Below, one piece after another: positions 1-64,000 of a stretch of 64,000 bases of DNA. The notes beneath the pieces were generated by a model. That model was not told the DNA's origin. It worked only from the letters and a program-made list of their open reading frames with translations, and searched no databases. The stretch is from Trichococcus paludicola (GTDB lineage: Bacteria > Bacillota > Bacilli > Lactobacillales > Aerococcaceae). Each line of letters starts with the position of its first letter. The first letter of the stretch is position 1. The position numbers were made by a program, and so were the translations under genes. The stretch lies in the NCBI RefSeq assembly GCF_003052295.1, contig NZ_QBLC01000002.1, positions 310,001-374,000 of the forward strand. Direction: 5' to 3'.

Positions 1-1509
1 GCCGATCGCTTTCTGGTCATCTGACAAGGAATACTGTGTTTTTGCCATACATACAGGCAACCGATCCCAGCCATTCTTTTTGTACTGACGCAGTTGGTTT
101 TTGGCTTCTTTAGAATAGATGACATTTTTGCCGCCATAGATTTTGGTGACAATCGTTTCGATTTTTTCTTCGATACTGCTGTCTTCCGCCACATAAAGCG
201 GAACGAAAGCCTTTGTGTTTTCGTCTATTGCTTTAACGACGGCGTTCGCCAACGCTTCTCCGCCTTCAGCGCCTTTTGCCCACACCGCTGTCTGGATACA
301 TTCGACTTCCTGAGCCGCGCAAAGGCTGACGACTGCTTCGATTTCCGCTTCGGTGTCGTTCGTGAATTCATTCAGCGCCACAACGACAGGTACACCATAT
401 TGTTGCATGTTTTCGATGTGCTTCTGCAGATTAGCGAAGCCAGCTTTGACCGCTTCGACATTTTCGCCATTATTGAGGTCTTTCACCAACACGCCCCCGT
501 GCATCTTCAACGAGCGCACGGTCGCCACGATCACGACTGCATCCGGGCTCTTGCCTAGTTGCGGTACTTTGATGTCCATGAACTTCTCAGCACCCAAGTC
601 GGCTCCGAAACCGGCTTCCGTGATGACGTAATCGGCCAATTTCAAGGCTGTTTTGGTTGCCAATACGCTGTTGCAGCCGTGCGCGATATTGGCGAACGGT
701 CCGCCATGCACAAATGCCGGCGTATGATACAACGTTTGGACGAGATTTGGCTCCAATGCATCCTTCATCAACAAGGTCAATGCGCCTTCCACTTTCAAGT
801 CTCTGACAGTGACGGGCAGGCGATCAAACGTATAGCCGATAACAATATTGCCGATCCGGTTCTTCAGATCCGTCAACGAAGTCGATAAGCATAGGATTGC
901 CATGATTTCGCTAGCTACAGTAATATCGAAGCCGTCCTGGCGGGGAACACCTTGGATCGGCCCGCCCAACCCGATGACGATGTTGCGTAAAGCGCGGTCA
1001 TTGATGTCCAATACGCGCTTCCAGGTGATCCGGCGTTGATCGATGTTCAAGGCATTTCCTTGTTGGATATGGTTATCGATCAAAGCTGATAAGGTATTGT
1101 TCGTCGCCGTGATGGCATGCATATCGCCAGTGAAATGCAGGTTGATGTCCTGCATCGGTTGCACTTGCGCATAACCGCCGCCCGCCGCTCCGCCTTTGAC
1201 GCCCATCGTCGGCCCTAATGAAGGTTCGCGCATCGCGATCATCGCTTTCTTGCCGATACGCGTCAGCGCATCTCCCAAGCCGACTGTTACGGTTGATTTG
1301 CCTTCGCCAGCCGGGGTAGGATTGATGGCGGTGACAAGGATCAACTTGCCGTCTGCTTCTTCACTCAAGGAATTGATTTTCTTGATGTCCACTTTTGCCT
1401 TGTATTTTCCGTACAGTTTCAGATCATCTTCTGTTAGGGAAAGGGTTGCCGCTACTTCTTTGATCGGAAGCATCTCATTTGCTTGAGCTATCTCGATATC
1501 CGTCTTCAA
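1..1509 (-). CDS. fhs: Formate--tetrahydrofolate ligase, C-terminus cut by window edge
   Basis: Cytosolic enzyme that makes 10-formyl-tetrahydrofolate from formate, THF and ATP for one-carbon metabolism. The reading frame is open from the start to base 1, so the last part of the protein lies outside the window (503 residues visible of a family size near 555). The N-terminal half carries the family ATP-binding segment TPAGEGKST followed by a glycine-rich stretch ([11 protein letters not shown]). Start choice: an ATG lies at 1515, but the GGAG ribosome site sits only 2 nt before it. The in-frame TTG at 1507-1509 has 8-nt spacing and gives MKTDIEIAQ, the usual family N-terminus, so TTG is preferred. 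It faces away from no close neighbour and is separated from ahpF by a terminator. Confidence 0.95.
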
Positions 1510-1626
1510 AACCATCACTCCAAATTCTTCATGTTTACATACATTTTAGCACATAGACCTGAAGAAAGAACGTGTTTTATGGCCGTTTGATTGATAAAAC
1601 TGCTTACATTTACCGCAAATCAAAAA

Positions 1627-1667
1627 ATTCCAGAAAAGGAATTCAAGATGAAATCCCTTTCTGGAAT
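1627..1667 (-). terminator. Terminator of the ahpC-ahpF operon
   Basis: Read on the minus strand, ATTCCAGAAA pairs with TTTCTGGAAT, with further G-C pairs next to the loop (about 13 bp in all), followed by a run of six T. It starts a few bases after the ahpF stop codon. Confidence 0.85.
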
Positions 1668-1672
1668 ATAGC

Positions 1673-3205
1673 TTATTGACGGATCAGGTAATCGAATGCG
1701 CCCAAAGCGGCAGTCGCTCCGGCACCCATCGAGATGATGATTTGTTTGTAAGCACTGTTTGTGCAATCTCCGGCAGCGAATACGCCTTCCAGATTGGTTG
1801 AACCATGGTTGTCGACGATGACTTCGCCACGTTCATTCAACGCAACGCCGGAATCCTTCAACCAAGCCGTGTTCGGAACCAAGCCAATCTGAACGAAGAC
1901 ACCTTCAAGTGCGACGGTGTGCTCTTCATTCGTAGCGCGGTCCACGTAGGAGATGGCTTCCACTTGCTCGGTCCCGGTGATCGCTTTCGTTGCCACATTC
2001 GTTATAACTGTGACGTTCTTCAAAGCATGGACACGGTCCTGCAATACTTGATCAGCTTTCAATTCGGGCAAGAACTCCAGCACATATACGTGTTTCGCCA
2101 AACCGGCCAAATCGATCGCCGCTTCTATGCCGGAATTGCCGCCGCCGATGACAGCGACGTCTTTGCCTGCAAACAACGGACCGTCGCAATGCGGACAGTT
2201 GGTCACGCCTTTCGTGCGGAACTCTTCCTCACCGGGAACGTTGACATTGCGCCAATGCGCGCCGACTGTAAGAATAGCGGTCTTGGCTTTGAGCACTGCC
2301 CCGTTTTCCAGCTCGACTTCGATCAGGTCGTTTTTGCGGATACTTTTCGCGCGTTGGCCTTTCATGATGTCGACCTTGTACTGATTCACATGTGCCTCCA
2401 CTTGCGCCATCAGCTTTGGTCCTTCCGTGTAAGGCGTCCCGATCATGTTTTCGATGCCGACAGTATCCATGACTTGTCCGCCGTAGGTCTCGACGACCAT
2501 GCCGGTGTTGATGCCTTTTCGGGCAGCATAGATGGCCGCACTGTTGCCTGCGGGGCCTCCGCCTACAACCAGGACGTCAAAGATATCCTTATCGGAGAAC
2601 TCATCCGCACTTGTCGGACCGGCAGCCTTATCGATCAATTGCTCGATCGTCATGCGGCCGCTGGCAAACTCATCCCCATTAAGGAAAACAGTCGGGACAG
2701 CCATGATTTTCTTCGCTTCGATTTCATCCTTGAACATCCCGCCCTCGATCATAACGTGGGAGATTTTCGGGTTCAGCACCGACATGATGTTCAATGCTTG
2801 GACAACATCCGGGCAGTTATGACAAGTCAAGCTGACATAGGTCTCGAAATGGAGCTCCTTGTCGATCGCTTTGATGCGCTTGATGATGCTGTCATCCACT
2901 TTAGGGGCTCTTCCGCCCACCTGCAGCAAAGCCAGGATAAACGAAGTGAACTCATGGCCCAACGGAAGACCGGCAAACGTAATGCCGCTTTCCGTTTCCG
3001 GACGAGTGATCGTAAAACTGGGCGTACGGGTCAAGGTTGCCTTTTCGAAGGTGATCTTCTCGGACATACCGGCGATTTCCTGCAAAAATTCGCTGACTTT
3101 GCTGGAATTTTCATCCTCGCCCAGACTGGCTTTGAAAACCACATCCGATTCCAACAGTTCCAGATATTGGCCGAGTTGCCCTTTAATTTCTGTATCTAAT
3201 GCCAT
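1673..3205 (-). CDS. ahpF: Alkyl hydroperoxide reductase subunit F (NADH:peroxiredoxin reductase)
   Basis: Flavoprotein disulfide reductase that passes electrons from NADH through FAD and two disulfide centres to AhpC. It is 510 residues, the normal family length. The N-terminal thioredoxin-like repeat carries a CHNC redox pair. A FAD Rossmann motif (VVGGGPAGNSAA, near residue 212) follows, then the CPHC active-site disulfide (TNCPHCDGP) and the NAD-binding motif VIGGGNSGIEAA. The start ATG has GGAGG 6 nt upstream and lies 11 nt after the ahpC stop, so the two genes form one operon. A strong terminator follows. Expected to be induced by peroxide through the operators upstream of ahpC. Confidence 0.97.
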   Translation of the reverse strand: MALDTEIKGQLGQYLELLESDVVFKASLGEDENSSKVSEFLQEIAGMSEKITFEKATLTRTPSFTITRPETESGITFAGLPLGHEFTSFILALLQVGGRAPKVDDSIIKRIKAIDKELHFETYVSLTCHNCPDVVQALNIMSVLNPKISHVMIEGGMFKDEIEAKKIMAVPTVFLNGDEFASGRMTIEQLIDKAAGPTSADEFSDKDIFDVLVVGGGPAGNSAAIYAARKGINTGMVVETYGGQVMDTVGIENMIGTPYTEGPKLMAQVEAHVNQYKVDIMKGQRAKSIRKNDLIEVELENGAVLKAKTAILTVGAHWRNVNVPGEEEFRTKGVTNCPHCDGPLFAGKDVAVIGGGNSGIEAAIDLAGLAKHVYVLEFLPELKADQVLQDRVHALKNVTVITNVATKAITGTEQVEAISYVDRATNEEHTVALEGVFVQIGLVPNTAWLKDSGVALNERGEVIVDNHGSTNLEGVFAAGDCTNSAYKQIIISMGAGATAALGAFDYLIRQ

Positions 3206-3216
3206 GGGAAGCCTCC

Positions 3217-3777
3217 TTAAATTTTACCTACCAAGTCCAAGCTAGGTTTCAACGTTTCCGCGCCTTCTTTCCATTTCGCGGGGCAAACTTCGCCTGGATG
3301 GGTGCGGACATATTGGCCTGCACGGACTTTGTCGATCAAACCGCTTGCGTCACGGCCGATGCCGTCAGCATTGATTTCCACTGCCTGCACGATGCCGTCC
3401 GGGTCGATGATGAACGTTCCGCGTTGAGCCAAGCCTTCTTCATCCAAGACATCAAATCCAATCGAAATCGCATGCGATGGATCCCCAATCATGGTGTATT
3501 CGATTTTCCCGATGGCTGGTGAATGGTCGTGCCATGCTTTATGCGTGAAGTGCGTGTCGGTCGATACGGAATAAACCTCTACGCCCAAGCCTTGCAAAGT
3601 TGCGTATTGGTCTTGAAGATCTTCCAATTCAGTCGGGCAAACGAAAGTGAAGTCCGCAGGGTAAAAACAGACGATGTTCCATTTTCCTTTCAGGTCTTCC
3701 GATGAAACTTCAATAAATTCACCTTTGTGATAAGCATTCGCTTTAAATTCCACTATTTCTTTTCCGATTAATGACAT
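3217..3777 (-). CDS. ahpC: Alkyl hydroperoxide reductase subunit C (2-Cys peroxiredoxin)
   Basis: Typical 2-Cys peroxiredoxin that reduces H2O2, organic peroxides and peroxynitrite and is recycled by AhpF. It is 186 residues. The peroxidatic cysteine is C47 in FTFVCPTE and the resolving cysteine is C165 in [10 protein letters not shown]. The start is the ATG at 3777 with GGAGG about 7 nt upstream, giving [11 protein letters not shown] as in the family; the frame stays open 26 codons further upstream, but that stretch covers the promoter and operator. First gene of ahpC-ahpF, with a near-consensus sigma-A promoter and two PerR-like boxes upstream. Confidence 0.97.
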
Positions 3778-3791
3778 TTCAATTCCTCCAA

Positions 3792-3806
3792 TTAGAATAA
3801 TTATTT
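3792..3806 (-). promoter_or_regulatory. PerR-like operator, ahpC-proximal
   Basis: TTAGAATAATTATTT matches 11 of 14 defined positions of the Per box TTATAAT-N-ATTATAA. It lies just upstream of the ahpC ribosome site and downstream of the -10 element, where a repressor would block transcription. Assignment to PerR rather than another Fur-family protein is inference. Confidence 0.55.
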
Positions 3807-3826
3807 TAGAATAATCCCTATCAATA

Positions 3827-3855
3827 ACTATATAGAATCCGTCATAAACGGTCAA
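3827..3855 (-). promoter_or_regulatory. Sigma-A promoter of ahpC-ahpF
   Basis: On the minus strand TTGACC (3850-3855) and TATAGT (3827-3832) are separated by exactly 17 bp. It is the only strong promoter-like pair in front of ahpC. Confidence 0.8.
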
Positions 3856-3873
3856 GTTTTAACACCTGGGAAC

Positions 3874-3888
3874 TATAATTATTTTTTC
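3874..3888 (-). promoter_or_regulatory. Second PerR-like box upstream of the ahpC promoter
   Basis: CTATAATTATTTTTT (plus strand) matches about 10 of 14 defined Per-box positions and lies upstream of the -35 element. It is weaker than the promoter-proximal box. A+T-rich sequence gives chance matches, so this is tentative. Confidence 0.35.
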
Positions 3889-3932
3889 ATTTTTGAAAGG
3901 AGCGGACTTTATCTTCCGGAAACCTTTAGATA

Positions 3933-4058
3933 TTAAGTTAATCCCCATTCAGCGTCCTGCCAATAATCTTGCTGTGATTCATCTCGATGTAACCATGAGA
4001 ACAAGTTCAGAATAACCATCAGTAAAAACGATATATTTAAAGTGCGTTTCATTCTCAT
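3933..4058 (-). CDS. Small membrane-peptide ORF, 41 residues, unknown function
   Basis: Uncharacterised short ORF in the gap between ahpC and the MerR-type gene. It encodes a basic N-terminus (MRMKR), a hydrophobic helix of about 17 residues (roughly 7-23, LNISFLLMVILNLFSWL) and an acidic, Gln- and Trp-containing tail. A GGGG stretch lies 8 nt before the ATG, a plausible ribosome site. Just upstream is an imperfect copy of the start region, whose 7-codon ORF ends at a TGA overlapping this ATG. I do not recognise the product. It could be a genuine small membrane protein, a gene remnant or a chance ORF. The one-helix layout and the ribosome site favour the first. Confidence 0.45.
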   Translation of the reverse strand: MRMKRTLNISFLLMVILNLFSWLHRDESQQDYWQDAEWGLT

Positions 4059-4081
4059 TTATACTTCCCCATTCTCATTTA
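4050..4081. repeat. 12-nt direct repeat in the small-ORF leader
   Basis: CATTCTCATTTA occurs at 4050-4061 and again at 4070-4081, exactly 20 bp apart. On the minus strand each copy reads TAAATGAGAATG and contains an ATG; the downstream copy contains the start of the 41-residue ORF. It may be a tandem operator on one helix face or a local duplication. Confidence 0.6.
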
Positions 4082-4150
4082 AAAAGAAGAACGAGGCAAA
4101 GTAACATCATTAAGTCGCACTCCTCAGAATTTCTGGTGATAAATTCACAC

Positions 4151-4181
4151 TTGACTTGTAGTTCACTTCAACCAATATACT
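4151..4181 (+). promoter_or_regulatory. MerR-type promoter with 19-bp spacer and operator dyad
   Basis: TTGACT (4151-4156) and TATACT (4176-4181) are separated by 19 bp, the over-long spacer characteristic of promoters activated by MerR-family proteins through DNA distortion. Inside it, 4156-4171 forms the imperfect dyad TTGnAGTnnACTnCAA (6 of 8 pairs). It drives the MerR-type gene and the three genes behind it. Confidence 0.85.
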
Positions 4182-4206
4182 GAAGCCAAGAAGGGAGATG
4201 ATTGTT

Positions 4207-4644
4207 ATGCCTGATTTATCAATTACCGAAATAAGTGAAAAGTATAATATTAGAGCAGCAACCATTCGTTATTATGAACGCGTTGGTCTTTTGCCTCCGG
4301 TACCAAGGCAAAAGAATGGAAATCGATATTACGACGATGAAATTCAAGAATGGATCGAAATGATTATTTGTTTACGCCATTCAGAGATTCCTATCGAAGT
4401 ATTATATGATTATGCTGAAATGGTCCGCCAAGGTGATGACACTTTAGAAACTCGCAAAGAACTTCTAAAAGAACAGGAGCTGCTATTAGTAAAAAAACAA
4501 GAAGATTTACAGCGCTCAATTGACAGACTCCGGCACAAAATTTCTTTATATGAAACTGGGATTATAAAGAAGGGAAAAAGTTATTTTGAAGAATATAACG
4601 TTGCTGAAGAAATCATACAAAAAAGAAACAACAGCAATAATTAG
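4207..4644 (+). CDS. MerR-family regulator, AdhR/NmlR-like
   Basis: DNA-binding regulator of 145 residues: an N-terminal winged helix-turn-helix (ATIRYYERVGLLPP, about residues 18-31) and a long C-terminal dimerisation helix (about 75-120). It lacks the cysteine set of metal-sensing MerR proteins. A single cysteine (C55, in IICLRHS) sits where Bacillus AdhR carries its conserved Cys52, which suggests sensing of aldehydes or other electrophiles. The ATG at 4207 is preferred over the one at 4198, because the latter overlaps the GGGAG ribosome site. First gene of a four-gene operon; its own promoter has the 19-bp spacer, so autoregulation is expected. The effector is inferred from family and neighbours. 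Confidence 0.88.
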   Translation: MPDLSITEISEKYNIRAATIRYYERVGLLPPVPRQKNGNRYYDDEIQEWIEMIICLRHSEIPIEVLYDYAEMVRQGDDTLETRKELLKEQELLLVKKQEDLQRSIDRLRHKISLYETGIIKKGKSYFEEYNVAEEIIQKRNNSNN

Positions 4645-4657
4645 AGGAGCAAAAAAA

Positions 4658-5206
4658 TTGAAAACTATTGTTTTAGTATTCCACCCAAATATTAATGAAT
4701 CTAAAGTTAATAAAAAATTAGCCAAGGCTGTTGAAAAATTGGATGACGTTTTAGTCCGTTATTTATATGACATATACTCAGATGGGCAAATAAATGTTAC
4801 GAAAGAACAAGAATTTTTGGAAGAAGCAGATCGGATCGTATTGCAATTCCCTGTGTATTGGTATAGTAGTCCTTCATTATTAAAACAGTGGCAGGATGAT
4901 GTTTTATCCTATGGCTGGGCATTCGGTTCCAGTGGAAATAAACTACATGGGAAAGAGTTATTGCTCGTCGTATCCCCAGGCGCACCTGAAGATAACTATC
5001 AAAACAGTGGAGCCTTTAAATATACAATGAATGTTTTGTTGCGACCTTTTCAAGCCACAAGTAATCTAATTGGAACCAAATACATCAAGCCGTTTATAAC
5101 TTACGGTGCTTCTTCAATCAGCACTGGAGATTTGGACAAACAAACAGAAAAATACCTTAATTATATTAGCAGAGTGGCTTTAGACCATTTAGACACTTTT
5201 GAATAA
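4658..5206 (+). CDS. Flavodoxin-fold NAD(P)H oxidoreductase (quinone reductase-like)
   Basis: Predicted FMN-binding NAD(P)H dehydrogenase of the KefF/MdaB/NQO1-like family, which reduces quinones or other electrophiles by two electrons. It is 182 residues from the TTG at 4658, with GAGGAG 8 nt upstream; the frame extends 24 codons further back into the MerR gene, but without a ribosome site. Family marks: N-terminal strand TIVLVFHPN, then LQFPVYWYSSPSLLKQW, and the glycine-rich loop after the GWAFGSSG stretch. It lies 13 nt behind the regulator. The sequence is visibly more A+T-rich than the flanking core genes. Confidence 0.85.
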   Translation: MKTIVLVFHPNINESKVNKKLAKAVEKLDDVLVRYLYDIYSDGQINVTKEQEFLEEADRIVLQFPVYWYSSPSLLKQWQDDVLSYGWAFGSSGNKLHGKELLLVVSPGAPEDNYQNSGAFKYTMNVLLRPFQATSNLIGTKYIKPFITYGASSISTGDLDKQTEKYLNYISRVALDHLDTFE

Positions 5207-5219
5207 AGGATGTGACCCA

Positions 5220-5522
5220 ATGTATCTTATCACTATTGCAATCAAAGAGAATATTTTTAAAGATGAATCAATTTCCGAGCAACAATTAATCGCACACAGA
5301 AATTGGTTTTCTGAGTATTATGACAAGGGAAAATTTTTGCTTATTGGTCCTTCTATTTCATTTGAAAAATCAGGCATCATAATAGCTCAAGCAGAAAATC
5401 GAGAAGAACTTGAAGATATTCTCAAAAAAGATAGCTACTACCCTGACTTAGCAGAGTACCAAATAAATGAATTTACGGCTAATAAAATAGCAGAGAATTT
5501 TAATTGGTACCAAGGAAATTAA
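5220..5522 (+). CDS. YciI-like protein
   Basis: Small protein of 100 residues resembling the YciI family (dimeric alpha/beta ferredoxin-like fold). N-terminal strand MYLITIAIK, a helix beginning HRNWFSEYY, then GKFLLIGPS and a C-terminal segment SYYPDLAEYQINEF. YciI proteins have no firmly established reaction. The start ATG at 5220 has AAGGA 9 nt upstream; seven codons further upstream are in frame but precede the ribosome site. It lies 13 nt behind the oxidoreductase, so it is likely co-transcribed and may assist the same detoxification. Confidence 0.8.
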   Translation: MYLITIAIKENIFKDESISEQQLIAHRNWFSEYYDKGKFLLIGPSISFEKSGIIIAQAENREELEDILKKDSYYPDLAEYQINEFTANKIAENFNWYQGN

Positions 5523-5534
5523 GGAGGAAATTTT

Positions 5535-6497
5535 ATTACTAATTTACTGAAAAATTTAAATATGCCTAAAATAGCTCTTGGAACTTGGGCATGGGGTTCA
5601 GGTGCAGCAGGTGGTGATCAAGTATTCGGAAATTATTTTGATGAATCTGATTTGGAGCCCGTATTCAAGGCAGCTTTAAGCAGAGGATTAAATTTGTGGG
5701 ACACAGCAGCAGTCTATGGAATGGGTGCTTCAGAACAAATTTTAGGAAATCTTTCCAAAAATGAAAATCGAAGTGCCCTTTTAATTTCTACAAAATTCAC
5801 ACCTCAAATCGCAGAAAAAACTTCAGAGGCAGCGAAACAGATGCTGAGTGGTAGTCTAGAAAGATTGCAGACAAGCTATGTAGATATATACTGGATTCAC
5901 AATCCGGCAAATGTTGATAAATGGACACCTCAACTAATATCCTTGGTTGAGAGCGGAAAAGTAAAATATATTGGAGTTTCCAATCATAATTTAGCTGAAA
6001 TTCAACAAGCCCAAGCTATCTTGAATAAGCACAATCTAAAAATTTCAGCCGTTCAAAATCACTTAAGCCTTCTGAATCGTTCATCAGAAACATCTGGAAT
6101 AATCGACTATTGCAAAGAAAACGATATTACTTTTTTCTCTTACATGGTCTTAGAACAAGGAGCTCTTTCTGGAAAATATACTACAAAAACACCATTTCCA
6201 GAACATAGTGAACGCGCAAAAATATATAATGATAATTTAGAATCATTAGAAGAACTAATTAGTACTATACAAGGAGTTGCTTCTGTTCATGATGCAACCG
6301 TTTCTGAAATTGCTGCAGCTTGGGCAATATCCAAAGGAACAGTTCCAATTATCGGTGTTACTAAAGTGAATCATGTAGACGACGCATTTAAAGCAAGTCA
6401 AATTTCATTGACTGAAAACGAAATCAGAACTTTAGAAAACGCTGCTGATAATTCAGGTATTATAATTGTACGAGAATGGGAAAAAGAGATGAACTAA
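5535..6497 (+). CDS. Aldo/keto reductase, possible ATT start
   Basis: NADPH-dependent TIM-barrel reductase of aldehydes and ketones. The AKR catalytic tetrad is visible: Asp and Tyr in NLWDTAAVYGMG, Lys in LISTKF and His in YWIHNP. A late IIGVTKVNHVDDA stretch belongs to the cofactor pocket. From the first ATG (5562) it has 311 residues, but that ATG has no ribosome site. A full GGAGG at 5523-5527 lies 7 nt before an in-frame ATT at 5535, giving (I/M)TNLLKNLN ahead of MPKIALGTW, a natural family N-terminus. I therefore place the start at ATT. Last gene of the MerR-controlled operon; a perfect terminator follows. Confidence 0.88.
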   Translation: MTNLLKNLNMPKIALGTWAWGSGAAGGDQVFGNYFDESDLEPVFKAALSRGLNLWDTAAVYGMGASEQILGNLSKNENRSALLISTKFTPQIAEKTSEAAKQMLSGSLERLQTSYVDIYWIHNPANVDKWTPQLISLVESGKVKYIGVSNHNLAEIQQAQAILNKHNLKISAVQNHLSLLNRSSETSGIIDYCKENDITFFSYMVLEQGALSGKYTTKTPFPEHSERAKIYNDNLESLEELISTIQGVASVHDATVSEIAAAWAISKGTVPIIGVTKVNHVDDAFKASQISLTENEIRTLENAADNSGIIIVREWEKEMN

Positions 6498-6506
6498 CTA
6501 TTAACT

Positions 6507-6552
6507 AAAGGATAATGGTATTATTCTATATGTATACCATTATCCTTTTATT
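6507..6552 (+). terminator. Terminator of the MerR-controlled operon
   Basis: A perfect 15-bp stem (AAAGGATAATGGTAT at 6507-6521 with its complement at 6534-6548), a 12-nt loop and trailing T residues. Confidence 0.92.
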
Positions 6553-6573
6553 TGAATTTGTAAGGGGTACAGT

Positions 6574-6648
6574 ATGAATAAAAGGATAGATGTATTTGCG
6601 CAGGTTCTTCCACACAATTTTCAAAAAATTCATCATTGTTCTCTTTAA
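6574..6648 (+). pseudogene. Possible 5' remnant of an amidohydrolase gene
   Basis: A 24-codon ORF with an AAGGGG ribosome site 6 nt upstream encodes MNKRIDVFAQVLP and then degenerates to a stop. The opening resembles the first beta-strand of metal-dependent amidohydrolases (amidohydrolase_2, DVFxHxLP), with the metal-binding His replaced by Gln. No continuation was found downstream before the lepA terminator. I read it as a truncated remnant; a chance ORF remains possible. Confidence 0.3.
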
Positions 6649-6666
6649 TCAGATAGTAGCCTAAAC

Positions 6667-6730
6667 AAAAAAACTCCCTACCAAATCCAACGCTTTTTTT
6701 CGGCGGTGGGACAAATGGTAGAGAGTTTTA
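6667..6730 (-). terminator. Terminator of lepA
   Basis: On the minus strand AAAACTCTCTACCA pairs with TGGTAGGGAGTTTT around a loop of about 35 nt, followed by seven T. It may also work on the other strand. Confidence 0.8.
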
Positions 6731-6779
6731 TTATTTTTTGCTATTTTTAATTCCTATAAACGATTGTGCGAGAAGATTT

Positions 6780-8603
6780 TTAATCCTCGTCCATCTTCAG
6801 AACGGCCATGAAGGCTTCTTGTGGAACTTCGACGGATCCGACTTGCTTCATGCGCTTCTTACCTTCTTTTTGTTTATCCAGTAATTTACGCTTACGGGAA
6901 ATATCCCCGCCGTAACATTTAGCCAGTACGTTTTTGCGCAAAGCTTTGATGGTAGTTCGAGCTAGGATCTTGTTGCCGATCGTTGCTTGGATCGGAACTT
7001 CGAACTGTTGGCGTGGAATCAATCCGCGCAGTTTTTCTGTGATTATTTTTCCGCGCGCATAGGCGAAATCGCGATGCACGATCAAACTCAAGGCATCGAC
7101 GGCTTCCCCGTTCAAGAGGATATCCATCTTGACCAGTTTGCTTGGGCGGTAGCCGATCAATTCATAATCAAGGGAAGCGTAACCCTTCGTGCTTGATTTT
7201 AATCTGTCGAAGAAATCAAAGATGATTTCTGACAGGGGCATTTCATAGACGACATTGACGCGGAAATCATCCAAATAATCCATCGTAATGAAATTGCCGC
7301 GTTTCTTCTGAGCGATATCCATGACGGCACCGACATAATCATTCGGCACCATTATGCTTGCTTTGACATACGGTTCTTCGATGCTTTCGATGGTTGTCGC
7401 ATCGGGCATTTCCGAAGGGTTGTCGATTTCCAAAAATTCGCCATCGGTTTTGTTGACGCGATAAATAACAGATGGAGCCGTCGTGATGATATCCAAATCG
7501 AATTCGCGTTCGATCCGTTCCTGGATGACGTCCATGTGCAGCATGCCCAAAAATCCGGTACGGAAACCGAAGCCGAGTGCTTGCGAAGATTCCGCCTCAA
7601 ACTGCAAGGACGCATCGTTCAATTGAAGTTTTTCCAAAGCTTCGCGCAAGTCATTGAAGTCCGATGCATCAACTGGGTAAATACCACAGTATACCATCGG
7701 GTTCATTTTGCGGTAGCCGGCCAAAGCTTCGCTGGCAGGATTGTTCGCCAACGTAACCGTGTCGCCGACCTGTGTATCTTGGATCGTTTTGATGCCAGCA
7801 GTCAAATAGCCGACGTCCCCGACCATCAAAAAGTCGCGTTTGATCGGTTTCGGAGAGAAAATCCCTACTTCGATGACTTCATACTCTTTGCCGTTAGCCA
7901 TGAATCTGATCATGTCGCCTGGGCGGACAACGCCATTTTTGATCCGGATATTCAGTACGACTCCCCGGTATGGGTCATAGATCGAGTCAAAAACCAAGGC
8001 TTGCAAAGGTGCTTCCAGATCACCTTCCGGAGCCGGGATTTTTGCGACGATCTGTTCCAGCAGCTCAGGGATGCCCAAGCCGATTTTCGCGCTCGCCAAA
8101 ACCGCATCGCTGGCATCGATCCCGATGACATCCTCAACCTCAGCCCTGACGCGTTCAGGATCTGCGGCAGGCAAATCGATCTTGTTGATGACAGGCACAA
8201 TTTCCAGGTTGTTGTCCAAAGCCAAATAAACGTTGGCGAGGGTCTGGGCTTCGACCCCTTGCGCCGCATCCACTACCAGAATGGCCCCTTCGCAGGCTGC
8301 CAAACTGCGGGATACTTCATACGTAAAGTCGACGTGTCCCGGTGTGTCGATCAGATGGAAGATGTAATCTTCTCCGTCTTCGGCCCTGTAAGTCAATTCG
8401 ACGGCGTTTAGTTTTATGGTGATGCCTCGTTCTCTCTCGAGGTCCATGGAATCCAATAATTGTGCTTGCATGTCACGATCGGCGACTGTATCAGTCATTT
8501 GGAGGATTCTATCCGCCAATGTAGATTTCCCATGGTCAATATGGGCAATGATGGAAAAATTTCTGATCCTCTTTTGTCGTTGCTTCATCTCTTCTAAGTT
8601 CAT
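6780..8603 (-). CDS. lepA: Elongation factor 4 (LepA), ribosomal back-translocase
   Basis: Translational GTPase of 607 residues that rescues stalled or mistranslocated ribosomes. The G domain is N-terminal: AHIDHGKST (P-loop, about residues 20-28), DTPGHVDF (G3) and NKIDLP (G4). EF-G-like domains II, III and V follow, then the LepA-specific C-terminal domain with the basic end ([20 protein letters not shown]). Length is normal. Monocistronic, with its own promoter (8647-8675) and terminator. The ribosome site before the ATG at 8603 is poor (GTGAGC). Confidence 0.97.
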
Positions 8604-8646
8604 TATCGTTGCTCACTTTCTCTGACGTCCATTCGTTCACTTGGAA

Positions 8647-8675
8647 ATTATACCAATCTAAAGCCTTTCTGACAA
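8647..8675 (-). promoter_or_regulatory. Promoter of lepA
   Basis: TTGTCA (8670-8675) and TATAAT (8647-8652) on the minus strand with 17-bp spacing, plus a TGn extension before the -10 box. Confidence 0.8.
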
Positions 8676-8731
8676 GATGCCGCCTCAGATTAGCAAGCCT
8701 TTCTCGCTTTTGTTTGGCTGATAAGCGGAAA

Positions 8732-8763
8732 AAAGAATCCGGAGGCTTCCCACCGGATTCTTT
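8732..8763 (-). terminator. Terminator of pckA
   Basis: Perfect 11-bp stem (AAAGAATCCGG with CCGGATTCTTT), 10-nt loop, then a T run on the minus strand. It begins 11 nt after the pckA stop. Confidence 0.9.
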
Positions 8764-8774
8764 CCTATTGAAAC

Positions 8775-10421
8775 TTAAAAAGCATCAATGATATTTTGCA
8801 ATGCTTGGATGGATTCATCAGGCAGCGGCATACTCGGATGGGCAGCATTGAATTCTTCCAAGAAATCTTCCCGCAGCTGCATGCGTCTTCTCACCAACTT
8901 CGTATAGTCTTTGTCTTCAAAATCGGGATTGAAGCCTTCCACCGGCAGATAGCTGAGATGCGGTGCAGCACCGAATGGCACGAATGATGCTGTCCCTTCA
9001 ACGACACTTTCGATGACGCCTAAAGACACTTCCTTCGGTATTTTTTTACCCATGAAAAATCCAGTATTGATGATGTAGCAGTCGACATCTTCGTGAGCCA
9101 ACAATTCTTTGAAGCCGGCATAATCCTCAACCAACGGATAGACCCGGAACGGATTTGCGAATGGTTCGATGACCAGTGTATCGGTCGACTCGCCTTTCTT
9201 CAGCGTTTCCGCAGTCGTGCGTTTCGTAGCCAACGTCGTGCCGAATGTTGCCGCCAAGACCGCTTCGTCCACTTTGACCAAAGGCGGCAAGGCATCGTCC
9301 TTCATGATCCAGTAGACAGCATTGATCGGCTCTTCGAACTTATCCACGCGGTTCGGAGTGGAATAACGTGATTTTACCGTACGTCCGTTGCCGTTGCGGA
9401 TATCCTCGGTGACCAGCACAATTTTGCCGTCATGATCCTTCGTCACGCCAACATTCTGGACAGTCACGAAATAGTTCTGTTCAGGATGATCAGCGGGGTA
9501 ATCCTGGGTCTTATCGTAATAGGAAGGTTCCAAAGCGATGGAGGAGCCATCCGTCAAATCGATCAGGAAGGCATCATCATGCAGCACTTTGACTTCATAT
9601 TTGTTGTCGTGCTTCGAATGGGTCAGAGTCGATTTGCCCGACCCCGAAAGCCCGAAGAAGGAAGCGACATAGGAACCGCCATCATGCAAGCGGAAGTGTT
9701 TTTGTCCGCCATGGCAAGCAACGTAGCCATTGCGATGACCCGTTCCCCAAGCCAGCGTCAGTGTGCCTTTTTTAAACTCTCCGAAATATTGCATTCCAAG
9801 GATGCAGGCCACGTTTTTATCAGGCTCGAACACAGCCACACCCAGCGGATAATCCGGATGGCGCCAGTCGGGATCCGTATAGATGTAAATGTCGCCTTCG
9901 TTGTATGCTTTCGAATGGGCATACATTTCCTGATATTCCGGGCTGTCCCACTGGAAGTTCAATAGCCAGGAGTAAAGATTGTTTTCGTTTCCTTCGGGAA
10001 AAGCGATATGCGCCTTGATGATGAAATCTTTATCCAAACCTACATACCCTGTCGCTTTATAATAATGGCGCAGTCTGTTCTGATAAATGACATCCATGAT
10101 GATGGCTTGAAGTTTTTCGTCCTCTTCCTTGTTCTCTCCGATGATCCGTTTGGCGCGGGCAGTACGGCCGATGATTCTGCCGCCGTTTTCGACAAGTATC
10201 TTGGCATCTTCCGGCAATCCCAATTCTTTTGCATGGAGCACAGGCAAGTCGGTCACGACCACACCTTCAGCGTTCAGTGCGAGTTCATAGGCTTCCGTCA
10301 TGTCCGTGACTTCCTGCATGTTTTTGCCATAAAAAGCTGTTTCGACCGTTGTCCGGAATTTCGTAAGTAAAGGGTTGGACTTCTTTAATTCGGATCTATT
10401 GAACGATTCTATAGTAGCCAT
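8775..10421 (-). CDS. pckA: Phosphoenolpyruvate carboxykinase (ATP-type family), divergent form
   Basis: Interconverts oxaloacetate + ATP and PEP + CO2 + ADP. It is 548 residues, somewhat longer than the usual enzyme of about 525-540. The P-loop is GLSGSGKS (257-264) instead of the usual GLSGTGKT, and the second kinase motif is HDDAFLIDL (281-289). It resembles the PckA variant seen in lactic acid bacteria more than the Bacillus or E. coli enzyme. The ATG has AGAGG upstream. The promoter carries a cre-like palindrome over its -35 region, so repression by CcpA on glucose is likely. It is followed by its own terminator. Confidence 0.88.
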   Translation of the reverse strand: MATIESFNRSELKKSNPLLTKFRTTVETAFYGKNMQEVTDMTEAYELALNAEGVVVTDLPVLHAKELGLPEDAKILVENGGRIIGRTARAKRIIGENKEEDEKLQAIIMDVIYQNRLRHYYKATGYVGLDKDFIIKAHIAFPEGNENNLYSWLLNFQWDSPEYQEMYAHSKAYNEGDIYIYTDPDWRHPDYPLGVAVFEPDKNVACILGMQYFGEFKKGTLTLAWGTGHRNGYVACHGGQKHFRLHDGGSYVASFFGLSGSGKSTLTHSKHDNKYEVKVLHDDAFLIDLTDGSSIALEPSYYDKTQDYPADHPEQNYFVTVQNVGVTKDHDGKIVLVTEDIRNGNGRTVKSRYSTPNRVDKFEEPINAVYWIMKDDALPPLVKVDEAVLAATFGTTLATKRTTAETLKKGESTDTLVIEPFANPFRVYPLVEDYAGFKELLAHEDVDCYIINTGFFMGKKIPKEVSLGVIESVVEGTASFVPFGAAPHLSYLPVEGFNPDFEDKDYTKLVRRRMQLREDFLEEFNAAHPSMPLPDESIQALQNIIDAF

Positions 10422-10450
10422 TTACGTCACCTCTTTTATTTGATAATTCC

Positions 10451-10478
10451 ATTATAATCCTATTTTTGTAAAATGTAA
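10451..10478 (-). promoter_or_regulatory. Promoter of pckA
   Basis: On the minus strand TTACAT (10473-10478) and TATAAT (10451-10456) with 16-bp spacing. The -35 hexamer is part of the cre-like palindrome. Confidence 0.65.
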
Positions 10479-10487
10479 CCCCTTACA
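10474..10487 (-). promoter_or_regulatory. cre-like CcpA operator of pckA
   Basis: TGTAAGGGGTTACA fits the consensus TGWAANCGNTNWCA at every defined position but one (G instead of C in the centre). It is flanked by one more complementary A/T pair. It overlaps the -35 element, a position suited to catabolite repression of a gluconeogenic gene. Confidence 0.6.
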
Positions 10488-10585
10488 TCCCGGAATTAGC
10501 GAATATTTATTCTTTTTCTATAAAAAAAGTGTTGTTTATCCTCATGTTCGTTACAAAAACTCTAACAGAATAGTCCAGGGACAAA

Positions 10586-10628
10586 AAAAGAACCGGTGCT
10601 TGGCTGTTTCCAACACACCGGTTCTTTT
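10586..10628 (-). terminator. Terminator of the hrcA-grpE-dnaK-dnaJ operon
   Basis: A perfect 13-bp stem (AAAAGAACCGGTG with its complement), 17-nt loop and T run on the minus strand, just after the dnaJ stop. Confidence 0.92.
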
Positions 10629-10635
10629 GGCTTAT

Positions 10636-11781
10636 TTATTTTTTATTTTTGAAGGCGTCCTTCACTTTATCAAAAAAATTGGCGTCATCTTCCACCAACG
10701 TATCGCCGCCTGCTGCTGCGAATGCGCGGATTGCCTCTCTTTGCTTCTCGCTAAGGTTCTTCGGTGTGACGACAGTAACTTTGACGTGCTGATCACCGTT
10801 TCCGGTTCCACGCAAGCGTGGCGCCCCTTTGCCTTTCAGACGGAAATTCGTGCCCGTTTGTGTCCCGGCAGGAATCTTCAACTTAACTTTGCCATGCACA
10901 GTCGGCACTTCAATCTCATCACCCAAAGCTGCTTGGGCGAAGCTGATCGGAAGCGTGTAATGGATCTCGGTCCCTTCGCGATCGAAAATATCGCTTGGTT
11001 CCACTTGGAAAACGACATAGAGGTCACCATACGGGCCGCCATTGCTGCCGACTTCGCCTTGGCCGTTCAAGCGCATCTGTTGTCCATCGTCGACACCTGG
11101 AGGGATTGTCACTGCCACAGAGTGATCAGTTTCGACATGCCCACGTCCGTAACACGTAGTACATTTATCCGTGATTTCCTTACCTGTTCCGCTGCAGACA
11201 TCACAGACTGCTTGCGTCATTACGCGGCCAAAAGGCGTATTCCTTTCGACACCGACAGCTCCTGAACCATGACATTTCGAACACGTTTTCGGTTGCGTGC
11301 CCGGTTTTGCGCCGGAACCACTACAGGTTTTACATTCTTCATCACGTTTGTAACGGATGGTTTCTTTCTTCCCGAAAATCGCTTCTTCAAATGTGAGGTG
11401 GATACGGTACTGTAGATCAGAGCCTTGACGGGGGGCATTCGGATTTCTGCCGCGACCACCGCCTCCGCCTCCGAAAAAGGAATCAAAGATATCTTCAAAA
11501 CCGCCCGAGAAGCCGCCGAAGCCACCGCCACCATAACCGCCGCCTGCGCCAAAATTGGGATCGGTGCTGGCATGGCCGTATTGGTCATAGGCTGCGCGTT
11601 TGTTGCCGTCGCTCAAGACTTCATACGCCTCTGCAAGCTCCTTGAATTTGTCTTCTGCGCCCGCTTCTTTGTTGATATCCGGGTGGAACTTCTTGGAAAG
11701 TTTCCGGTAAGCTTTTTTTATCTCATCGTCTGTGGCATCCTTCGACACACCCAAGACATCGTAATAATCTCTTTTCGCCAT
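10636..11781 (-). CDS. dnaJ: Chaperone protein DnaJ (Hsp40)
   Basis: Co-chaperone that delivers substrates to DnaK and stimulates its ATPase. It is 381 residues from the ATG at 11781, which has GGAGG 8 nt upstream (nine more in-frame codons upstream are not needed). The J domain ([23 protein letters not shown] at HPDIN) is followed by a Gly/Phe-rich linker (about 70-115). Four CxxCxGxG zinc motifs come next ([32 protein letters not shown]), then the C-terminal substrate domains. Type I DnaJ, complete. Last gene of the CIRCE operon, with a hairpin in the gap behind dnaK. Confidence 0.98.
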
Positions 11782-11832
11782 TGTTTCGCCTCCATTGATT
11801 GGCTTCATCTGAACATTTTGTCTCTATACAGT

Positions 11833-11869
11833 GAGAGAAGCCAATGCAGTTATGCGTTGGCTTCCTCTC
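11833..11869 (-). other. Intercistronic hairpin between dnaK and dnaJ
   Basis: Stem of about 12 bp (GAGAGAAGCCAA with TTGGCTTCCTCTC, one bulged or mismatched position) lying 12 nt behind the dnaK stop. No T run follows on the minus strand, so it is not a classic terminator. It may protect or process the dnaK mRNA and lower dnaJ expression relative to dnaK. Confidence 0.6.
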
Positions 11870-11880
11870 GTTAGAGTTGA

Positions 11881-14285
<2,405 letters not shown>

Positions 14286-14307
14286 TTCAAAATCTCCTTT
14301 GTCGTGC

Positions 14308-15342
14308 TTATTTGTTCAGATCATTCAAGCTATCAGAAAGTTCGTAACGCATAAATTTCATGATACTGATCATTTTTTGATAAGGCATATTGGTTGGCCC
14401 CAGTAATGCAATAAGGCCCTTACCGTTGCCGGCCGTGTCATAAGTAGCCGTAATCAAGCTAAAATTATGCAGCAGCTCATTGTTCAATTCCGTTCCAATC
14501 TTGACGCCGACGCCATCATTGGGGTTTGAAAAAAGCGCATGGATGTCCGGAGACCCATTCAGCATACTTAAAATGGCTTTGACTTTATTCTTGTCCATCG
14601 TCGCATCCAAATGGTTCAGAAGATTCATGCTGCCGCCTACATGGAAGCGGTCATGCTCCAACTTCGCAACGATGTCATTGAAGATCGCTGTGAAATCGAT
14701 TTTTGCATCGACGTACTTCCGGATAATCACCGGAATGTCCGTTTGCAGTTTAATGAATACTTCCTGCAGTGTGCGGCCTACCAGTTCCTGATTGAAGATG
14801 TTGACGATTTTTTCTATCTCAGAGGCTGAGAAGCCCGGCGAAACAGAAAAAATCTGATTTTCCACATGTCCTTTATCAGTCACCAATATGGCCATCACAT
14901 GCCCTTCATTGAGTGCGACCAATCGGAACCCCGTCAATCGGCTGTCCTTTGTTTCAGGCCCGATTGCCAAAGCAGTGTAGTTCGTCAAAAAAGACAGCAT
15001 TTCAGCTGATTTTTCGACAACCTGCTGCACTTCCTGGTAAGGATTCTGAAAACCATGCTTAATCGTCTGTTTGACGTCGTCAGCGACTTCTTCGCTTTCT
15101 TTTCCCAATAGTTGATCGACATAGTAACGGTAGCCTTGGATGGACGGTATCCTGCCGGATGAAGAATGCATTTTTTCCAAGAAGCCCAGTTCTTCGATCC
15201 GCATCATTTCGTTACGGATGGTGGCGGAACTCAAGGACAAAGCAGATTCCTTAAGAAGCGTCTTCGAACCGATTGGCTCCTCGAATTCGATGTAATGCCT
15301 GACAATTAAATCCAAAATTAGCAACTGTCTTTCTGTTAACAA
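14308..15342 (-). CDS. hrcA: Heat-inducible transcription repressor HrcA
   Basis: Repressor that binds CIRCE and needs GroEL for full activity. It is 344 residues from the TTG at 15340-15342. The frame reaches a GTG at 15351, but that codon overlaps the GAGG ribosome site, while TTG lies 8 nt behind it and gives MLTERQLLILDLIV, the family N-terminus. The N-terminal winged helix contains SSATIRNEMMRIEELGFL; the C-terminal GAF-like dimerisation domain ends near YELSDSLNDLNK. First gene of the operon and autoregulated through the CIRCE element just upstream. Confidence 0.96.
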   Translation of the reverse strand: MLTERQLLILDLIVRHYIEFEEPIGSKTLLKESALSLSSATIRNEMMRIEELGFLEKMHSSSGRIPSIQGYRYYVDQLLGKESEEVADDVKQTIKHGFQNPYQEVQQVVEKSAEMLSFLTNYTALAIGPETKDSRLTGFRLVALNEGHVMAILVTDKGHVENQIFSVSPGFSASEIEKIVNIFNQELVGRTLQEVFIKLQTDIPVIIRKYVDAKIDFTAIFNDIVAKLEHDRFHVGGSMNLLNHLDATMDKNKVKAILSMLNGSPDIHALFSNPNDGVGVKIGTELNNELLHNFSLITATYDTAGNGKGLIALLGPTNMPYQKMISIMKFMRYELSDSLNDLNK

Positions 15343-15357
15343 GATTTTCACCTCACT

Positions 15358-15384
15358 TTAGCACTTGACTACAATGAGTGCTAA
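15358..15384 (-). promoter_or_regulatory. CIRCE operator (HrcA binding site)
   Basis: TTAGCACTT-N9-GAGTGCTAA on the plus strand, i.e. the CIRCE inverted repeat TTAGCACTC-N9-GAGTGCTAA with one mismatch. It lies between the promoter and the hrcA ribosome site. Confidence 0.97.
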
Positions 15385-15393
15385 CCATAAATA

Positions 15394-15422
15394 AATTTAT
15401 CACGGGTTACAGGCTTTGTCAA
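15394..15422 (-). promoter_or_regulatory. Promoter of the hrcA operon
   Basis: TTGACA (15417-15422) and TAAATT (15394-15399) on the minus strand with 17-bp spacing, directly upstream of CIRCE. Confidence 0.88.
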
Positions 15423-15478
15423 CGGAATACAATCATTTTTCATAACATTCTGGGCATCCCACTCGGATCGAACGCATT

Positions 15479-16609
15479 TCACATCAAGAAAGAACGGAAT
15501 ACTTCGTTGCCGAGGAAAACACCTCTTTGGGTCAATCGGATCCTGTCGCCATCGACCCGAAGCAGGCCATCCGCAACCAAATCAGAAACGACAGCAGCAT
15601 ACTGATCCAACAGCGGGGTTTGGAATTTATCTGCAAAATGTTTTTGGCTGACGCCCACCATCGTGCGCAGTCCCAGAATCATTTCTTCTTCCATCTGTTC
15701 CTGTTTCGACAACTGCTGCTGACGGATGATTGGCAAGCTATTTTCGCGCAAAGGCGCCAGATACTGCTGGATCGGTCCATGATTGTGGTAACGGATACCA
15801 TCGATATAGCCATGCGCTCCAGCCCCAAAACCGAAATAGGATTCATTTTTCCAATAAGTGAGATTATGTTGGGATTCATAACCCGGCAATGCAAAGTTGG
15901 AGATTTCATATTGATTTCTTCCGTTTTTTGACATCGTCTCGATAGCCAAAGCATACATATCGGCCTCTGTGTCCTCCGAAGGCAACGGCAATTTCCCTTG
16001 ACGCATCAAGTTATAAAACACCGTCTTGTTCTCAAGGATCAAGGCATAGATGGAGTAATGCGGCAGATCCAATTCCAAGGCTTTTTTCAGACTATCTTCA
16101 AAATCGGCCATCGTTTGGTTTGGCAGGCGGAAGATCAGATCAATGGTCATGTTTTCGAATCCGGCTCTGCGGGCATCGGCCACAGAAGTGTATACCTGCT
16201 CGGCAGTGTGGATGCGGCCGATTTTTTTCAGGATATTGTTATTGAACGATTGGACCCCCATGCTCAAACGGTTGACCCCATAATCGCGCATGATCTTCAA
16301 CTTTTCGAACGAAATACTTTCCGGATTGGCTTCCATCGTAAACTCGGCGCCCTTCGGCAAGGAATAGGTGCTGCGGATTCCGTTCAAAAGCTTCTCCAGT
16401 TGGCGCTCGTTCAGAGTCGTTGGTGTGCCGCCGCCGATATAGAAAGTGCTGATCTCTTCTTGAGGATGCAGTTTCTTCGATAACTGCATCTCCTTGATCA
16501 ATGCATCCACGTATTCGTCAACCGGCTGTCCTTCCAAGAACACCTTATTGAAATCGCAATAGAAGCAGATATGTTCGCAGAAAGGGATGTGCAAATAAGC
16601 CGCTGCCAT
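15479..16609 (-). CDS. hemW: Radical SAM heme chaperone HemW (HemN-like)
   Basis: Radical SAM protein of 376 residues related to oxygen-independent coproporphyrinogen oxidase but of the shorter HemW type, thought to bind heme and insert it into proteins. The [4Fe-4S] motif CxxxCxxC is C11-C15-C18 (HIPFCEHICFYCDF), followed by the GGGTPT motif. The C-terminus carries the HemN-type domain (YEISNFA, GFGAGAHGY). Its ATG follows the ribF stop directly (TAAATG), so translation is coupled. Older annotations often call it coproporphyrinogen oxidase; the shorter N-terminus favours HemW. Confidence 0.93.
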   Translation of the reverse strand: MAAAYLHIPFCEHICFYCDFNKVFLEGQPVDEYVDALIKEMQLSKKLHPQEEISTFYIGGGTPTTLNERQLEKLLNGIRSTYSLPKGAEFTMEANPESISFEKLKIMRDYGVNRLSMGVQSFNNNILKKIGRIHTAEQVYTSVADARRAGFENMTIDLIFRLPNQTMADFEDSLKKALELDLPHYSIYALILENKTVFYNLMRQGKLPLPSEDTEADMYALAIETMSKNGRNQYEISNFALPGYESQHNLTYWKNESYFGFGAGAHGYIDGIRYHNHGPIQQYLAPLRENSLPIIRQQQLSKQEQMEEEMILGLRTMVGVSQKHFADKFQTPLLDQYAAVVSDLVADGLLRVDGDRIRLTQRGVFLGNEVFRSFLM

Positions 16610-17572
16610 TTAGAGGGTCACCTCGTTCAATGGGTGATCCTGAAAATAGGCAATCGTATCCGCTTCATCACTTTTAAGTTGCGCAATCAGCTGGTCGACG
16701 CCGGAAAATTTTATCTCGCTGCGGATAAAATGGTGCCATCTGACGGTTACTTCTTCACCGTAAATCATTTTGTCGAAGTCCAGTATATATACTTCCACGG
16801 TTTTGTCGCGTCCAGCTTCAAAAGTGATGTTGTGCCCGATCGAAGCCGTGCCGCGATGCCAGATTCCGTTCACTCTGATGCTTACGATGTAAACGCCATT
16901 CCTTGGCAAGCGTGTGTGTTTTTCGGTTTGGATATTAGCAGTCGGGAAACCAAGTAGCCTGCCCCGCGCATCGCCATGAATGACCGTGCCGTCAATCTGA
17001 TAGATATAGCCTAAATAAGCATTCGCTTTTTTCATGTTTCCTTCAGCTAATGCTTCCCGGATGTGCGTGGAACTGATTTTTTCGGCTTCGTCCTTCAATT
17101 CGGCGACTTCGATGACTTCGAAACGACCTTTGGCATAGTTCACTAATTGCTTCATATCCGCAATTTCTCTGGGTCCATAGGTATAATCGAAGCCGGCAAC
17201 GACTGCAACAGCATGTAGGCCGCTGATGTATTGGTCGACAAATTCCTGCGGTCTCAAAGAGGCAAACGCAGATGTGAATGAGATGACGAAGAAATAATCA
17301 ACGCCTAGGTTCTCGAATATTTCGGCTTTGCGGTTGACGGTCGATAAATATTGCATCGTTTCTGGGTTCATCTTCTGGAAAACGATGCTCGGGTGATGAT
17401 TGAAGCTCATGACGGCAAGTTTGAGGTTCTTCTTTTCGGCAACTTCCTTTGCGCGTTTGATCACTTCTTGATGCCCTCTGTGAACGCCGTCAAAGTATCC
17501 CAATGCCAATACCACTTGCTCATCGGGTATCAGTTTTTGGTCATAGGGATGATGTATATGCATTATTTCCAT
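16610..17572 (-). CDS. ribF: Bifunctional riboflavin kinase / FAD synthetase
   Basis: Converts riboflavin to FMN and FMN to FAD. It is 320 residues from the ATG at 17572 (GGAG 11 nt upstream). The frame continues 68 codons upstream but runs over the 3' part of truB in another phase, so it is not coding. The N-terminal nucleotidyltransferase domain has ALGYFDGVHRGHQ, and ISSTHIREAL precedes the kinase domain with GRLLGFPTANI and the NGVY segment. Middle gene of truB-ribF-hemW. It works with the riboflavin importer RibU encoded at 55 kb. Confidence 0.96.
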   Translation of the reverse strand: MEIMHIHHPYDQKLIPDEQVVLALGYFDGVHRGHQEVIKRAKEVAEKKNLKLAVMSFNHHPSIVFQKMNPETMQYLSTVNRKAEIFENLGVDYFFVISFTSAFASLRPQEFVDQYISGLHAVAVVAGFDYTYGPREIADMKQLVNYAKGRFEVIEVAELKDEAEKISSTHIREALAEGNMKKANAYLGYIYQIDGTVIHGDARGRLLGFPTANIQTEKHTRLPRNGVYIVSIRVNGIWHRGTASIGHNITFEAGRDKTVEVYILDFDKMIYGEEVTVRWHHFIRSEIKFSGVDQLIAQLKSDEADTIAYFQDHPLNEVTL

Positions 17573-17594
17573 TGCTAAGGCAACTCCTTGCTGT

Positions 17595-18506
17595 TTATGA
17601 TAGGAACATTTTTCTGGGTTTGATGAAACCGGATTTGGTTGGATGCGGTTCGTACATCGCCACAATTTTGTCCTGATAGGTGAATAAAACGGGCGCGTCC
17701 ATTGTTTCGAATGGCCCCTCTTTCGGCAGAACAGCGCCATTTTTGACCTTATCCCACAGTTCATCGTCAAGCGCAACCTGATGATACGTTCCGAATACCA
17801 AGTCGATTGGTTTCAGCCGCGCGTCAATGTCGTTGTTCGCCATTGCTTCAGCCACTTGCTGCAGCGTCAAGCAATCCTCTTTTGTGAAGGATCCGCTCAT
17901 CGTGCGCGTCAGGTTTGACATGTACGCCGGATAACCCAAAGATGCACCCAGATCGACGGCCAAAGTCCGCACATAGGTCCCTTTGCCGCAAGTGACCCGG
18001 AAGCTCCAGGACATCGTTTGTTCTTCCGCATGGTAGACGGGTTCTGAAATCCGCACGAAACTCATGACGTGGATGGTTCTTTGCGGCCTTTCGACGGTCA
18101 ACCCTTGGCGGGCGTATTCGTACAGCCTTTTTCCGTTCACCTTGACCGCGGAATACATCGGCGGAACTTGGATGCTTTCGCCTACCATGGCTTCCATCGC
18201 TGCATCGATCTCAGCCAAAGACAAGTCTTGCGCAACCGGCGCCTTCGCAATCGTTTCGCCTTGGCTGTCCTCAGTCGTTGTGGCGACTCCGATAGTGATT
18301 TCCCCTTCGTAAGCTTTGTCCGTGTCAGTCAAAAATTCGACGACTTTTGTGGCTTTTCCGATGCAGATCGGCAAAACGCCATCAACTTCCGGATCCAGTG
18401 TACCGGTATGCCCCACTTTTTTAGTTTTCAGTATTTTTCTAAGTTTGAATACGCAGTCGTGACTTGTCATGCCGCGTTCTTTCCATAAAGGTAATATTCC
18501 GTCCAT
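17595..18506 (-). CDS. truB: tRNA pseudouridine(55) synthase TruB
   Basis: Makes the universal pseudouridine 55 in the T loop of tRNAs. It is 303 residues. The catalytic aspartate is in HTGTLDPEVDG, near residue 39. Further TruB motifs are YEGEITIG and CGKGTYVRTLAVDLG. First gene of truB-ribF-hemW, 22 nt before ribF. The start ATG (MDGILPLWKERGMTSHD) is the family start. An extended -10 promoter lies at 18541-18546. Confidence 0.97.
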   Translation of the reverse strand: MDGILPLWKERGMTSHDCVFKLRKILKTKKVGHTGTLDPEVDGVLPICIGKATKVVEFLTDTDKAYEGEITIGVATTTEDSQGETIAKAPVAQDLSLAEIDAAMEAMVGESIQVPPMYSAVKVNGKRLYEYARQGLTVERPQRTIHVMSFVRISEPVYHAEEQTMSWSFRVTCGKGTYVRTLAVDLGASLGYPAYMSNLTRTMSGSFTKEDCLTLQQVAEAMANNDIDARLKPIDLVFGTYHQVALDDELWDKVKNGAVLPKEGPFETMDAPVLFTYQDKIVAMYEPHPTKSGFIKPRKMFLS

Positions 18507-18540
18507 ATGTCTGTAACCTACTTTCTTCTACAACTAACCT

Positions 18541-18546
18541 ATTATA
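18541..18546 (-). promoter_or_regulatory. Extended -10 element of the truB promoter
   Basis: TGCTATAAT on the minus strand (TATAAT revcomp at 18541-18546) with a weak -35 (TTTTCC) 17 bp upstream. Confidence 0.55.
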
Positions 18547-18678
18547 GCATAATCTATTCTACAGGAAAAAACATCAACATTAGAAGAATATGCTTACAAT
18601 CATAATGATAACTGCGTTACTTTTTCTGTAAAATCTGCTATGCTAAAGGAAATAAGACTGTACTTGAGGAGAATCAAC

Positions 18679-19530
18679 ATGCCAAACTTCAAAATTGTGA
18701 CCGATTCCACAACGGAATTGTCCGCAGAAGAAATTGACAGATACGGAATCACCGTAATCCCGCTTTCATCCATGATAAATAACGTGCTGTATCACGACGG
18801 CGTCACCATAACCAAACCTGAGTTTCTCGAAAAAATGATGAACAGCAAAGAGTTGCCAAAATCATCTCAACCTGCAATGGGCACTTTTTTGGATAAATAC
18901 AATGAATTGACAGCTGATGGCAGCGAAATTCTGTCCATCCATGTCACCGAAACACTGAGCGGAACCGTTAATTCTGCTCACCAGGCAGCTAAACTCGCCC
19001 ACGGTAAAGTCACTGTCATCGATTCGAAGTTTTGTGCAAGAGCCGCTGCTTTCCAAGTATTGGAAGCAGCCAAATGTGCCGCTGAAGGATTGACAGTGGC
19101 GGACGCATTGCCTCGAATCGCTGCCGTTAAGGAGCGCACCCTGCTTTACATCTGCATCGTCAACCTGGAAAATATGGTCAAGGGGGGACGCATTGGAAAA
19201 ACGATGGGACGCATCACAACCTTATTGAACATCAAAGCCAACCTGAAAATGATCGACGGCGCATTGACTACCGATATCAAAGGCCGCGGCACGAAAGCAA
19301 TCGTAAAACGCTACGAAGAGATTATCGAAGAGCTGAAACAGAAATACCTGGATGTTGAAGCGATCGGCATCACGCATGTCGGCTTATCGGAATATTCAAA
19401 TCAAATCGTCGGCATGCTGAAGGCTGCGTTCCCCAACGCCCAGCTGTACACGTCCTACGCCAGCGCCAGCGTCATGACCCACGCCGGCCCCGAAGCCGTA
19501 TCCCTCCAATTCTTAATGAAAAACAAATAA
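18679..19530 (+). CDS. DegV family fatty-acid-binding protein
   Basis: DegV/FakB-type protein, which holds a fatty acid and, in species with FakA, presents it for phosphorylation. It is 283 residues from the ATG at 18679 (GAGGAG 7 nt upstream); 13 in-frame codons before it lie upstream of the ribosome site. Motifs: IVTDSTTELS at the N-terminus, KSSQPAMGTF, the ligand-contacting SGTVNSA segment and a KGGRIGK stretch. Single-gene unit with a possible extended -10 (TGCTATGCT, -35 TTACTT, 16 bp apart) and its own terminator. Not adjacent to a fakA gene here. Confidence 0.9.
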   Translation: MPNFKIVTDSTTELSAEEIDRYGITVIPLSSMINNVLYHDGVTITKPEFLEKMMNSKELPKSSQPAMGTFLDKYNELTADGSEILSIHVTETLSGTVNSAHQAAKLAHGKVTVIDSKFCARAAAFQVLEAAKCAAEGLTVADALPRIAAVKERTLLYICIVNLENMVKGGRIGKTMGRITTLLNIKANLKMIDGALTTDIKGRGTKAIVKRYEEIIEELKQKYLDVEAIGITHVGLSEYSNQIVGMLKAAFPNAQLYTSYASASVMTHAGPEAVSLQFLMKNK

Positions 19531-19572
19531 AAAATGCCGCTATCTCCCGAAAATGGGTAATAGCGGCATTTT
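19531..19572. terminator. Bidirectional terminator between DegV and DUF1294 genes
   Basis: Perfect 13-bp stem (AAAATGCCGCTAT with its complement), 16-nt loop and T runs on both sides. It serves the plus-strand DegV gene and the minus-strand pepT-DUF1294 pair. Confidence 0.92.
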
Positions 19573-19576
19573 ATTT

Positions 19577-19840
19577 TCATATGAATAAGAAATAGGATGT
19601 TATCCCGGTCAAGAGTGTCCCCAAAGTGAAGACTACCTTGAAACTCAGGTGTTTCGTTTTATGGCGGAAATGATGCATCCCCAGCAGTCCGCCTAGGCCA
19701 CCACCAAAAAATCCAAGCAGAAGCAGGTTTCGTTCCGGTATGCGCCAGGCTTTTTGCCGCGCTTTCTTTTTATCGACGCCCATCAAGATGAAAAGAAACA
19801 CGTTCGCTAGGATGAAATATACAAGCACTGGATCTCTCAT
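19577..19840 (-). CDS. DUF1294 small membrane protein
   Basis: 87 residues with two to three hydrophobic helices (about 5-20, 40-57 and 68-86). The intervening loop has the DUF1294 signature: VDKKKARQKAWRIPE, then the glycine-rich GGGLGGLLGMHHFRHKT. Function unknown. Its start overlaps the pepT stop by four bases (ATGA), so translation is coupled to the peptidase gene. Confidence 0.88.
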   Translation of the reverse strand: MRDPVLVYFILANVFLFILMGVDKKKARQKAWRIPERNLLLLGFFGGGLGGLLGMHHFRHKTKHLSFKVVFTLGTLLTGITSYFLFI

Positions 19841-21078
19841 TGTTTTCCGTAACCTTGGCTCTGTCTGATGATTTCCACGATAACCGCAACGGCCTTCTCC
19901 ATTGATTGGACAGACACGAATTCATAGCGTCCGTGGAAGTTTTCTCCCCCGGCAAAAATATTCGGAGTGGGCAGGCCCATGAAGGACAACTTGGATCCGT
20001 CTGTGCCGCCGCGGATCGGTTCGATGATCGGGGTGATCCCCAGTGACTTCATCGCCGTTTCAGCCAGATCGACTGGACGCATATCCTCTTTCAGCACTTC
20101 CCCCATGTTGTAGTACTGATCGTGCATTTCGATTGTGATGCGTTCTTCAGTCCATTCCTTGTTCATGCGCTCCGCAAGCGAAAGCATAGTCGTTTTCCTG
20201 TTCTCAAAAAGATCCTTGTCATGATCTCTGATGATGTAGGTCATTTTACTTTCTTCCACATTGCCTTCGATGCCCAACAAATGATAAAATCCTTCGCGCT
20301 TTTCTGTTTGCTCAGGTACTTCATTTTGCGGCAAAGCGCTGTCGTAAGCGATGGCCAACTTGATTGCATTCACCATTGTGTCCTTGGCAGTGCCTGGATG
20401 CACATTTTTGCCATGGATCGTTACGATAGCTTGCGCAGCATTGAAGCTTTCAAATTCAAGTTCTCCCAATGGGCCGCCGTCCATCGTGTAAGCAAAGTCG
20501 CAGCCGAAAGCAGCCACATCAAAAAGATCAGCTCCACGGCCGATTTCTTCATCCGGTCCGAAAGCGACTTTTATGTCCCCGTGTTCGATGTCATCCGCTG
20601 CTTTTATCGCTTCCAACGCTGTGATGATTTCGGCGATGCCGGCTTTGTCGTCCGCACCCAACAACGTTTTTCCGTCAGTAGTGATCAAAGTCTGGCCGAT
20701 GTAGTTCTTCAAAGAGGGGAAATCCTTAGGTGAAAGAAGCACCTGTGCTTGCGCATCCAAAATCAAATCGTTTCCCGCATAGTGATCCCAAATAAGCGGA
20801 TTTACATTCGCCGCTTCAAAATCAGCTGTGTCCATGTGGGCGATGAACCCGATTGCAGGAAATTCTTTTTGGGAATTGCGTGGCAAAAGAGCCGTCACGA
20901 AACCATTTCCCTCATTATATTGGATATCCGAAAGTCCGATGGCTTCCAGTTCCGGCATTAAAATATTTTTTGCGAAGTCCACCTGATTTTGGGTAGAAGG
21001 CACGGTCAGGCTTTCTTCATCCGATCTTGTCTCGAATTTAATGTATTTCAGAAAACGGTCCACTAATTTTTCTTGCAT
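19837..21078 (-). CDS. pepT: Peptidase T (tripeptide aminopeptidase)
   Basis: Cytosolic zinc peptidase of the M20B family that removes N-terminal residues from tripeptides. It is 413 residues. Metal and catalytic motifs: IAHMDTADF (His and Asp), GADDKAGIAE (bridging Asp), GPDEEIGRGAD (catalytic Glu pair), and a late PIRGGTDGSKLSF with GLPTPNIFAGGENFHGRYE. Fourteen nt behind the Nif3 gene and overlapping DUF1294, so part of trmK-nif3-pepT-DUF1294. Confidence 0.97.
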   Translation of the reverse strand: MQEKLVDRFLKYIKFETRSDEESLTVPSTQNQVDFAKNILMPELEAIGLSDIQYNEGNGFVTALLPRNSQKEFPAIGFIAHMDTADFEAANVNPLIWDHYAGNDLILDAQAQVLLSPKDFPSLKNYIGQTLITTDGKTLLGADDKAGIAEIITALEAIKAADDIEHGDIKVAFGPDEEIGRGADLFDVAAFGCDFAYTMDGGPLGELEFESFNAAQAIVTIHGKNVHPGTAKDTMVNAIKLAIAYDSALPQNEVPEQTEKREGFYHLLGIEGNVEESKMTYIIRDHDKDLFENRKTTMLSLAERMNKEWTEERITIEMHDQYYNMGEVLKEDMRPVDLAETAMKSLGITPIIEPIRGGTDGSKLSFMGLPTPNIFAGGENFHGRYEFVSVQSMEKAVAVIVEIIRQSQGYGKQ

Positions 21079-21092
21079 TTATTGACATCCTC

Positions 21093-22226
21093 TCACAATT
21101 GACTGTCGAAAATGAAAGGATCCGTATTGATTTCGGAAGCGATGACTTCCAGATCCCACTCATTCTCTTTTTTCCATGTATTGAATAATTCCAATAATTT
21201 CGGTTTGCAGATCTGTTCGATGTGATGGCCCGGATCTATGACGGTCAATCCATCAGCCTGCATATCGTGGGCCGTGTGATAGTAGACGTCACCCGTGATA
21301 TAAACATCTGCACCCTTTTTGATTGCTTTCCGATAATATTTGCCGGCATCCCCGCCGCAGATGGCAACACGAGTGATCGTCTGATCCAAATCGGCTGCGA
21401 TAAAGCGCATGCCTTCGATCTGAAAAACATCCTTCACGTACTGGATAAAGGAACGCAACGACATCGGCAATGCCAGATTGCCGACCCTTCCCAAACCATA
21501 TTCACGCTGGAAATTATTGATTGTATAGATTTCATAGATGGGTTCTTCGTAAGGATGCGATTCATACAGCGCCTCCAATACTTCCGCCAAATACTTGTCT
21601 TCGACGATCATCTCAATTTTCTTTTCTTGCACCGCTTCGGGTTCGTTGATGTGGCCGATGGCAGGTTTTGCGCCTTCTAGCGGAGTGAAGCGACCCACCC
21701 CTTGCGCTTCATAGGAGCAGTGAGTGTATTCGTCGGAAATGTTCCCCGCGCCAGCATCTGTCATAGCGATACGGACACGATTGCATTCCGCATTCGGCAC
21801 GCATACGGATATTTTTTTCACAGGAACGCGCTTCGTGACGTCCATAATTTCAACATCCAACAGCCCCAACGCCTCAGAGAGCCAATCGTTCATCCCGTTA
21901 TTCGCGTTGTCCAGATTGGTATGGGCCGCATAGACGCTGATGTCATGTTTCAGCAGATCCACATACATCTTTGTTTGTTTGTCTGAAACGTCCAGATTTT
22001 TTAGCGGTCTGTAAATCGGGGGATGATGGGAGAAGATAAAATCGACTTGCTTTTCGATGGCCTCCTGAACAACTTCCGGACGGACATCGAGCGTCACCAA
22101 AATACGGTGGACTGGACGGCTCAAGTCTCCCAAATGGAGTCCCACCGGATCCCCTTCCTCTGCCAGCCAAGTCGGAACATGCGATTCGAATAACTCGATG
22201 AATTCATAACCAGTAATGCTTTTCAT
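21093..22226 (-). CDS. Nif3-like dinuclear metal-centre protein (YqfO type)
   Basis: 377 residues, the long form of the Nif3/DUF34 family with an inserted PII-like domain (about 125-240). Metal ligands are visible in FIFSHHPPIY near the N-terminus and GDVYYHTAHDMQ plus DPGHHIEQ near the C-terminus. Proposed GTP cyclohydrolase-I-like or damage-control hydrolase; the true substrate is unsettled. Its ATG overlaps the trmK stop by four bases, the usual trmK-nif3 pairing of Firmicutes. Confidence 0.93.
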   Translation of the reverse strand: MKSITGYEFIELFESHVPTWLAEEGDPVGLHLGDLSRPVHRILVTLDVRPEVVQEAIEKQVDFIFSHHPPIYRPLKNLDVSDKQTKMYVDLLKHDISVYAAHTNLDNANNGMNDWLSEALGLLDVEIMDVTKRVPVKKISVCVPNAECNRVRIAMTDAGAGNISDEYTHCSYEAQGVGRFTPLEGAKPAIGHINEPEAVQEKKIEMIVEDKYLAEVLEALYESHPYEEPIYEIYTINNFQREYGLGRVGNLALPMSLRSFIQYVKDVFQIEGMRFIAADLDQTITRVAICGGDAGKYYRKAIKKGADVYITGDVYYHTAHDMQADGLTVIDPGHHIEQICKPKLLELFNTWKKENEWDLEVIASEINTDPFIFDSQL

Positions 22227-22924
22227 CCCAGCACCTCTTTAATTTCATTGATTTTATTGATCACTTGCTGTTCTTTTTCGTTCAGATTGTTGCTTGCTTT
22301 TTGCATGCTGTCCAATATGTATTGGCATTTGTCGATTTCGGATAACCACTTTTTGCGGAACGTTTCATTTTTTGTCTGAAGCAGGAAACGGCCGAAGCTG
22401 TATTCCAACTCCGTGTAGTTTTCTATCGTCCCTGCATTTTCGGCAACGATGATTTCATAAATCTTTCCGTTTTCTTCCAATATCGTTTCATCGATGATTT
22501 TGTATTGATGGGGAATCAACCATTCACGCAGTTTCTTTTCCCCATTATTGGGCTGAAGGATCAACCGTTCCACACCAACCAATTTATCTTTTAGTCTGCC
22601 TTTTTCCAGAATTTTGGAAATCAAGTCCCCACCCATTCCGCAGATGGTGACGACATTTATATGATCCATCGGCTCGATCACATCCATGCCGTCGCCAAGT
22701 CTGGCACTGACACGATCGCCAACTCCTGATGTTCTGATCTGTTCCGTTGCCGATTCGAAGGGCCCTTTCACAACTTCCCCTGCCAATGCGTAATTAATGA
22801 CGTCGCGCGCTGCCAAAACACAGGGCAAATAAGCGTGATCCGAGCCTATATCGGCCAGTCTGGCATTTTCAGGCACAAAACCTGCGACTGTCTCGAGTCT
22901 TACGGATAATTGTTGATTGTTCAA
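22223..22924 (-). CDS. trmK: tRNA (adenine(22)-N1)-methyltransferase TrmK
   Basis: SAM-dependent methyltransferase that makes m1A22 in tRNA. It is 233 residues with an N-terminal Rossmann domain (DIGSDHAYLP for SAM, CGMGGDLISKIL, LILQPNN) and a C-terminal coiled-coil region. The start codon is TTG at 22924 with GGAGG upstream (MNNQQLSVRLETVAGFV). First gene of its unit, behind the rpoD terminator. Confidence 0.94.
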   Translation of the reverse strand: MNNQQLSVRLETVAGFVPENARLADIGSDHAYLPCVLAARDVINYALAGEVVKGPFESATEQIRTSGVGDRVSARLGDGMDVIEPMDHINVVTICGMGGDLISKILEKGRLKDKLVGVERLILQPNNGEKKLREWLIPHQYKIIDETILEENGKIYEIIVAENAGTIENYTELEYSFGRFLLQTKNETFRKKWLSEIDKCQYILDSMQKASNNLNEKEQQVINKINEIKEVLG

Positions 22925-23027
22925 CCTTATCCCTCCATTTCCATTTTTGCTGATAGCTCTATTTTAGCATAATTCTATTTCATATATCCCATTAATCCTC
23001 ATATCAGTCAGAAAATGGCATAAGAAA

Positions 23028-23051
23028 AACCCGAGTGCAATACCTCGGGTT
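23028..23051 (-). terminator. Terminator of dnaG-rpoD
   Basis: An 8-bp stem (AACCCGAG with CTCGGGTT), 8-nt loop and TTTTTC on the minus strand, 10 nt after the rpoD stop. Confidence 0.88.
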
Positions 23052-23061
23052 GGGGTGCTTA

Positions 23062-24198
23062 TTACTCAAGAAAATCTTTTAATTGTTTCGAACGGCTCGG
23101 ATGACGCAGTTTGCGCAAAGCTTTCGCTTCGATTTGACGAATCCGCTCGCGGGTGACGCCGAATACTTTCCCAACTTGCTCCAATGTCCGTACATTGCCA
23201 TCATCAAGTCCGAAACGCAGACGCAAAACGTTTTCCTCGCGGTCGGTCAAAGTGTCCAACACTTCCTCAAGTTGTTCCTTCAGGAGTGTTTGGGCAGTAT
23301 GGTCAGCCGGACTCAGGACTTCCTGATCTTCGATGAAATCGCCTAAATGGGAATCATCTTCTTCTCCGATAGGCGTTTCCAAAGAAACCGGTTCTTGGGC
23401 GATTTTCAGGATTTCTCTGACTTTTTCAGTCGGAAGGTCCATTTCGGCACCGATTTCTTCCGGTGTCGGTTCGCGTCCTAGATCCTGGAGCAATTGACGT
23501 TGGATACGGACCAATTTATTGATTGTTTCAACCATATGCACAGGGATACGGATTGTTCTGGCTTGGTCAGCGATGGCACGGGTGATGGCTTGACGGATCC
23601 ACCAAGTTGCGTAGGTGGAAAATTTGAACCCTTTGGTGTGGTCAAATTTTTCGACAGCTTTCATCAGACCCATGTTCCCTTCCTGGATCAGATCCAAGAA
23701 TTGCATCCCACGGCCCACATAACGTTTTGCGATGGAAACAACCAGACGCAAGTTGGCTTCAGCCAATTGTTGTTTCGCTTCCTGATCGCCTTCTTTGATG
23801 CGGAGAGCCAAATTGACTTCTTCCTCTGCATTCAACAAAGGCACACGGCCGATTTCCTTCAGGTACATGCGGACCGGGTCGTTGATTTTCACTCCGGGAG
23901 GCACAGCCATCGGGTCTTCTTCTTCATCTTTTTTGGCTGCTGCTGGTTTTTCAGGCTTCACTATTTCTTTGGCAAGTTGACGAGCAGTCGGACCTCCGTC
24001 TGCGTCTACGACACTGACACCGCCGTCTTCCATTTTTTGTATGAGCTTATCCATTGCATCCGCGTCCAATTGGAAAGGTGTAGCTATCTTGTCGGCCAAT
24101 TCGTCGTAGAAGACGGACCCCAATAATTTGTGTTCTGCGATCAGCTTTTTGGTTACCTGTTCTAACGTGAAACCTTGATCATTTTTTTCGATTGCCAT
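23062..24198 (-). CDS. rpoD: RNA polymerase primary sigma factor RpoD (SigA)
   Basis: Housekeeping sigma factor of 378 residues. An N-terminal region 1.1-like segment (about 1-75) and a Lys/Glu-rich linker precede region 1.2 ([16 protein letters not shown]). Regions 2.1-2.4 contain [18 protein letters not shown] and [13 protein letters not shown]. Region 3 follows, then region 4.2 with the helix-turn-helix [20 protein letters not shown]. It lies 26 nt behind dnaG as in the macromolecular-synthesis operon, with a terminator after it. Confidence 0.98.
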
Positions 24199-24224
24199 AA
24201 AATGATTCCTCCATTCGATGCGGG

Positions 24225-26102
24225 CTATTTCTTTGTTGCTTTTAATTCTTTTGAGAGGGAAACGATTTCCAACATGATTGTCTTCAGACGCTCATTGTCA
24301 TTTTTCTTTCGGGCTTCCTTCATTTCTGCCTGTTTCTTGGTCAGTTGGTCCTGAAGGGACGACTTGTCCCGGATGATATGGACGAGATCTTGAATTTCTT
24401 GATAGGTGACTTCCGAATCCAATTGGAACCATTCGATCTCCGTAATAACATTTTGAAGTGCTTGATTGTTGATGCGGTCCAAAAAGTGGTCGATATTCCC
24501 GACCAACCCCGTCTGCCTGAAAAACTCTTCATACAAAATGTAGATTGTTTGATAATCATCGTGGATGAAATTGAAATCTGCATCAATTTCGTTCAGATAC
24601 GACCAGACTTCTTCGAAATGAAACAGACGGTAAAGCAGTTGTTTTTCACTTTGCTCTGCCTGGGTCACTTTGCGTTTGTTCGTGCTTGGATACACCGCAT
24701 GAGAGGCTGCATCAGGCGACATGGTTCGCCTGACCGGCTCGCGTTCAGGCCGTTGCTGCAGCACCTCTTGTTGATACCCCTTCAATTGCTTCTGCAGGAT
24801 ATCTACCGGAATACTGAATTCATCCGCGATATCCTTCATGTAAAGCTCTCTTTCGATCAAAGACTCTAGGGGGGCCAATGCCTTAAGCATGGTTTCGATA
24901 TAGGTGATGCGATTTTTTTCGGAATCCAGATTCAGATTCATCTTGAGGTAGCGTGAATAGAACTGAATGACCGTTTCCCGGTTGTTTTTCAGTGCCTTGG
25001 CGAACGCCTCGGGGCCTTTCTCTTGGATGTATTCATCCGGATCCATACCCGCTTCCAGCGGGAAAATCGAAATATCGAAGTGCTTGTTGCGTTCCAGTAT
25101 TTCTATGGCGCGCTTGGTCGCTTCGACACCGGGACGATCGCCGTCATAGGCAATGACAATTTTGTCGGCTGTCTTCGTCAGTATTCGGTTCTGTTCATCC
25201 GTCAGACTGGTCCCCATGGAGGCGACGCCATTTTTAACACCCGCTTGCCAAGCGGATATGACATCCATATACCCTTCAAATAGGATTACTTCTGAATTTC
25301 TCCGGATTTCACTGCGGGCTTTGTCGAAGTTGAAAAGGAAATCCCGTTTGTTGAACAACAGTGTTTCGGGGCTGTTCAGATATTTTGCTTCATGGTAACC
25401 TGTTTCATCCGCTGGGGTTGCATGCAGAATTCGGCCGGAAAAAGCGACCGTCTTTCCTTTAGCGTTCCGCAACGGGAAAATGATCCGGGCTGAGAACCGA
25501 TCGAAAAGTTCGTTTTGGCCTTGCCTATCCGTGAAAATACCACTTTCCTGAAGGAGTCCTTCATCGAATGCCTTCGCTTTCAGCATTTGAAAGAGTGCTG
25601 TCCGATTGGATGGAGAGAAACCTATTTGATATTCTTTTAGTGTCTCCGGCGTGAAGCCGCGTTGGATCATGTAATCCAGCGCAGCTTGCCCCGTAACGGT
25701 GTTCATGAGCACCTGATGGTAAAAAGCCGCAGCTTCCTCATGGATTTGGATCAATTTTTCTTTTTTTGACTGAAGCGGATTATCTTGCGCATGGTTTTCG
25801 TACGAGAAATCCAATTCAATGTTGCTTAATTCGGCTGTCTTAATGACTGCTTCAACGAATGAAATACCCTCGACATCCATCAAAAAAGTAAAAACATTCC
25901 CTCCTCTTCCGCAGCTGAAACAGTGAAAAATCTGTTTTTCTTCTGCTACAGAAAATGAGGGGGTCTTCTCGTCATGGAACGGGCAAAATCCGAAATGATT
26001 CTTGCCTCTTTTTTTGAGTTGTACATATTGGCTGACGACATCAACAATATTTGTTTCGGTTCTGATCTGCGCTAATTTTTCTTCTGAAATACGTTCTGCC
26101 AA
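24225..26102 (-). CDS. dnaG: DNA primase DnaG
   Basis: Synthesises RNA primers for replication. It is 625 residues from the TTG at 26100-26102 ([14 protein letters not shown], the family start), which follows an AAGGTGGGAG ribosome site. An ATG 9 codons further upstream lies before that site. The N-terminal zinc finger ([13 protein letters not shown] ... [10 protein letters not shown]) is followed by the TOPRIM core ([15 protein letters not shown]) and the C-terminal DnaB-binding domain, which ends at [15 protein letters not shown]. Operon with rpoD; promoter at 26165-26193. Confidence 0.96.
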
Positions 26103-26164
26103 ATGTCTCCCACCTTGAAGAAATGTCTTCATTTTATAAAAACGCGCATAAAGATGCAAAATAA

Positions 26165-26193
26165 ATTTTACCACATCTGCACAACACATGCAA
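26165..26193 (-). promoter_or_regulatory. Promoter of dnaG-rpoD
   Basis: TTGCAT (26188-26193) and TAAAAT (26165-26170) on the minus strand with 17-bp spacing and a TGn extended -10. Confidence 0.7.
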
Positions 26194-26212
26194 ATATTTA
26201 CTCAGACGGGCA

Positions 26213-27496
26213 TCAAAGCGGTGATCTTTGCTGTTCTTCCTTCAGATCTGGAACTTTCACAAAAAACAACAGGATCCCGCCGATCACGAACAGGATGATC
26301 AGGGCAAAAACCCCATCCAACGAGTTTCCTGTCAGCTGCGAGATGACCCCGACAAGCAGCGGACCGACCACTGCCGCAAATTTCCCGAAGATGTTATAGA
26401 ATCCGAAGAATTCGTTCGCTTGCTCTTTGGGAATCAGTTGGCCGAATAAGGATCGGCTCAACGCCTGCACGCCTCCTTGGGCTGTACCTACAAGAAGCGC
26501 CAAAATAATGAATGTCAGCAAGGAGTCCAACTGCAATGCATAGATGCAAATGAAAATATACGTTACAATACCCACAAAAATCATGTTCTTGTTGCCGAAC
26601 CGTTTGGATGCACGCCCGTACAGGATGGAGAATGGGAAAGCCACGAACTGGACAACTAGCATGACTACAATCAGTTCATTCGAAGAGAGGCCGATATCCG
26701 ATCCGACCGCAGTCGCCATTTTGAAGATGGTCCCAACCCCGTCGATGTAAAAGAAATAAGCCAGCAAAAACAAAAAGGCTTGTCTGTATTCCTTGATGTT
26801 CTTCAGCGTTTCCCATAATCTGAGGAAACTCTTGCGGATCACGTGCGGTTCTTTTTCGATGTAATAGTTCTGCTTGACATTCTTCCAATAAGGGATGGTG
26901 AAGACGAACCACCAAATCGCAGTAAGGATGAAGCCGCCTTTCACAATGCCATTGGTGCTCACTGGCAAAATGCCGGTCAATTGGAAAAAAATAAAAATGA
27001 CGAACGGGATGGAACTGCCGATATAACCCCAGCCGAAGCCTGCAGAGGAAATGCGGTCCATCCGTTCATCGGTCGTCACGTCCATCAAGGAGCCGTCATA
27101 GAAGATATTCGCTCCAGAAAAACCGATAACCGAAAACATGTACAATCCCAACAGAAACAGCCAATTTGCAGCAGGCACAAATACGAACCCGATTGTTGCG
27201 AAAATACCGGCCAATGTAAAGCCTGTAAATAAAGGATTGCGGAAGCCTTTGTAATCCGCGACGGCTCCCAACACAGGAGCAAGCAGCGACACAACCAAAG
27301 TGGCGGCCGCATTCGCATATCCCCAATAGGCTGTCGAGTCAGCATCCGTCAATCCGCCGCTTTCCGCGATCGACTTGAAATACAAAGGGAATGCCGCCGT
27401 TGTGATCATGATGGAGTAGGCCGAATTCGCCCAGTCCTGCATGATCCAACTTTTTTCTTCGGTGGTATAACGGCTTAGCTTTTTCTCAGTTCCCAT
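26213..27496 (-). CDS. MFS transporter of the UMF1 (Atg22-like) family
   Basis: Polytopic membrane protein of 427 residues with about 12 hydrophobic helices. The N-terminus has the UMF1 signature: IMQDWANSAYSIMITTAAFP. Also typical are the loop GAVADYKGFRNP, the conserved FYDGSLMDVTT and, later, GTAQGGVQALSRSLFGQLIP. These proteins are proposed metabolite exporters (amino-acid efflux in the yeast vacuolar relative Atg22). The substrate here is unknown. It stands alone between dnaG and engB. Confidence 0.9.
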   Translation of the reverse strand: MGTEKKLSRYTTEEKSWIMQDWANSAYSIMITTAAFPLYFKSIAESGGLTDADSTAYWGYANAAATLVVSLLAPVLGAVADYKGFRNPLFTGFTLAGIFATIGFVFVPAANWLFLLGLYMFSVIGFSGANIFYDGSLMDVTTDERMDRISSAGFGWGYIGSSIPFVIFIFFQLTGILPVSTNGIVKGGFILTAIWWFVFTIPYWKNVKQNYYIEKEPHVIRKSFLRLWETLKNIKEYRQAFLFLLAYFFYIDGVGTIFKMATAVGSDIGLSSNELIVVMLVVQFVAFPFSILYGRASKRFGNKNMIFVGIVTYIFICIYALQLDSLLTFIILALLVGTAQGGVQALSRSLFGQLIPKEQANEFFGFYNIFGKFAAVVGPLLVGVISQLTGNSLDGVFALIILFVIGGILLFFVKVPDLKEEQQRSPL

Positions 27497-27566
27497 ATTA
27501 CCCTCCCCTGTTCTTTTCGTTCGACGAGAAACACCTTGTCTAACCCATCATAACGAATGGACAAAG

Positions 27567-27601
27567 AATGGGCAACACCCAATAGTAGGATGTTGCCCAT
27601 T
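27567..27601. terminator. Terminator between engB and the UMF1 transporter gene
   Basis: Perfect 11-bp stem (AATGGGCAACA-type arms) around a 13-nt loop. T-rich flanks occur on both strands, better on the plus strand; by position it ends the minus-strand clpX-engB unit. Confidence 0.7.
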
Positions 27602-27615
27602 GTTTTTCAATTATT

Positions 27616-28224
27616 TTATTCTTGTGCTGCTTCATCATACTCAGCCAATATTCCCTCAATCAAGGTCCAGGCTTTTTCCATACCCTCACCCGTTTCTTTC
27701 GAGAACATGATCAAGGACTCATCACTCGGAAGATTCAAAGCTTTTTTGATGCGGTAGAAATGTTGATTCCATTTCCCGCGCGGAATTTTATCGCATTTGG
27801 TGGCGATGACCGAATACGGAAGATTGTAATATTCAATGAAATCCTTCATTTGAATATCGTCTTCGGTAGGCTCGTGACGAAAATCGACAATCAAAAAGAC
27901 ATGTTGTAACGTATCCCGTTGTGTGAAGTACGTCTCTAACATTTGGCCCCATTTTGCCCGTTCCGTTTTTGAAACTTTTGCGTAACCATAACCCGGAACA
28001 TCCACAAAATAAAATGAATTATTGATCAGATAGAAGTTCAAAGTCTGGGTCTTTCCCGGTTTGCTTGATGTCCGCGCCAACGCTTTGCGATTGATCAGTT
28101 TATTGATGAACGATGACTTGCCCACATTGGACCGCCCCGCCAAAGCGATTTCTGCAAAGCCAGTGGCCGGGTATTGTTTGGGATCGACCGCGCTCATTAC
28201 GATTTCCGCATCTTTTACGTGCAT
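27616..28224 (-). CDS. engB: Ribosome biogenesis GTPase EngB (YsxC/YihA)
   Basis: Essential GTPase for 50S subunit assembly, 202 residues. G1 is [11 protein letters not shown]3 is [10 protein letters not shown]4 is TKCDK and G5 is FSKETG. It follows clpX at about 145 nt, an arrangement conserved in many Firmicutes (tig-clpX-engB). Confidence 0.97.
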
Positions 28225-28369
28225 TTATTTCCACTCCTTTTCAAAGCCGTCTGCAATTGAAACGACGCTTAATACTATTTCTGCAACCGACTGTCATGAT
28301 TATGCGAAAAAATCCGGAAATCAGATTGGAAATTGTCTGATTCGCCGGACTTCAAACGCAAGCTCATGT

Positions 28370-29617
28370 TTAGTTGATCTGTTTACCGTCTTCATCGAAC
28401 AGCAACGGCGCACCGATGCCATTCACTATGTTATCGGTTATGACGCACTTCACGATTTCATCTCTGCTTGGGATATCAAACATGATGTCCAGCATGATGT
28501 TTTCGATGATGGAGCGCAATCCACGAGCACCTGTGTTTCTTTCCAGTGCCTTTTTGGCGATGGAGCGTAATGCGTCATCTTCGAATACCAATTCGACGCC
28601 ATCCAACTCAAGTAATTTTTTGTATTGTTTTACCAAGGCATTTTTTGGTTGTGTCAGAATATGAACTAAATCGTCTTCTGTCAACTTTTCCAACGCAGCC
28701 ATAATCGGTAAACGACCGATAAATTCCGGGATCAACCCGAATTTCAACAAATCTTCCGGTATGATCTGCTGCATGATGCTCTTGTCTTCCAAATGTTTGG
28801 CTTGCGGAGAGCCAAAGCCGATGACTTTCTCGCCAAGACGCTCTTTCACGATCGTTTCGATGCCATCAAAGGCACCACCAACGATGAATAAAATGTTCGT
28901 CGTGTCGATTTGGATGAACTCTTGCTGCGGGTGTTTTCTGCCGCCTTGCGGTGGAACGTTCGCAACAGTGCCTTCCAAAATTTTAAGCAGCGCTTGTTGA
29001 ACCCCTTCACCACTTACGTCTCTCGTGATCGATACATTTTCACCTTTACGGGCGATTTTATCAATCTCGTCGATGTAGATGATTCCGCGTTCAGCCCGCT
29101 CGACATCAAAATCGGCAGCTTGAAGCAACTTCAATAGGATATTCTCGACATCCTCACCAACATATCCGGCCTCCGTCAAACTTGTCGCATCAGCAATCGC
29201 AAATGGGACATCCAGGATACGCGCCAATGTTTGGCCAAGGAAGGTTTTACCCGAACCAGTCGGGCCTATCAAACAAATATTACTTTTTTGTAACTCTACA
29301 TTATCGTCTTCTGACATCATGCTCATTTGACCGATACGCTTGTAGTGATTATAGACCGCTACAGACAGCGTCCGTTTGGCTTTTTCTTGACCAATCACAT
29401 ATTCGCTCAAAATCTTTTGGATTTCCTGCGGTTTTGGCACCTCGGTGAATACCGCTTCGCTTGGTGCATAGATTTCTTCTTCGATGATTTCTTTGCATAA
29501 ATCTACACACTCATTACAAATATATACATCCGGCCCCGCAATGATCTTTTTCACTTGGTCCTGAGATTTTCCGCAGAATGAACAATGTATTGTCCCGATA
29601 CTTTCATCATGGAACAC
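28370..29617 (-). CDS. clpX: ATP-dependent Clp protease ATP-binding subunit ClpX
   Basis: AAA+ unfoldase that feeds ClpP. It is 415 residues from the GTG at 29615-29617 (GAGG 9 nt upstream). The ATG two codons earlier sits 1 nt behind the ribosome site, and a long in-frame extension beyond it is not coding. The N-terminal zinc-binding domain uses C12, C15, C34 and C37 (CSFCGK ... [10 protein letters not shown]). Walker A is GPTGSGKT, Walker B is IYIDEIDKI, the pore loop GYVG is in [10 protein letters not shown], and sensor motifs follow ([10 protein letters not shown]). No clear CtsR box was seen upstream. Confidence 0.97.
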
Positions 29618-29811
29618 AATCATTCTCCTCTCTATATACTTACTTTCCGATCCAGTATAACTTGCCAGGATAGGCCAACTGCTGTGGCACATTGACCCTG
29701 ACCGCTTACGAACGGTTTACATCTTAACACAGAAAGGAAAAATTGAAAAAGAATATGATCCGTTTACCTAGTGGGGTTAAAGTCCGAATATATCCCTGAG
29801 TATAAACAGAT

Positions 29812-29840
29812 GGGACACTGACTATGGAAGACAATGTCCC
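29812..29840 (-). terminator. Possible weak terminator or hairpin behind tig
   Basis: GGGACA (29812-29817) pairs with TGTCCC (29835-29840) around a 17-nt loop, 27 nt after the tig stop. The T run is poor, so this may be a partial terminator allowing some read-through into clpX. Confidence 0.35.
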
Positions 29841-29867
29841 GATCTCTGTATTCTGTTTCAACTTTTC

Positions 29868-31148
29868 TTATGCTTCGATTGCTGAATCAGTGATGATGCT
29901 CATCGCTTTCTTCATTTGGATATCGTTAGTCAACATATCAGGGCTGACCAATCCACGAACACGGTCTGCATCCATGTTATATTGTTTTGCTAGTTCTTCG
30001 ATTTCTGCAGCGACTTCTTCTTCAGAAACGACGATGTTTTCATCTTTGATGATTTGTTCCAATACTAGTGATGTTTTCGTGCGTTCATCAGCATCAGATT
30101 CCATTTGGACGTGCAAGTCTTTTTCAGTAGTACCTGTGATTTGGTAGTACAATTCAGGAGAGATTCCTTGACGTTGCATATCATTCAGGAAAAGATCCAT
30201 TTGACGGTGCACTTCATCGTGAACCATTACGTGCGGCAATTCAACGATTTCAGCATTGGCAACGGCTTGTCTCAAAGCTAAATCCTGAACAGCTTCGTCA
30301 GCTGCAGCAGTTCTGCTTTCTTCCAATTCCTTGCGGATTTTAGCTTTCAATTCGTCCAATGATGCTACTTCTTCGTCGATATCTTTTGCGAATTCGTCAT
30401 CCAAAGCAGGTAATTGCTTTGTTTTGATTTCGTGTACGATTACTTTGAAGGTAGCTTCTTTTCCTTTAAGATCTTCAGCTTGATAGTCTTCAGGGAAAGT
30501 CACGACAACTTCTTTTTCTTCTCCAGCTTTAACGCCGACCAATTGTTCTTCGAAACCTGGGATGAATTGATTAGATCCCAACTCCAAAGAATGGTTTTGA
30601 TCTTTGCCGCCTTCAAAAGCCACACCGTCAACGAATCCTTCGTAGTCGATTACAGCTGTGTCGCCAAGTTCTGCGCCTTCTTCTTTAAGGACTAATTCAG
30701 CTTGACGCTCTTGTTTTTCTTTCAAGTTGTTTTCTACATCCTCATCTGTAACGATGCGGTCTTGTTTTTCAACTTTAAGATTTTTGTATTCTCCAAGCTT
30801 CACTTCAGGTTTCACTGTTACTTCAGCAGCGATGACCCAAGGTTGGCCTTTTTCCATGCTCTTGATGTCAATTTTTGGTTGAGAAACAGGATCCAATCCA
30901 GCTTCTTCGATAGCTTTTGAATAAGCATCAGGCAAAGCGCCATTCAATGCGTCTTCGAATAAAGACTCTTCACCATAGATATTGTTGAATACGTGACGAG
31001 GAACTTTACCTTTACGGAATCCAGGAACGGAAACGTTCTTTTTCACTTTGTTGAAGACCTTATCCATTTCTTGTTTGATGATTTCTTCTGAAATTTCAAA
31101 TGTTAAGACACCATCGTTAGTGCCTGTTTTTTCCCAGTTTGCAGTCAT
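29868..31148 (-). CDS. tig: Trigger factor (ribosome-bound chaperone, PPIase)
   Basis: First chaperone to meet nascent chains at the exit tunnel, 426 residues. The N-terminal ribosome-binding domain has the signature GFRKGKVPRHVF (about 43-54). The central FKBP-type prolyl isomerase domain runs from about 150 to 245 (DTAVIDYEGFVDG), and the C-terminal arms are helical and acidic. The start ATG has GGAGG 7 nt upstream. Own promoter at 31208-31236. Confidence 0.97.
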   Translation of the reverse strand: MTANWEKTGTNDGVLTFEISEEIIKQEMDKVFNKVKKNVSVPGFRKGKVPRHVFNNIYGEESLFEDALNGALPDAYSKAIEEAGLDPVSQPKIDIKSMEKGQPWVIAAEVTVKPEVKLGEYKNLKVEKQDRIVTDEDVENNLKEKQERQAELVLKEEGAELGDTAVIDYEGFVDGVAFEGGKDQNHSLELGSNQFIPGFEEQLVGVKAGEEKEVVVTFPEDYQAEDLKGKEATFKVIVHEIKTKQLPALDDEFAKDIDEEVASLDELKAKIRKELEESRTAAADEAVQDLALRQAVANAEIVELPHVMVHDEVHRQMDLFLNDMQRQGISPELYYQITGTTEKDLHVQMESDADERTKTSLVLEQIIKDENIVVSEEEVAAEIEELAKQYNMDADRVRGLVSPDMLTNDIQMKKAMSIITDSAIEA

Positions 31149-31207
31149 TTACTTTCCTCCAAAAATCTTGATTTTATTGCAATTAATTTGATATTGCACA
31201 CTCTCCA

Positions 31208-31236
31208 ATACTACACTAGAAAAGCGGTGTTGTAAA
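31208..31236 (-). promoter_or_regulatory. Promoter of tig
   Basis: TTTACA (31231-31236) and TAGTAT (31208-31213) on the minus strand with 17-bp spacing. Confidence 0.65.
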
Positions 31237-31341
31237 CAAAAAGTGCTTCATTATTCCGTATTCGTGTAAAAAATGTGCCCGTTATCAATGCTTTAGCCTT
31301 CGATTTTAATGCTTTCTTAGATTTCTTTCATCATATGTTTT

Positions 31342-31350
31342 TGGTATAAT
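31342..31350 (+). promoter_or_regulatory. Extended -10 promoter of recU-ponA
   Basis: TGGTATAAT: a perfect TATAAT at 31345-31350 with the TGn extension, 22 nt before the recU start. No good -35 is visible, as is common for extended -10 promoters. Confidence 0.65.
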
Positions 31351-31372
31351 CATTCAATGGGGGTGATCGTCA

Positions 31373-31987
31373 GTGGCCGTAAATTATCCGAACGGCAAAA
31401 AGTTCCATGCCGAGTCGCATATACCGAAAACTGCAAAGAGGAAAGACTTCGTATACAGCAACCGCGGAATGACGCTTGAAGAAGAGATCAACAGCAGCAA
31501 TGAGCATTACCTTTCATCAGGAAAAGCCGTCATCCATAAAAAACCGACGCCTATCCAAGTCGTTAAAGTGGATTACCCCAAAAGAAGCGCAGCCGTCATC
31601 AAAGAAGCTTATTATCGGCAATCCTCCACTACCGACTACAACGGCGTTTATAAAGGTCTTTATCTGGACTTTGAGGCCAAAGAAACAAAAAACAAGACAG
31701 CCATACCCTTGAGCAACTTCCACGAGCACCAGATCATCCACATGAAAAGGTGTATCCAACAGCAAGGAATCACGTTCGTACTGATCCGTTTTTCCTGCTT
31801 TAACCGCGTTTTCTTGCTGAACAGTTCCTATTTGATTGACTTTTGGGAGAATACATTGAATAATGGCCGTAAATCGATCCCATTGGCATTTATAGAGGAT
31901 AATGGGTTCGAAGTGGCATACGGATTCAATCCCCGATTGGATTATCTGGATGCAGTGGATAAAATGCTTGAATGCACTATCAAATAA
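31373..31987 (+). CDS. recU: Holliday junction resolvase RecU
   Basis: Structure-specific endonuclease that cuts Holliday junctions in recombination and chromosome segregation. It is 204 residues from the GTG at 31373 behind GGGGGTG. Recognisable segments: NRGMTLEEEINSSN (N-terminal), then YKGLYLDFEAKETKNKTA with the catalytic Asp/Glu/Lys set, and the C-terminal VAYGFNPRLDYLDAVD. It is followed 16 nt later by ponA, the classical recU-pbp1 operon of Firmicutes. Confidence 0.96.
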   Translation: MAVNYPNGKKFHAESHIPKTAKRKDFVYSNRGMTLEEEINSSNEHYLSSGKAVIHKKPTPIQVVKVDYPKRSAAVIKEAYYRQSSTTDYNGVYKGLYLDFEAKETKNKTAIPLSNFHEHQIIHMKRCIQQQGITFVLIRFSCFNRVFLLNSSYLIDFWENTLNNGRKSIPLAFIEDNGFEVAYGFNPRLDYLDAVDKMLECTIK

Positions 31988-32003
31988 TTAAGAGGTGAAC
32001 CAC

Positions 32004-34571
32004 ATGCCGAATGAAGGCAATAATACACGATCACGCGCAACCAACAGAAAGAACAACGGAAATACAAAAGGCCCACGCAAAACGGCCTTGAAAGCGAAAA
32101 CGAAAGCGAATACGAAAAAAACCGGGATGCCGCTCTGGAAGAAAATAATCTTCGGTGTTTTGGCCCTGGGGATGATTGGACTCGCTTCCGGAGCAGGACT
32201 CTTCTTCTACTATGTTTCCTCCGCTCCCGAATTGACCGAGGAAAAATTGGTCGGAACGGTGGCATCGACCATTTTGGATGCCGACGGAAACGAAATCAAG
32301 GAGATTGGCGGAAACGATCAGAACCGGACATTGGTCACCCCTGAAGAAATCCCGCAAGTCTTGAAGGACGCTATCGTATCTATAGAGGACCAACGTTTTT
32401 ACGATCATAACGGCGTCGATCCGATCCGGATCATCGGCGCCTTGTTCGCGAATCTCCAGCAAGGCGGTATCTCGCAAGGCGGAAGCACCATCACTCAGCA
32501 ATTGATTAAATTATCCTATTTTTCAACCAGTTCCGAAGACCAGACCTTGGAACGAAAAGCTCAGGAAGCCTGGATGTCTATGCAACTGGAACGGGAATAT
32601 ACGAAAGATGAGATTTTGGCATTTTACATTAATAAAGTCTACATGTCCAACAATGTCTACGGTATGGGAACGGCCGCTGAATACTTTTACGGCAAATCCA
32701 TCACCGATGTGACAATCGCTGAAGCAGCCACTTTAGCGGGCATGCCGCAAGCCCCTTCCTTGTATGACCCAATCACTAACGCGGTGGACACTCAGGCTAG
32801 GCGCGACCTTGTTCTGGACATGATGGTCGAGAACGAAAAGATCACTGCCGAAGAAAGTGCTGAGGCAAAAACGGTTCAAATACAAGGCAGCATCATTGAT
32901 CACTCTGGTGATGTCAACACATCATTGGTGATCGATCCTTACATCCAACTCGTCATCGACGAAGTCACTGAAAAAACCGGCTTGGACGTCTACGAAGGCG
33001 GACTGACGATTACGACCAACATCGATATGGATGCACAGCAACGTCTGTACGATATCGTGAATACTTACGATTATATCGAATTCCCGGATGATCTGCTGCA
33101 GACAGGTGTTTCCATGGTCGACGTCAATACCGGCGCCATAGAGGCAGTCATCGGCGGGCGCAACCAGAATGTCCAACTTGGGCTCAATCGCGCCTCCACA
33201 CTGGAACGCAGCATTGGTTCGACCATGAAACCATTGGCGGTCTACGGACCTGCCATCGAATACTTGGATTACTCAACAGGCACGTTGGTCGTCGACGAGG
33301 AATACAGTTACTCCGACGGCAGCGAAATCAACAACTACGACAACAAGTATAAAGGCGATCAGACCGTCCGTGAAGCGTTGGTCGATTCGCGCAACATTCC
33401 GGCATTGAAGACTTTCCAGGAAGTCGGTGCGGATAACGCCTTTTCATTCCTGCAAAAATTAGGCATCACGATTACGAACGATGACCAGGAATATTTGGTT
33501 GAATCCAATGCGATTGGTGGCGAAGCGACACCAATTGAGCTTTCTGCAGCTTATGCTGCCTTCGCCAACGGGGGCACTTATTACGAGCCTTATACGGTCC
33601 AATCCGTGACGACTTCTGAAGGTGAAGAATTCACCTTCGAACCGACGGGAACCGAAGCGATGAAGGAATCCACAGCCTATATGATCACCGATATGCTGAA
33701 GGACGTCATCACCGAGGGAACGGCTACGAATGCCCAGATATCCGGCTTGCCGCAGGCCGGCAAAACCGGTACTACCAACTATACAGATGATGAATTGGCC
33801 GCAGTCGGCGGTACAAACGTACCTTATGCCGCTCCTGATGCCTGGTTTGCCGGATATTCGACAAGCTATTCCATTTCGGTATGGGTCGGCTATGACAATT
33901 CTAAGGAATACGGAAACTTTTTGGATTACCAGACACAAAGTCTAACGCGCGATATCTATCGTGAGTTGATGTCCTACGTTTCCGAGGATACCGATTATGC
34001 CGATTGGACGCTGCCTGCATCGGTCAGCCAAGTATCGATGGAAAAGTACACTGATCCGATCATGAAGCCCGGCCCAAATACGCCAAGCAGTCTGATCGCC
34101 ACAGAACTTTTTGTCAAAGGAACGGAACCCACTTCCACCTCCAAAAAATACGGCGTGACTCTGTTGGCGCCTTCCGGTTTGAAGGCTAGCTACAACACCG
34201 ATAAGGACGAATTGACCATCGAATGGGACAAATATTCAGCCAGCGGCACCGATTCAAATGCACAAGCGCAATACACGGTGACAGCAGGTGGCGCCTCTGA
34301 AACGACAACAGATACCAAAGTCGTCATTGATAATCCTGATAAAGGCACAATCACGATTTCCTTGCTCGTCAAAGTCAGCTCAAGCACATCACCTGCTGCA
34401 ACAATCCAGTTGACCATCGCCGACCCGGCTCAGGAATCCTCCAAAGCGGAGGAGAAAGATAAGGAAAAGGCATCAAGCGAATCCTCATCATCTTCATCCA
34501 GCTCATCAGCGGAAAGCGATGAATCATCCTCCGCTGTGCAGGACGACGAAGAATCAACTCAGAATCCATAA
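32004..34571 (+). CDS. ponA: Penicillin-binding protein 1A (bifunctional glycosyltransferase/transpeptidase)
   Basis: Class A PBP of 855 residues that polymerises and cross-links peptidoglycan. A basic cytoplasmic N-terminus is followed by one membrane helix (47-71). The GT51 domain carries catalytic Glu128 in SIEDQRFYDH and GGSTITQQ. The transpeptidase has STMK (Ser406-Lys409), SRN (462-464) and KTG (587-589). The C-terminus adds a fibronectin-III-like domain (about 705-800) and a Ser/Glu-rich tail of about 45 residues. The ATG at 32004 has GAGGTG 7 nt upstream; the GTG three codons earlier overlaps that site. Confidence 0.97.
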   Translation: MPNEGNNTRSRATNRKNNGNTKGPRKTALKAKTKANTKKTGMPLWKKIIFGVLALGMIGLASGAGLFFYYVSSAPELTEEKLVGTVASTILDADGNEIKEIGGNDQNRTLVTPEEIPQVLKDAIVSIEDQRFYDHNGVDPIRIIGALFANLQQGGISQGGSTITQQLIKLSYFSTSSEDQTLERKAQEAWMSMQLEREYTKDEILAFYINKVYMSNNVYGMGTAAEYFYGKSITDVTIAEAATLAGMPQAPSLYDPITNAVDTQARRDLVLDMMVENEKITAEESAEAKTVQIQGSIIDHSGDVNTSLVIDPYIQLVIDEVTEKTGLDVYEGGLTITTNIDMDAQQRLYDIVNTYDYIEFPDDLLQTGVSMVDVNTGAIEAVIGGRNQNVQLGLNRASTLERSIGSTMKPLAVYGPAIEYLDYSTGTLVVDEEYSYSDGSEINNYDNKYKGDQTVREALVDSRNIPALKTFQEVGADNAFSFLQKLGITITNDDQEYLVESNAIGGEATPIELSAAYAAFANGGTYYEPYTVQSVTTSEGEEFTFEPTGTEAMKESTAYMITDMLKDVITEGTATNAQISGLPQAGKTGTTNYTDDELAAVGGTNVPYAAPDAWFAGYSTSYSISVWVGYDNSKEYGNFLDYQTQSLTRDIYRELMSYVSEDTDYADWTLPASVSQVSMEKYTDPIMKPGPNTPSSLIATELFVKGTEPTSTSKKYGVTLLAPSGLKASYNTDKDELTIEWDKYSASGTDSNAQAQYTVTAGGASETTTDTKVVIDNPDKGTITISLLVKVSSSTSPAATIQLTIADPAQESSKAEEKDKEKASSESSSSSSSSSAESDESSSAVQDDEESTQNP

Positions 34572-34613
34572 AAAACAGCCAGCTCCCGATTCAAAGGAGC
34601 TGGCTGTTTTTTT
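34571..34613. terminator. Bidirectional terminator between ponA and nth
   Basis: Perfect stem of about 16 bp (AAAAACAGCCAGCTCC with its complement), 9-nt loop and T runs on both strands. It serves the converging ponA and dinG-to-nth operons. Confidence 0.95.
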
Positions 34614-34645
34614 GTTCCGGATCCCGCAGACTGCACTCGTCCACT

Positions 34646-35293
34646 TCATTTCAAACCCAACCGTTTCTGCCCTTCCTGGCACATCGAAAGCAATGGGCAA
34701 ACGTCGCATTTGGGATTCCTGGCTGTGCAATGATACCTGCCGAAGAAAATCATCTGGTGATGCGCATCGGACCAGCGCTCCTTCGGAATTTTTTTCATCA
34801 GCAACTCTTCCACTTCCAGCACTGATGCTTTCTGGGGAGCGATGCGCAGACGTTTGGATATCCGTTCCACATGGGTATCCACCGCAATCGCTGGGATTTG
34901 GAAACCGACACTCATGACCACATTTGCTGTTTTGCGCCCCACTCCGGGCAACTTGGTCAGTTCTTCAAGTGTGCGCGGCACTTCGCCGCCAAAGTCCTCC
35001 AGCAGCATTTTGCAGCATTTTTGGATGTTCGCGGCTTTGTTCCTATACAAGCCAATCGTCTTGATTTCTTGCATGATCGCCTCAAGTGGGGCTGCAAGGA
35101 AAGCTTCGGGCGTAGCGAATCGCCTGAACAGGCCTGGCGTCACTTTGTTGACGGAAACATCCGTTGCTTGGGCGCTGAGGAGCGTCGCAATCAATAGCTG
35201 AAATACGTTCTGATGCAGCAGTTCGCACTCCGCATTCGGGAATAGCGCCGCCATCTCATCCAGTGCTTCTATAGTCTTTTTTTTCGATAGCAT
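34646..35293 (-). CDS. nth: Endonuclease III (DNA glycosylase/AP lyase)
   Basis: Base-excision repair enzyme for oxidised pyrimidines, 215 residues. The helix-hairpin-helix LPGVGRKTANVV contains the catalytic Lys, VDTHVERIS contains the catalytic Asp, and the C-terminal [4Fe-4S] cluster is bound by CTARNPKCDVCPLLSMC. Last gene of dinG-tseB-aspB-asnS-dnaD-nth, 15 nt behind dnaD. Confidence 0.97.
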   Translation of the reverse strand: MLSKKKTIEALDEMAALFPNAECELLHQNVFQLLIATLLSAQATDVSVNKVTPGLFRRFATPEAFLAAPLEAIMQEIKTIGLYRNKAANIQKCCKMLLEDFGGEVPRTLEELTKLPGVGRKTANVVMSVGFQIPAIAVDTHVERISKRLRIAPQKASVLEVEELLMKKIPKERWSDAHHQMIFFGRYHCTARNPKCDVCPLLSMCQEGQKRLGLK

Positions 35294-35308
35294 TATTCTT
35301 CACCCCAC

Positions 35309-36016
35309 CTATGCGTCCGCCTCAGTGTCCAGCCAGTTGTATAGTGGAACTTCCATCGGCGCATCCGTTCCTGTCTTTTCATCGAATTTGTCCTGATTGG
35401 TTTGGGGCCGCGTCGATTGCTGCTGGATCAGATCTTTGACGTTTTTGATATTTTTCTTCTCCCAGGCCAACAGGATGCGGTCGATGTATTTAAGGCTGTA
35501 GACGCGATTCAATACCGCTTCTTTCAAAGCTGATTCGATCAATTCGAGCGGATAGTGGTCCATATCGATCCAACTCGCAATGGTCTGCATTTCGATGGGC
35601 GATAAGTTCCTCCCGAATTCTTGCTCGAACATGGTCATGATATTCTTTCCTTGTTGCTGGATGGGCTGTTTTTTCTCGGATCGTTCCATCAATTGGAAAA
35701 GCCGTTGATAAATCGGATCCAAGGAATAGGAATCCTCCACTTTTCCCGCGAGATCATTTTTCGTCTCCATCAAAATCATTTGCTTTTGCATCAGATTATG
35801 CAGCAAGGAAAAGACATCCTTTTCGGCAATGCCCATATTTTCGGCGATCAGTGCCAGATTCGGAAAAGGTATATTCTTATCGATGTAAGCTTTCAGCTGC
35901 AGCACAAAGATAAATTCGTTATCCGCAAGCCCAATCCTTTTGTAGTTCTGCAGCAATAAATTTGGAATCAGAGTCTGCCCTGATTCGATCCATTTGGTTA
36001 ATTCATTGTATGACAT
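35309..36016 (-). CDS. dnaD: DNA replication protein DnaD
   Basis: Primosome protein that with DnaB/DnaI loads the helicase and remodels DNA. It is 235 residues with an N-terminal winged-helix oligomerisation domain (about 1-110) and a C-terminal DnaD/PhrB-like DNA-binding domain (about 125-200, FGRNLSPIEMQTIASWI and YIDRILLAWEKKNIKN). The short acidic tail after residue 205 is poorly conserved. It sits between asnS and nth as in Bacillus. Confidence 0.94.
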   Translation of the reverse strand: MSYNELTKWIESGQTLIPNLLLQNYKRIGLADNEFIFVLQLKAYIDKNIPFPNLALIAENMGIAEKDVFSLLHNLMQKQMILMETKNDLAGKVEDSYSLDPIYQRLFQLMERSEKKQPIQQQGKNIMTMFEQEFGRNLSPIEMQTIASWIDMDHYPLELIESALKEAVLNRVYSLKYIDRILLAWEKKNIKNVKDLIQQQSTRPQTNQDKFDEKTGTDAPMEVPLYNWLDTEADA

Positions 36017-36121
36017 CTTATCTAAAAACCCCTTTAGAGTAAAAGGAAGTGGAACAAATAGCTTCTATTTGTTCCACTCCCATTCTGTTATGATTCAATT
36101 CAGATTCGCAAAACATCTTGG

Positions 36122-37420
36122 TTACGGGTAAATTCTGTTCAGAAGACGCGGGAACGGAATCGACTCACGGATGTGTTCGGTGCCGGAGATCCAAGTCACC
36201 ATTCTTTCAAGTCCCAGCCCAAAACCGGAATGAGGCACTGAACCGTATTTGCGTAAATCCAAATACCACGAATAGTCTTCCTTGCTCAGTCCGAATTTTT
36301 CGATCTGTTCGCTTAAGCGTTGGTAGTCCACTTCACGTTCACTGCCGCCGATTATTTCTCCGTATCCTTCGGGAGCAATCATATCCGCGCACAAAACGAC
36401 TTCCGGACGATCCGGATGCTCTTTCATGTAAAAAGGCTTGATTGCCTTCGGGTAATTAAGGATAAATACCGGTCTTTCCGATTGATTCGCGATAAAGGTT
36501 TCATGAGGCGACCCGAAATCATCGCCCCAGACGATATCGTCAAATCCGTTTGCGTTCAACAAAGCTACGGCATCATCATAGCTGATGCGATCATACGGCA
36601 ATTGCGTGTATTTTTTCAGTAATTCTTTGTCGCGCTCCAACGTATCCAAGTAGATATCACAGTTATCCAGGACCGATTGGACCAGATAAGCAACATATCT
36701 TTCTTGTACTTCCAGACTCTGGTCCTGATGCATGAAGGCCATTTCCGGCTCCATCATCCAAAATTCGATCAGATGGCGACGCGTCTTCGATTTTTCGGCA
36801 CGGAAAGTCGGACCGAATGAAAATACTTTTCCGAAGGCCATCGCTGCCGCTTCCATGTACAATTGTCCACTCTGGGACAGGTAAGCTTCCTCATCAAAAT
36901 ACTTGGTGTGGAACAGCTCCGTTGTCCCTTCCGGCGCGCTGCCGGTCAGAATCGGCGGATCGACCTTGATGAAGCCTTCTTGATTGAAGAATTCATAAGT
37001 AGCGCGGATAATTTCGTTGCGGATTTTCATGATGGCGTGCTGTCTGGATGAACGCAGCCATAGATGACGATGATCCATCAGGAAATCTGTTCCATGCTCT
37101 TTAGGCGTAATCGGATAGTCTTGGCTTTCTCCCAGCACTTCGATACCGGTTACGAGCAATTCATAGCCAAGCCTCGAACGCGGATCTTCTTGGATGATTC
37201 CTTTGACGATCAATGAAGTTTCTTGCGTCAGCGATTTTGCGACGTCAAACAATTCTTCGCCGACATCATTTTTCATAACGATGCCTTGGAAATAATGGGC
37301 GCCGTCACGTAATTGCAGAAAGGCGATTTTTCCGCTGCTTCTTTTGTTGGTTACCCAAGCACCAATGGAAATCTCTTGCCCTAAATATTCTTTCGCGTGG
37401 TCCATTGTGATAAGTGTCAA
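36122..37420 (-). CDS. asnS: Asparagine--tRNA ligase
   Basis: Class IIb synthetase of 432 residues. The N-terminal OB-fold anticodon domain ([14 protein letters not shown]) leads to the catalytic domain with motif 2 ([21 protein letters not shown]) and motif 3 ([15 protein letters not shown]). The start is the TTG at 37420 with GGGG 9 nt upstream; the next ATG (five codons on) would have no ribosome site. It follows the aminotransferase gene by 32 nt. No T-box leader is present in that gap. Confidence 0.96.
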
Positions 37421-37452
37421 TCTATTCTACCCCTTTTTCCATAAAAATCGGA

Positions 37453-38643
37453 TCATTTTTTATGGGTTTCGATAAATTTTTTGATGCGATCTACTGCTTC
37501 TGCAAGTAGTTCTTCTCTGACAGTATAACTTATTCTGGCGTAATCAGGGTATCCAAAACCATCGCCTGAAACCAAAGCGACATTTGCCTCTTCGATCAGA
37601 GCCAGCGTAAAGTCTTTTACTTCTTCAAAGCCGCACATCTCGGCGGCTTCTTTGACATTCGGGAACAAGTAGAAAGCTCCTTGAGGTTTTGTTACCTTGA
37701 AACCAGGAATGCTGGCAACAAGCGGATAGAAAAAGTTCAGTCGCGCTTCGAATGCTGCGCGCATTTCTTCAACAAAATCTTGCGGTCCGGTCAAAGCAGC
37801 CAGTGCGCCATATTGGCTTGGTCCGGCAGGATTACTTGTCGAATGACTGGACAGTTCGATCATTTTATTGATGATTTCCGCATTTCCGATTGCATATCCG
37901 ATTCTCCAGCCTGTCATTGCGTACGTTTTGGAGATTCCATTGATGATGATAGTCTGGTTCTTGATTTCTTCTGAAAGTGAAGCGATTGAGATGGCTTCAT
38001 TCCCGTTATAGGTCAGTCGGTAGTAAATTTCATCAGCAATGATCAAGACATCGTGTTCAACCGCCCACTCGCCAATCGCCTTCAATTCTTCAGGCGTATA
38101 GATCATTCCGGTCGGGTTCGACGGCGAATTCAAAAGCAAAGCAACCGTTTTTTCGGTGCGATGTTTTTCCAGGTCTTCCACAGTCAGTTTAAAGCCTTTT
38201 TCAGGCGCTGTTTCGACCAGTACGTTGACGCCACCCGCCAGTTTGATCTGTTCGGTATAGCTTACCCAGTACGGCGCAGGGACGATGACTTCATCTCCGG
38301 GATTAAGAATGACTTGGAATAGCGCAAACAAAGCATTTTTAGCACCTTCAGTCACAATGACCTGATTGACGGCGAAAGTGACGCCGTCATATTTCTGATG
38401 ATAATCCACAATCGCTTGGCGCAATGGCAGGATACCGGCAGTCGGTGTGTAGTGATTCGCTTTGTTTGATTGGATCGCCTCTACTGCAGCATTCAGAATG
38501 GAAACGTGCGTATCGAAGTCCGGTTCCCCTACGGTCAAGTTCAGGATATCCTTCCCTTGCGCTTTCATGACGTTGACTTTAGCTGACGTCGCCAATGTCG
38601 GGGATTCGCTTATTTTTTTCATTCTCTCAGAAATTTTTACCAT
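37453..38643 (-). CDS. aspB: PLP-dependent aspartate aminotransferase (class I)
   Basis: Fold-type I aminotransferase of 396 residues, probably interconverting aspartate and oxaloacetate. The PLP lysine is in NGISKTYAMTGWRIGY; cofactor-binding NSPSNPTG and ADEIYYRL motifs are present. The ATG at 38643 (MVKISERMKK) has GGAG 8 nt upstream. The aspB-asnS pairing (aspartate supply next to asparaginyl-tRNA synthesis) is conserved in Firmicutes and supports the aspartate assignment, though close paralogues act on other amino acids. Confidence 0.9.
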   Translation of the reverse strand: MVKISERMKKISESPTLATSAKVNVMKAQGKDILNLTVGEPDFDTHVSILNAAVEAIQSNKANHYTPTAGILPLRQAIVDYHQKYDGVTFAVNQVIVTEGAKNALFALFQVILNPGDEVIVPAPYWVSYTEQIKLAGGVNVLVETAPEKGFKLTVEDLEKHRTEKTVALLLNSPSNPTGMIYTPEELKAIGEWAVEHDVLIIADEIYYRLTYNGNEAISIASLSEEIKNQTIIINGISKTYAMTGWRIGYAIGNAEIINKMIELSSHSTSNPAGPSQYGALAALTGPQDFVEEMRAAFEARLNFFYPLVASIPGFKVTKPQGAFYLFPNVKEAAEMCGFEEVKDFTLALIEEANVALVSGDGFGYPDYARISYTVREELLAEAVDRIKKFIETHKK

Positions 38644-38658
38644 CTCAATCACTCCAAT

Positions 38659-39144
38659 TTATATGTTTTCTATATCTTTGAGCCATTTACCAGAAATAGC
38701 GGATATCAAGTAGTAACCAATCGTATTATTTGCGTTTTTATAGGTGACTTCCCAAACAGGTTCTTCGTTCTCTATCCCCAGTCTTGCCTCCAGAATCCGT
38801 TCAGGGTTCTTATCCGCCTGAGTGATTGATTTAGCTTCACTTTCGGTGATGACTTCCGCCGTATTCAGGATAGTGGTTTCACCGCCGTCTTTCTTAATGA
38901 TGACATATAATTCTTCGTTCTTGTCATCGGTACCAGCCAGTGTAAAATACGTTTCAGATCCGTTGTACCAGTAAAAATCCTGGACTTTTTGGATATTGGC
39001 GTTCGCTTCCGCGATGGCAGTTGCTTCTTTTTGAGCTTGCAGGATCGGCTGCTGGCTTCGGTAAAATATCGTGTAAGAGCTGACGATCATCAGGAAAAGA
39101 AGCACAATCGTCCCCACAATGATATTCTTCTTCACATCTTCCAC
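38659..39144 (-). CDS. TseB/YpmB-like membrane-anchored protein (DUF5590)
   Basis: 161 residues: one N-terminal membrane helix (about 8-28, IIVGTIVLLFLMIVSSYTIF) and an extracytoplasmic pair of PepSY/DUF5590-like domains (YWYNGSETYFTLAG; VWEVTYKNANNTIGYYLISAISGKWL). In Bacillus the protein at this locus, YpmB/TseB, modulates cell-wall elongation through a class A/B PBP; that role is carried over by position and fold only. It lies 15 nt ahead of the aminotransferase gene. Confidence 0.82.
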   Translation of the reverse strand: MEDVKKNIIVGTIVLLFLMIVSSYTIFYRSQQPILQAQKEATAIAEANANIQKVQDFYWYNGSETYFTLAGTDDKNEELYVIIKKDGGETTILNTAEVITESEAKSITQADKNPERILEARLGIENEEPVWEVTYKNANNTIGYYLISAISGKWLKDIENI

Positions 39145-39232
39145 TTCCTTATCTTTGGTTGAAACTTAATCGCAATCTCACCTAATTGTTAATGATACCT
39201 TAAACTTCATGCTGATGGAATATCCCACTGCA

Positions 39233-41980
39233 TTATTTTTTCAGAAATTCTTGAATTTCGGCATTTATTTCCGCTTGATCGGCTACTTTTATCCCTACGC
39301 CCTCCGGAAGCATCTGTTGCATCCGTTTGGAATAAGTGCTTTTGATCAATCTGTCATCCAGGCAAATGACGACGCCTTTCGTATTTCTGGAGCGGACGAG
39401 TCTGCCTATCCCCTGTTTCAGACGGATCATCGCTCGCGGAAGAAACTCTTCGTAGAACGCCTTCTTGCCTTTGTCGTGGTGAAACGCTTGGAAGGCGGCA
39501 TTTTCCGGACGATGCGGCGGATCGAACGGCAGCCTGGTTATCACCAGAATTTCAACGGCTTGATCAGAAAAATCGATCCCTTCCCAGTAAGAAGCAGAAC
39601 CCAGCAAAATGGCCGCATTGGCCGACATGAACCGATTGTGCATCCTTCTCCGACTGCCGGAGAAACCTTGAGCGAGTATTTCCGTTCCTGGGAATCCGGA
39701 AGAAACAGCGTTTTTGAGTTGGCTATGAACTTCCTCCAGCAAGCGGTTGGATGTGAATAAAACCAATGCTTTGCCTTGTTGCGGCAGCACGATTTCTTGC
39801 AAAGTCGAAACAATCTGTTTCGCCGCCTGTTTGTCGTCCAAAGAGGTGATGGCAGTGATATCTGTCGGAAGGAAAATCCGCAACCGTTCGCTCAACTTGT
39901 ATGGAGAAGCAAAATACGCTTCCTGCAATTCGGCTTCGCCGATTTTATTTTTGAAATAGTCCAGCGAGTCATCCACTTTGAGAGTCGAACTTAAATAAAC
40001 GGTTCTGCTGAATCGCTCTTCTATTTTTGAATGGATTTCCTCCGAGAGATCAATTTGGTTTATTTCGATTGCCAGCGAAAGCAAGTCATTATCCCAATTG
40101 TATTGCAGCACATGATACGTACCTAGGCGGTCTTCAGAAAAATAGTGCAGATTGACTTGGACTGCCCCCAAGTCCTCCAAAATTGCCTTTGCGCGGGGAC
40201 CCATAACCGGATCATTCCTCAGGTCGGCTTTATCCAGGCAACGCATGGCGGCAAGCCTTGTCTCCTCTATATACTGGTGCATTTTCTTGAATATTTTTTT
40301 CATTCCATTCTCAACCAAAAAATTTTCATCAAGAAAAACTTCACCTTTTTCCCCCACCTCATGGATAAGGGAACGCACCAATACTTCTTCGGAATGGGCA
40401 CATTCCTGCTGTAGTTGATCGATCGCGAATTCGAGGTTGAATAAATCATAGTCCAGGGAATCGCCATTTGGATCCTTTTCTATTGCCTCGCGATAATCTC
40501 GGAGGAAGTAGCCGAAGCGCTTCAAACGCCGTTTCAGGATGGATAGGGCTACACTTTTCTTGTGCGCATCCTGATAGACGCGCGGGAACTGATGTGCCTC
40601 ATCGAGGATCAAGTTGATGGAGTCGCAATGGTCAAAAATTGCCAAATCATCGATGTGATGACTCAAAAAAGAATGGTTTGTGACGATCAGGCTGGATTGT
40701 TCTGCTTTCTTGTTATTGAAGGCAAAGAAATCATCCTCGGCCCACTTCCCTTTTAAAGGGGCTTCGTGGCTTTCAAAGGTCAGCTTATCCCAGAGAAAAT
40801 CAAAGTTCTGCGCTTGGCTCAATTCGCTGATATCCCCGGTTTCCGTCTCGGTCAGCCAGACATAGATGCTCATCATGATCAAGGATTCTTTTTTGGTGAG
40901 GGCTTCCAAGGTCAATGCGGCCAATTTCTCCAGGTGGACGATGTTCGTCTTCCCTTTCAATGAACTTATCTGCAGCTCAAATGGCAGCATTTTGCGTAAC
41001 CGGGTCATCTCGTTATCCATGATCTGTTCCTGCAAAAGCAGCGTGGAAGTGCTGATAAGGACTTTGTTTTTCGGCGTTGCCTGATAAGCTGCAGGCAGCA
41101 GATAGGCCAAAGTCTTCCCGATGCCCGGCGCAGCTTCAATTGCCAAATTTTCAGAATTTTCGGCTTGGTGGAAGTCGAAAAGTGATTGCATCATCTCAAT
41201 CTGCTCTGCACGGATTTCCAAGCCGTGATTTCCCATCAGGCTTTTGGCCACTTCCGAAAAATCGGAAATTTCTTTTTCTCTATAAGCCGTCTGTTCCGAG
41301 AGTATGTCTTTTTCCTTCAGCGCCAACCCATTTTTGACGTAGATTTTCTGCGGAAGGGGGGAGCGCATCTCTTTGGCGGTTTCATAGCTCTCATAAAAAA
41401 AGGAATCGTTGTCCACCTGACAATGCGCCGACAAGAAATTCAACTTTTCCAGCGTGACCAACGGTAAGTTGTTGGCTTTCTCCTTCAACTGGAGGAAAAG
41501 TTCTGCAGTTGCACGCGCATCGCTTGCGGCATCATGGGCACTATCATGCGTCAGAACGAAGTGGTTTGATAGATCGCCCAACCGATAACTGGATAAGGTC
41601 GGATACAGTATTTTCGTCAACTCCACCGTGTCCATCGCGCGCAGCGAAAGCGGCGGCATGCCGACTTCTTGGAATGAATAGTCCAAAAAATGGTAATCGA
41701 AATGTACGTTATGCGCTACAAAAACGCACCCTTCTAACGTGTTGTAGATGAAATCACATACGTCTTCAAAATAGGGAGCCTCTTTGACATCTTTATTCTT
41801 GATTCCCGTCAGCTTCTCGATGACATCCGGTATTTTTCTGCCGGGATTGATGGTTATATTGATTTCCTGAACTATTTTGCCGGCCTGAAGCAAGGTACAC
41901 CCGAATTGAATGATCCGATCCCCTCGTTTAAAGCTGGATCCCGTTGTCTCAAGATCGACAATGGCGTAGGTTTTCTTCAT
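39233..41980 (-). CDS. dinG: DinG-type helicase with N-terminal DnaQ-like 3'-5' exonuclease
   Basis: 915 residues. The N-terminal exonuclease (about 1-170) has ExoI VDLETTGSSFKRG, ExoII HNVHFDYHFLD and ExoIII HDAASDARAT. The XPD/DinG-like helicase follows with Walker A AAPGIGKTLAYLLPAA, DEAH at ILDEAHQFPR and late motifs GSASYWEGIDF and MIRLKQGIGRLVRS. No Fe-S cysteine quartet is evident, as in other Firmicute DinG nucleases. The start ATG has GGAG 9 nt upstream. First gene of the operon running to nth; promoter at 42111-42139. Confidence 0.95.
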   Translation of the reverse strand: MKKTYAIVDLETTGSSFKRGDRIIQFGCTLLQAGKIVQEINITINPGRKIPDVIEKLTGIKNKDVKEAPYFEDVCDFIYNTLEGCVFVAHNVHFDYHFLDYSFQEVGMPPLSLRAMDTVELTKILYPTLSSYRLGDLSNHFVLTHDSAHDAASDARATAELFLQLKEKANNLPLVTLEKLNFLSAHCQVDNDSFFYESYETAKEMRSPLPQKIYVKNGLALKEKDILSEQTAYREKEISDFSEVAKSLMGNHGLEIRAEQIEMMQSLFDFHQAENSENLAIEAAPGIGKTLAYLLPAAYQATPKNKVLISTSTLLLQEQIMDNEMTRLRKMLPFELQISSLKGKTNIVHLEKLAALTLEALTKKESLIMMSIYVWLTETETGDISELSQAQNFDFLWDKLTFESHEAPLKGKWAEDDFFAFNNKKAEQSSLIVTNHSFLSHHIDDLAIFDHCDSINLILDEAHQFPRVYQDAHKKSVALSILKRRLKRFGYFLRDYREAIEKDPNGDSLDYDLFNLEFAIDQLQQECAHSEEVLVRSLIHEVGEKGEVFLDENFLVENGMKKIFKKMHQYIEETRLAAMRCLDKADLRNDPVMGPRAKAILEDLGAVQVNLHYFSEDRLGTYHVLQYNWDNDLLSLAIEINQIDLSEEIHSKIEERFSRTVYLSSTLKVDDSLDYFKNKIGEAELQEAYFASPYKLSERLRIFLPTDITAITSLDDKQAAKQIVSTLQEIVLPQQGKALVLFTSNRLLEEVHSQLKNAVSSGFPGTEILAQGFSGSRRRMHNRFMSANAAILLGSASYWEGIDFSDQAVEILVITRLPFDPPHRPENAAFQAFHHDKGKKAFYEEFLPRAMIRLKQGIGRLVRSRNTKGVVICLDDRLIKSTYSKRMQQMLPEGVGIKVADQAEINAEIQEFLKK

Positions 41981-42110
41981 AAAAACAATCTCCTAAATAA
42001 ACAGAAGCTTCTCCTGTTCCGGTATTTCTTTCTGCAAGACTTTCCCTGAAGGTATCTTATAAAAACAGGAGCCTCTCCGATCAAACTGTGCATTGCATGC
42101 AACTCACCTC

Positions 42111-42139
42111 ATTATATCCTATGTCGTGGCTATTGTTAC
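42111..42139 (-). promoter_or_regulatory. Promoter upstream of dinG
   Basis: GTAACA (42134-42139) and TATAAT (42111-42116) on the minus strand with 17-bp spacing. The leader of about 125 nt holds CTCCTGTT/AACAGGAG arms that could pair over a long loop; nothing else is seen in 41981-42200. Confidence 0.6.
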
Positions 42140-42207
42140 CGTAAAATCGATAATTATCGGATTTTTTTGATGGCTTGCATGAACAGGTTGCCTACCCGAC
42201 ATCACAA

Positions 42208-42242
42208 AAATGGACCCTCGCTTTAGCAGCAAGGGTCCATTT
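42208..42242. terminator. Terminator behind the 158-residue hypothetical gene
   Basis: Perfect 11-bp stem (AAATGGACCCT with AGGGTCCATTT), 13-nt loop, with T-rich flanks on both strands. It ends the minus-strand gene at 42252 and isolates dinG from it. Confidence 0.92.
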
Positions 42243-42251
42243 TTTGATCTA

Positions 42252-42728
42252 TTAAACGATTTCAGAATAAATATCTTTCACATTTTTTTCTGGATCGATT
42301 ACAATATATAATTGGTTTTCTGATGAAACGAATGAAGATTGATGTTCATTGTCGAATCCATCGGTATCCAATGCTTTGTAAGGGAAGTAGATGCGGTCCA
42401 CTTCTACAATGACGTCGGATTTTGGATGATCCTCATCTTGGTACAGGATATCCATTTTTTCGATGTCCTGATGGCTCGCAACGCGCTCGAACATGCCTTG
42501 TTCAAGCCCGCCCAAGTTGATATCGCTCGTATTGACGTGATCTGCTTCTTGGTTAATTTCGATACGCAAAGATTCGCAAGGGTGGATTTCTTGGAAATCA
42601 CTGTTTCCGATTCGGCCGTAGCTCGTTGTGACTTGTTTGATCCATAGATCTCCGATATATTCACGCTTGATCGTCCATGTTTCGCCGTTTCTAAAAATAA
42701 ATCTCAAACCTGTCATTACTTTTTTCAT
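42252..42728 (-). CDS. Hypothetical soluble protein, 158 residues
   Basis: I do not recognise this protein. From the ATG at 42728 (GGAG 8 nt upstream) it begins MKKVMTGLRFIFRNGETWTIKREYIGDLW, then has an acidic middle region (QDEDHPKSDVIVEVDRIYFPYKALD) and ends DIYSEIV. There is no signal peptide, membrane helix or cysteine cluster. The N-terminal strand-rich FRNGETWTI pattern suggests a small beta-domain. It appears monocistronic, with an extended -10 (TGATAAAAT, 42770-42775) and a strong terminator, so it is likely expressed. Confidence 0.75.
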   Translation of the reverse strand: MKKVMTGLRFIFRNGETWTIKREYIGDLWIKQVTTSYGRIGNSDFQEIHPCESLRIEINQEADHVNTSDINLGGLEQGMFERVASHQDIEKMDILYQDEDHPKSDVIVEVDRIYFPYKALDTDGFDNEHQSSFVSSENQLYIVIDPEKNVKDIYSEIV

Positions 42729-42840
42729 CGAAATCACTCCTGATATATTTACTTTTTGAATATGTAACTATTTTATCATATTTTTTATCAAGTGGGTACC
42801 CATACACTTCCGATGATGAGAAAAAAAGTAAGTTAAGTTG

Positions 42841-44406
42841 CTATAGACTATCCATGAATTCATTTGCGTTGACGACTGCCCTTGTGTGCTTCGCCGATGC
42901 GATTTCATGGCCTTGTGAATGGGCCGCGCATTCGAAGAAATATTTATTTCCTCTGTGTTCCGTCACTCTGACCGTCACCGTTATTTCTGAGTGGATGGGA
43001 GAAGCTTTTTTGTGATGCAGATCACAGTGTATCCCGACTGTCGTATCGCCTTCGGAAAGATGTTCCTTGACGATTCCCATACAGGCATTTTCGATCATGG
43101 CCAACAATGCCGGCGTTGCCAGAACCGGCAATGTGCCCGAACCGATTTCGGAAGCCAAATCCTTTTGTCCGACGGTATAGGAGGCTACGAATGTCTCATC
43201 CAAATAAATCATCCTTCTTTTCATAATGAAATCCCTTAGTGCGAGATGACTATTCTCCAGTTTGTTTGCCAACACCAAGGTTTTTAGTTCTTCGAATATC
43301 TCGCCCACAAAAGGACCGCCACGTTTGATGCCCAGCAAGGACAGCAATTCTTTTCCGTCCAAGGCCAAATCTTTCAGCGTATGGATCGGCATGGATTCGT
43401 TTAATTCGATCAAGTTTTCGCTCTGGTTCGGCAAACCGAACCCTTCGATGATGGCTTCTATCTGCATGGCTATTTCGATCCCTGTTTCGAACAGGAGTGG
43501 ATAGTCCCAGAATTGTTGCAGGCGTTTGTTGAGTGCCTGCACGCCTATGCGTATATCCATGATTTCCTTGCGGGAACACTTCCATTGGCGCAAAAATGGT
43601 TCGATCGCATCGTTCTTCAGATCAAGGAAATGGATCAATACAGTCCAAGCAATCGTTGTCCCTTTGAATTGCAGCGGAAAAAGGGCCAAGTCGATCAATG
43701 CCTTTTCCCGATTTTGGAAACCGGGACACATCTGGAATAAACGTGTTTCGACAAAAAATTTGATTCCGCCCTTGCGGTTTCTTCCGATCAGAAGCTTATT
43801 CCACTCTTCGCGCACGCGCTCTACCGCGATTTTTGAAAGGAGCGGATGGTACTCGACGATGGCTTCCTTCGTTGCTTTTTCGATTTCAAAATCCAACTGA
43901 CTCACAAACCTGGCTGCGCGCATCATGCGCAAAGCATCTTCCCTGAAGCGTTCTTCCGGGTTGCCTACTGCCCGAATCAATTTGTTCGCCAAGTCCTCCT
44001 GCCCGTTGAAGTAGTCTTTGATATTCCCATGGCGGTCGATTGCAATTGCATTGATCGTAAAGTCGCGCCTTTTCAAATCATCCTGCAGACTGCGCACATA
44101 CTGGACTTTCTCTGGTCTGCGGAACTTCTCATACTTTGATTCTGTCCGGAAAGTTGTTATTTCGTAAGTCTCACGCTCATGTAAAACCATCACCGTTCCA
44201 TGTTGGATGCCTACATCGAAGGTGATCGGGAAGATCCGCTGAATTTCTTCAGGCATAGCGCTCGAGGCGATGTCTACATCCGAAATATCCAGATGAAGCA
44301 GCGTGTCGCGCACACTTCCCCCAACAAAGTAGGCCTCATATCCGGCCTGTTCGATGGCTTCGATGATGGGTATCGCTTTTTGAAATTCCGGTGCGTTTAT
44401 GATCAT
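42841..44406 (-). CDS. cca: CCA-adding tRNA nucleotidyltransferase fused to an FlK-like thioesterase domain
   Basis: 521 residues, against about 400 for Firmicute CCA enzymes. Residues 1-397 are a class II CCA-adding enzyme: [10 protein letters not shown] with DVDIASSA (catalytic Asp pair), [26 protein letters not shown], then the helical neck and body. From about residue 399 the chain continues with almost no linker into a hotdog domain of the fluoroacetyl-CoA thioesterase (FlK) type. T431, E439, G458, H465 and R509 match FlK T42, E50, G69, H76 and R120 with a constant offset of 389, but the FlK lid phenylalanines (F33, F36) are absent. The ATG overlaps the dapB stop (ATGA). An AAGAAGG site lies 9 nt before an in-frame TTG at 43203, so a free thioesterase could also be made. 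Confidence 0.9.
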
Positions 44407-45191
44407 AGGAAGTTTTCCAATCCATAGATCAGGCGATCGATTTCCATTACTTTTCTGCAGGAAAGGGCTACACCGTTCATGAAAGAGTCGCGGTCATATG
44501 AATCGTGGCGGATGATCAAGCCTTCTCCTGCGCTTCCGAATTGCACTTGCTGATGCGCAACTAGGCCTGGTAAGCGGACACTATGGATTTTCATACCATG
44601 GTAATCAGCCCCTCTTGCGCCTTCGATCAATTCTTTCTCTTCCGGATGCCCTTGTGGATGGTCGCCTCTCACTTCATAAATCAATTCGGCTGTTTTTATG
44701 GCAGTACCGCTTGGCGCATCCAACTTGTTGTCATGATGCAATTCCATGATTTCCACGTTCGGGAAATATTTTGCTGCTTTTGCGGCGAATTCCATCATCA
44801 ACACGGCACCAATCGCAAAATTAGGCGCAATCAAGCCTCCCAGACCCAACTCTTTTGAGTAGTTGGTCAATTCTTCAAGTTGTTCGCTGGAAAATCCGGT
44901 AGTGCCGATTACAGGACGCATACCGTTTTCAAGGGCGAAACGTGTATTGTCATAGGCCGCATCCGGTCTTGAAAAATCAATCCAAACATCAGCGTCAACT
45001 TCCTTGACGAGGGCCGCTTTATCACTGTACACTCTCACAGGATTGCCGGCATATTGCGGCAATTCATCGAGCTGCTTCTCTTTTGCGAAAGGATCGTATA
45101 CAGCCGCCAAAGTAAAGTCTTCCTGACGCAAGACCATATTTGTGCAGGCGGTTCCCATTTTGCCTTTAAATCCAGAAACTACTATTTTCAT
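44403..45191 (-). CDS. dapB: 4-hydroxy-tetrahydrodipicolinate reductase
   Basis: Second-stage enzyme of lysine/diaminopimelate synthesis, NAD(P)H dependent, 262 residues. The N-terminal Rossmann motif is [12 protein letters not shown]; the catalytic segment is [15 protein letters not shown], with the His-His pair and the substrate-binding Lys. The start ATG at 45191 follows GGAAGGGA; 17 in-frame codons upstream are not part of the family. It overlaps cca by four bases and lies 63 nt behind reoY. Diaminopimelate feeds peptidoglycan, matching the cell-wall role of ReoY. Confidence 0.97.
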
Positions 45192-45254
45192 TCCACACGT
45201 TCCCTTCCGTTTAACGCTGTTGGCACACATGTTCCGCACCATATCCGCGTTTTA

Positions 45255-45806
45255 TCAGATCATATTTTTTTCTTCCAACTCTTTTAATTCTTTCGTGAAC
45301 TTCCTGAAGCTTGTTTCATCGTATTGGATTAGCGCAATGTCAATCTGTTTTTTCAGATAATGGATGCGATCCTTCACCGCCAACTTTTCCAATGATTTTT
45401 CTACAATTTCTTCCAGATCTTTATCGAAAATTTCAGAGTCTTGGAGGTACGGATTGTCCTCCAGAACACCAAAAAATGAAAGGACTTGGTAGGATTGATC
45501 AAAGAACAACTCCAGATAAAAATCCTCTTTCCAATTCAAGCGCAGATCATGGAATGCCTGCTCGGGATCTTCAAATGTCTTCCCATCTTTGTAGTACATG
45601 AAGGCATCTTTCGGATTTCCGACTACGGCAAACCCCATTCCTCTGTTCGTTGTATGAACTTCCTCAATCAGATGGATATTCTTCAACAAAATCTCATGAT
45701 TGAGCAGATAATTGAGTATCCAAAGGGACTCTCTGCGCTTCAATTGATAATTCTGAATAAACCAAGAAATAAAATTTTTTTTCTCCTCCAAAGTAGGATT
45801 CATCAT
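45255..45806 (-). CDS. reoY: ReoY-type proteolytic degradation factor (YpiB/UPF0302)
   Basis: 183 residues from the ATG at 45806 (GGAGG 7 nt upstream); 40 more in-frame codons upstream run back into ypiA. The N-terminal UPF0302 domain (KKNFISWFIQNYQLKRRESLWILNYL in part) is followed by the MGFAVVGNPKDAF segment and an IDEAL-like C-terminus (QIDIALIQYDETSFRKFTKEL). In Listeria and Bacillus ReoY helps ClpCP degrade MurA, linking protein turnover to wall synthesis. It follows ypiA by 31 nt as in Bacillus. Confidence 0.88.
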   Translation of the reverse strand: MMNPTLEEKKNFISWFIQNYQLKRRESLWILNYLLNHEILLKNIHLIEEVHTTNRGMGFAVVGNPKDAFMYYKDGKTFEDPEQAFHDLRLNWKEDFYLELFFDQSYQVLSFFGVLEDNPYLQDSEIFDKDLEEIVEKSLEKLAVKDRIHYLKKQIDIALIQYDETSFRKFTKELKELEEKNMI

Positions 45807-45837
45807 TTTAAAACCTCCTATCCGATGGGATGATGAC

Positions 45838-47121
45838 TTATTGATCTGAATCGTGCAGATCATCATGGAGTTGAAGCAATTCAGTGTTGGCCGGATAAAG
45901 AGCCAAGCCTTGGTGAATGACCTCACTCAACTTTTCGCGATTGCCTTCTTCTCTCAAGAATGCTGCATACTCCAGTAAAAATGCCTCGTTGTCGGCAAAA
46001 TGCGGATAAGCCGCCGTGTATTCTTTGTTTGCCGAATCGTAGTCCTCCAAGGCATTATGGCTGGATGCGAGCAACCAATTGTATTGCGGATCGTTGTCTT
46101 CCTGCTCTGCGCGGTCTGCGATATAAGTGACCAATTCCTCGAATCTTTCTTGCTTCAGCAACAAGTTGCCCAGGGCTAAATGGATACTGGAAAGGTCCGG
46201 TTCAAGCGCTGCCGCTTCACGCAAATTTTGTTCCGCATCCTGCTCCCTGTTCAACTTCAATTGCAGTTTGGCCGCTGTCGTGTAAAATTCATGCTGATAA
46301 GGATTCCGCAGGATGGCCTGTTCCATCACGGCAAGCGCTTCTTCCAACTCCAGTTCAGCCTCAAGCGCATTCGCCAAATACAAATATGCGCTCAGGTAAG
46401 CATTGTCCACTTCGAGCAATTTATTAAAAATGGTGATGGCGCGCGCATATTCCTTAAGTTGGAAATAGGTGAAGCCGAGTTGGAAATAACTGTCCGGGAA
46501 ATGTTCGTCAGCCGGGATTTTTTCCAGATACTGCAGGGCTGTCTCGAACGCACCGATAGCATTGTGGCAGTCGCCCAGGAAAAAATTCAGTTGCGTTGCG
46601 GATGCGATTTCGCCGTTTCCGTATGAAAGTTCCTCGTAGATCGGGATGGCCTTCTTGTACTCCCCGATCGAATGGTAAAGCTGCGCCAACGCATAATCCA
46701 ATATAGGTTCATCCGGCAACAGCGTCATTGCTTCAAAAATTTTCTTTTCGCTGACTTCGTACAAGCCTTGAACTTGATAAGCATCAGCCATCGTCAACAA
46801 AGCCTGCGGGTAAACGTCACTTTCTTTATCGATTGTTAGGAGGATATCCAAAGCTTGATCGTAATCGTCTTCGTCGATGGCGATTTCTGCCAAAGCGATA
46901 TTCCACTCCTGTATATGCGGGGACAGGTAGTTCAATGCTCCATATGCCTCTTTTGCTTCGCTCAAGAAGCCCAAGGCATGCATCGTTTCTGCCAATTCGG
47001 CCAAATCAGCGTTGTTGTTCTCCAGGACGGATTGCTCAACTGATTGTTTGAACAGTTGAACAGCCGCATCCAAATCATTCTTTTGAATGGCTTCTATCAT
47101 TGCATGTGCTTCATTATTCAT
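45838..47121 (-). CDS. Tetratricopeptide-repeat protein (YpiA-like)
   Basis: 427 residues made of about ten TPR-like helical pairs throughout (for example YPQALLTMADAYQVQGLYE, YFQLGFTYFQLKEYARA and LSAYLYLANALEAELEL in part), acidic overall, no membrane segment. The Bacillus orthologue YpiA lies next to YpiB (ReoY) and has been linked to the same MurA turnover pathway in Listeria (ReoM/ReoY system). A scaffold role is inferred. First gene of ypiA-reoY-dapB-cca. Confidence 0.85.
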   Translation of the reverse strand: MNNEAHAMIEAIQKNDLDAAVQLFKQSVEQSVLENNNADLAELAETMHALGFLSEAKEAYGALNYLSPHIQEWNIALAEIAIDEDDYDQALDILLTIDKESDVYPQALLTMADAYQVQGLYEVSEKKIFEAMTLLPDEPILDYALAQLYHSIGEYKKAIPIYEELSYGNGEIASATQLNFFLGDCHNAIGAFETALQYLEKIPADEHFPDSYFQLGFTYFQLKEYARAITIFNKLLEVDNAYLSAYLYLANALEAELELEEALAVMEQAILRNPYQHEFYTTAAKLQLKLNREQDAEQNLREAAALEPDLSSIHLALGNLLLKQERFEELVTYIADRAEQEDNDPQYNWLLASSHNALEDYDSANKEYTAAYPHFADNEAFLLEYAAFLREEGNREKLSEVIHQGLALYPANTELLQLHDDLHDSDQ

Positions 47122-47274
47122 TCGTCTACTGCTCCTTCAAATACACTCTGCTTGCTGGTGCTCTTCCTTTATATTTTATCATAAAGTTCAGCATCTGTAT
47201 CTATTTGTTCCTCAGGCTTTTCTCCGTCAAAAACACATTGAATCCCCTTTAGAGGCTTCCTCAGAATTTTGGCA

Positions 47275-47311
47275 AAAAAAATAAAGCCGAAGCCCCGTAA
47301 GGCCCCAACTT
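47275..47311 (-). terminator. Terminator of hup
   Basis: On the minus strand AAGTTGGGGCC pairs with GGCTTCGGCTT (11 pairs, four of them G-T) around a 6-nt loop, followed by TATTTTTTTT. Confidence 0.75.
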
Positions 47312-47323
47312 CATTTTCATTAA

Positions 47324-47599
47324 TTATTTAACTGCATCTTTCAATGCTTTACCTGGTTTGAATGCAGGGATTTTGCTTGCTTCGATTTGGATTTCTTCCC
47401 CAGTTTGAGGATTGCGTCCTTTACGAGCTGCACGATCACGAACTTCAAAATTACCAAAACCGATGACTTGAACTTTTTCACCGTCTTTTAATGCTTCTTG
47501 AATCACTTCAAATAATGCATCAACGCTTGCTGTAACATCCTTTTTAGTCAAGTTTGTTTTTCCAGCAACTCTTTCGATTAATTCAGCTTTGTTTGCCAT
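47324..47599 (-). CDS. hup: DNA-binding protein HU
   Basis: Nucleoid protein of 91 residues, the exact HU length. N-terminal helices [19 protein letters not shown], then the beta-arm with [21 protein letters not shown] and the DNA-intercalating NP, and a C-terminal [13 protein letters not shown]. Monocistronic between der and ypiA, with AGGA 5 nt upstream of the ATG and a terminator behind it. Confidence 0.98.
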
Positions 47600-47802
47600 G
47601 TTGTCCTTTCACCTCCTTTAAAGAAGAAGAATACATGCTTTCTTTGATAACACAACAAAACATGGAAAAACTATTTTTGAGTGGTCCAAAAACAGTTATG
47701 AAATACCGCAGTCAAGTTGAAAAGATATTTCTAATAAAGAATATCACACAAACCGTGCTACTGCAACGATTATAGTGGATTTAATGCCTTCGGGAAGGTA
47801 AT

Positions 47803-49116
47803 TTATTTTTTTTGACGGGCAATCAAATGGAATGGTGTCCCTTCGAAATCAAACGAATCTCGAATTCTGTTTTCAAGGAAACGCTCATAAGAGAAATGCA
47901 GCAATTCTGGGTCGTTGACAAAAACAACAAATGTCGGCGGTTTTACGGCCACTTGCGTCATGTAGTAAATCTTCAGACGACGTCCTTTGTCGGACGGCGT
48001 CGGATTGTGCGCGACAGCATCCATCAGGACATCATTCAACAAGGATGAAGAGATACGGCGATTTTGATTTTCGCTAATCTCCTTGATTTTAGCAGGAATA
48101 TTGGACAATCGCTGTTTCGTTACCGCTGAAACATACATGATTGGCGCATAAGAAAGATACTGGAATTCTTTGCGGATTTTGTCCTCGAATTCCTTCATTG
48201 TATGATTGTCTTTTTCCAAGGTGTCCCATTTGTTCACGAGAATGATGATCCCTTTGCCTGCTTCATGCGCATATCCGGCAACCTTTTTATCCTGCTCCTG
48301 GATGCCCTCTTCCGCATTCAGCACGACCATAACGATATCCGAACGCTCGATGGCACGGATGGCACGCATGACGCTGTATTTTTCCGTTGATTCGTAGACT
48401 TTGCCTTTTTTCCGTATTCCGGCTGTATCGATCATCCGGAATTTGGCACCCTCATCATCAACGAACATCGTATCGATAGCGTCACGGGTTGTGCCTGCAA
48501 TATCCGATACGATTACGCGTTCTTCTCCCAAAATGGCATTCACCAAGGAAGATTTGCCTACGTTCGGACGGCCGATAAAGCTGAAGTTGATGATGCCTTC
48601 TTCTTCCGCATTCTCTTCTTCTGTTGGGAAATTCGCTACAACCGCATCAAGCAGATCTCCAAGACCTAAGCCGTGGCTTCCTGAAACAGGATAGGGTTCG
48701 CCTAATCCCAGACTGTAAAAATCGAATATTTCGGCGCGCATTTCCGGGTTATCCACTTTGTTTACCGCCAATATGACAGGTTTATCGGATTGGTACAGGA
48801 TTCTTGCGACGTTTTCATCTGCATCCGTCACACCTTCTCTGACGCATGTCAAAAAGATGATGACGTCGGCTTCCTCGATCGCCACTTGCGCCTGCAATTT
48901 GATTTGGCTCATAAAAGGCTCATCCGTGATATCGATCCCACCTGTATCGATGATATTGAATGTTTTGCCCAACCATTCTCCTTTTGCATAAATTCTGTCA
49001 CGTGTGACACCTGAGACGTCATCGACTATGGAAATTCTCTCTCCTGCCAGTCTATTGAATATTGTTGATTTTCCTACGTTTGGTCTGCCTACTATGGCTA
49101 CTACTGGATTTGGCAT
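47803..49116 (-). CDS. der: Ribosome-associated GTPase Der (EngA)
   Basis: Double-GTPase of 437 residues needed for 50S assembly. G domain 1: [11 protein letters not shown] with DTGGID and NKVDN. G domain 2: [11 protein letters not shown] with DTAGIRKKG and NKWD. The C-terminal KH-like domain contains [21 protein letters not shown]. Downstream of rpsA as in many Firmicutes. Confidence 0.98.
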
Positions 49117-49244
49117 CTAACCTCCGCCTTTCTTTTCCTCTACAACACAAATCTTTTTGGGTATTTGCTCACTGTGTATGGTTTTCTCAATGTTTTCGTC
49201 CATGTCAGTTATAACACACATCCGTCAATAATAACAACAAAAAA

Positions 49245-49270
49245 AGGGCATGGATGGAATTCCATGCCCT
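49245..49270 (-). terminator. Terminator of rpsA
   Basis: Perfect 10-bp stem (AGGGCATGGA with TCCATGCCCT), 6-nt loop and TTTTTTTG on the minus strand. Confidence 0.93.
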
Positions 49271-49293
49271 CACATGTTCATTTTCCTTGCTGA

Positions 49294-50556
49294 TTAGGCT
49301 TCAGAATCGTCTTTCAAACCTGAAAGTTTGTCGCCTAATAAATCTGCTAATGTGAAGTTTCCGTCTGAATCGTCAGCAACATATTCTTCGGTTTTTTTCT
49401 CTTTTTTCTCTCTTTTCTCATCAGCTGCGGGTGCTTCAGTCACAGCTTTTTCTTCCAAAGCCTTGATGCTTAGAGATAGGCGTTGCTCATCTTCTTTGGC
49501 ATCCAACACTTTGACTTGAATTTCTTGGCCTTCTTGTAGCACTTCATGCGGAGTCGCGATGTGTTGATGGGAAATTTGGGAAATGTGAACCAAACCTTCA
49601 ACCCCAGGGAAAACTTCCACAAATGCGCCGAAGCTTGTCAAACGTTTGACAACACCAGTCAATACAGCTCCGATTGGTGCTTTTTCAGCGATCGCATTCC
49701 AAGGACCAGCCAATGTGTCTTTGATGCTTAAGGAAACACGGCCATTTTCTTTGTCGATGGATAAAATTTTGACTTTGACGGATTGCCCGATCGCCAAAAC
49801 ATCACCCGGATTTTTCACGTGCTCGTGGGCAATTTGTGAAATGTGGACCAAACCATCCACGCCGCCCAAATCAACGAATGCACCGAAGTTGGTCAGACGA
49901 GCAACCGTTCCTTCGACAACGTCTCCGGCTACCAATTCGTCCATCAATTTGCCTTTATTGGCTTCTTTTTCTGTTTCCACAACCGCTTTATGCGATAAAA
50001 TCAGACGGTTTTCGCTAGGTTCAAGTTCAACAATCTTGAAGGTCATCACTTTGCCTTTATAAGAACTGAAATCTTCCACAAAATGGTCTTCTACCATTGA
50101 AGCCGGAACAAAACCTCTCACGCCGACATCAACGACCAATCCGCCTTTAACGACGTCTTTGACGGGCGCTTCGATGATTTCGTTGTTTTCGAATTTATCT
50201 TGGATATCTTTCCAAACGATTTTAGCATCAACGCGACGCTTCGAAAGTAAGAAGCTTCCATTTTCTTTATCTTTGATTTGTTTTATGACAACCAAATCCA
50301 CAACGTCACCTACGTTTAGGATTTCTGTAACTTCATCGAATGGTTTTGCAGATAATTCGTTGTAAGGAATAACCCCTTCTACCCCGCCCCCAATGATTCC
50401 TACGATGGCTTGTCTATCTTGGATACTTAAAACTTCCCCCTTGACAGTATCGCCCACCTCAATGGATAATGCTTCATCCAACACATCTTGCATAGTTTGC
50501 TCAACTTTATTGGACTCTTCTTCATTTAACTCTGGGTTTTCAATGTAATCTGACAT
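49294..50556 (-). CDS. rpsA: 30S ribosomal protein S1 homologue
   Basis: 420 residues with four S1 RNA-binding domains: near 45-115 ([14 protein letters not shown]), 135-200 ([16 protein letters not shown]), 215-285 ([24 protein letters not shown]) and 300-370 ([21 protein letters not shown]). A Lys/Glu-rich tail ends in the short motif [12 protein letters not shown]. This is the four-domain Firmicute form, shorter than the six-domain E. coli S1. The ATG at 50556 has AGGAGG 8 nt upstream. The 156-nt leader includes a GCCGAAAGGC tetraloop hairpin (50624-50633). Confidence 0.95.
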
Positions 50557-50712
50557 GTAACTATTCCTCCTAAAAGTCTGCGGCAACCGATTGGCTAGTT
50601 CCCTTAACCCCCCGCCTTTCGGCTAAGAAATTAATCCTTGACTCTATATTTTTGAAAGCGTAATACTGCATACAATCATTCTAACATCTTTGCTTAAAAT
50701 CGTCTAGTATTG

Positions 50713-51405
50713 TTAATCCAATGTTTGTAAGGGTTTTAGGTTCGCTTCGATAATGCCAAGAATCCGCTTCACCACTTCGTCGATCTCCAGATGCGTTGAG
50801 TCCAAAACGATGGCATCATCGGCTTTTTTCAACGGGGATATCGTCCGGGTGCTGTCCAAATGGTCGCGGCGCTTCATGTCTTCCGTCAGCTCTTCCAAGG
50901 AAGTGGTCATACCCTTCGCCATGTTTTCTTTGTAGCGGCGCAGCGCTCTTTCTTCGGCTGTGGCTGTCATGAATATCTTGACCTCAGCATCAGGTAACAC
51001 GACCGTACCGATGTCCCTGCCGTCCATAACGACGCCGCCGGACCGTGCGATGCTTTTCTGGCGGGCAACCATCTCTTCACGCACTTTCGCGAACGACGAA
51101 ACCAGGGAGACGTTTTGGGTCACTTGCTCCGACCTGATCGATTCGGTCACGTCCTCCTCATTCAGAAAAACACGCTGCATTTCGTTTTCGGCAGTCGAAA
51201 AGGTTATCCTGATTCCTTGCAGCAATGTATGCAAGACGTCTTCATCATGCAGATCACTTCCGTTGGATAAAGCTGCATAAGTCAACGTTCGGTACATCGC
51301 GCCTGTGTCCAAATAGATGTATCCCAACTTTTCCGCAACTTTTTTCGCGATGGTGCTTTTCCCTGCTGATGCTGGACCATCGATGGCAATATTCATTTTT
51401 TTCAC
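50713..51405 (-). CDS. cmk: Cytidylate kinase
   Basis: Phosphorylates CMP and dCMP with ATP. It is 230 residues. P-loop GPASAGKST (about 11-19), [25 protein letters not shown] and the lid region [20 protein letters not shown]. The start is the GTG at 51405 with GGAGG 6 nt upstream; the ATG three codons later is too far from that site. The cmk-rpsA-der order is standard. Confidence 0.97.
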
Positions 51406-51444
51406 AATAAACCTCCGACTTCATTCTGTTCGATTTCATTGAAA

Positions 51445-51468
51445 AAGCCGCCTTGACAGACGGCTTTC
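51445..51468 (-). terminator. Terminator of the LysM-protein gene
   Basis: 7-bp stem (AAAGCCG with CGGCTTT), 10-nt loop, then TTTTTC on the minus strand, directly behind the stop at 51470. Confidence 0.85.
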
Positions 51469-51469
51469 A

Positions 51470-52066
51470 CTATTTAACTTTCAATGCCATACCGATTTGT
51501 GCTTCTGTGCTGCTCAACCCGTTGGCCTGCATCAATTCATCCAATGTCATCCCGTGGTTAATAGCAATCCGGTAAAGATTGTCACCCGCTTGGATGGTGT
51601 ATGAATTACTGTATACCCCAGTAGTCGTTTCCGGTTCTTTAACTGTTTCAACAGGTGTTTCGACCACTGCAGGCGCGGCACTCGAACTTGGCGTTTCCGC
51701 AATCGAAGCTTTGGGCTCCTCTGCGCTCTCGACCACTTCGCTGGAAACCTCTTCGGAAGCCTCTTCGGAAGACGTTTTCTCACTGCTTTCGACACTGGAA
51801 CTGGCCACTCGCTTGTTGATCATCACTTGTTCAGCACTCTTAGGTGCGGGAGTATTTTGATTCTGTTTGTTAAAATAGATGGTTGCAAATGGAATAATCA
51901 GAATAGCCAAAAAGAGAAACAGCAATACTTTTAATAGAGGTGCTACTTCTTTGTTTTTTGTATTTCTGGCCGAACGTGAATACTGCCGGCTCTTCAGATT
52001 TTCATCTTCGCCGAATTTACGTGACCAAGGCTCTCCATTATTGCGATTGCGATTCTTTTTATCCAT
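51470..52066 (-). CDS. Membrane-anchored LysM-domain protein
   Basis: 198 residues: a basic cytoplasmic segment (1-42, Asn/Arg-rich), one membrane helix (about 43-65), a long low-complexity Ser/Glu/Val/Pro linker (about 85-150) and a C-terminal LysM motif (about 152-198, YTIQAGDNLYRIAINHGMTL) that binds peptidoglycan. Type II topology puts LysM outside. By position (behind recQ) it corresponds to Bacillus ypbE. Its precise function is unknown. GGAGG-type ribosome site upstream. Confidence 0.88.
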   Translation of the reverse strand: MDKKNRNRNNGEPWSRKFGEDENLKSRQYSRSARNTKNKEVAPLLKVLLFLFLAILIIPFATIYFNKQNQNTPAPKSAEQVMINKRVASSSVESSEKTSSEEASEEVSSEVVESAEEPKASIAETPSSSAAPAVVETPVETVKEPETTTGVYSNSYTIQAGDNLYRIAINHGMTLDELMQANGLSSTEAQIGMALKVK

Positions 52067-52131
52067 TCGGGTTCCTCCTATAAGTGATTCATGCTAATTG
52101 TAGCACATTTTCGTAATTTTTGGGTTAAATT

Positions 52132-53571
52132 TTATAAAAGAAAAAGGTCTGACAGGATTTTTTCCCAATGCGGTGTTTCTGTCATTGGGACCGTATTCCT
52201 GGTCCTGAATTCCCCCACTAAAGGCGGGTCTTCGGTCCCGCAGCTATCACAGCAGTATTCAGGTTTGACGAGACTGCTTTTCCCGAAATAGGCGGAAATA
52301 AAGTCTCGTTTGCATGTGTCTGTTTCGGCAAATCCCTTCATGCCCTTCAGTAAGTTTTTCTTCAGATCGTGGCGGGCTGCGATAAAATGCTTCGCTTCCT
52401 CTTTTGTGAATCGCTGGCGCAAGATATGCGACAACAAGGTTTGCTCAGTCGAACTCCCATGCTCTGGATTGATCGTCTTATTTTTGATGACACTTTCAAT
52501 TGCATGATCGTTCGGAAAATCACTTTGCAGCATCTTCACTTTAAAGTTGAAGTCCGGTTCTGAATACAATAGGACCGCCGTGCTCTGTTGCCCGTCACGC
52601 CCCGCTCTCCCTATCTCCTGCACATATTCCTCAAGGGAATTCGGCATGTGGTAATGGATCACATAGCGAATGTTCGGCTTATTGATCCCCATTCCGAAAG
52701 CACTGGTGGCACAAATGACGTCCAACTCATCCTGAAGAAATTGATGCTGGATAGTGATCCTATCTTCATTTGTCCGGTCGGCATGATAGGCTTCTGCGCG
52801 CAAATTTGTTTTTTTCCGGATCATGAATGCGACCGCATCAGCTTGTGCCTTGCTGGAGAAGTAAATGATGCCCGGAGATGGATATTTCTCCAGAAGCTCC
52901 AGGAGGTACTCCTGCTTTCCCACTGGAGGCACTGCAACGACTTTGTAATAAATATTGGCACGGTCAACCGGGCCCTCAAATACGTTCAATTCACTTCCAT
53001 CAATATGCAGGGAACCGATGATATCCTCCATCACGGTAGGCGTCGCTGTCGCAGTGAGCGCCAACGTCAAAGGGTTGCCCAATTCTTTCCTTGCAGCGCC
53101 CAAAAATAGATAATCGGAACGGAAATCCAAGCCCCACTGGGAAATGCAATGCGCTTCATCGACCACAAACAAAGCGAGCGGGATCTGCTTGAGTTTGTTC
53201 AACACAACTTGGTTCTGCAGCATCTCGGGAGAAAGGAACAAAAACTTGATTTGATTCAGGTTGCTTAATAATCTTTGCCTTTCTTCGAACTGCAGCATGC
53301 TGTTCAATGAGGCCGTCTTTTTTTCACCCATGAATTTCAGTTGGGCCACTTGATCTTCCATCAAAGATAAAAGAGGCGAAACGATAACGACAATCCCCTC
53401 CAAAAGGTATCCGCTCAACTGATATATCAAGGATTTCCCGGTTCCCGTGGGTAAAGTTGCCAGCGTGTGCTTGCCCGCCAAAACGGATTGGATGGGCTCC
53501 AATTGCCCGTCCTTGAATGCCGTGTAGCCGAAGTATTTCTGAAGTTCTGATTTCAATTGTGCTTCATCCAT
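52132..53571 (-). CDS. recQ: RecQ family ATP-dependent DNA helicase
   Basis: 3'-5' helicase of 479 residues, the short Firmicute form without HRDC. Walker A is LPTGTGKSLIY, Walker B VDEAHC, motif III-like LTATATPTV and motif VI QEIGRAGRDGQ. The zinc-binding C-terminus has CKRDF and CCDSCG cysteines. The ATG at 53571 overlaps the ypbB stop by eight bases (ATGGATGA), so translation is coupled. The final residues extend little beyond the zinc site. Confidence 0.94.
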   Translation of the reverse strand: MDEAQLKSELQKYFGYTAFKDGQLEPIQSVLAGKHTLATLPTGTGKSLIYQLSGYLLEGIVVIVSPLLSLMEDQVAQLKFMGEKKTASLNSMLQFEERQRLLSNLNQIKFLFLSPEMLQNQVVLNKLKQIPLALFVVDEAHCISQWGLDFRSDYLFLGAARKELGNPLTLALTATATPTVMEDIIGSLHIDGSELNVFEGPVDRANIYYKVVAVPPVGKQEYLLELLEKYPSPGIIYFSSKAQADAVAFMIRKKTNLRAEAYHADRTNEDRITIQHQFLQDELDVICATSAFGMGINKPNIRYVIHYHMPNSLEEYVQEIGRAGRDGQQSTAVLLYSEPDFNFKVKMLQSDFPNDHAIESVIKNKTINPEHGSSTEQTLLSHILRQRFTKEEAKHFIAARHDLKKNLLKGMKGFAETDTCKRDFISAYFGKSSLVKPEYCCDSCGTEDPPLVGEFRTRNTVPMTETPHWEKILSDLFLL

Positions 53572-54634
53572 ATTTAGCCGCAACCTCACTTCTTATTTGT
53601 ATCAACCGGGACTCGAAAAAGTTGATTTCGGAAAATACTTTTTGGATTTCCCGATAATCGACACGTTCTTTTCGTTCCACGAGTTGTTTCAGATAGTGCA
53701 ATTTTTCCTTATCCAAAAATTCTTGCGTTGGGAATTCCCGATAGATCAAGGCAATTTCAGCAAAATGATCTTGGATTGTGCTCTGTTTCAATCCACGCAT
53801 CGAGATGATTTCATTTATGCTATGCCCGTTCATGAAATAACGCATAGTCGTTTCAGCACTGGCGGAAGCCAAGCCGTTTTCCTTTATCGTCATAAGCATG
53901 ACCGAAGCAAGGACAGGGAACTTTTCTGGTTCTTTTTCCAATGCAGCATACAAACTCAGCCAATTTTGGTGAAGCAGTATTTTCACTTCGGCTTCATCCA
54001 ACGAGAACAGGCCGGCCATCTGACCGGTTGTTTTCCTCAGGTGGTCCGTGCCTTCAAATTGCAGTGCAAAAAGCCCTGCATCCCTTTCAGGCAGCCGTGA
54101 CAGGTAAGTATGCCATTCTTCTCCACAGGCGCGCGCAAAAGTGGCTTTATCTCCGGCATGCTGCGTCAACAAGCGCTTCATCCAAAGCTGCTCTTTCGCT
54201 TCCCTCTCAATGGGATAGTAATGCTTATTTTTATGCAGCATTTCGGAAAGGATTTGGATCAGAAAAAGCATCCGCCGGCGCAAAACACTCTGAACGAGGG
54301 CAAATCCCATTTGGTTTGGCAAAGAAAAATGCGCGTGACTGCTGAAAAAATCAGCTTGTATCTCGCTTCCCGCTTTGGTCAGAAGATAGCCCTCGCCATC
54401 GTTGCCGCTGATCAGACCATCCGAAAGCAATCGCTCGAGGCCTTTTTTCAACACGATCGGTTTCATGCCCGGCATGACAGTGAAATAGGCTTCCAGATCA
54501 TATTGACGGCACTGGAGCATGGTGGACACAGTCCGTTTGCCAATCAGGTTATAAAAAAGAGTCGCTTCCTTGATGGGGCGTTCGGTTGAAATGCAATCCA
54601 AAAAAAGATACTCTATGTATGTCAAACTTTTCAT
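53564..54634 (-). CDS. Helix-turn-helix protein of the YpbB family
   Basis: 356 residues. The C-terminal third holds a helix-turn-helix_40-type motif ([26 protein letters not shown] in part) also found at the C-terminus of some RecQ proteins. The N-terminal two thirds are helical and uncharacterised. Overlap with recQ and the conserved fer-ypbB-recQ neighbourhood suggest that it is a detached regulatory or DNA-binding domain working with RecQ. That is inference. Confidence 0.87.
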
Positions 54635-54671
54635 GTTATCACCACCAAATTTTTGTAAAGAAGGTTACTCT

Positions 54672-54908
54672 ATGTATTATACCAAAGTAAATCAAGATAA
54701 CTGCATCGCTTGTGGACTTTGCCAAATAATTTCACCGGCTCTCTTCGACTATACTTCCGAAGGGATTGCTTTCTCCATAATGGATTCGAATACGGGCAAA
54801 GCACCGATACCCACCGAACATTTTGATGCGTTTCTGGATGCCTACCGAAAATGCCCCACTGGCGCCATCTTGCGCTCAGAATCTCCGTTTCCTCCTGTGG
54901 AACAGTGA
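54672..54908 (+). CDS. fer: [4Fe-4S] ferredoxin
   Basis: Small electron carrier of 78 residues. One cluster site: CxxCxxC in NCIACGLCQ near residues 11-17 and a distal KCPTGAI cysteine near 62, as in the Bacillus single-cluster Fer. The ATG at 54672 has AAGAAGG 7 nt upstream. Divergent from ypbB with a 37-nt gap that must hold both ribosome sites, so the fer promoter lies within the ypbB 5' end. Confidence 0.94.
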
Positions 54909-54941
54909 TTCCGAGACTTCCATACGGAGGGGACAACGCAA

Positions 54942-54986
54942 AAGAGGCTGCACTCTGAATCATCACTGATTCGGGTGCAGCCTCTT
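54942..54986. terminator. Terminator between fer and ribU
   Basis: A very stable hairpin: outer 12-bp stem (AAGAGGCTGCAC with its complement) and an inner CTGAATCA/TGATTCGG helix. The T run is better on the minus strand, behind ribU; it also stops transcription from fer. Confidence 0.9.
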
Positions 54987-55021
54987 GTTCTTGAAACAAT
55001 TAAAATATCAGTCCCTAATGA

Positions 55022-55594
55022 TTACTGGGCAAAAGGAACTTTGTTATGCGCCAGCCAAGGTTTCAGCTTCGGCATCACCAAGAGGATGACCGCACTGACG
55101 ACAAGTCCTTTGATGATATTGAAAGGCACTATGCCAGCCAATACCAATTCTTTGACAGAACCCATTTCAAAATTCAAAAGATACATGTACAACGGGGTGA
55201 TGATGAACCAATTGGCTACGGATAAGACAACCGTCAAAACCAAAGTACCCGTCAACAGCGCCAAGATAACGGCTGTTTTTGTTTTTGCTTTTTTCAATAG
55301 GTAGTAGACAGGCAACGTGTAAGAGAGCGTCGCCAAGAGACTTGCGAAGTCCCCGATCGGATAGCCCATATCCCCGCCCGTCTGAAGGTAGTGCAAAATG
55401 GAGCGGATGACAGCAGAGATGATTCCGCCGGCTGGACCGTAAAGGAAAAATGAAAGCAGAATCGGTAAATCACTGAAGTCGATCTTCAGATAAGAAAATG
55501 CTGGAATTACCGGGAAAGCGATGAACATCAGCACAAATGCCAATGCCCCAAATAGTGAAATACCGACCAATCTTTTTGTTTTGTTTTGTTGCAT
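55022..55594 (-). CDS. ribU: Riboflavin-specific ECF transporter S component RibU
   Basis: Substrate-binding membrane subunit that imports riboflavin together with the shared ECF module (not in this window). It is 190 residues with about six membrane helices. Family marks: LPILLSFFLYGPAGGIISAVIRS and GDFASLLATLSYTLPVYYLLKK. The start ATG has GGAGG 10 nt upstream. An FMN riboswitch and a strong promoter precede it, which makes the riboflavin assignment firm. Confidence 0.95.
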   Translation of the reverse strand: MQQNKTKRLVGISLFGALAFVLMFIAFPVIPAFSYLKIDFSDLPILLSFFLYGPAGGIISAVIRSILHYLQTGGDMGYPIGDFASLLATLSYTLPVYYLLKKAKTKTAVILALLTGTLVLTVVLSVANWFIITPLYMYLLNFEMGSVKELVLAGIVPFNIIKGLVVSAVILLVMPKLKPWLAHNKVPFAQ

Positions 55595-55694
55595 GTTAAT
55601 GAATCCTCCCTGTTGACTGTCTCAGAGATGGGTTTCTCCAAATCCAAAAAGACCCTATTCTTATCATCCTCAAATGGACACATAAAAATAGAGC

Positions 55695-55715
55695 CTTTGA
55701 AATTGCAATTCAAAG
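55695..55715 (-). terminator. Possible terminator arm of the FMN riboswitch expression platform
   Basis: CTTTGAA (55695-55701) and TTCAAAG (55709-55715) form a 7-bp stem with a 7-nt loop just behind the aptamer, followed on the minus strand by CTATTTTTAT. Its position fits the off-state terminator. Confidence 0.5.
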
Positions 55716-55722
55716 AAACCCC

Positions 55723-55849
55723 ATCTTCTCCCATCCAGACTGTACTGTCGGTACTGGAATTACACCAGTTCAGCCCGCAATGAACCATTGCGAGGTCGTG
55801 GACTTTTACCACCGGTCGGGAATTTCACCCTGCCCTGAAGACGAATCTT
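55723..55849 (-). ncRNA. FMN riboswitch (RFN element)
   Basis: On the minus strand all conserved RFN blocks are present in order: CTTCAGGGCAGGGTGAAATT, CCCGACCGGTGGT, AGTCCACGA, then a variable hairpin, GGTGTAATTCCAGTACCGAC, AGTACAGTCTGGATGGGAG and AAGA. It binds FMN and shuts down ribU when flavin is plentiful. Confidence 0.98.
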
Positions 55850-55871
55850 ATTTATATTTTGTTATACACAA

Positions 55872-55900
55872 ACTATAAGCGATGCACACACGATTGTCAA
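55872..55900 (-). promoter_or_regulatory. Promoter of the FMN riboswitch-ribU transcript
   Basis: TTGACA (55895-55900) and TATAGT (55872-55877) on the minus strand with 17-bp spacing, about 20 nt before the aptamer. The rest of the 55595-55956 gap holds the aptamer, the expression platform and the end of the histidine-kinase unit. Confidence 0.92.
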
Positions 55901-55956
55901 GGATAATATCACAGTTTCGAGATAAATATTTTCAGACTATTTTCCGATCGCTTTTC

Positions 55957-57756
55957 TCAACTTGCGTGAAATGGAAAACGGACCAAGAAAGTCGTCCCGA
56001 CACCCGGTTCGCTATGGACTTCTATTTCCCCGTCATGCGCTTCCACGATTGTCTTCACAATCGAAAGCCCGATGCCGGTTCCCTTTTGTTTCGAGTATGT
56101 CCGCGATTTATCATTTTTATAAAAACGCTCGAAAATGAACGGTAAACTTTCAGCCTGGATACCGATGCCGTTATCGCTGATTTCAAAGACAACTTTATCC
56201 AACATATCATCCAACCGGACCGTGATATGGATGAATTTTTGTCTCCGCGTACCGATTTCGGCTGAATAACGTACCGCATTGTCGATCAGATTGTAAAACA
56301 CCTGATTCATTTTCTCTTCGTCAAAAGAATAGACTTTGATGCCATCCGCCAGTTCATAAGAAAATTGGATGGCCGCTTCTTTAAAACTGTTTTCGAACCT
56401 GCCCGCCAAATGTTTGAAGAAGGCATCGAGATCGACATTTTGCCGGTTCAATTCTATGTAACCCGCTTGCATTCGCGACAAATCCAGAAGGTTGTTCACC
56501 ATTTTGTTCATCTCGGACGTTTCATCCAAAATGATTTGGGCCATTTCGATTTTCTCGTCATTGCTTTCAGCGATGTTATCGATAATGGCTTCGCTGTACC
56601 CTTTTATCATCTGCAACGGCGTCCGCAAGTCATGGGATACATTCGTGATGAAATCACCGCGGATAATATCCAATTGCCTTTCGTTCGTCACATCCTGCAA
56701 CACAATCAGAACCCCGGCAGTTTTTTGCAGATCTGTTTGGATGACCGGCGTCACTTTAACGTTATAATGCCGCTGGGACCAACTGAGCTCCACTTCCGAT
56801 CCGGATGTTGTGTTGAAGGCATGTTGGACCATTTCCTTGAACTGGTGCGGTATTGCTTTAGCTTCTGCATTCGGATCCACCCTTCGCCAAAAATCCAAAA
56901 ATTCTTGGCCAGGTCCATTCACTAATTTCAAATGAAAATTTTGGTCAAAGTAAAGGATTCCTGCCGGCAAAGAATCAAACAGATGATTCAACAGTTCCCG
57001 CTCTTCCCTGTTCATCAGCGTCGTGGCTTGGAGAGTCTTTCCCAGCTTATTCATGGCGGTGCCCAATCCGGATATTTCATCATAGGATTCGAACGTAATC
57101 CGCTTGGAAAAATCATTCCGGGAGTATTTGAAGGCGATATCCTTCATAACCTCCAACGGTTCGGCAACATTCCTTATCAGGTACTGATAATAGATGATCG
57201 TCCCCATTAGATAGACTGTCAACAACAACAAAGTAATGCTTTTTGCGTTCAGTTCATAAGCCTGAAATTCGTCCAGCTCATAACTAATGACGAGCATTCC
57301 GGCTTGTCCCTGCAATTCAAAAGTATGAACAAAAACCATCAAAAGCAAGGGATTATTTTCCTCGTCCTCTATGGTGATCCGGCTGAAATCATCTACTTTA
57401 CCATCGATTGCATCCAGAATTTCATCATTCGCCAGAATGTTCTCAAGAAGCAGTTCAGACTGCTCTTGAAGATCCGGTTTTTGTACGACGAAACGGCTCT
57501 GATCCGCTATTTTGATGTAATAGGATAATTCAGGATCCAGCGATTGCACAACCCCTGTTTGGGCGAGATAATCTTCGGGATCGGTCATAATCGTATCCTT
57601 ATACGCAGTGATTTTCTCCTGCAGCAGTTTATTATAAGTATCTTCGATCGAGTTCACACTGATGATTGCGTGGCCGATATACATCAAAGTCATGATGGCT
57701 ACAGTCAAAAAAGTCAATAGAACCCATGATTTGAGGAATATGCTCGTCCTTTTCAT
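55957..57756 (-). CDS. Sensor histidine kinase, ResE/SrrB-like
   Basis: 599 residues: TM1 (about 10-33), an extracytoplasmic sensor of about 140 residues, TM2 (about 173-194), HAMP (195-247) and a PAS domain (about 255-360). HisKA follows, with phospho-acceptor H375 in NVSHDLRTPLQ, and then HATPase_c (N box NQVFYNLIDNAVRYS, G1 SDNGIGI, G2 KGTGIGLSIVK). Its ATG overlaps the response-regulator stop by four bases. Domain layout and position behind scpAB-rluB match Bacillus resE, a redox/respiration sensor. The stimulus in this organism is unknown. Confidence 0.88.
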   Translation of the reverse strand: MKRTSIFLKSWVLLTFLTVAIMTLMYIGHAIISVNSIEDTYNKLLQEKITAYKDTIMTDPEDYLAQTGVVQSLDPELSYYIKIADQSRFVVQKPDLQEQSELLLENILANDEILDAIDGKVDDFSRITIEDEENNPLLLMVFVHTFELQGQAGMLVISYELDEFQAYELNAKSITLLLLTVYLMGTIIYYQYLIRNVAEPLEVMKDIAFKYSRNDFSKRITFESYDEISGLGTAMNKLGKTLQATTLMNREERELLNHLFDSLPAGILYFDQNFHLKLVNGPGQEFLDFWRRVDPNAEAKAIPHQFKEMVQHAFNTTSGSEVELSWSQRHYNVKVTPVIQTDLQKTAGVLIVLQDVTNERQLDIIRGDFITNVSHDLRTPLQMIKGYSEAIIDNIAESNDEKIEMAQIILDETSEMNKMVNNLLDLSRMQAGYIELNRQNVDLDAFFKHLAGRFENSFKEAAIQFSYELADGIKVYSFDEEKMNQVFYNLIDNAVRYSAEIGTRRQKFIHITVRLDDMLDKVVFEISDNGIGIQAESLPFIFERFYKNDKSRTYSKQKGTGIGLSIVKTIVEAHDGEIEVHSEPGVGTTFLVRFPFHAS

Positions 57757-58475
57757 TGTTTGTCGTCTGCTGCTTGGTCATCATTCGGGGAAAATTTATA
57801 ACCCATCCCCCAAACGGTCACTATCATTTTTGAAACTGGTTTCGATTGCTTCAACAATTTTTCTCGCAACCGCTTGACGTGCGTGTCGACTGTGCGCAAG
57901 TCTCCGAAAAATTCGTATTTCCAGACTTCTTTCAAAAGAACTTCCCTCGTAAAGATTTTCTCCGGGGACTTCGAAAGATAAAGAAGCAATTCAAATTCTT
58001 TAGGCGTCAAATTGATCGCCACCTCGTCAACCAGCACTTTCCTTGCATCCGGAAAAATCTTCAGCAGCGGATATTCGATTGTGCTCGATTCCGTTTCTGA
58101 TGGCTTTGTCCGCTTCAGGATGGCTGCGACCCGCAACATGACTTCTCTTGGACTGAAAGGCTTCACGATGTAGTCGTCCGCTCCTGACAAGAATCCCTCT
58201 ACGCGATTGTTCTCTTCGCCGCGGGCAGTGATCATCATGATCGGTATTTCTTTTTCCTTGCGGACAATTTTGGCTACTTCAATGCCAGTCATTCCAGGAA
58301 GCATGATATCCAACAACACCAAATCGTAATGGTTGTTCAAAATCATTTCCACCGCTGTTGTTCCATCCTCTGCTTCGGCTGTTTCATAACCATCCTTTTC
58401 CAGATAGAGTTTCAATAATCTTCGGATACGCTCCTCGTCATCCACAATCAATATTTTCCCGCTGGAATTTGTCAT
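57753..58475 (-). CDS. OmpR-family response regulator, ResD-like
   Basis: 240 residues: receiver domain with acidic pair D12-D13, phospho-acceptor D56 (LVLLDIMLPG), T83 and K105, then a winged-helix DNA-binding domain (INLTPKEFELLLYLSKSP and GDLRTVDTHVKRLREKL in part). The ATG at 58475 is preferred; the ATG three codons upstream touches the AGAGG ribosome site. Partner of the overlapping histidine kinase. Targets are unknown. Confidence 0.92.
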   Translation of the reverse strand: MTNSSGKILIVDDEERIRRLLKLYLEKDGYETAEAEDGTTAVEMILNNHYDLVLLDIMLPGMTGIEVAKIVRKEKEIPIMMITARGEENNRVEGFLSGADDYIVKPFSPREVMLRVAAILKRTKPSETESSTIEYPLLKIFPDARKVLVDEVAINLTPKEFELLLYLSKSPEKIFTREVLLKEVWKYEFFGDLRTVDTHVKRLREKLLKQSKPVSKMIVTVWGMGYKFSPNDDQAADDKQ

Positions 58476-58506
58476 CGTGATCATCCTCTCCGATTAGATA
58501 AGAAAA

Positions 58507-59244
58507 CTACCTTTTTGATGTTTTTTCGTTCGCAAGAGCCATGTTTTTCAGCTTATCGATTTCAAACGCCTTCAGCTCTCGGTGTTGCCCTGGCTTCAGA
58601 TCACCGAGCGTAAGGAACCCAAACGATTCTCTTTTCAGTTTTTCGACGGGACAATCAATTTTTTCGAACATTTTTTTGACTTGATGGTTCCAACCTTCAT
58701 GGATGGTCAACTCAATGATCGCTGTATTTTTTTGGGAATTGGCAGAAATCAACTTAGCTCGCGCTTTCGCAGTTTTTTTGCCGTCAATCACGATTCCGTT
58801 TTCCAATTTGTTCAGATCGGAGCGCGTAGGGATACAACCAACCTTAGCAACATAGGTTTTATCGATGTGGTATTTCGGGTGGGTCAACAGATTCGCAAAT
58901 TCACCATCATTGGTCAAAAGGAGCAACCCGGTCGTATCATAGTCCAATCTGCCGATCGGATAAATCCGCTCTTTTACATTGAAGAAATCAGTGACGACAG
59001 TCCGATCTTTATCATCTTTCACAGATGAGAGGGTATTCTTTGGTTTGTAGAACAAATAGTAAACCGGCTGTTCGCGATAAATCGGTAAGCCGTTCACTTC
59101 CACTCTATCATTTTTTGAAACTTTGACTCCTAATTCCGTTACCTTGTTTCCGTTAACGCTGACTGCACCAGAAGTGATCAGTTCTTCGGCTTTCCTCCGT
59201 GAAGCTATTCCTGCATGTGCAATGACTTTCTGTAATCTTTCCAT
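58507..59244 (-). CDS. rluB: 23S rRNA pseudouridine synthase RluB
   Basis: 245 residues. An N-terminal S4 RNA-binding domain (MERLQKVIAHAGIASRRKAEELI in part) is followed by the RsuA/RluB catalytic domain with the active-site Asp in GRLDYDTTGLLLLTNDG. Probably modifies U2605 of 23S rRNA. Located between scpB and the two-component genes, as in Bacillus (ypuL). Confidence 0.94.
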   Translation of the reverse strand: MERLQKVIAHAGIASRRKAEELITSGAVSVNGNKVTELGVKVSKNDRVEVNGLPIYREQPVYYLFYKPKNTLSSVKDDKDRTVVTDFFNVKERIYPIGRLDYDTTGLLLLTNDGEFANLLTHPKYHIDKTYVAKVGCIPTRSDLNKLENGIVIDGKKTAKARAKLISANSQKNTAIIELTIHEGWNHQVKKMFEKIDCPVEKLKRESFGFLTLGDLKPGQHRELKAFEIDKLKNMALANEKTSKR

Positions 59245-59278
59245 TTATTCACCTATTATTCTTATTTGTTTTTGTCTG

Positions 59279-59899
59279 TCATTCTTGTTCCGATATGATG
59301 GAATCATTCTTAAAAAAAGCAAGTTGGTTATCTGTATCTTCGTCCGCGGGAAAATCAAAAAGATCGAAGGATTCATTATCCTGCATCTGGAATAATTCGT
59401 CCACATTCGGCAGATCCTCTATTGTGGTCAATCCGAAATAATTCATGAAATAATCGGTTGTGCCGTAAATGATCGGTCTTCCTGGTGTTTCCGAACGGCC
59501 GATTTCCTTTACCAACCCTCTCAGCAACAATCTTTGGACCAAGCCTGCTGACTGGACGCCGCGGATCTGATCGATTTCCATCCGCGTCAAGGGCTGCTTG
59601 TATGCGATGATCGCCAGTGTTTCCAGGGCAGCTTGTGATAAATGGGTCGCGAATGGCGACACAGCGTACATTTTAATTAGTTCTGCATACTCTCTCTTTG
59701 TGGCTAGTTGGTATCTTTTGCGGGTTTCGAGAAGCGTCAAACCGGAGTGGATATTGTCGTTATGACTCGCACGCATTTCGGTCAACAAATTTTGTGCTTC
59801 CAGTGGTGTGGTCTCCAATAAAGAGGTGATTTCATCCATACTCAAGCCATCATCGCCTGCCACAAACAGCAGACTCTCCAGTGCCCCTTTTTTATTCAT
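59279..59899 (-). CDS. scpB: Segregation and condensation protein B
   Basis: Winged-helix subunit of the SMC-ScpAB condensin, 206 residues. Family marks: ALESLLFVAGDDGLSMDEI at the start, LSQAALETLAIIAYKQPLTR and ETPGRPIIYGTTDYFMNYFGL. The start overlaps the scpA stop by eight bases. The acidic tail (about 170-206) is variable. Confidence 0.97.
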   Translation of the reverse strand: MNKKGALESLLFVAGDDGLSMDEITSLLETTPLEAQNLLTEMRASHNDNIHSGLTLLETRKRYQLATKREYAELIKMYAVSPFATHLSQAALETLAIIAYKQPLTRMEIDQIRGVQSAGLVQRLLLRGLVKEIGRSETPGRPIIYGTTDYFMNYFGLTTIEDLPNVDELFQMQDNESFDLFDFPADEDTDNQLAFFKNDSIISEQE

Positions 59900-60665
59900 T
59901 TATTAAAACTCCCATATTGCGTAGTATATAAATATCTCCGAATGTGTTCTCTTGTGAAAAATTGATTTTTCTTTCTTTTACCAATTCCAGCATTGCCAAA
60001 AATGTATTCACAATCTGCGATTTGGTTTGCACTTCAAAGAAGGCCGTAAAGGGAAGCCTTGGGTCAGAATCATAAGGCAGGTTTTCCAACTTCTCCATGA
60101 TCCAAGTCATCGTCTGATCCACCGTATATTGATCCTGTTCCATTCTGGCCTGAAGTGGCTTCTTTTTCTGCAGTTTTTGATACATTTTCTGAAGCGCGGC
60201 AATCAGATCCGCCGCAGAAACTTCGCCTGGAGCAAGAGGGACCGCTTGTTGGAGGTCCTCAAAATCCGTTGCCGGCTTCGTGAAATACAAGCCGCGTTCT
60301 TGTTCCATGGTTTTCAATGCCTTGGCTGCTTCCTGGAATTGCTTGTATTCCACCAATTGTTGAATCAAGCTCTCCCTCGGATCCTCGCCGTCTTCATAAA
60401 AATCCTCTTCGAAGGTCACTTCTTTTTTCGGAAGCAACATGCGGCTTTTTATCTCCAACAACGTCGCAGCCATCAGCAGATAATCGCCGGCGATATCCAA
60501 TTTCATCTCCTGCATCGTGTCCAAGTAACGCAGATATTGAAAAGTCACTTCTGCAATCGGAATATCGAAAATATCGACTTTCAACTCTTTGATCAAGTGC
60601 AGGAGAAGATCCAATGGTCCCTCAAAATCCGGCAATATGAGGGTGAGTTCATTTTGTTCGCTCAC
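59892..60665 (-). CDS. scpA: Segregation and condensation protein A
   Basis: Kleisin subunit of SMC-ScpAB, 257 residues. N-terminal LPDFEGPLDLLLHLIKELKVDIFDIPI in part, then YLLMAATLLEIKSRMLLPK, and a C-terminal winged helix (VNTFLAMLELVKERKINFSQE in part). The start is a GTG at 60665 that overlaps the ribT stop (GTGA). Confidence 0.97.
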   Translation of the reverse strand: MSEQNELTLILPDFEGPLDLLLHLIKELKVDIFDIPIAEVTFQYLRYLDTMQEMKLDIAGDYLLMAATLLEIKSRMLLPKKEVTFEEDFYEDGEDPRESLIQQLVEYKQFQEAAKALKTMEQERGLYFTKPATDFEDLQQAVPLAPGEVSAADLIAALQKMYQKLQKKKPLQARMEQDQYTVDQTMTWIMEKLENLPYDSDPRLPFTAFFEVQTKSQIVNTFLAMLELVKERKINFSQENTFGDIYILRNMGVLINE

Positions 60666-61054
60666 AATGATCCACTCGTTTCCTCATCGCTTCGGTTCGG
60701 CTGTTTCTGGTTCCATTTGGCGATGAACGGCGCGGTTTCCAGAGTCCCGTTGATCGCGCTTGTTGGATAGTGTTGCTGCAAGCCATCCAACAACCGATGC
60801 ACGATGCCTTCCTTCCGAAACGAAGGTGAGACAGCGATATGACGAACCAACACCATTGCTTCATGTATTTGCACACCTATCAAAGCAACGATATTCTCTG
60901 TCTCTTCATCTTTCCACAAGAATAGTTTCCTATCGACATTATCAATGTAGCTTTCCATTTCCGGCTTCAGCCTCGCTACATTTTTTAGATCTGTCACATA
61001 AGAAAGCAGACCCATAGCTATTTTTTCATATGATTGATTATAAGAAATGAACAC
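60662..61054 (-). CDS. ribT: GNAT-family protein RibT
   Basis: 130-residue acetyltransferase-fold protein resembling Bacillus RibT: SYEKIAMGLLSYV, RKLFLWKDEE, IVALIGVQ, VRHIAVSPSFRKEGIVHRLLD. The acetyl-CoA-binding R/Q-x-x-G-x-G/A loop is degenerate here (RKEGIV). Its substrate is unknown; in Bacillus ribT ends the riboflavin biosynthesis operon next to scpA. Here no ribDEAH genes are present, and it is directly coupled to scpA. Confidence 0.85.
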   Translation of the reverse strand: MFISYNQSYEKIAMGLLSYVTDLKNVARLKPEMESYIDNVDRKLFLWKDEETENIVALIGVQIHEAMVLVRHIAVSPSFRKEGIVHRLLDGLQQHYPTSAINGTLETAPFIAKWNQKQPNRSDEETSGSL

Positions 61055-61087
61055 TTCGATCTCCTTCTCACTTTGTATTTACCCTGA

Positions 61088-61121
61088 CAGCCGTTCTGGG
61101 ATGCACCATTCTGAACGGCTG
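61088..61121 (-). other. Hairpin between punA and ribT without a T run
   Basis: Perfect 9-bp stem (CAGCCGTTC with GAACGGCTG), 16-nt loop. On the minus strand it follows the punA stop by about 50 nt and precedes ribT by about 35 nt. Lacking a T run, it may be a processing or attenuation structure rather than a standard terminator. Confidence 0.55.
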
Positions 61122-61172
61122 CAGCTCTGCGCAGCAACGTTGTACGAGAGAGTTGTTTTCATGACCTGTTTG

Positions 61173-61991
61173 TTACAGGGTAGCCAATACATTCTTCAAT
61201 AAGGCTTTGAATGTTTCCTTGACTCGAGTTGTCGTTTCAACGACTTCTTCATGATTTAGGGTCGCTTGCATTCCTGAAGCTAAATTAGTTATACAGGAAA
61301 CACCGAAAATGCGCAAACCCGCATGACGCGCTACTATGGCTTCCGGCACTGTGGACATGCCGACAGCGTCAGCACCCAGCACCCGGCACATACGGATTTC
61401 TGCTGGCGTTTCATAAGTGGGACCTGTCAGTCCAAGATATACACCTTCCTTCAGATCCAATCCCATCTCGGAAGCGACTTGTTTTATTTTCTCTTGGTAT
61501 TCGCCATCGTAGGCTTGGCTCATATCCGTAAAGCGTGGCCCCTGCTCAGGATCGTTCGGACCGATCAATGGATTTTGACCCGTCAGATTGATGTGATCCG
61601 TAATCAGCATCAAATCCCCCGGTGTAAATGCATAACTGATGCCTCCGGCCGCATTTGTCAGCGCCAAGGAATGGATACCCAGATACTTCATTACCCTGAT
61701 CGGAAAAGTAACCGCTTCGAGCCCGTAGCCCTCATAGAAATGAAAGCGGCCTTGCATGGCGATGACTTTTTTCCCACTCAGGTTCCCGTATACGAGTTGG
61801 CCTTTGTGACCTTCAACCGTCGATACAGGGAAGTAAGGGATTTCCTCATATGGGATCGCAATCGCGTCCGTTATCTCATCAGCCAATTCGCCCAAGCCTG
61901 AACCCAAAATCAATCCAAATTCAGGTTCCAATAAACCTTTTTCTTCCAAATATTTGGCAGCTATCCGCACATTATTTTGATCATTTGTCAT
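61173..61991 (-). CDS. punA: Purine-nucleoside phosphorylase (trimeric PNP)
   Basis: Cleaves purine nucleosides with phosphate to base and ribose-1-phosphate. It is 272 residues. Motifs: LILGSGLGELAD (phosphate site), GRFHFYEGY, LTNAAGGI and the C-terminal DAVGMSTVPEAIVARHAG. Fourteen nt behind deoB, which converts the sugar-1-phosphate to the 5-phosphate: a nucleoside-salvage pair. Confidence 0.96.
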   Translation of the reverse strand: MTNDQNNVRIAAKYLEEKGLLEPEFGLILGSGLGELADEITDAIAIPYEEIPYFPVSTVEGHKGQLVYGNLSGKKVIAMQGRFHFYEGYGLEAVTFPIRVMKYLGIHSLALTNAAGGISYAFTPGDLMLITDHINLTGQNPLIGPNDPEQGPRFTDMSQAYDGEYQEKIKQVASEMGLDLKEGVYLGLTGPTYETPAEIRMCRVLGADAVGMSTVPEAIVARHAGLRIFGVSCITNLASGMQATLNHEEVVETTTRVKETFKALLKNVLATL

Positions 61992-62005
61992 ATTCCCACA
62001 CCTCG

Positions 62006-63175
62006 CTAGTCCAATTCATCCAAAAAGCTGCGGCCGTTTTGAGTAGCGGCCACTCGAAAATTATCGGATACAGTTGCGCCGATATCCGCAAACTTGCCCT
62101 GATCCATCTTACCGCGGCCCGCCATTTTTTTCGAATAGGCCAATAATGGAACATATTCACGCGTATGATCTGTCCCCGGGAAAGTTGGATCATTCCCGTG
62201 ATCTGCAGTGATCAACAACAAATCATCATCCGCTAGAGCAGCCAATATTTCAGGGATGCGCGCATCAAAGTCTTCGATTGCCTCAGCATACCCTTTCACA
62301 TCCCGGCGGTGTCCGAACAGCGCATCGAAATCGACCAAGTTCAAGAAGCTTAAACCCCGAAAATCTTTTTCCATGATAGTCAACAACTGGTCGACACCGT
62401 CCATATTGCTCTTAGTGCGCACATATTCCGTTATGCCCTGGCCATTATAGATGTCATTGATTTTGCCGATTGCGATGACAGCGTAGCCGCCTTCCTTCAG
62501 ATGATCCAACGTTGTTTGCCCGAATGGGTCCAAGGCGTAATCGTGCCGATTGCTTGTGCGGGTAAAATGGCCCGGAGTCCCGAGATACGGTCTGGCGATG
62601 ATCCGCCCAATCATATAGGGGTCCTCCAAAGTGATTTCCCTGACATATTCGCAGATCGCGTACAATTCTTCAAGCGGAATGATCTCTTCGTGCGCAGCAA
62701 TCTGCAGCACCGGATCCGCCGATGTGTAGACGATCAGATCACCGGTCTTCATTTGGTGCTCACCGAACTCATCCAGGATTTCAGTCCCGCTTGCCGGCTT
62801 GTTTCCGATAATTTTGCGGCCTGTATGATTTTCGATTTTTTCAATCAAATCCTGCGGGAAACCTTCAGGAAAAACGCGGAATGGCGATTGGATGTTCAGC
62901 CCCATGATTTCCCAATGGCCTGTCATCGTATCTTTCCCGACGGACTGCTCCTCGAGTTTCGTGTAGTAGCCGATGGATGCGCTGTCCGGCTTGACGCCGC
63001 TCAATTCGCGGATATTGCCCAAACCCAACTTTTCCAGATTAGGAATGTTCAGCCCGGCGACTTCAGCGATATGCCCAAGCGTATCCGAGCCGACATCTCC
63101 GAATTTGTCTGCATCAGCTGCTTCGCCAATGCCGACTGAATCCATCACGATCAAATGGATGCGATTAAATTTCAT
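62006..63175 (-). CDS. deoB: Phosphopentomutase
   Basis: Mn-dependent mutase that interconverts ribose- or deoxyribose-1- and 5-phosphates. It is 389 residues of the alkaline-phosphatase superfamily. Metal sites: [10 protein letters not shown] near the N-terminus, KDTMTGHWE with the phospho-Thr, and the C-terminal [18 protein letters not shown]. Operon with punA, 45 nt behind xerD. Confidence 0.97.
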
Positions 63176-63220
63176 GATTCTATTCCTCCCTTATCCTCAG
63201 CGGACTTGAGCTGTTGCGCT

Positions 63221-64000
63221 TCAAGCGCGCGGATGATACTTTTGATAGATTTCTGCCATTCTTTCTGTTGTGATGTGCGTATAAATCTGAGTTGTTGAAA
63301 TATCAGCATGCCCCAACAGTTCCTGCACAATCCGCAGATCCGCTCCGTTTTCAAGAATATGCGTTGCAAAGGAATGGCGCAACATATGCGGCGATACATT
63401 TTTTTGAATGCCGGCATCCCGCACAGTTTGCTTCAGATTTTTCCAGATCCCTTGGCGGGTGAACCCATTGCCATGGAAATTCAGGAACAGGAAGGCCGTT
63501 TCTTTCCTCCCATGCGCCAAAGCTGGCCGACTGTCCGACAAGTATTCCGAAATCCAGAAGGCGGCTTCCTCCCCCAAAGGCACGATTCTTTCTTTATCGC
63601 CTTTACCGATTGTTTGGATGAACCCGATATCCAGATGGATTTCACTCATCGTGATGTGGATGAGTTCACTGACGCGAAGACCGGTGGCATACAACAATTC
63701 TAATATGGCGCGATCCCTTAGTCCCAGGACAGTTTTGACATCCGGTGCAGCCATCAAGCGTTCAATTTCAGCCATCGAAAGCACTTTCGGCAACTTTTGT
63801 TGTTTTTTTGGCAGCTGAATGGTGACCATCGGATCATTTTCGATCAATCCTTCTTGCTTTAAGTATTGATGGAATCTCCGGAGACTGGTGATCATCCTTC
63901 CGATTGAGGCTGTCGCTAATTTTTCTTCATTCAAAAATTGAAGATACAAAAGCACGTCCGGTTTGGTCGCATCCCCGAATGCATGAATAGCATTCTTTTC
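63221..64000 (-). CDS. xerD: Tyrosine recombinase XerD, N-terminus cut by window edge
   Basis: Site-specific recombinase that resolves chromosome dimers at dif. The frame is open to base 64000, so the start lies outside; about 259 of roughly 300 residues are visible. The N-terminal SAM-like domain is partial (LYLQFLNEEKLATASIGRMI). The catalytic residues are all present: Arg in ATGLRVSEL, Lys in GKGDKERIVP, HxxR in SPHMLRHSFATH, His in LLGHADIS and Tyr in TQIYTHI. The xerD-deoB-punA order is as in Bacillus (ripX-drm-pupG). Confidence 0.96.
   Translation of the reverse strand, partial: EKNAIHAFGDATKPDVLLYLQFLNEEKLATASIGRMITSLRRFHQYLKQEGLIENDPMVTIQLPKKQQKLPKVLSMAEIERLMAAPDVKTVLGLRDRAILELLYATGLRVSELIHITMSEIHLDIGFIQTIGKGDKERIVPLGEEAAFWISEYLSDSRPALAHGRKETAFLFLNFHGNGFTRQGIWKNLKQTVRDAGIQKNVSPHMLRHSFATHILENGADLRIVQELLGHADISTTQIYTHITTERMAEIYQKYHPRA

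Follow-up and report, generated by a model that had tools for sequence, protein, structure and literature searches.

A single reading frame for a CCA-adding enzyme and a FlK-type domain

The window, a stretch of 64,000 nucleotides from Trichococcus paludicola, carries on its minus strand a single open reading frame in which a hotdog domain of the FlK type comes after a class II CCA-adding enzyme (Table 1). The coordinates in the initial annotation are borne out, as is its reading of the first part as a complete class II enzyme: residues 7–398 match the CCA-adding enzyme model PRK13299 at 472.5 bits (NCBIfam, cut-off 290), which makes this part a full-length member of that family, and three Pfam domains are present, PolyA_pol (25–145), PolyA_pol_RNAbd (172–226) and tRNA_NucTran2_2 (246–394). 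The C-terminus, likened to FlK in the same annotation, belongs to Pfam family PF22636 by profile search (residues 412–514, 95.6 bits, E 2.3e-27, cut-off 27), and FlK was also matched in a phmmer search of the PDB (E 2.5e-7).

In the multiple alignment T431, E439 and H465 fall on the FlK triad T42, E50 and H76, and G458 and R509 on G69 and R120, the same pairing that had been proposed earlier. The lid phenylalanines F33 and F36 of FlK would correspond to G422 and T425 by constant offset, as the aligned FlK stretch began at residue 39. A model of residues 395–521 (pLDDT 79.9) has FlK 3p3f as its best PDB match in Foldseek (TM 0.82, E 8.1e-9); a full-length AlphaFold model was set aside (pLDDT 47.4, pTM 0.32). 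The fusion of a CCA-adding enzyme with a FlK-type hotdog domain is real and its hydrolase triad looks intact; the CCA half is predicted still to finish tRNA ends and the FlK half still to be a hotdog thioesterase. At the other end of the gene, the dapB stop and the cca start share four nucleotides (ATGA, 44403–44406), so that cca is probably coupled to dapB.

Table 1. Features of the fused gene and its neighbours (positions in the window)
Feature	Position	Strand	Remarks
Fused cca-FlK gene	42841..44406	minus	521 codons, 521 aa; ATG 44406-44404, stop 42843-42841
Class II CCA-adding enzyme part, residues 1-394	43225..44406	minus	Pfam and NCBIfam
Junction, residues 395-411 (17 residues)	43174..43224	minus	KRRxIYLDE shared by most fused copies, in Trichococcus and its sister genus alike
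Shine-Dalgarno-like AGAAGG, codons 397-398	43213..43218	minus	Junction alignment and SD scoring
Putative internal start codon TTG, codon 402	43201..43203	minus	Use as a start predicted
Putative free FlK-like product, residues 402-521 (120 aa)	42844..43203	minus	Predicted from start and SD analyses
FlK hotdog domain PF22636, residues 412-514	42865..43173	minus	Pfam; fold match of model
T431 (FlK T42), triad	43114..43116	minus	Multiple alignment
E439 (FlK E50), triad	43090..43092	minus	Multiple alignment
H465 (FlK H76), triad	43012..43014	minus	Multiple alignment
dapB, upstream neighbour	44403..45242	minus	End overlaps cca start by 4 nt
161-aa protein, conserved gene of the operon	42252..42737	minus	No Pfam or NCBIfam match

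Distribution and origin of the fusion

The fused frame is unbroken in all 13 Trichococcus genomes and in all six genomes of its sister genus (g12). A stop or frameshift near residues 395–405, which would have undone the continuous frame of the initial annotation, was looked for and found in none of these 19 genomes, and the family's remaining 57 genomes gave no match spanning both the CCA and the FlK parts. The whole fusion is also present in ten named records (nine Trichococcus and one titled Sedimentibacter), some of which are genomes already counted; three loci (L017, L021 and L022) are repeats of genomes present as other loci. The record titled Sedimentibacter sp. SX930 holds a gene 98 percent identical to that of the window and is probably a mislabelled genome. 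No other FlK above 60 bits in a frame of at least 480 aa was seen among the matches listed for a sample of 398 genomes of the class, or in 149 sampled genomes of the phylum; in one genome with a FlK match (G698) the frame has 457 aa. Literature searches covered such a fusion, FlK, internal translation starts and gene fusions that contain an internal site; among the papers listed, none describes a cca-FlK fusion in its title or the start of its abstract.

Elsewhere in the order FlK is encoded separately. In a survey of 198 of its genomes, 62 have a FlK match above the cut-off, and by a hand count from match positions FlK is fused to cca in two of these, lies directly downstream of it in 40 and lies elsewhere in 20 (including G228, where cca was not found). 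The 40 adjacent same-strand pairs belong to three families (f8 24, f3 11, f2 5); 38 of them were analysed further, L016 (G038) and L092 (G181) being omitted from the alignment, FlK tree, ortholog starts, neighbours and start distances. A FlK start was called in 37 of the 38 pairs, at a median of 1 nt past the cca stop; 12 overlap the stop, and in 10 the two genes share a frame. Upstream of the pair there is often a TPR gene, ypiB or dapB, which are genes of the window's own operon, and the 161-aa gene lies downstream of FlK in 35/38 pairs as well as in 5/6 sister-genus loci.

Phylogenies place the fused copies together, as one clade of 18 rows in the FlK tree (support 99/96; 14 of 20 loci from other Bacilli omitted) and one clade of 14 rows in the CCA tree (100/100). 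The nineteenth fused gene, L004, differs from L003 by 4 residues and 14 bases and is equal to it in the FlK part; it was omitted from the FlK alignment, dN/dS, both trees, the junction and synonymous scans and the start-plus-SD column scoring, and the CCA tree also omitted L003, L005, L006 and L008. Because the fused copies form a single clade in both trees, we infer one fusion, older than the split between Trichococcus and its sister genus. The ancestral state would have been a two-gene operon of cca followed by a small gene for a FlK-type acyl-CoA thioesterase. The pair would have merged into a single frame one time, in an ancestor shared by the two genera, probably when the cca stop was lost or the frame shifted slightly.

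A conserved start signal at the junction

The initial annotation considered one fused product and missed a conserved internal start, which is a candidate source of a separate FlK protein. In 11 of the 12 aligned Trichococcus genes (all but L013) the junction reads AAA AGA AGG ATG ATT TAT TTG GAT (GAC in L009), that is, an SD-like AGAAGG, 9 nt and then TTG at codon 402. Among the 18 aligned fused genes of both genera codon 402 is TTG in 15, ATG in L044, CTG in L014 and TTA in L046. When columns were scored for ATG, GTG or TTG preceded by an SD duplex at least as strong as −6 kcal/mol (a cut-off of our own choosing), codon 402 ranked first of 498 in-frame columns, with start and SD in 15/18 genes; L004 has the same site. 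The position is also that expected from the unfused genes, whose starts (taken as the candidate with the best SD among those 11–40 residues upstream of the GSG motif) lie 17–21 residues before that motif in 37/38 cases, codon 402 lying 20 before it.

We compared this signal with random expectation in nine of the 18 fused genes, nine near copies from Trichococcus having been dropped. Synonymous resampling with the amino acids fixed gave a mean of 0.33 lineages with start and SD and never (0/4000) the six found among these nine lineages, which share ancestry and so are not independent. Codon shuffles over whole genes matched the site in 0/400 cases, and matched it anywhere in the gene in 2/400. 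The SD persists even though its letters differ (AAAAGAAGG, AAGAGGAGA, AAGAGGAGG). In 12 further settings the site itself was equalled in 0–2 of 300 shuffles throughout, and the raw synonymous-conservation scan has its minimum at the junction both for all 18 genes and for Trichococcus. By these comparisons an in-frame SD and start are conserved at codon 402 beyond codon choice, with gene-wide results weaker in some settings.

That weakness is best seen by separating the two kinds of test, as the site tests use the position predicted from the orthologs and the gene-wide tests ignore it. Gene-wide, the full 16S tail gave 2 to 36/300 (the sister genus alone 30 and 36/300, not significant), no test with a shortened anti-SD was significant (54 to 240/300), and a summed-energy measure equalled codon 402 somewhere in the gene in 9/400 shuffles. 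The synonymous scan normalised for amino acids gave, again gene-wide, 44/2000 for all 18 genes, 776/2000 for Trichococcus and 1993/2000 for the sister genus. The SD duplex is just −6.4 in 11/18 genes, barely past the −6 cut-off, and the out-of-frame column 218 (+1) also scores 15/18. The 16S tail used for SD scoring occurs in 5/8 genomes tested, and no exact tail was obtained from 3/8, those of L013, L042 and L044 among them. Codon 402 does not stand out in RNA accessibility (ranks 63–480 of 495), and TTG is a weak start codon. ATG at codons 395 and 399 was considered as a second start and rejected, a good SD being found in just 1/18 and 0/18 genes respectively.

A rival reading is that the 521-aa fusion is the sole product, in which case the basic linker KRRxIYLDE would be kept as protein and the SD-like stretch would be a side effect of encoding Lys-Arg-Arg, or would make ribosomes pause between two folding domains. 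The linker is indeed largely conserved at the protein level in the 18 aligned fused genes, the frame is unbroken in all 19 genomes, and both the unremarkable accessibility and the non-significant part of the gene-wide tests agree with this reading. However, start and SD occur together in excess of what the amino acids require, the SD is retained while its letters vary, and codon 402 coincides with the position at which the free orthologs start. A pause site would need no start codon, yet 7/9 lineages have one at codon 402 compared to a mean of 2.8 under synonymous resampling (5/4000). We regard a single product as a serious possibility, though one that probably does not hold.

Selection and apparent decay of the FlK domain

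Among 55 pairs of 11 Trichococcus genes (more distant pairs are saturated), dN/dS is 0.074 for the FlK part and 0.039 for the CCA part, and by this measure purifying selection acts on the FlK domain. All 12 aligned Trichococcus rows (13 genomes) have an intact triad; in the six rows of the sister genus threonine is replaced by serine in five and histidine by tyrosine in one. In 16/19 genomes the fused copy is the sole FlK above the cut-off (these include two incomplete genomes, G000 at 63 percent and G007 at 51 percent).

The exceptions are three genomes of the sister genus (G023, G080, G081) that have a second, free FlK, and in these the fused domain scores 58–78 bits, compared to 91–103 bits in the three without. 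Two of the three have also lost the internal site, one having CTG with a weak SD and the other TTA; the third (L045) has the strongest internal site despite the free FlK in its genome. All three fused copies (L014, L045 and L046) have lost the GSG motif and kept the fusion. As these rows possibly form one clade (CCA 93/74, FlK 99/89), the drift counts as at least one event rather than three. The pattern of drift suggests that where the fused domain is alone it does the job of the free protein. L046 (G080) combines the tyrosine in place of the triad histidine, TTA at the internal start and a free FlK elsewhere, and its fused domain appears to be decaying within a fusion that is kept.

These same copies are what could be cited for the FlK part being a non-catalytic remnant, a merely dimerising tail of the CCA-adding enzyme, since L046 is without the histidine and the G69 equivalent and all three are without GSG, with the fusion still there. 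We consider this improbable, as the triad is intact in every aligned Trichococcus row and, with serine for threonine in five, in 5/6 rows of the sister genus, the domain has a low dN/dS, and GSG loss in that genus is confined to genomes having a free FlK gene.

Functional context

In other Bacilli the neighbours of FlK relatives were read at 15 of 20 loci. A 2-oxoacid dehydrogenase E1 alpha-type gene is a neighbour in seven of these (a call based on one scanned protein, at L119, which was above the cut-off for PDH_E1_alph_x), at another locus the neighbour resembles an enoyl-CoA hydratase gene (best model PaaG, under cut-off), and aldehyde dehydrogenase-like genes are nearby in three (one read by eye); at one locus within the order FlK lies beside acetate kinase. 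These neighbourhoods fit a predicted acyl-CoA thioesterase of ordinary acyl-CoA metabolism. At six of the seven E1 alpha-type loci (L119, L124, L127, L130, L131, L132 and L135) an amino-acid dehydrogenase-like gene lies in between, a possible clue to the substrate of this thioesterase family.

Two readings of the fusion had been offered in the initial annotation. Expression coupling fits better, since FlK often sits beside cca in an operon in this order. The other is bolder and, in the form weighed here, has the FlK domain act on tRNA or a tRNA-linked ester, so that CCA addition would be tied to acyl or aminoacyl-tRNA metabolism. It can draw on the fusion itself and on the widespread cca/FlK neighbourhood, but the genes adjoining FlK relatives in other Bacilli point to acyl-CoA metabolism and FlK lies away from cca in the 20 order genomes mentioned above. 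The link from tRNA 3' ends to acyl metabolism is left unsupported, and we consider it very unlikely.

One gene, two predicted products

An assembly or sequencing error joining two genes, which might be suspected given that the window's genome is a 63 percent complete draft, is refuted by the recurrence of the same frame in 19 genomes and the ten named records, some of them shared.

We propose that two proteins, the fusion and a free FlK thioesterase, are most likely made from the gene. The former thioesterase gene would have kept its ribosome-binding site and start codon inside the frame, and ribosomes would also start at codon 402, giving the 120-aa free FlK in addition to the 521-aa fusion. 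For the account as a whole (a single operon-pair fusion, a retained internal start, and fusion plus free FlK as products) we estimate a probability of a little over one half (about 0.56).

FlK works as a dimer, and the fusion and the free form could therefore pair; the FlK half probably pairs with another FlK chain, and joint dimers of fusion and free protein may form. A further idea, which we put forward tentatively and rate below even odds, is that the start signal has been kept through two genera and that the fusion and the free thioesterase are both made and assemble via the hotdog dimer, with internal initiation setting the number of CCA-adding enzymes per thioesterase particle.

The locus may illustrate how a small protein stays available to a bacterium in separate form once its gene has been absorbed by a neighbour, and the unfused operon counterparts of the fusion are still present in related families. 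A gene for a CCA-adding enzyme also carries, in 16/19 genomes, the sole FlK found.

Comparison with known systems

The T. paludicola domain resembles FlK (PDB 3p3f, 3kv7) in its predicted hotdog fold (TM 0.82), in the aligned Thr/Glu/His triad and in the residues equivalent to G69 and R120. It differs in being fused to a CCA-adding enzyme, in having approximately 23 percent identity over the structural match, and in that the lid phenylalanines appear, by offset, to be absent; nothing points to fluoroacetyl-CoA as its substrate. Further counterparts are the free-standing FlK-like proteins encoded right after cca in the same order, which share the operon place, the triad and a start within a few residues of codon 402, but are made as separate proteins only. 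On the other side of the junction, the head and body domains of the fusion are those of the class II CCA-adding enzyme PRK13299, to which the fusion adds approximately 120 C-terminal residues.

Translation from an internal start, giving a full and a shortened product, is known for other bacterial genes, and the fusion has in common with them an in-frame internal SD and start. It differs from them in that its putative internal site appears to have been retained from what was once a gene of its own. The parts of the fusion are of known kinds, and the surprising element would be this kept internal start.
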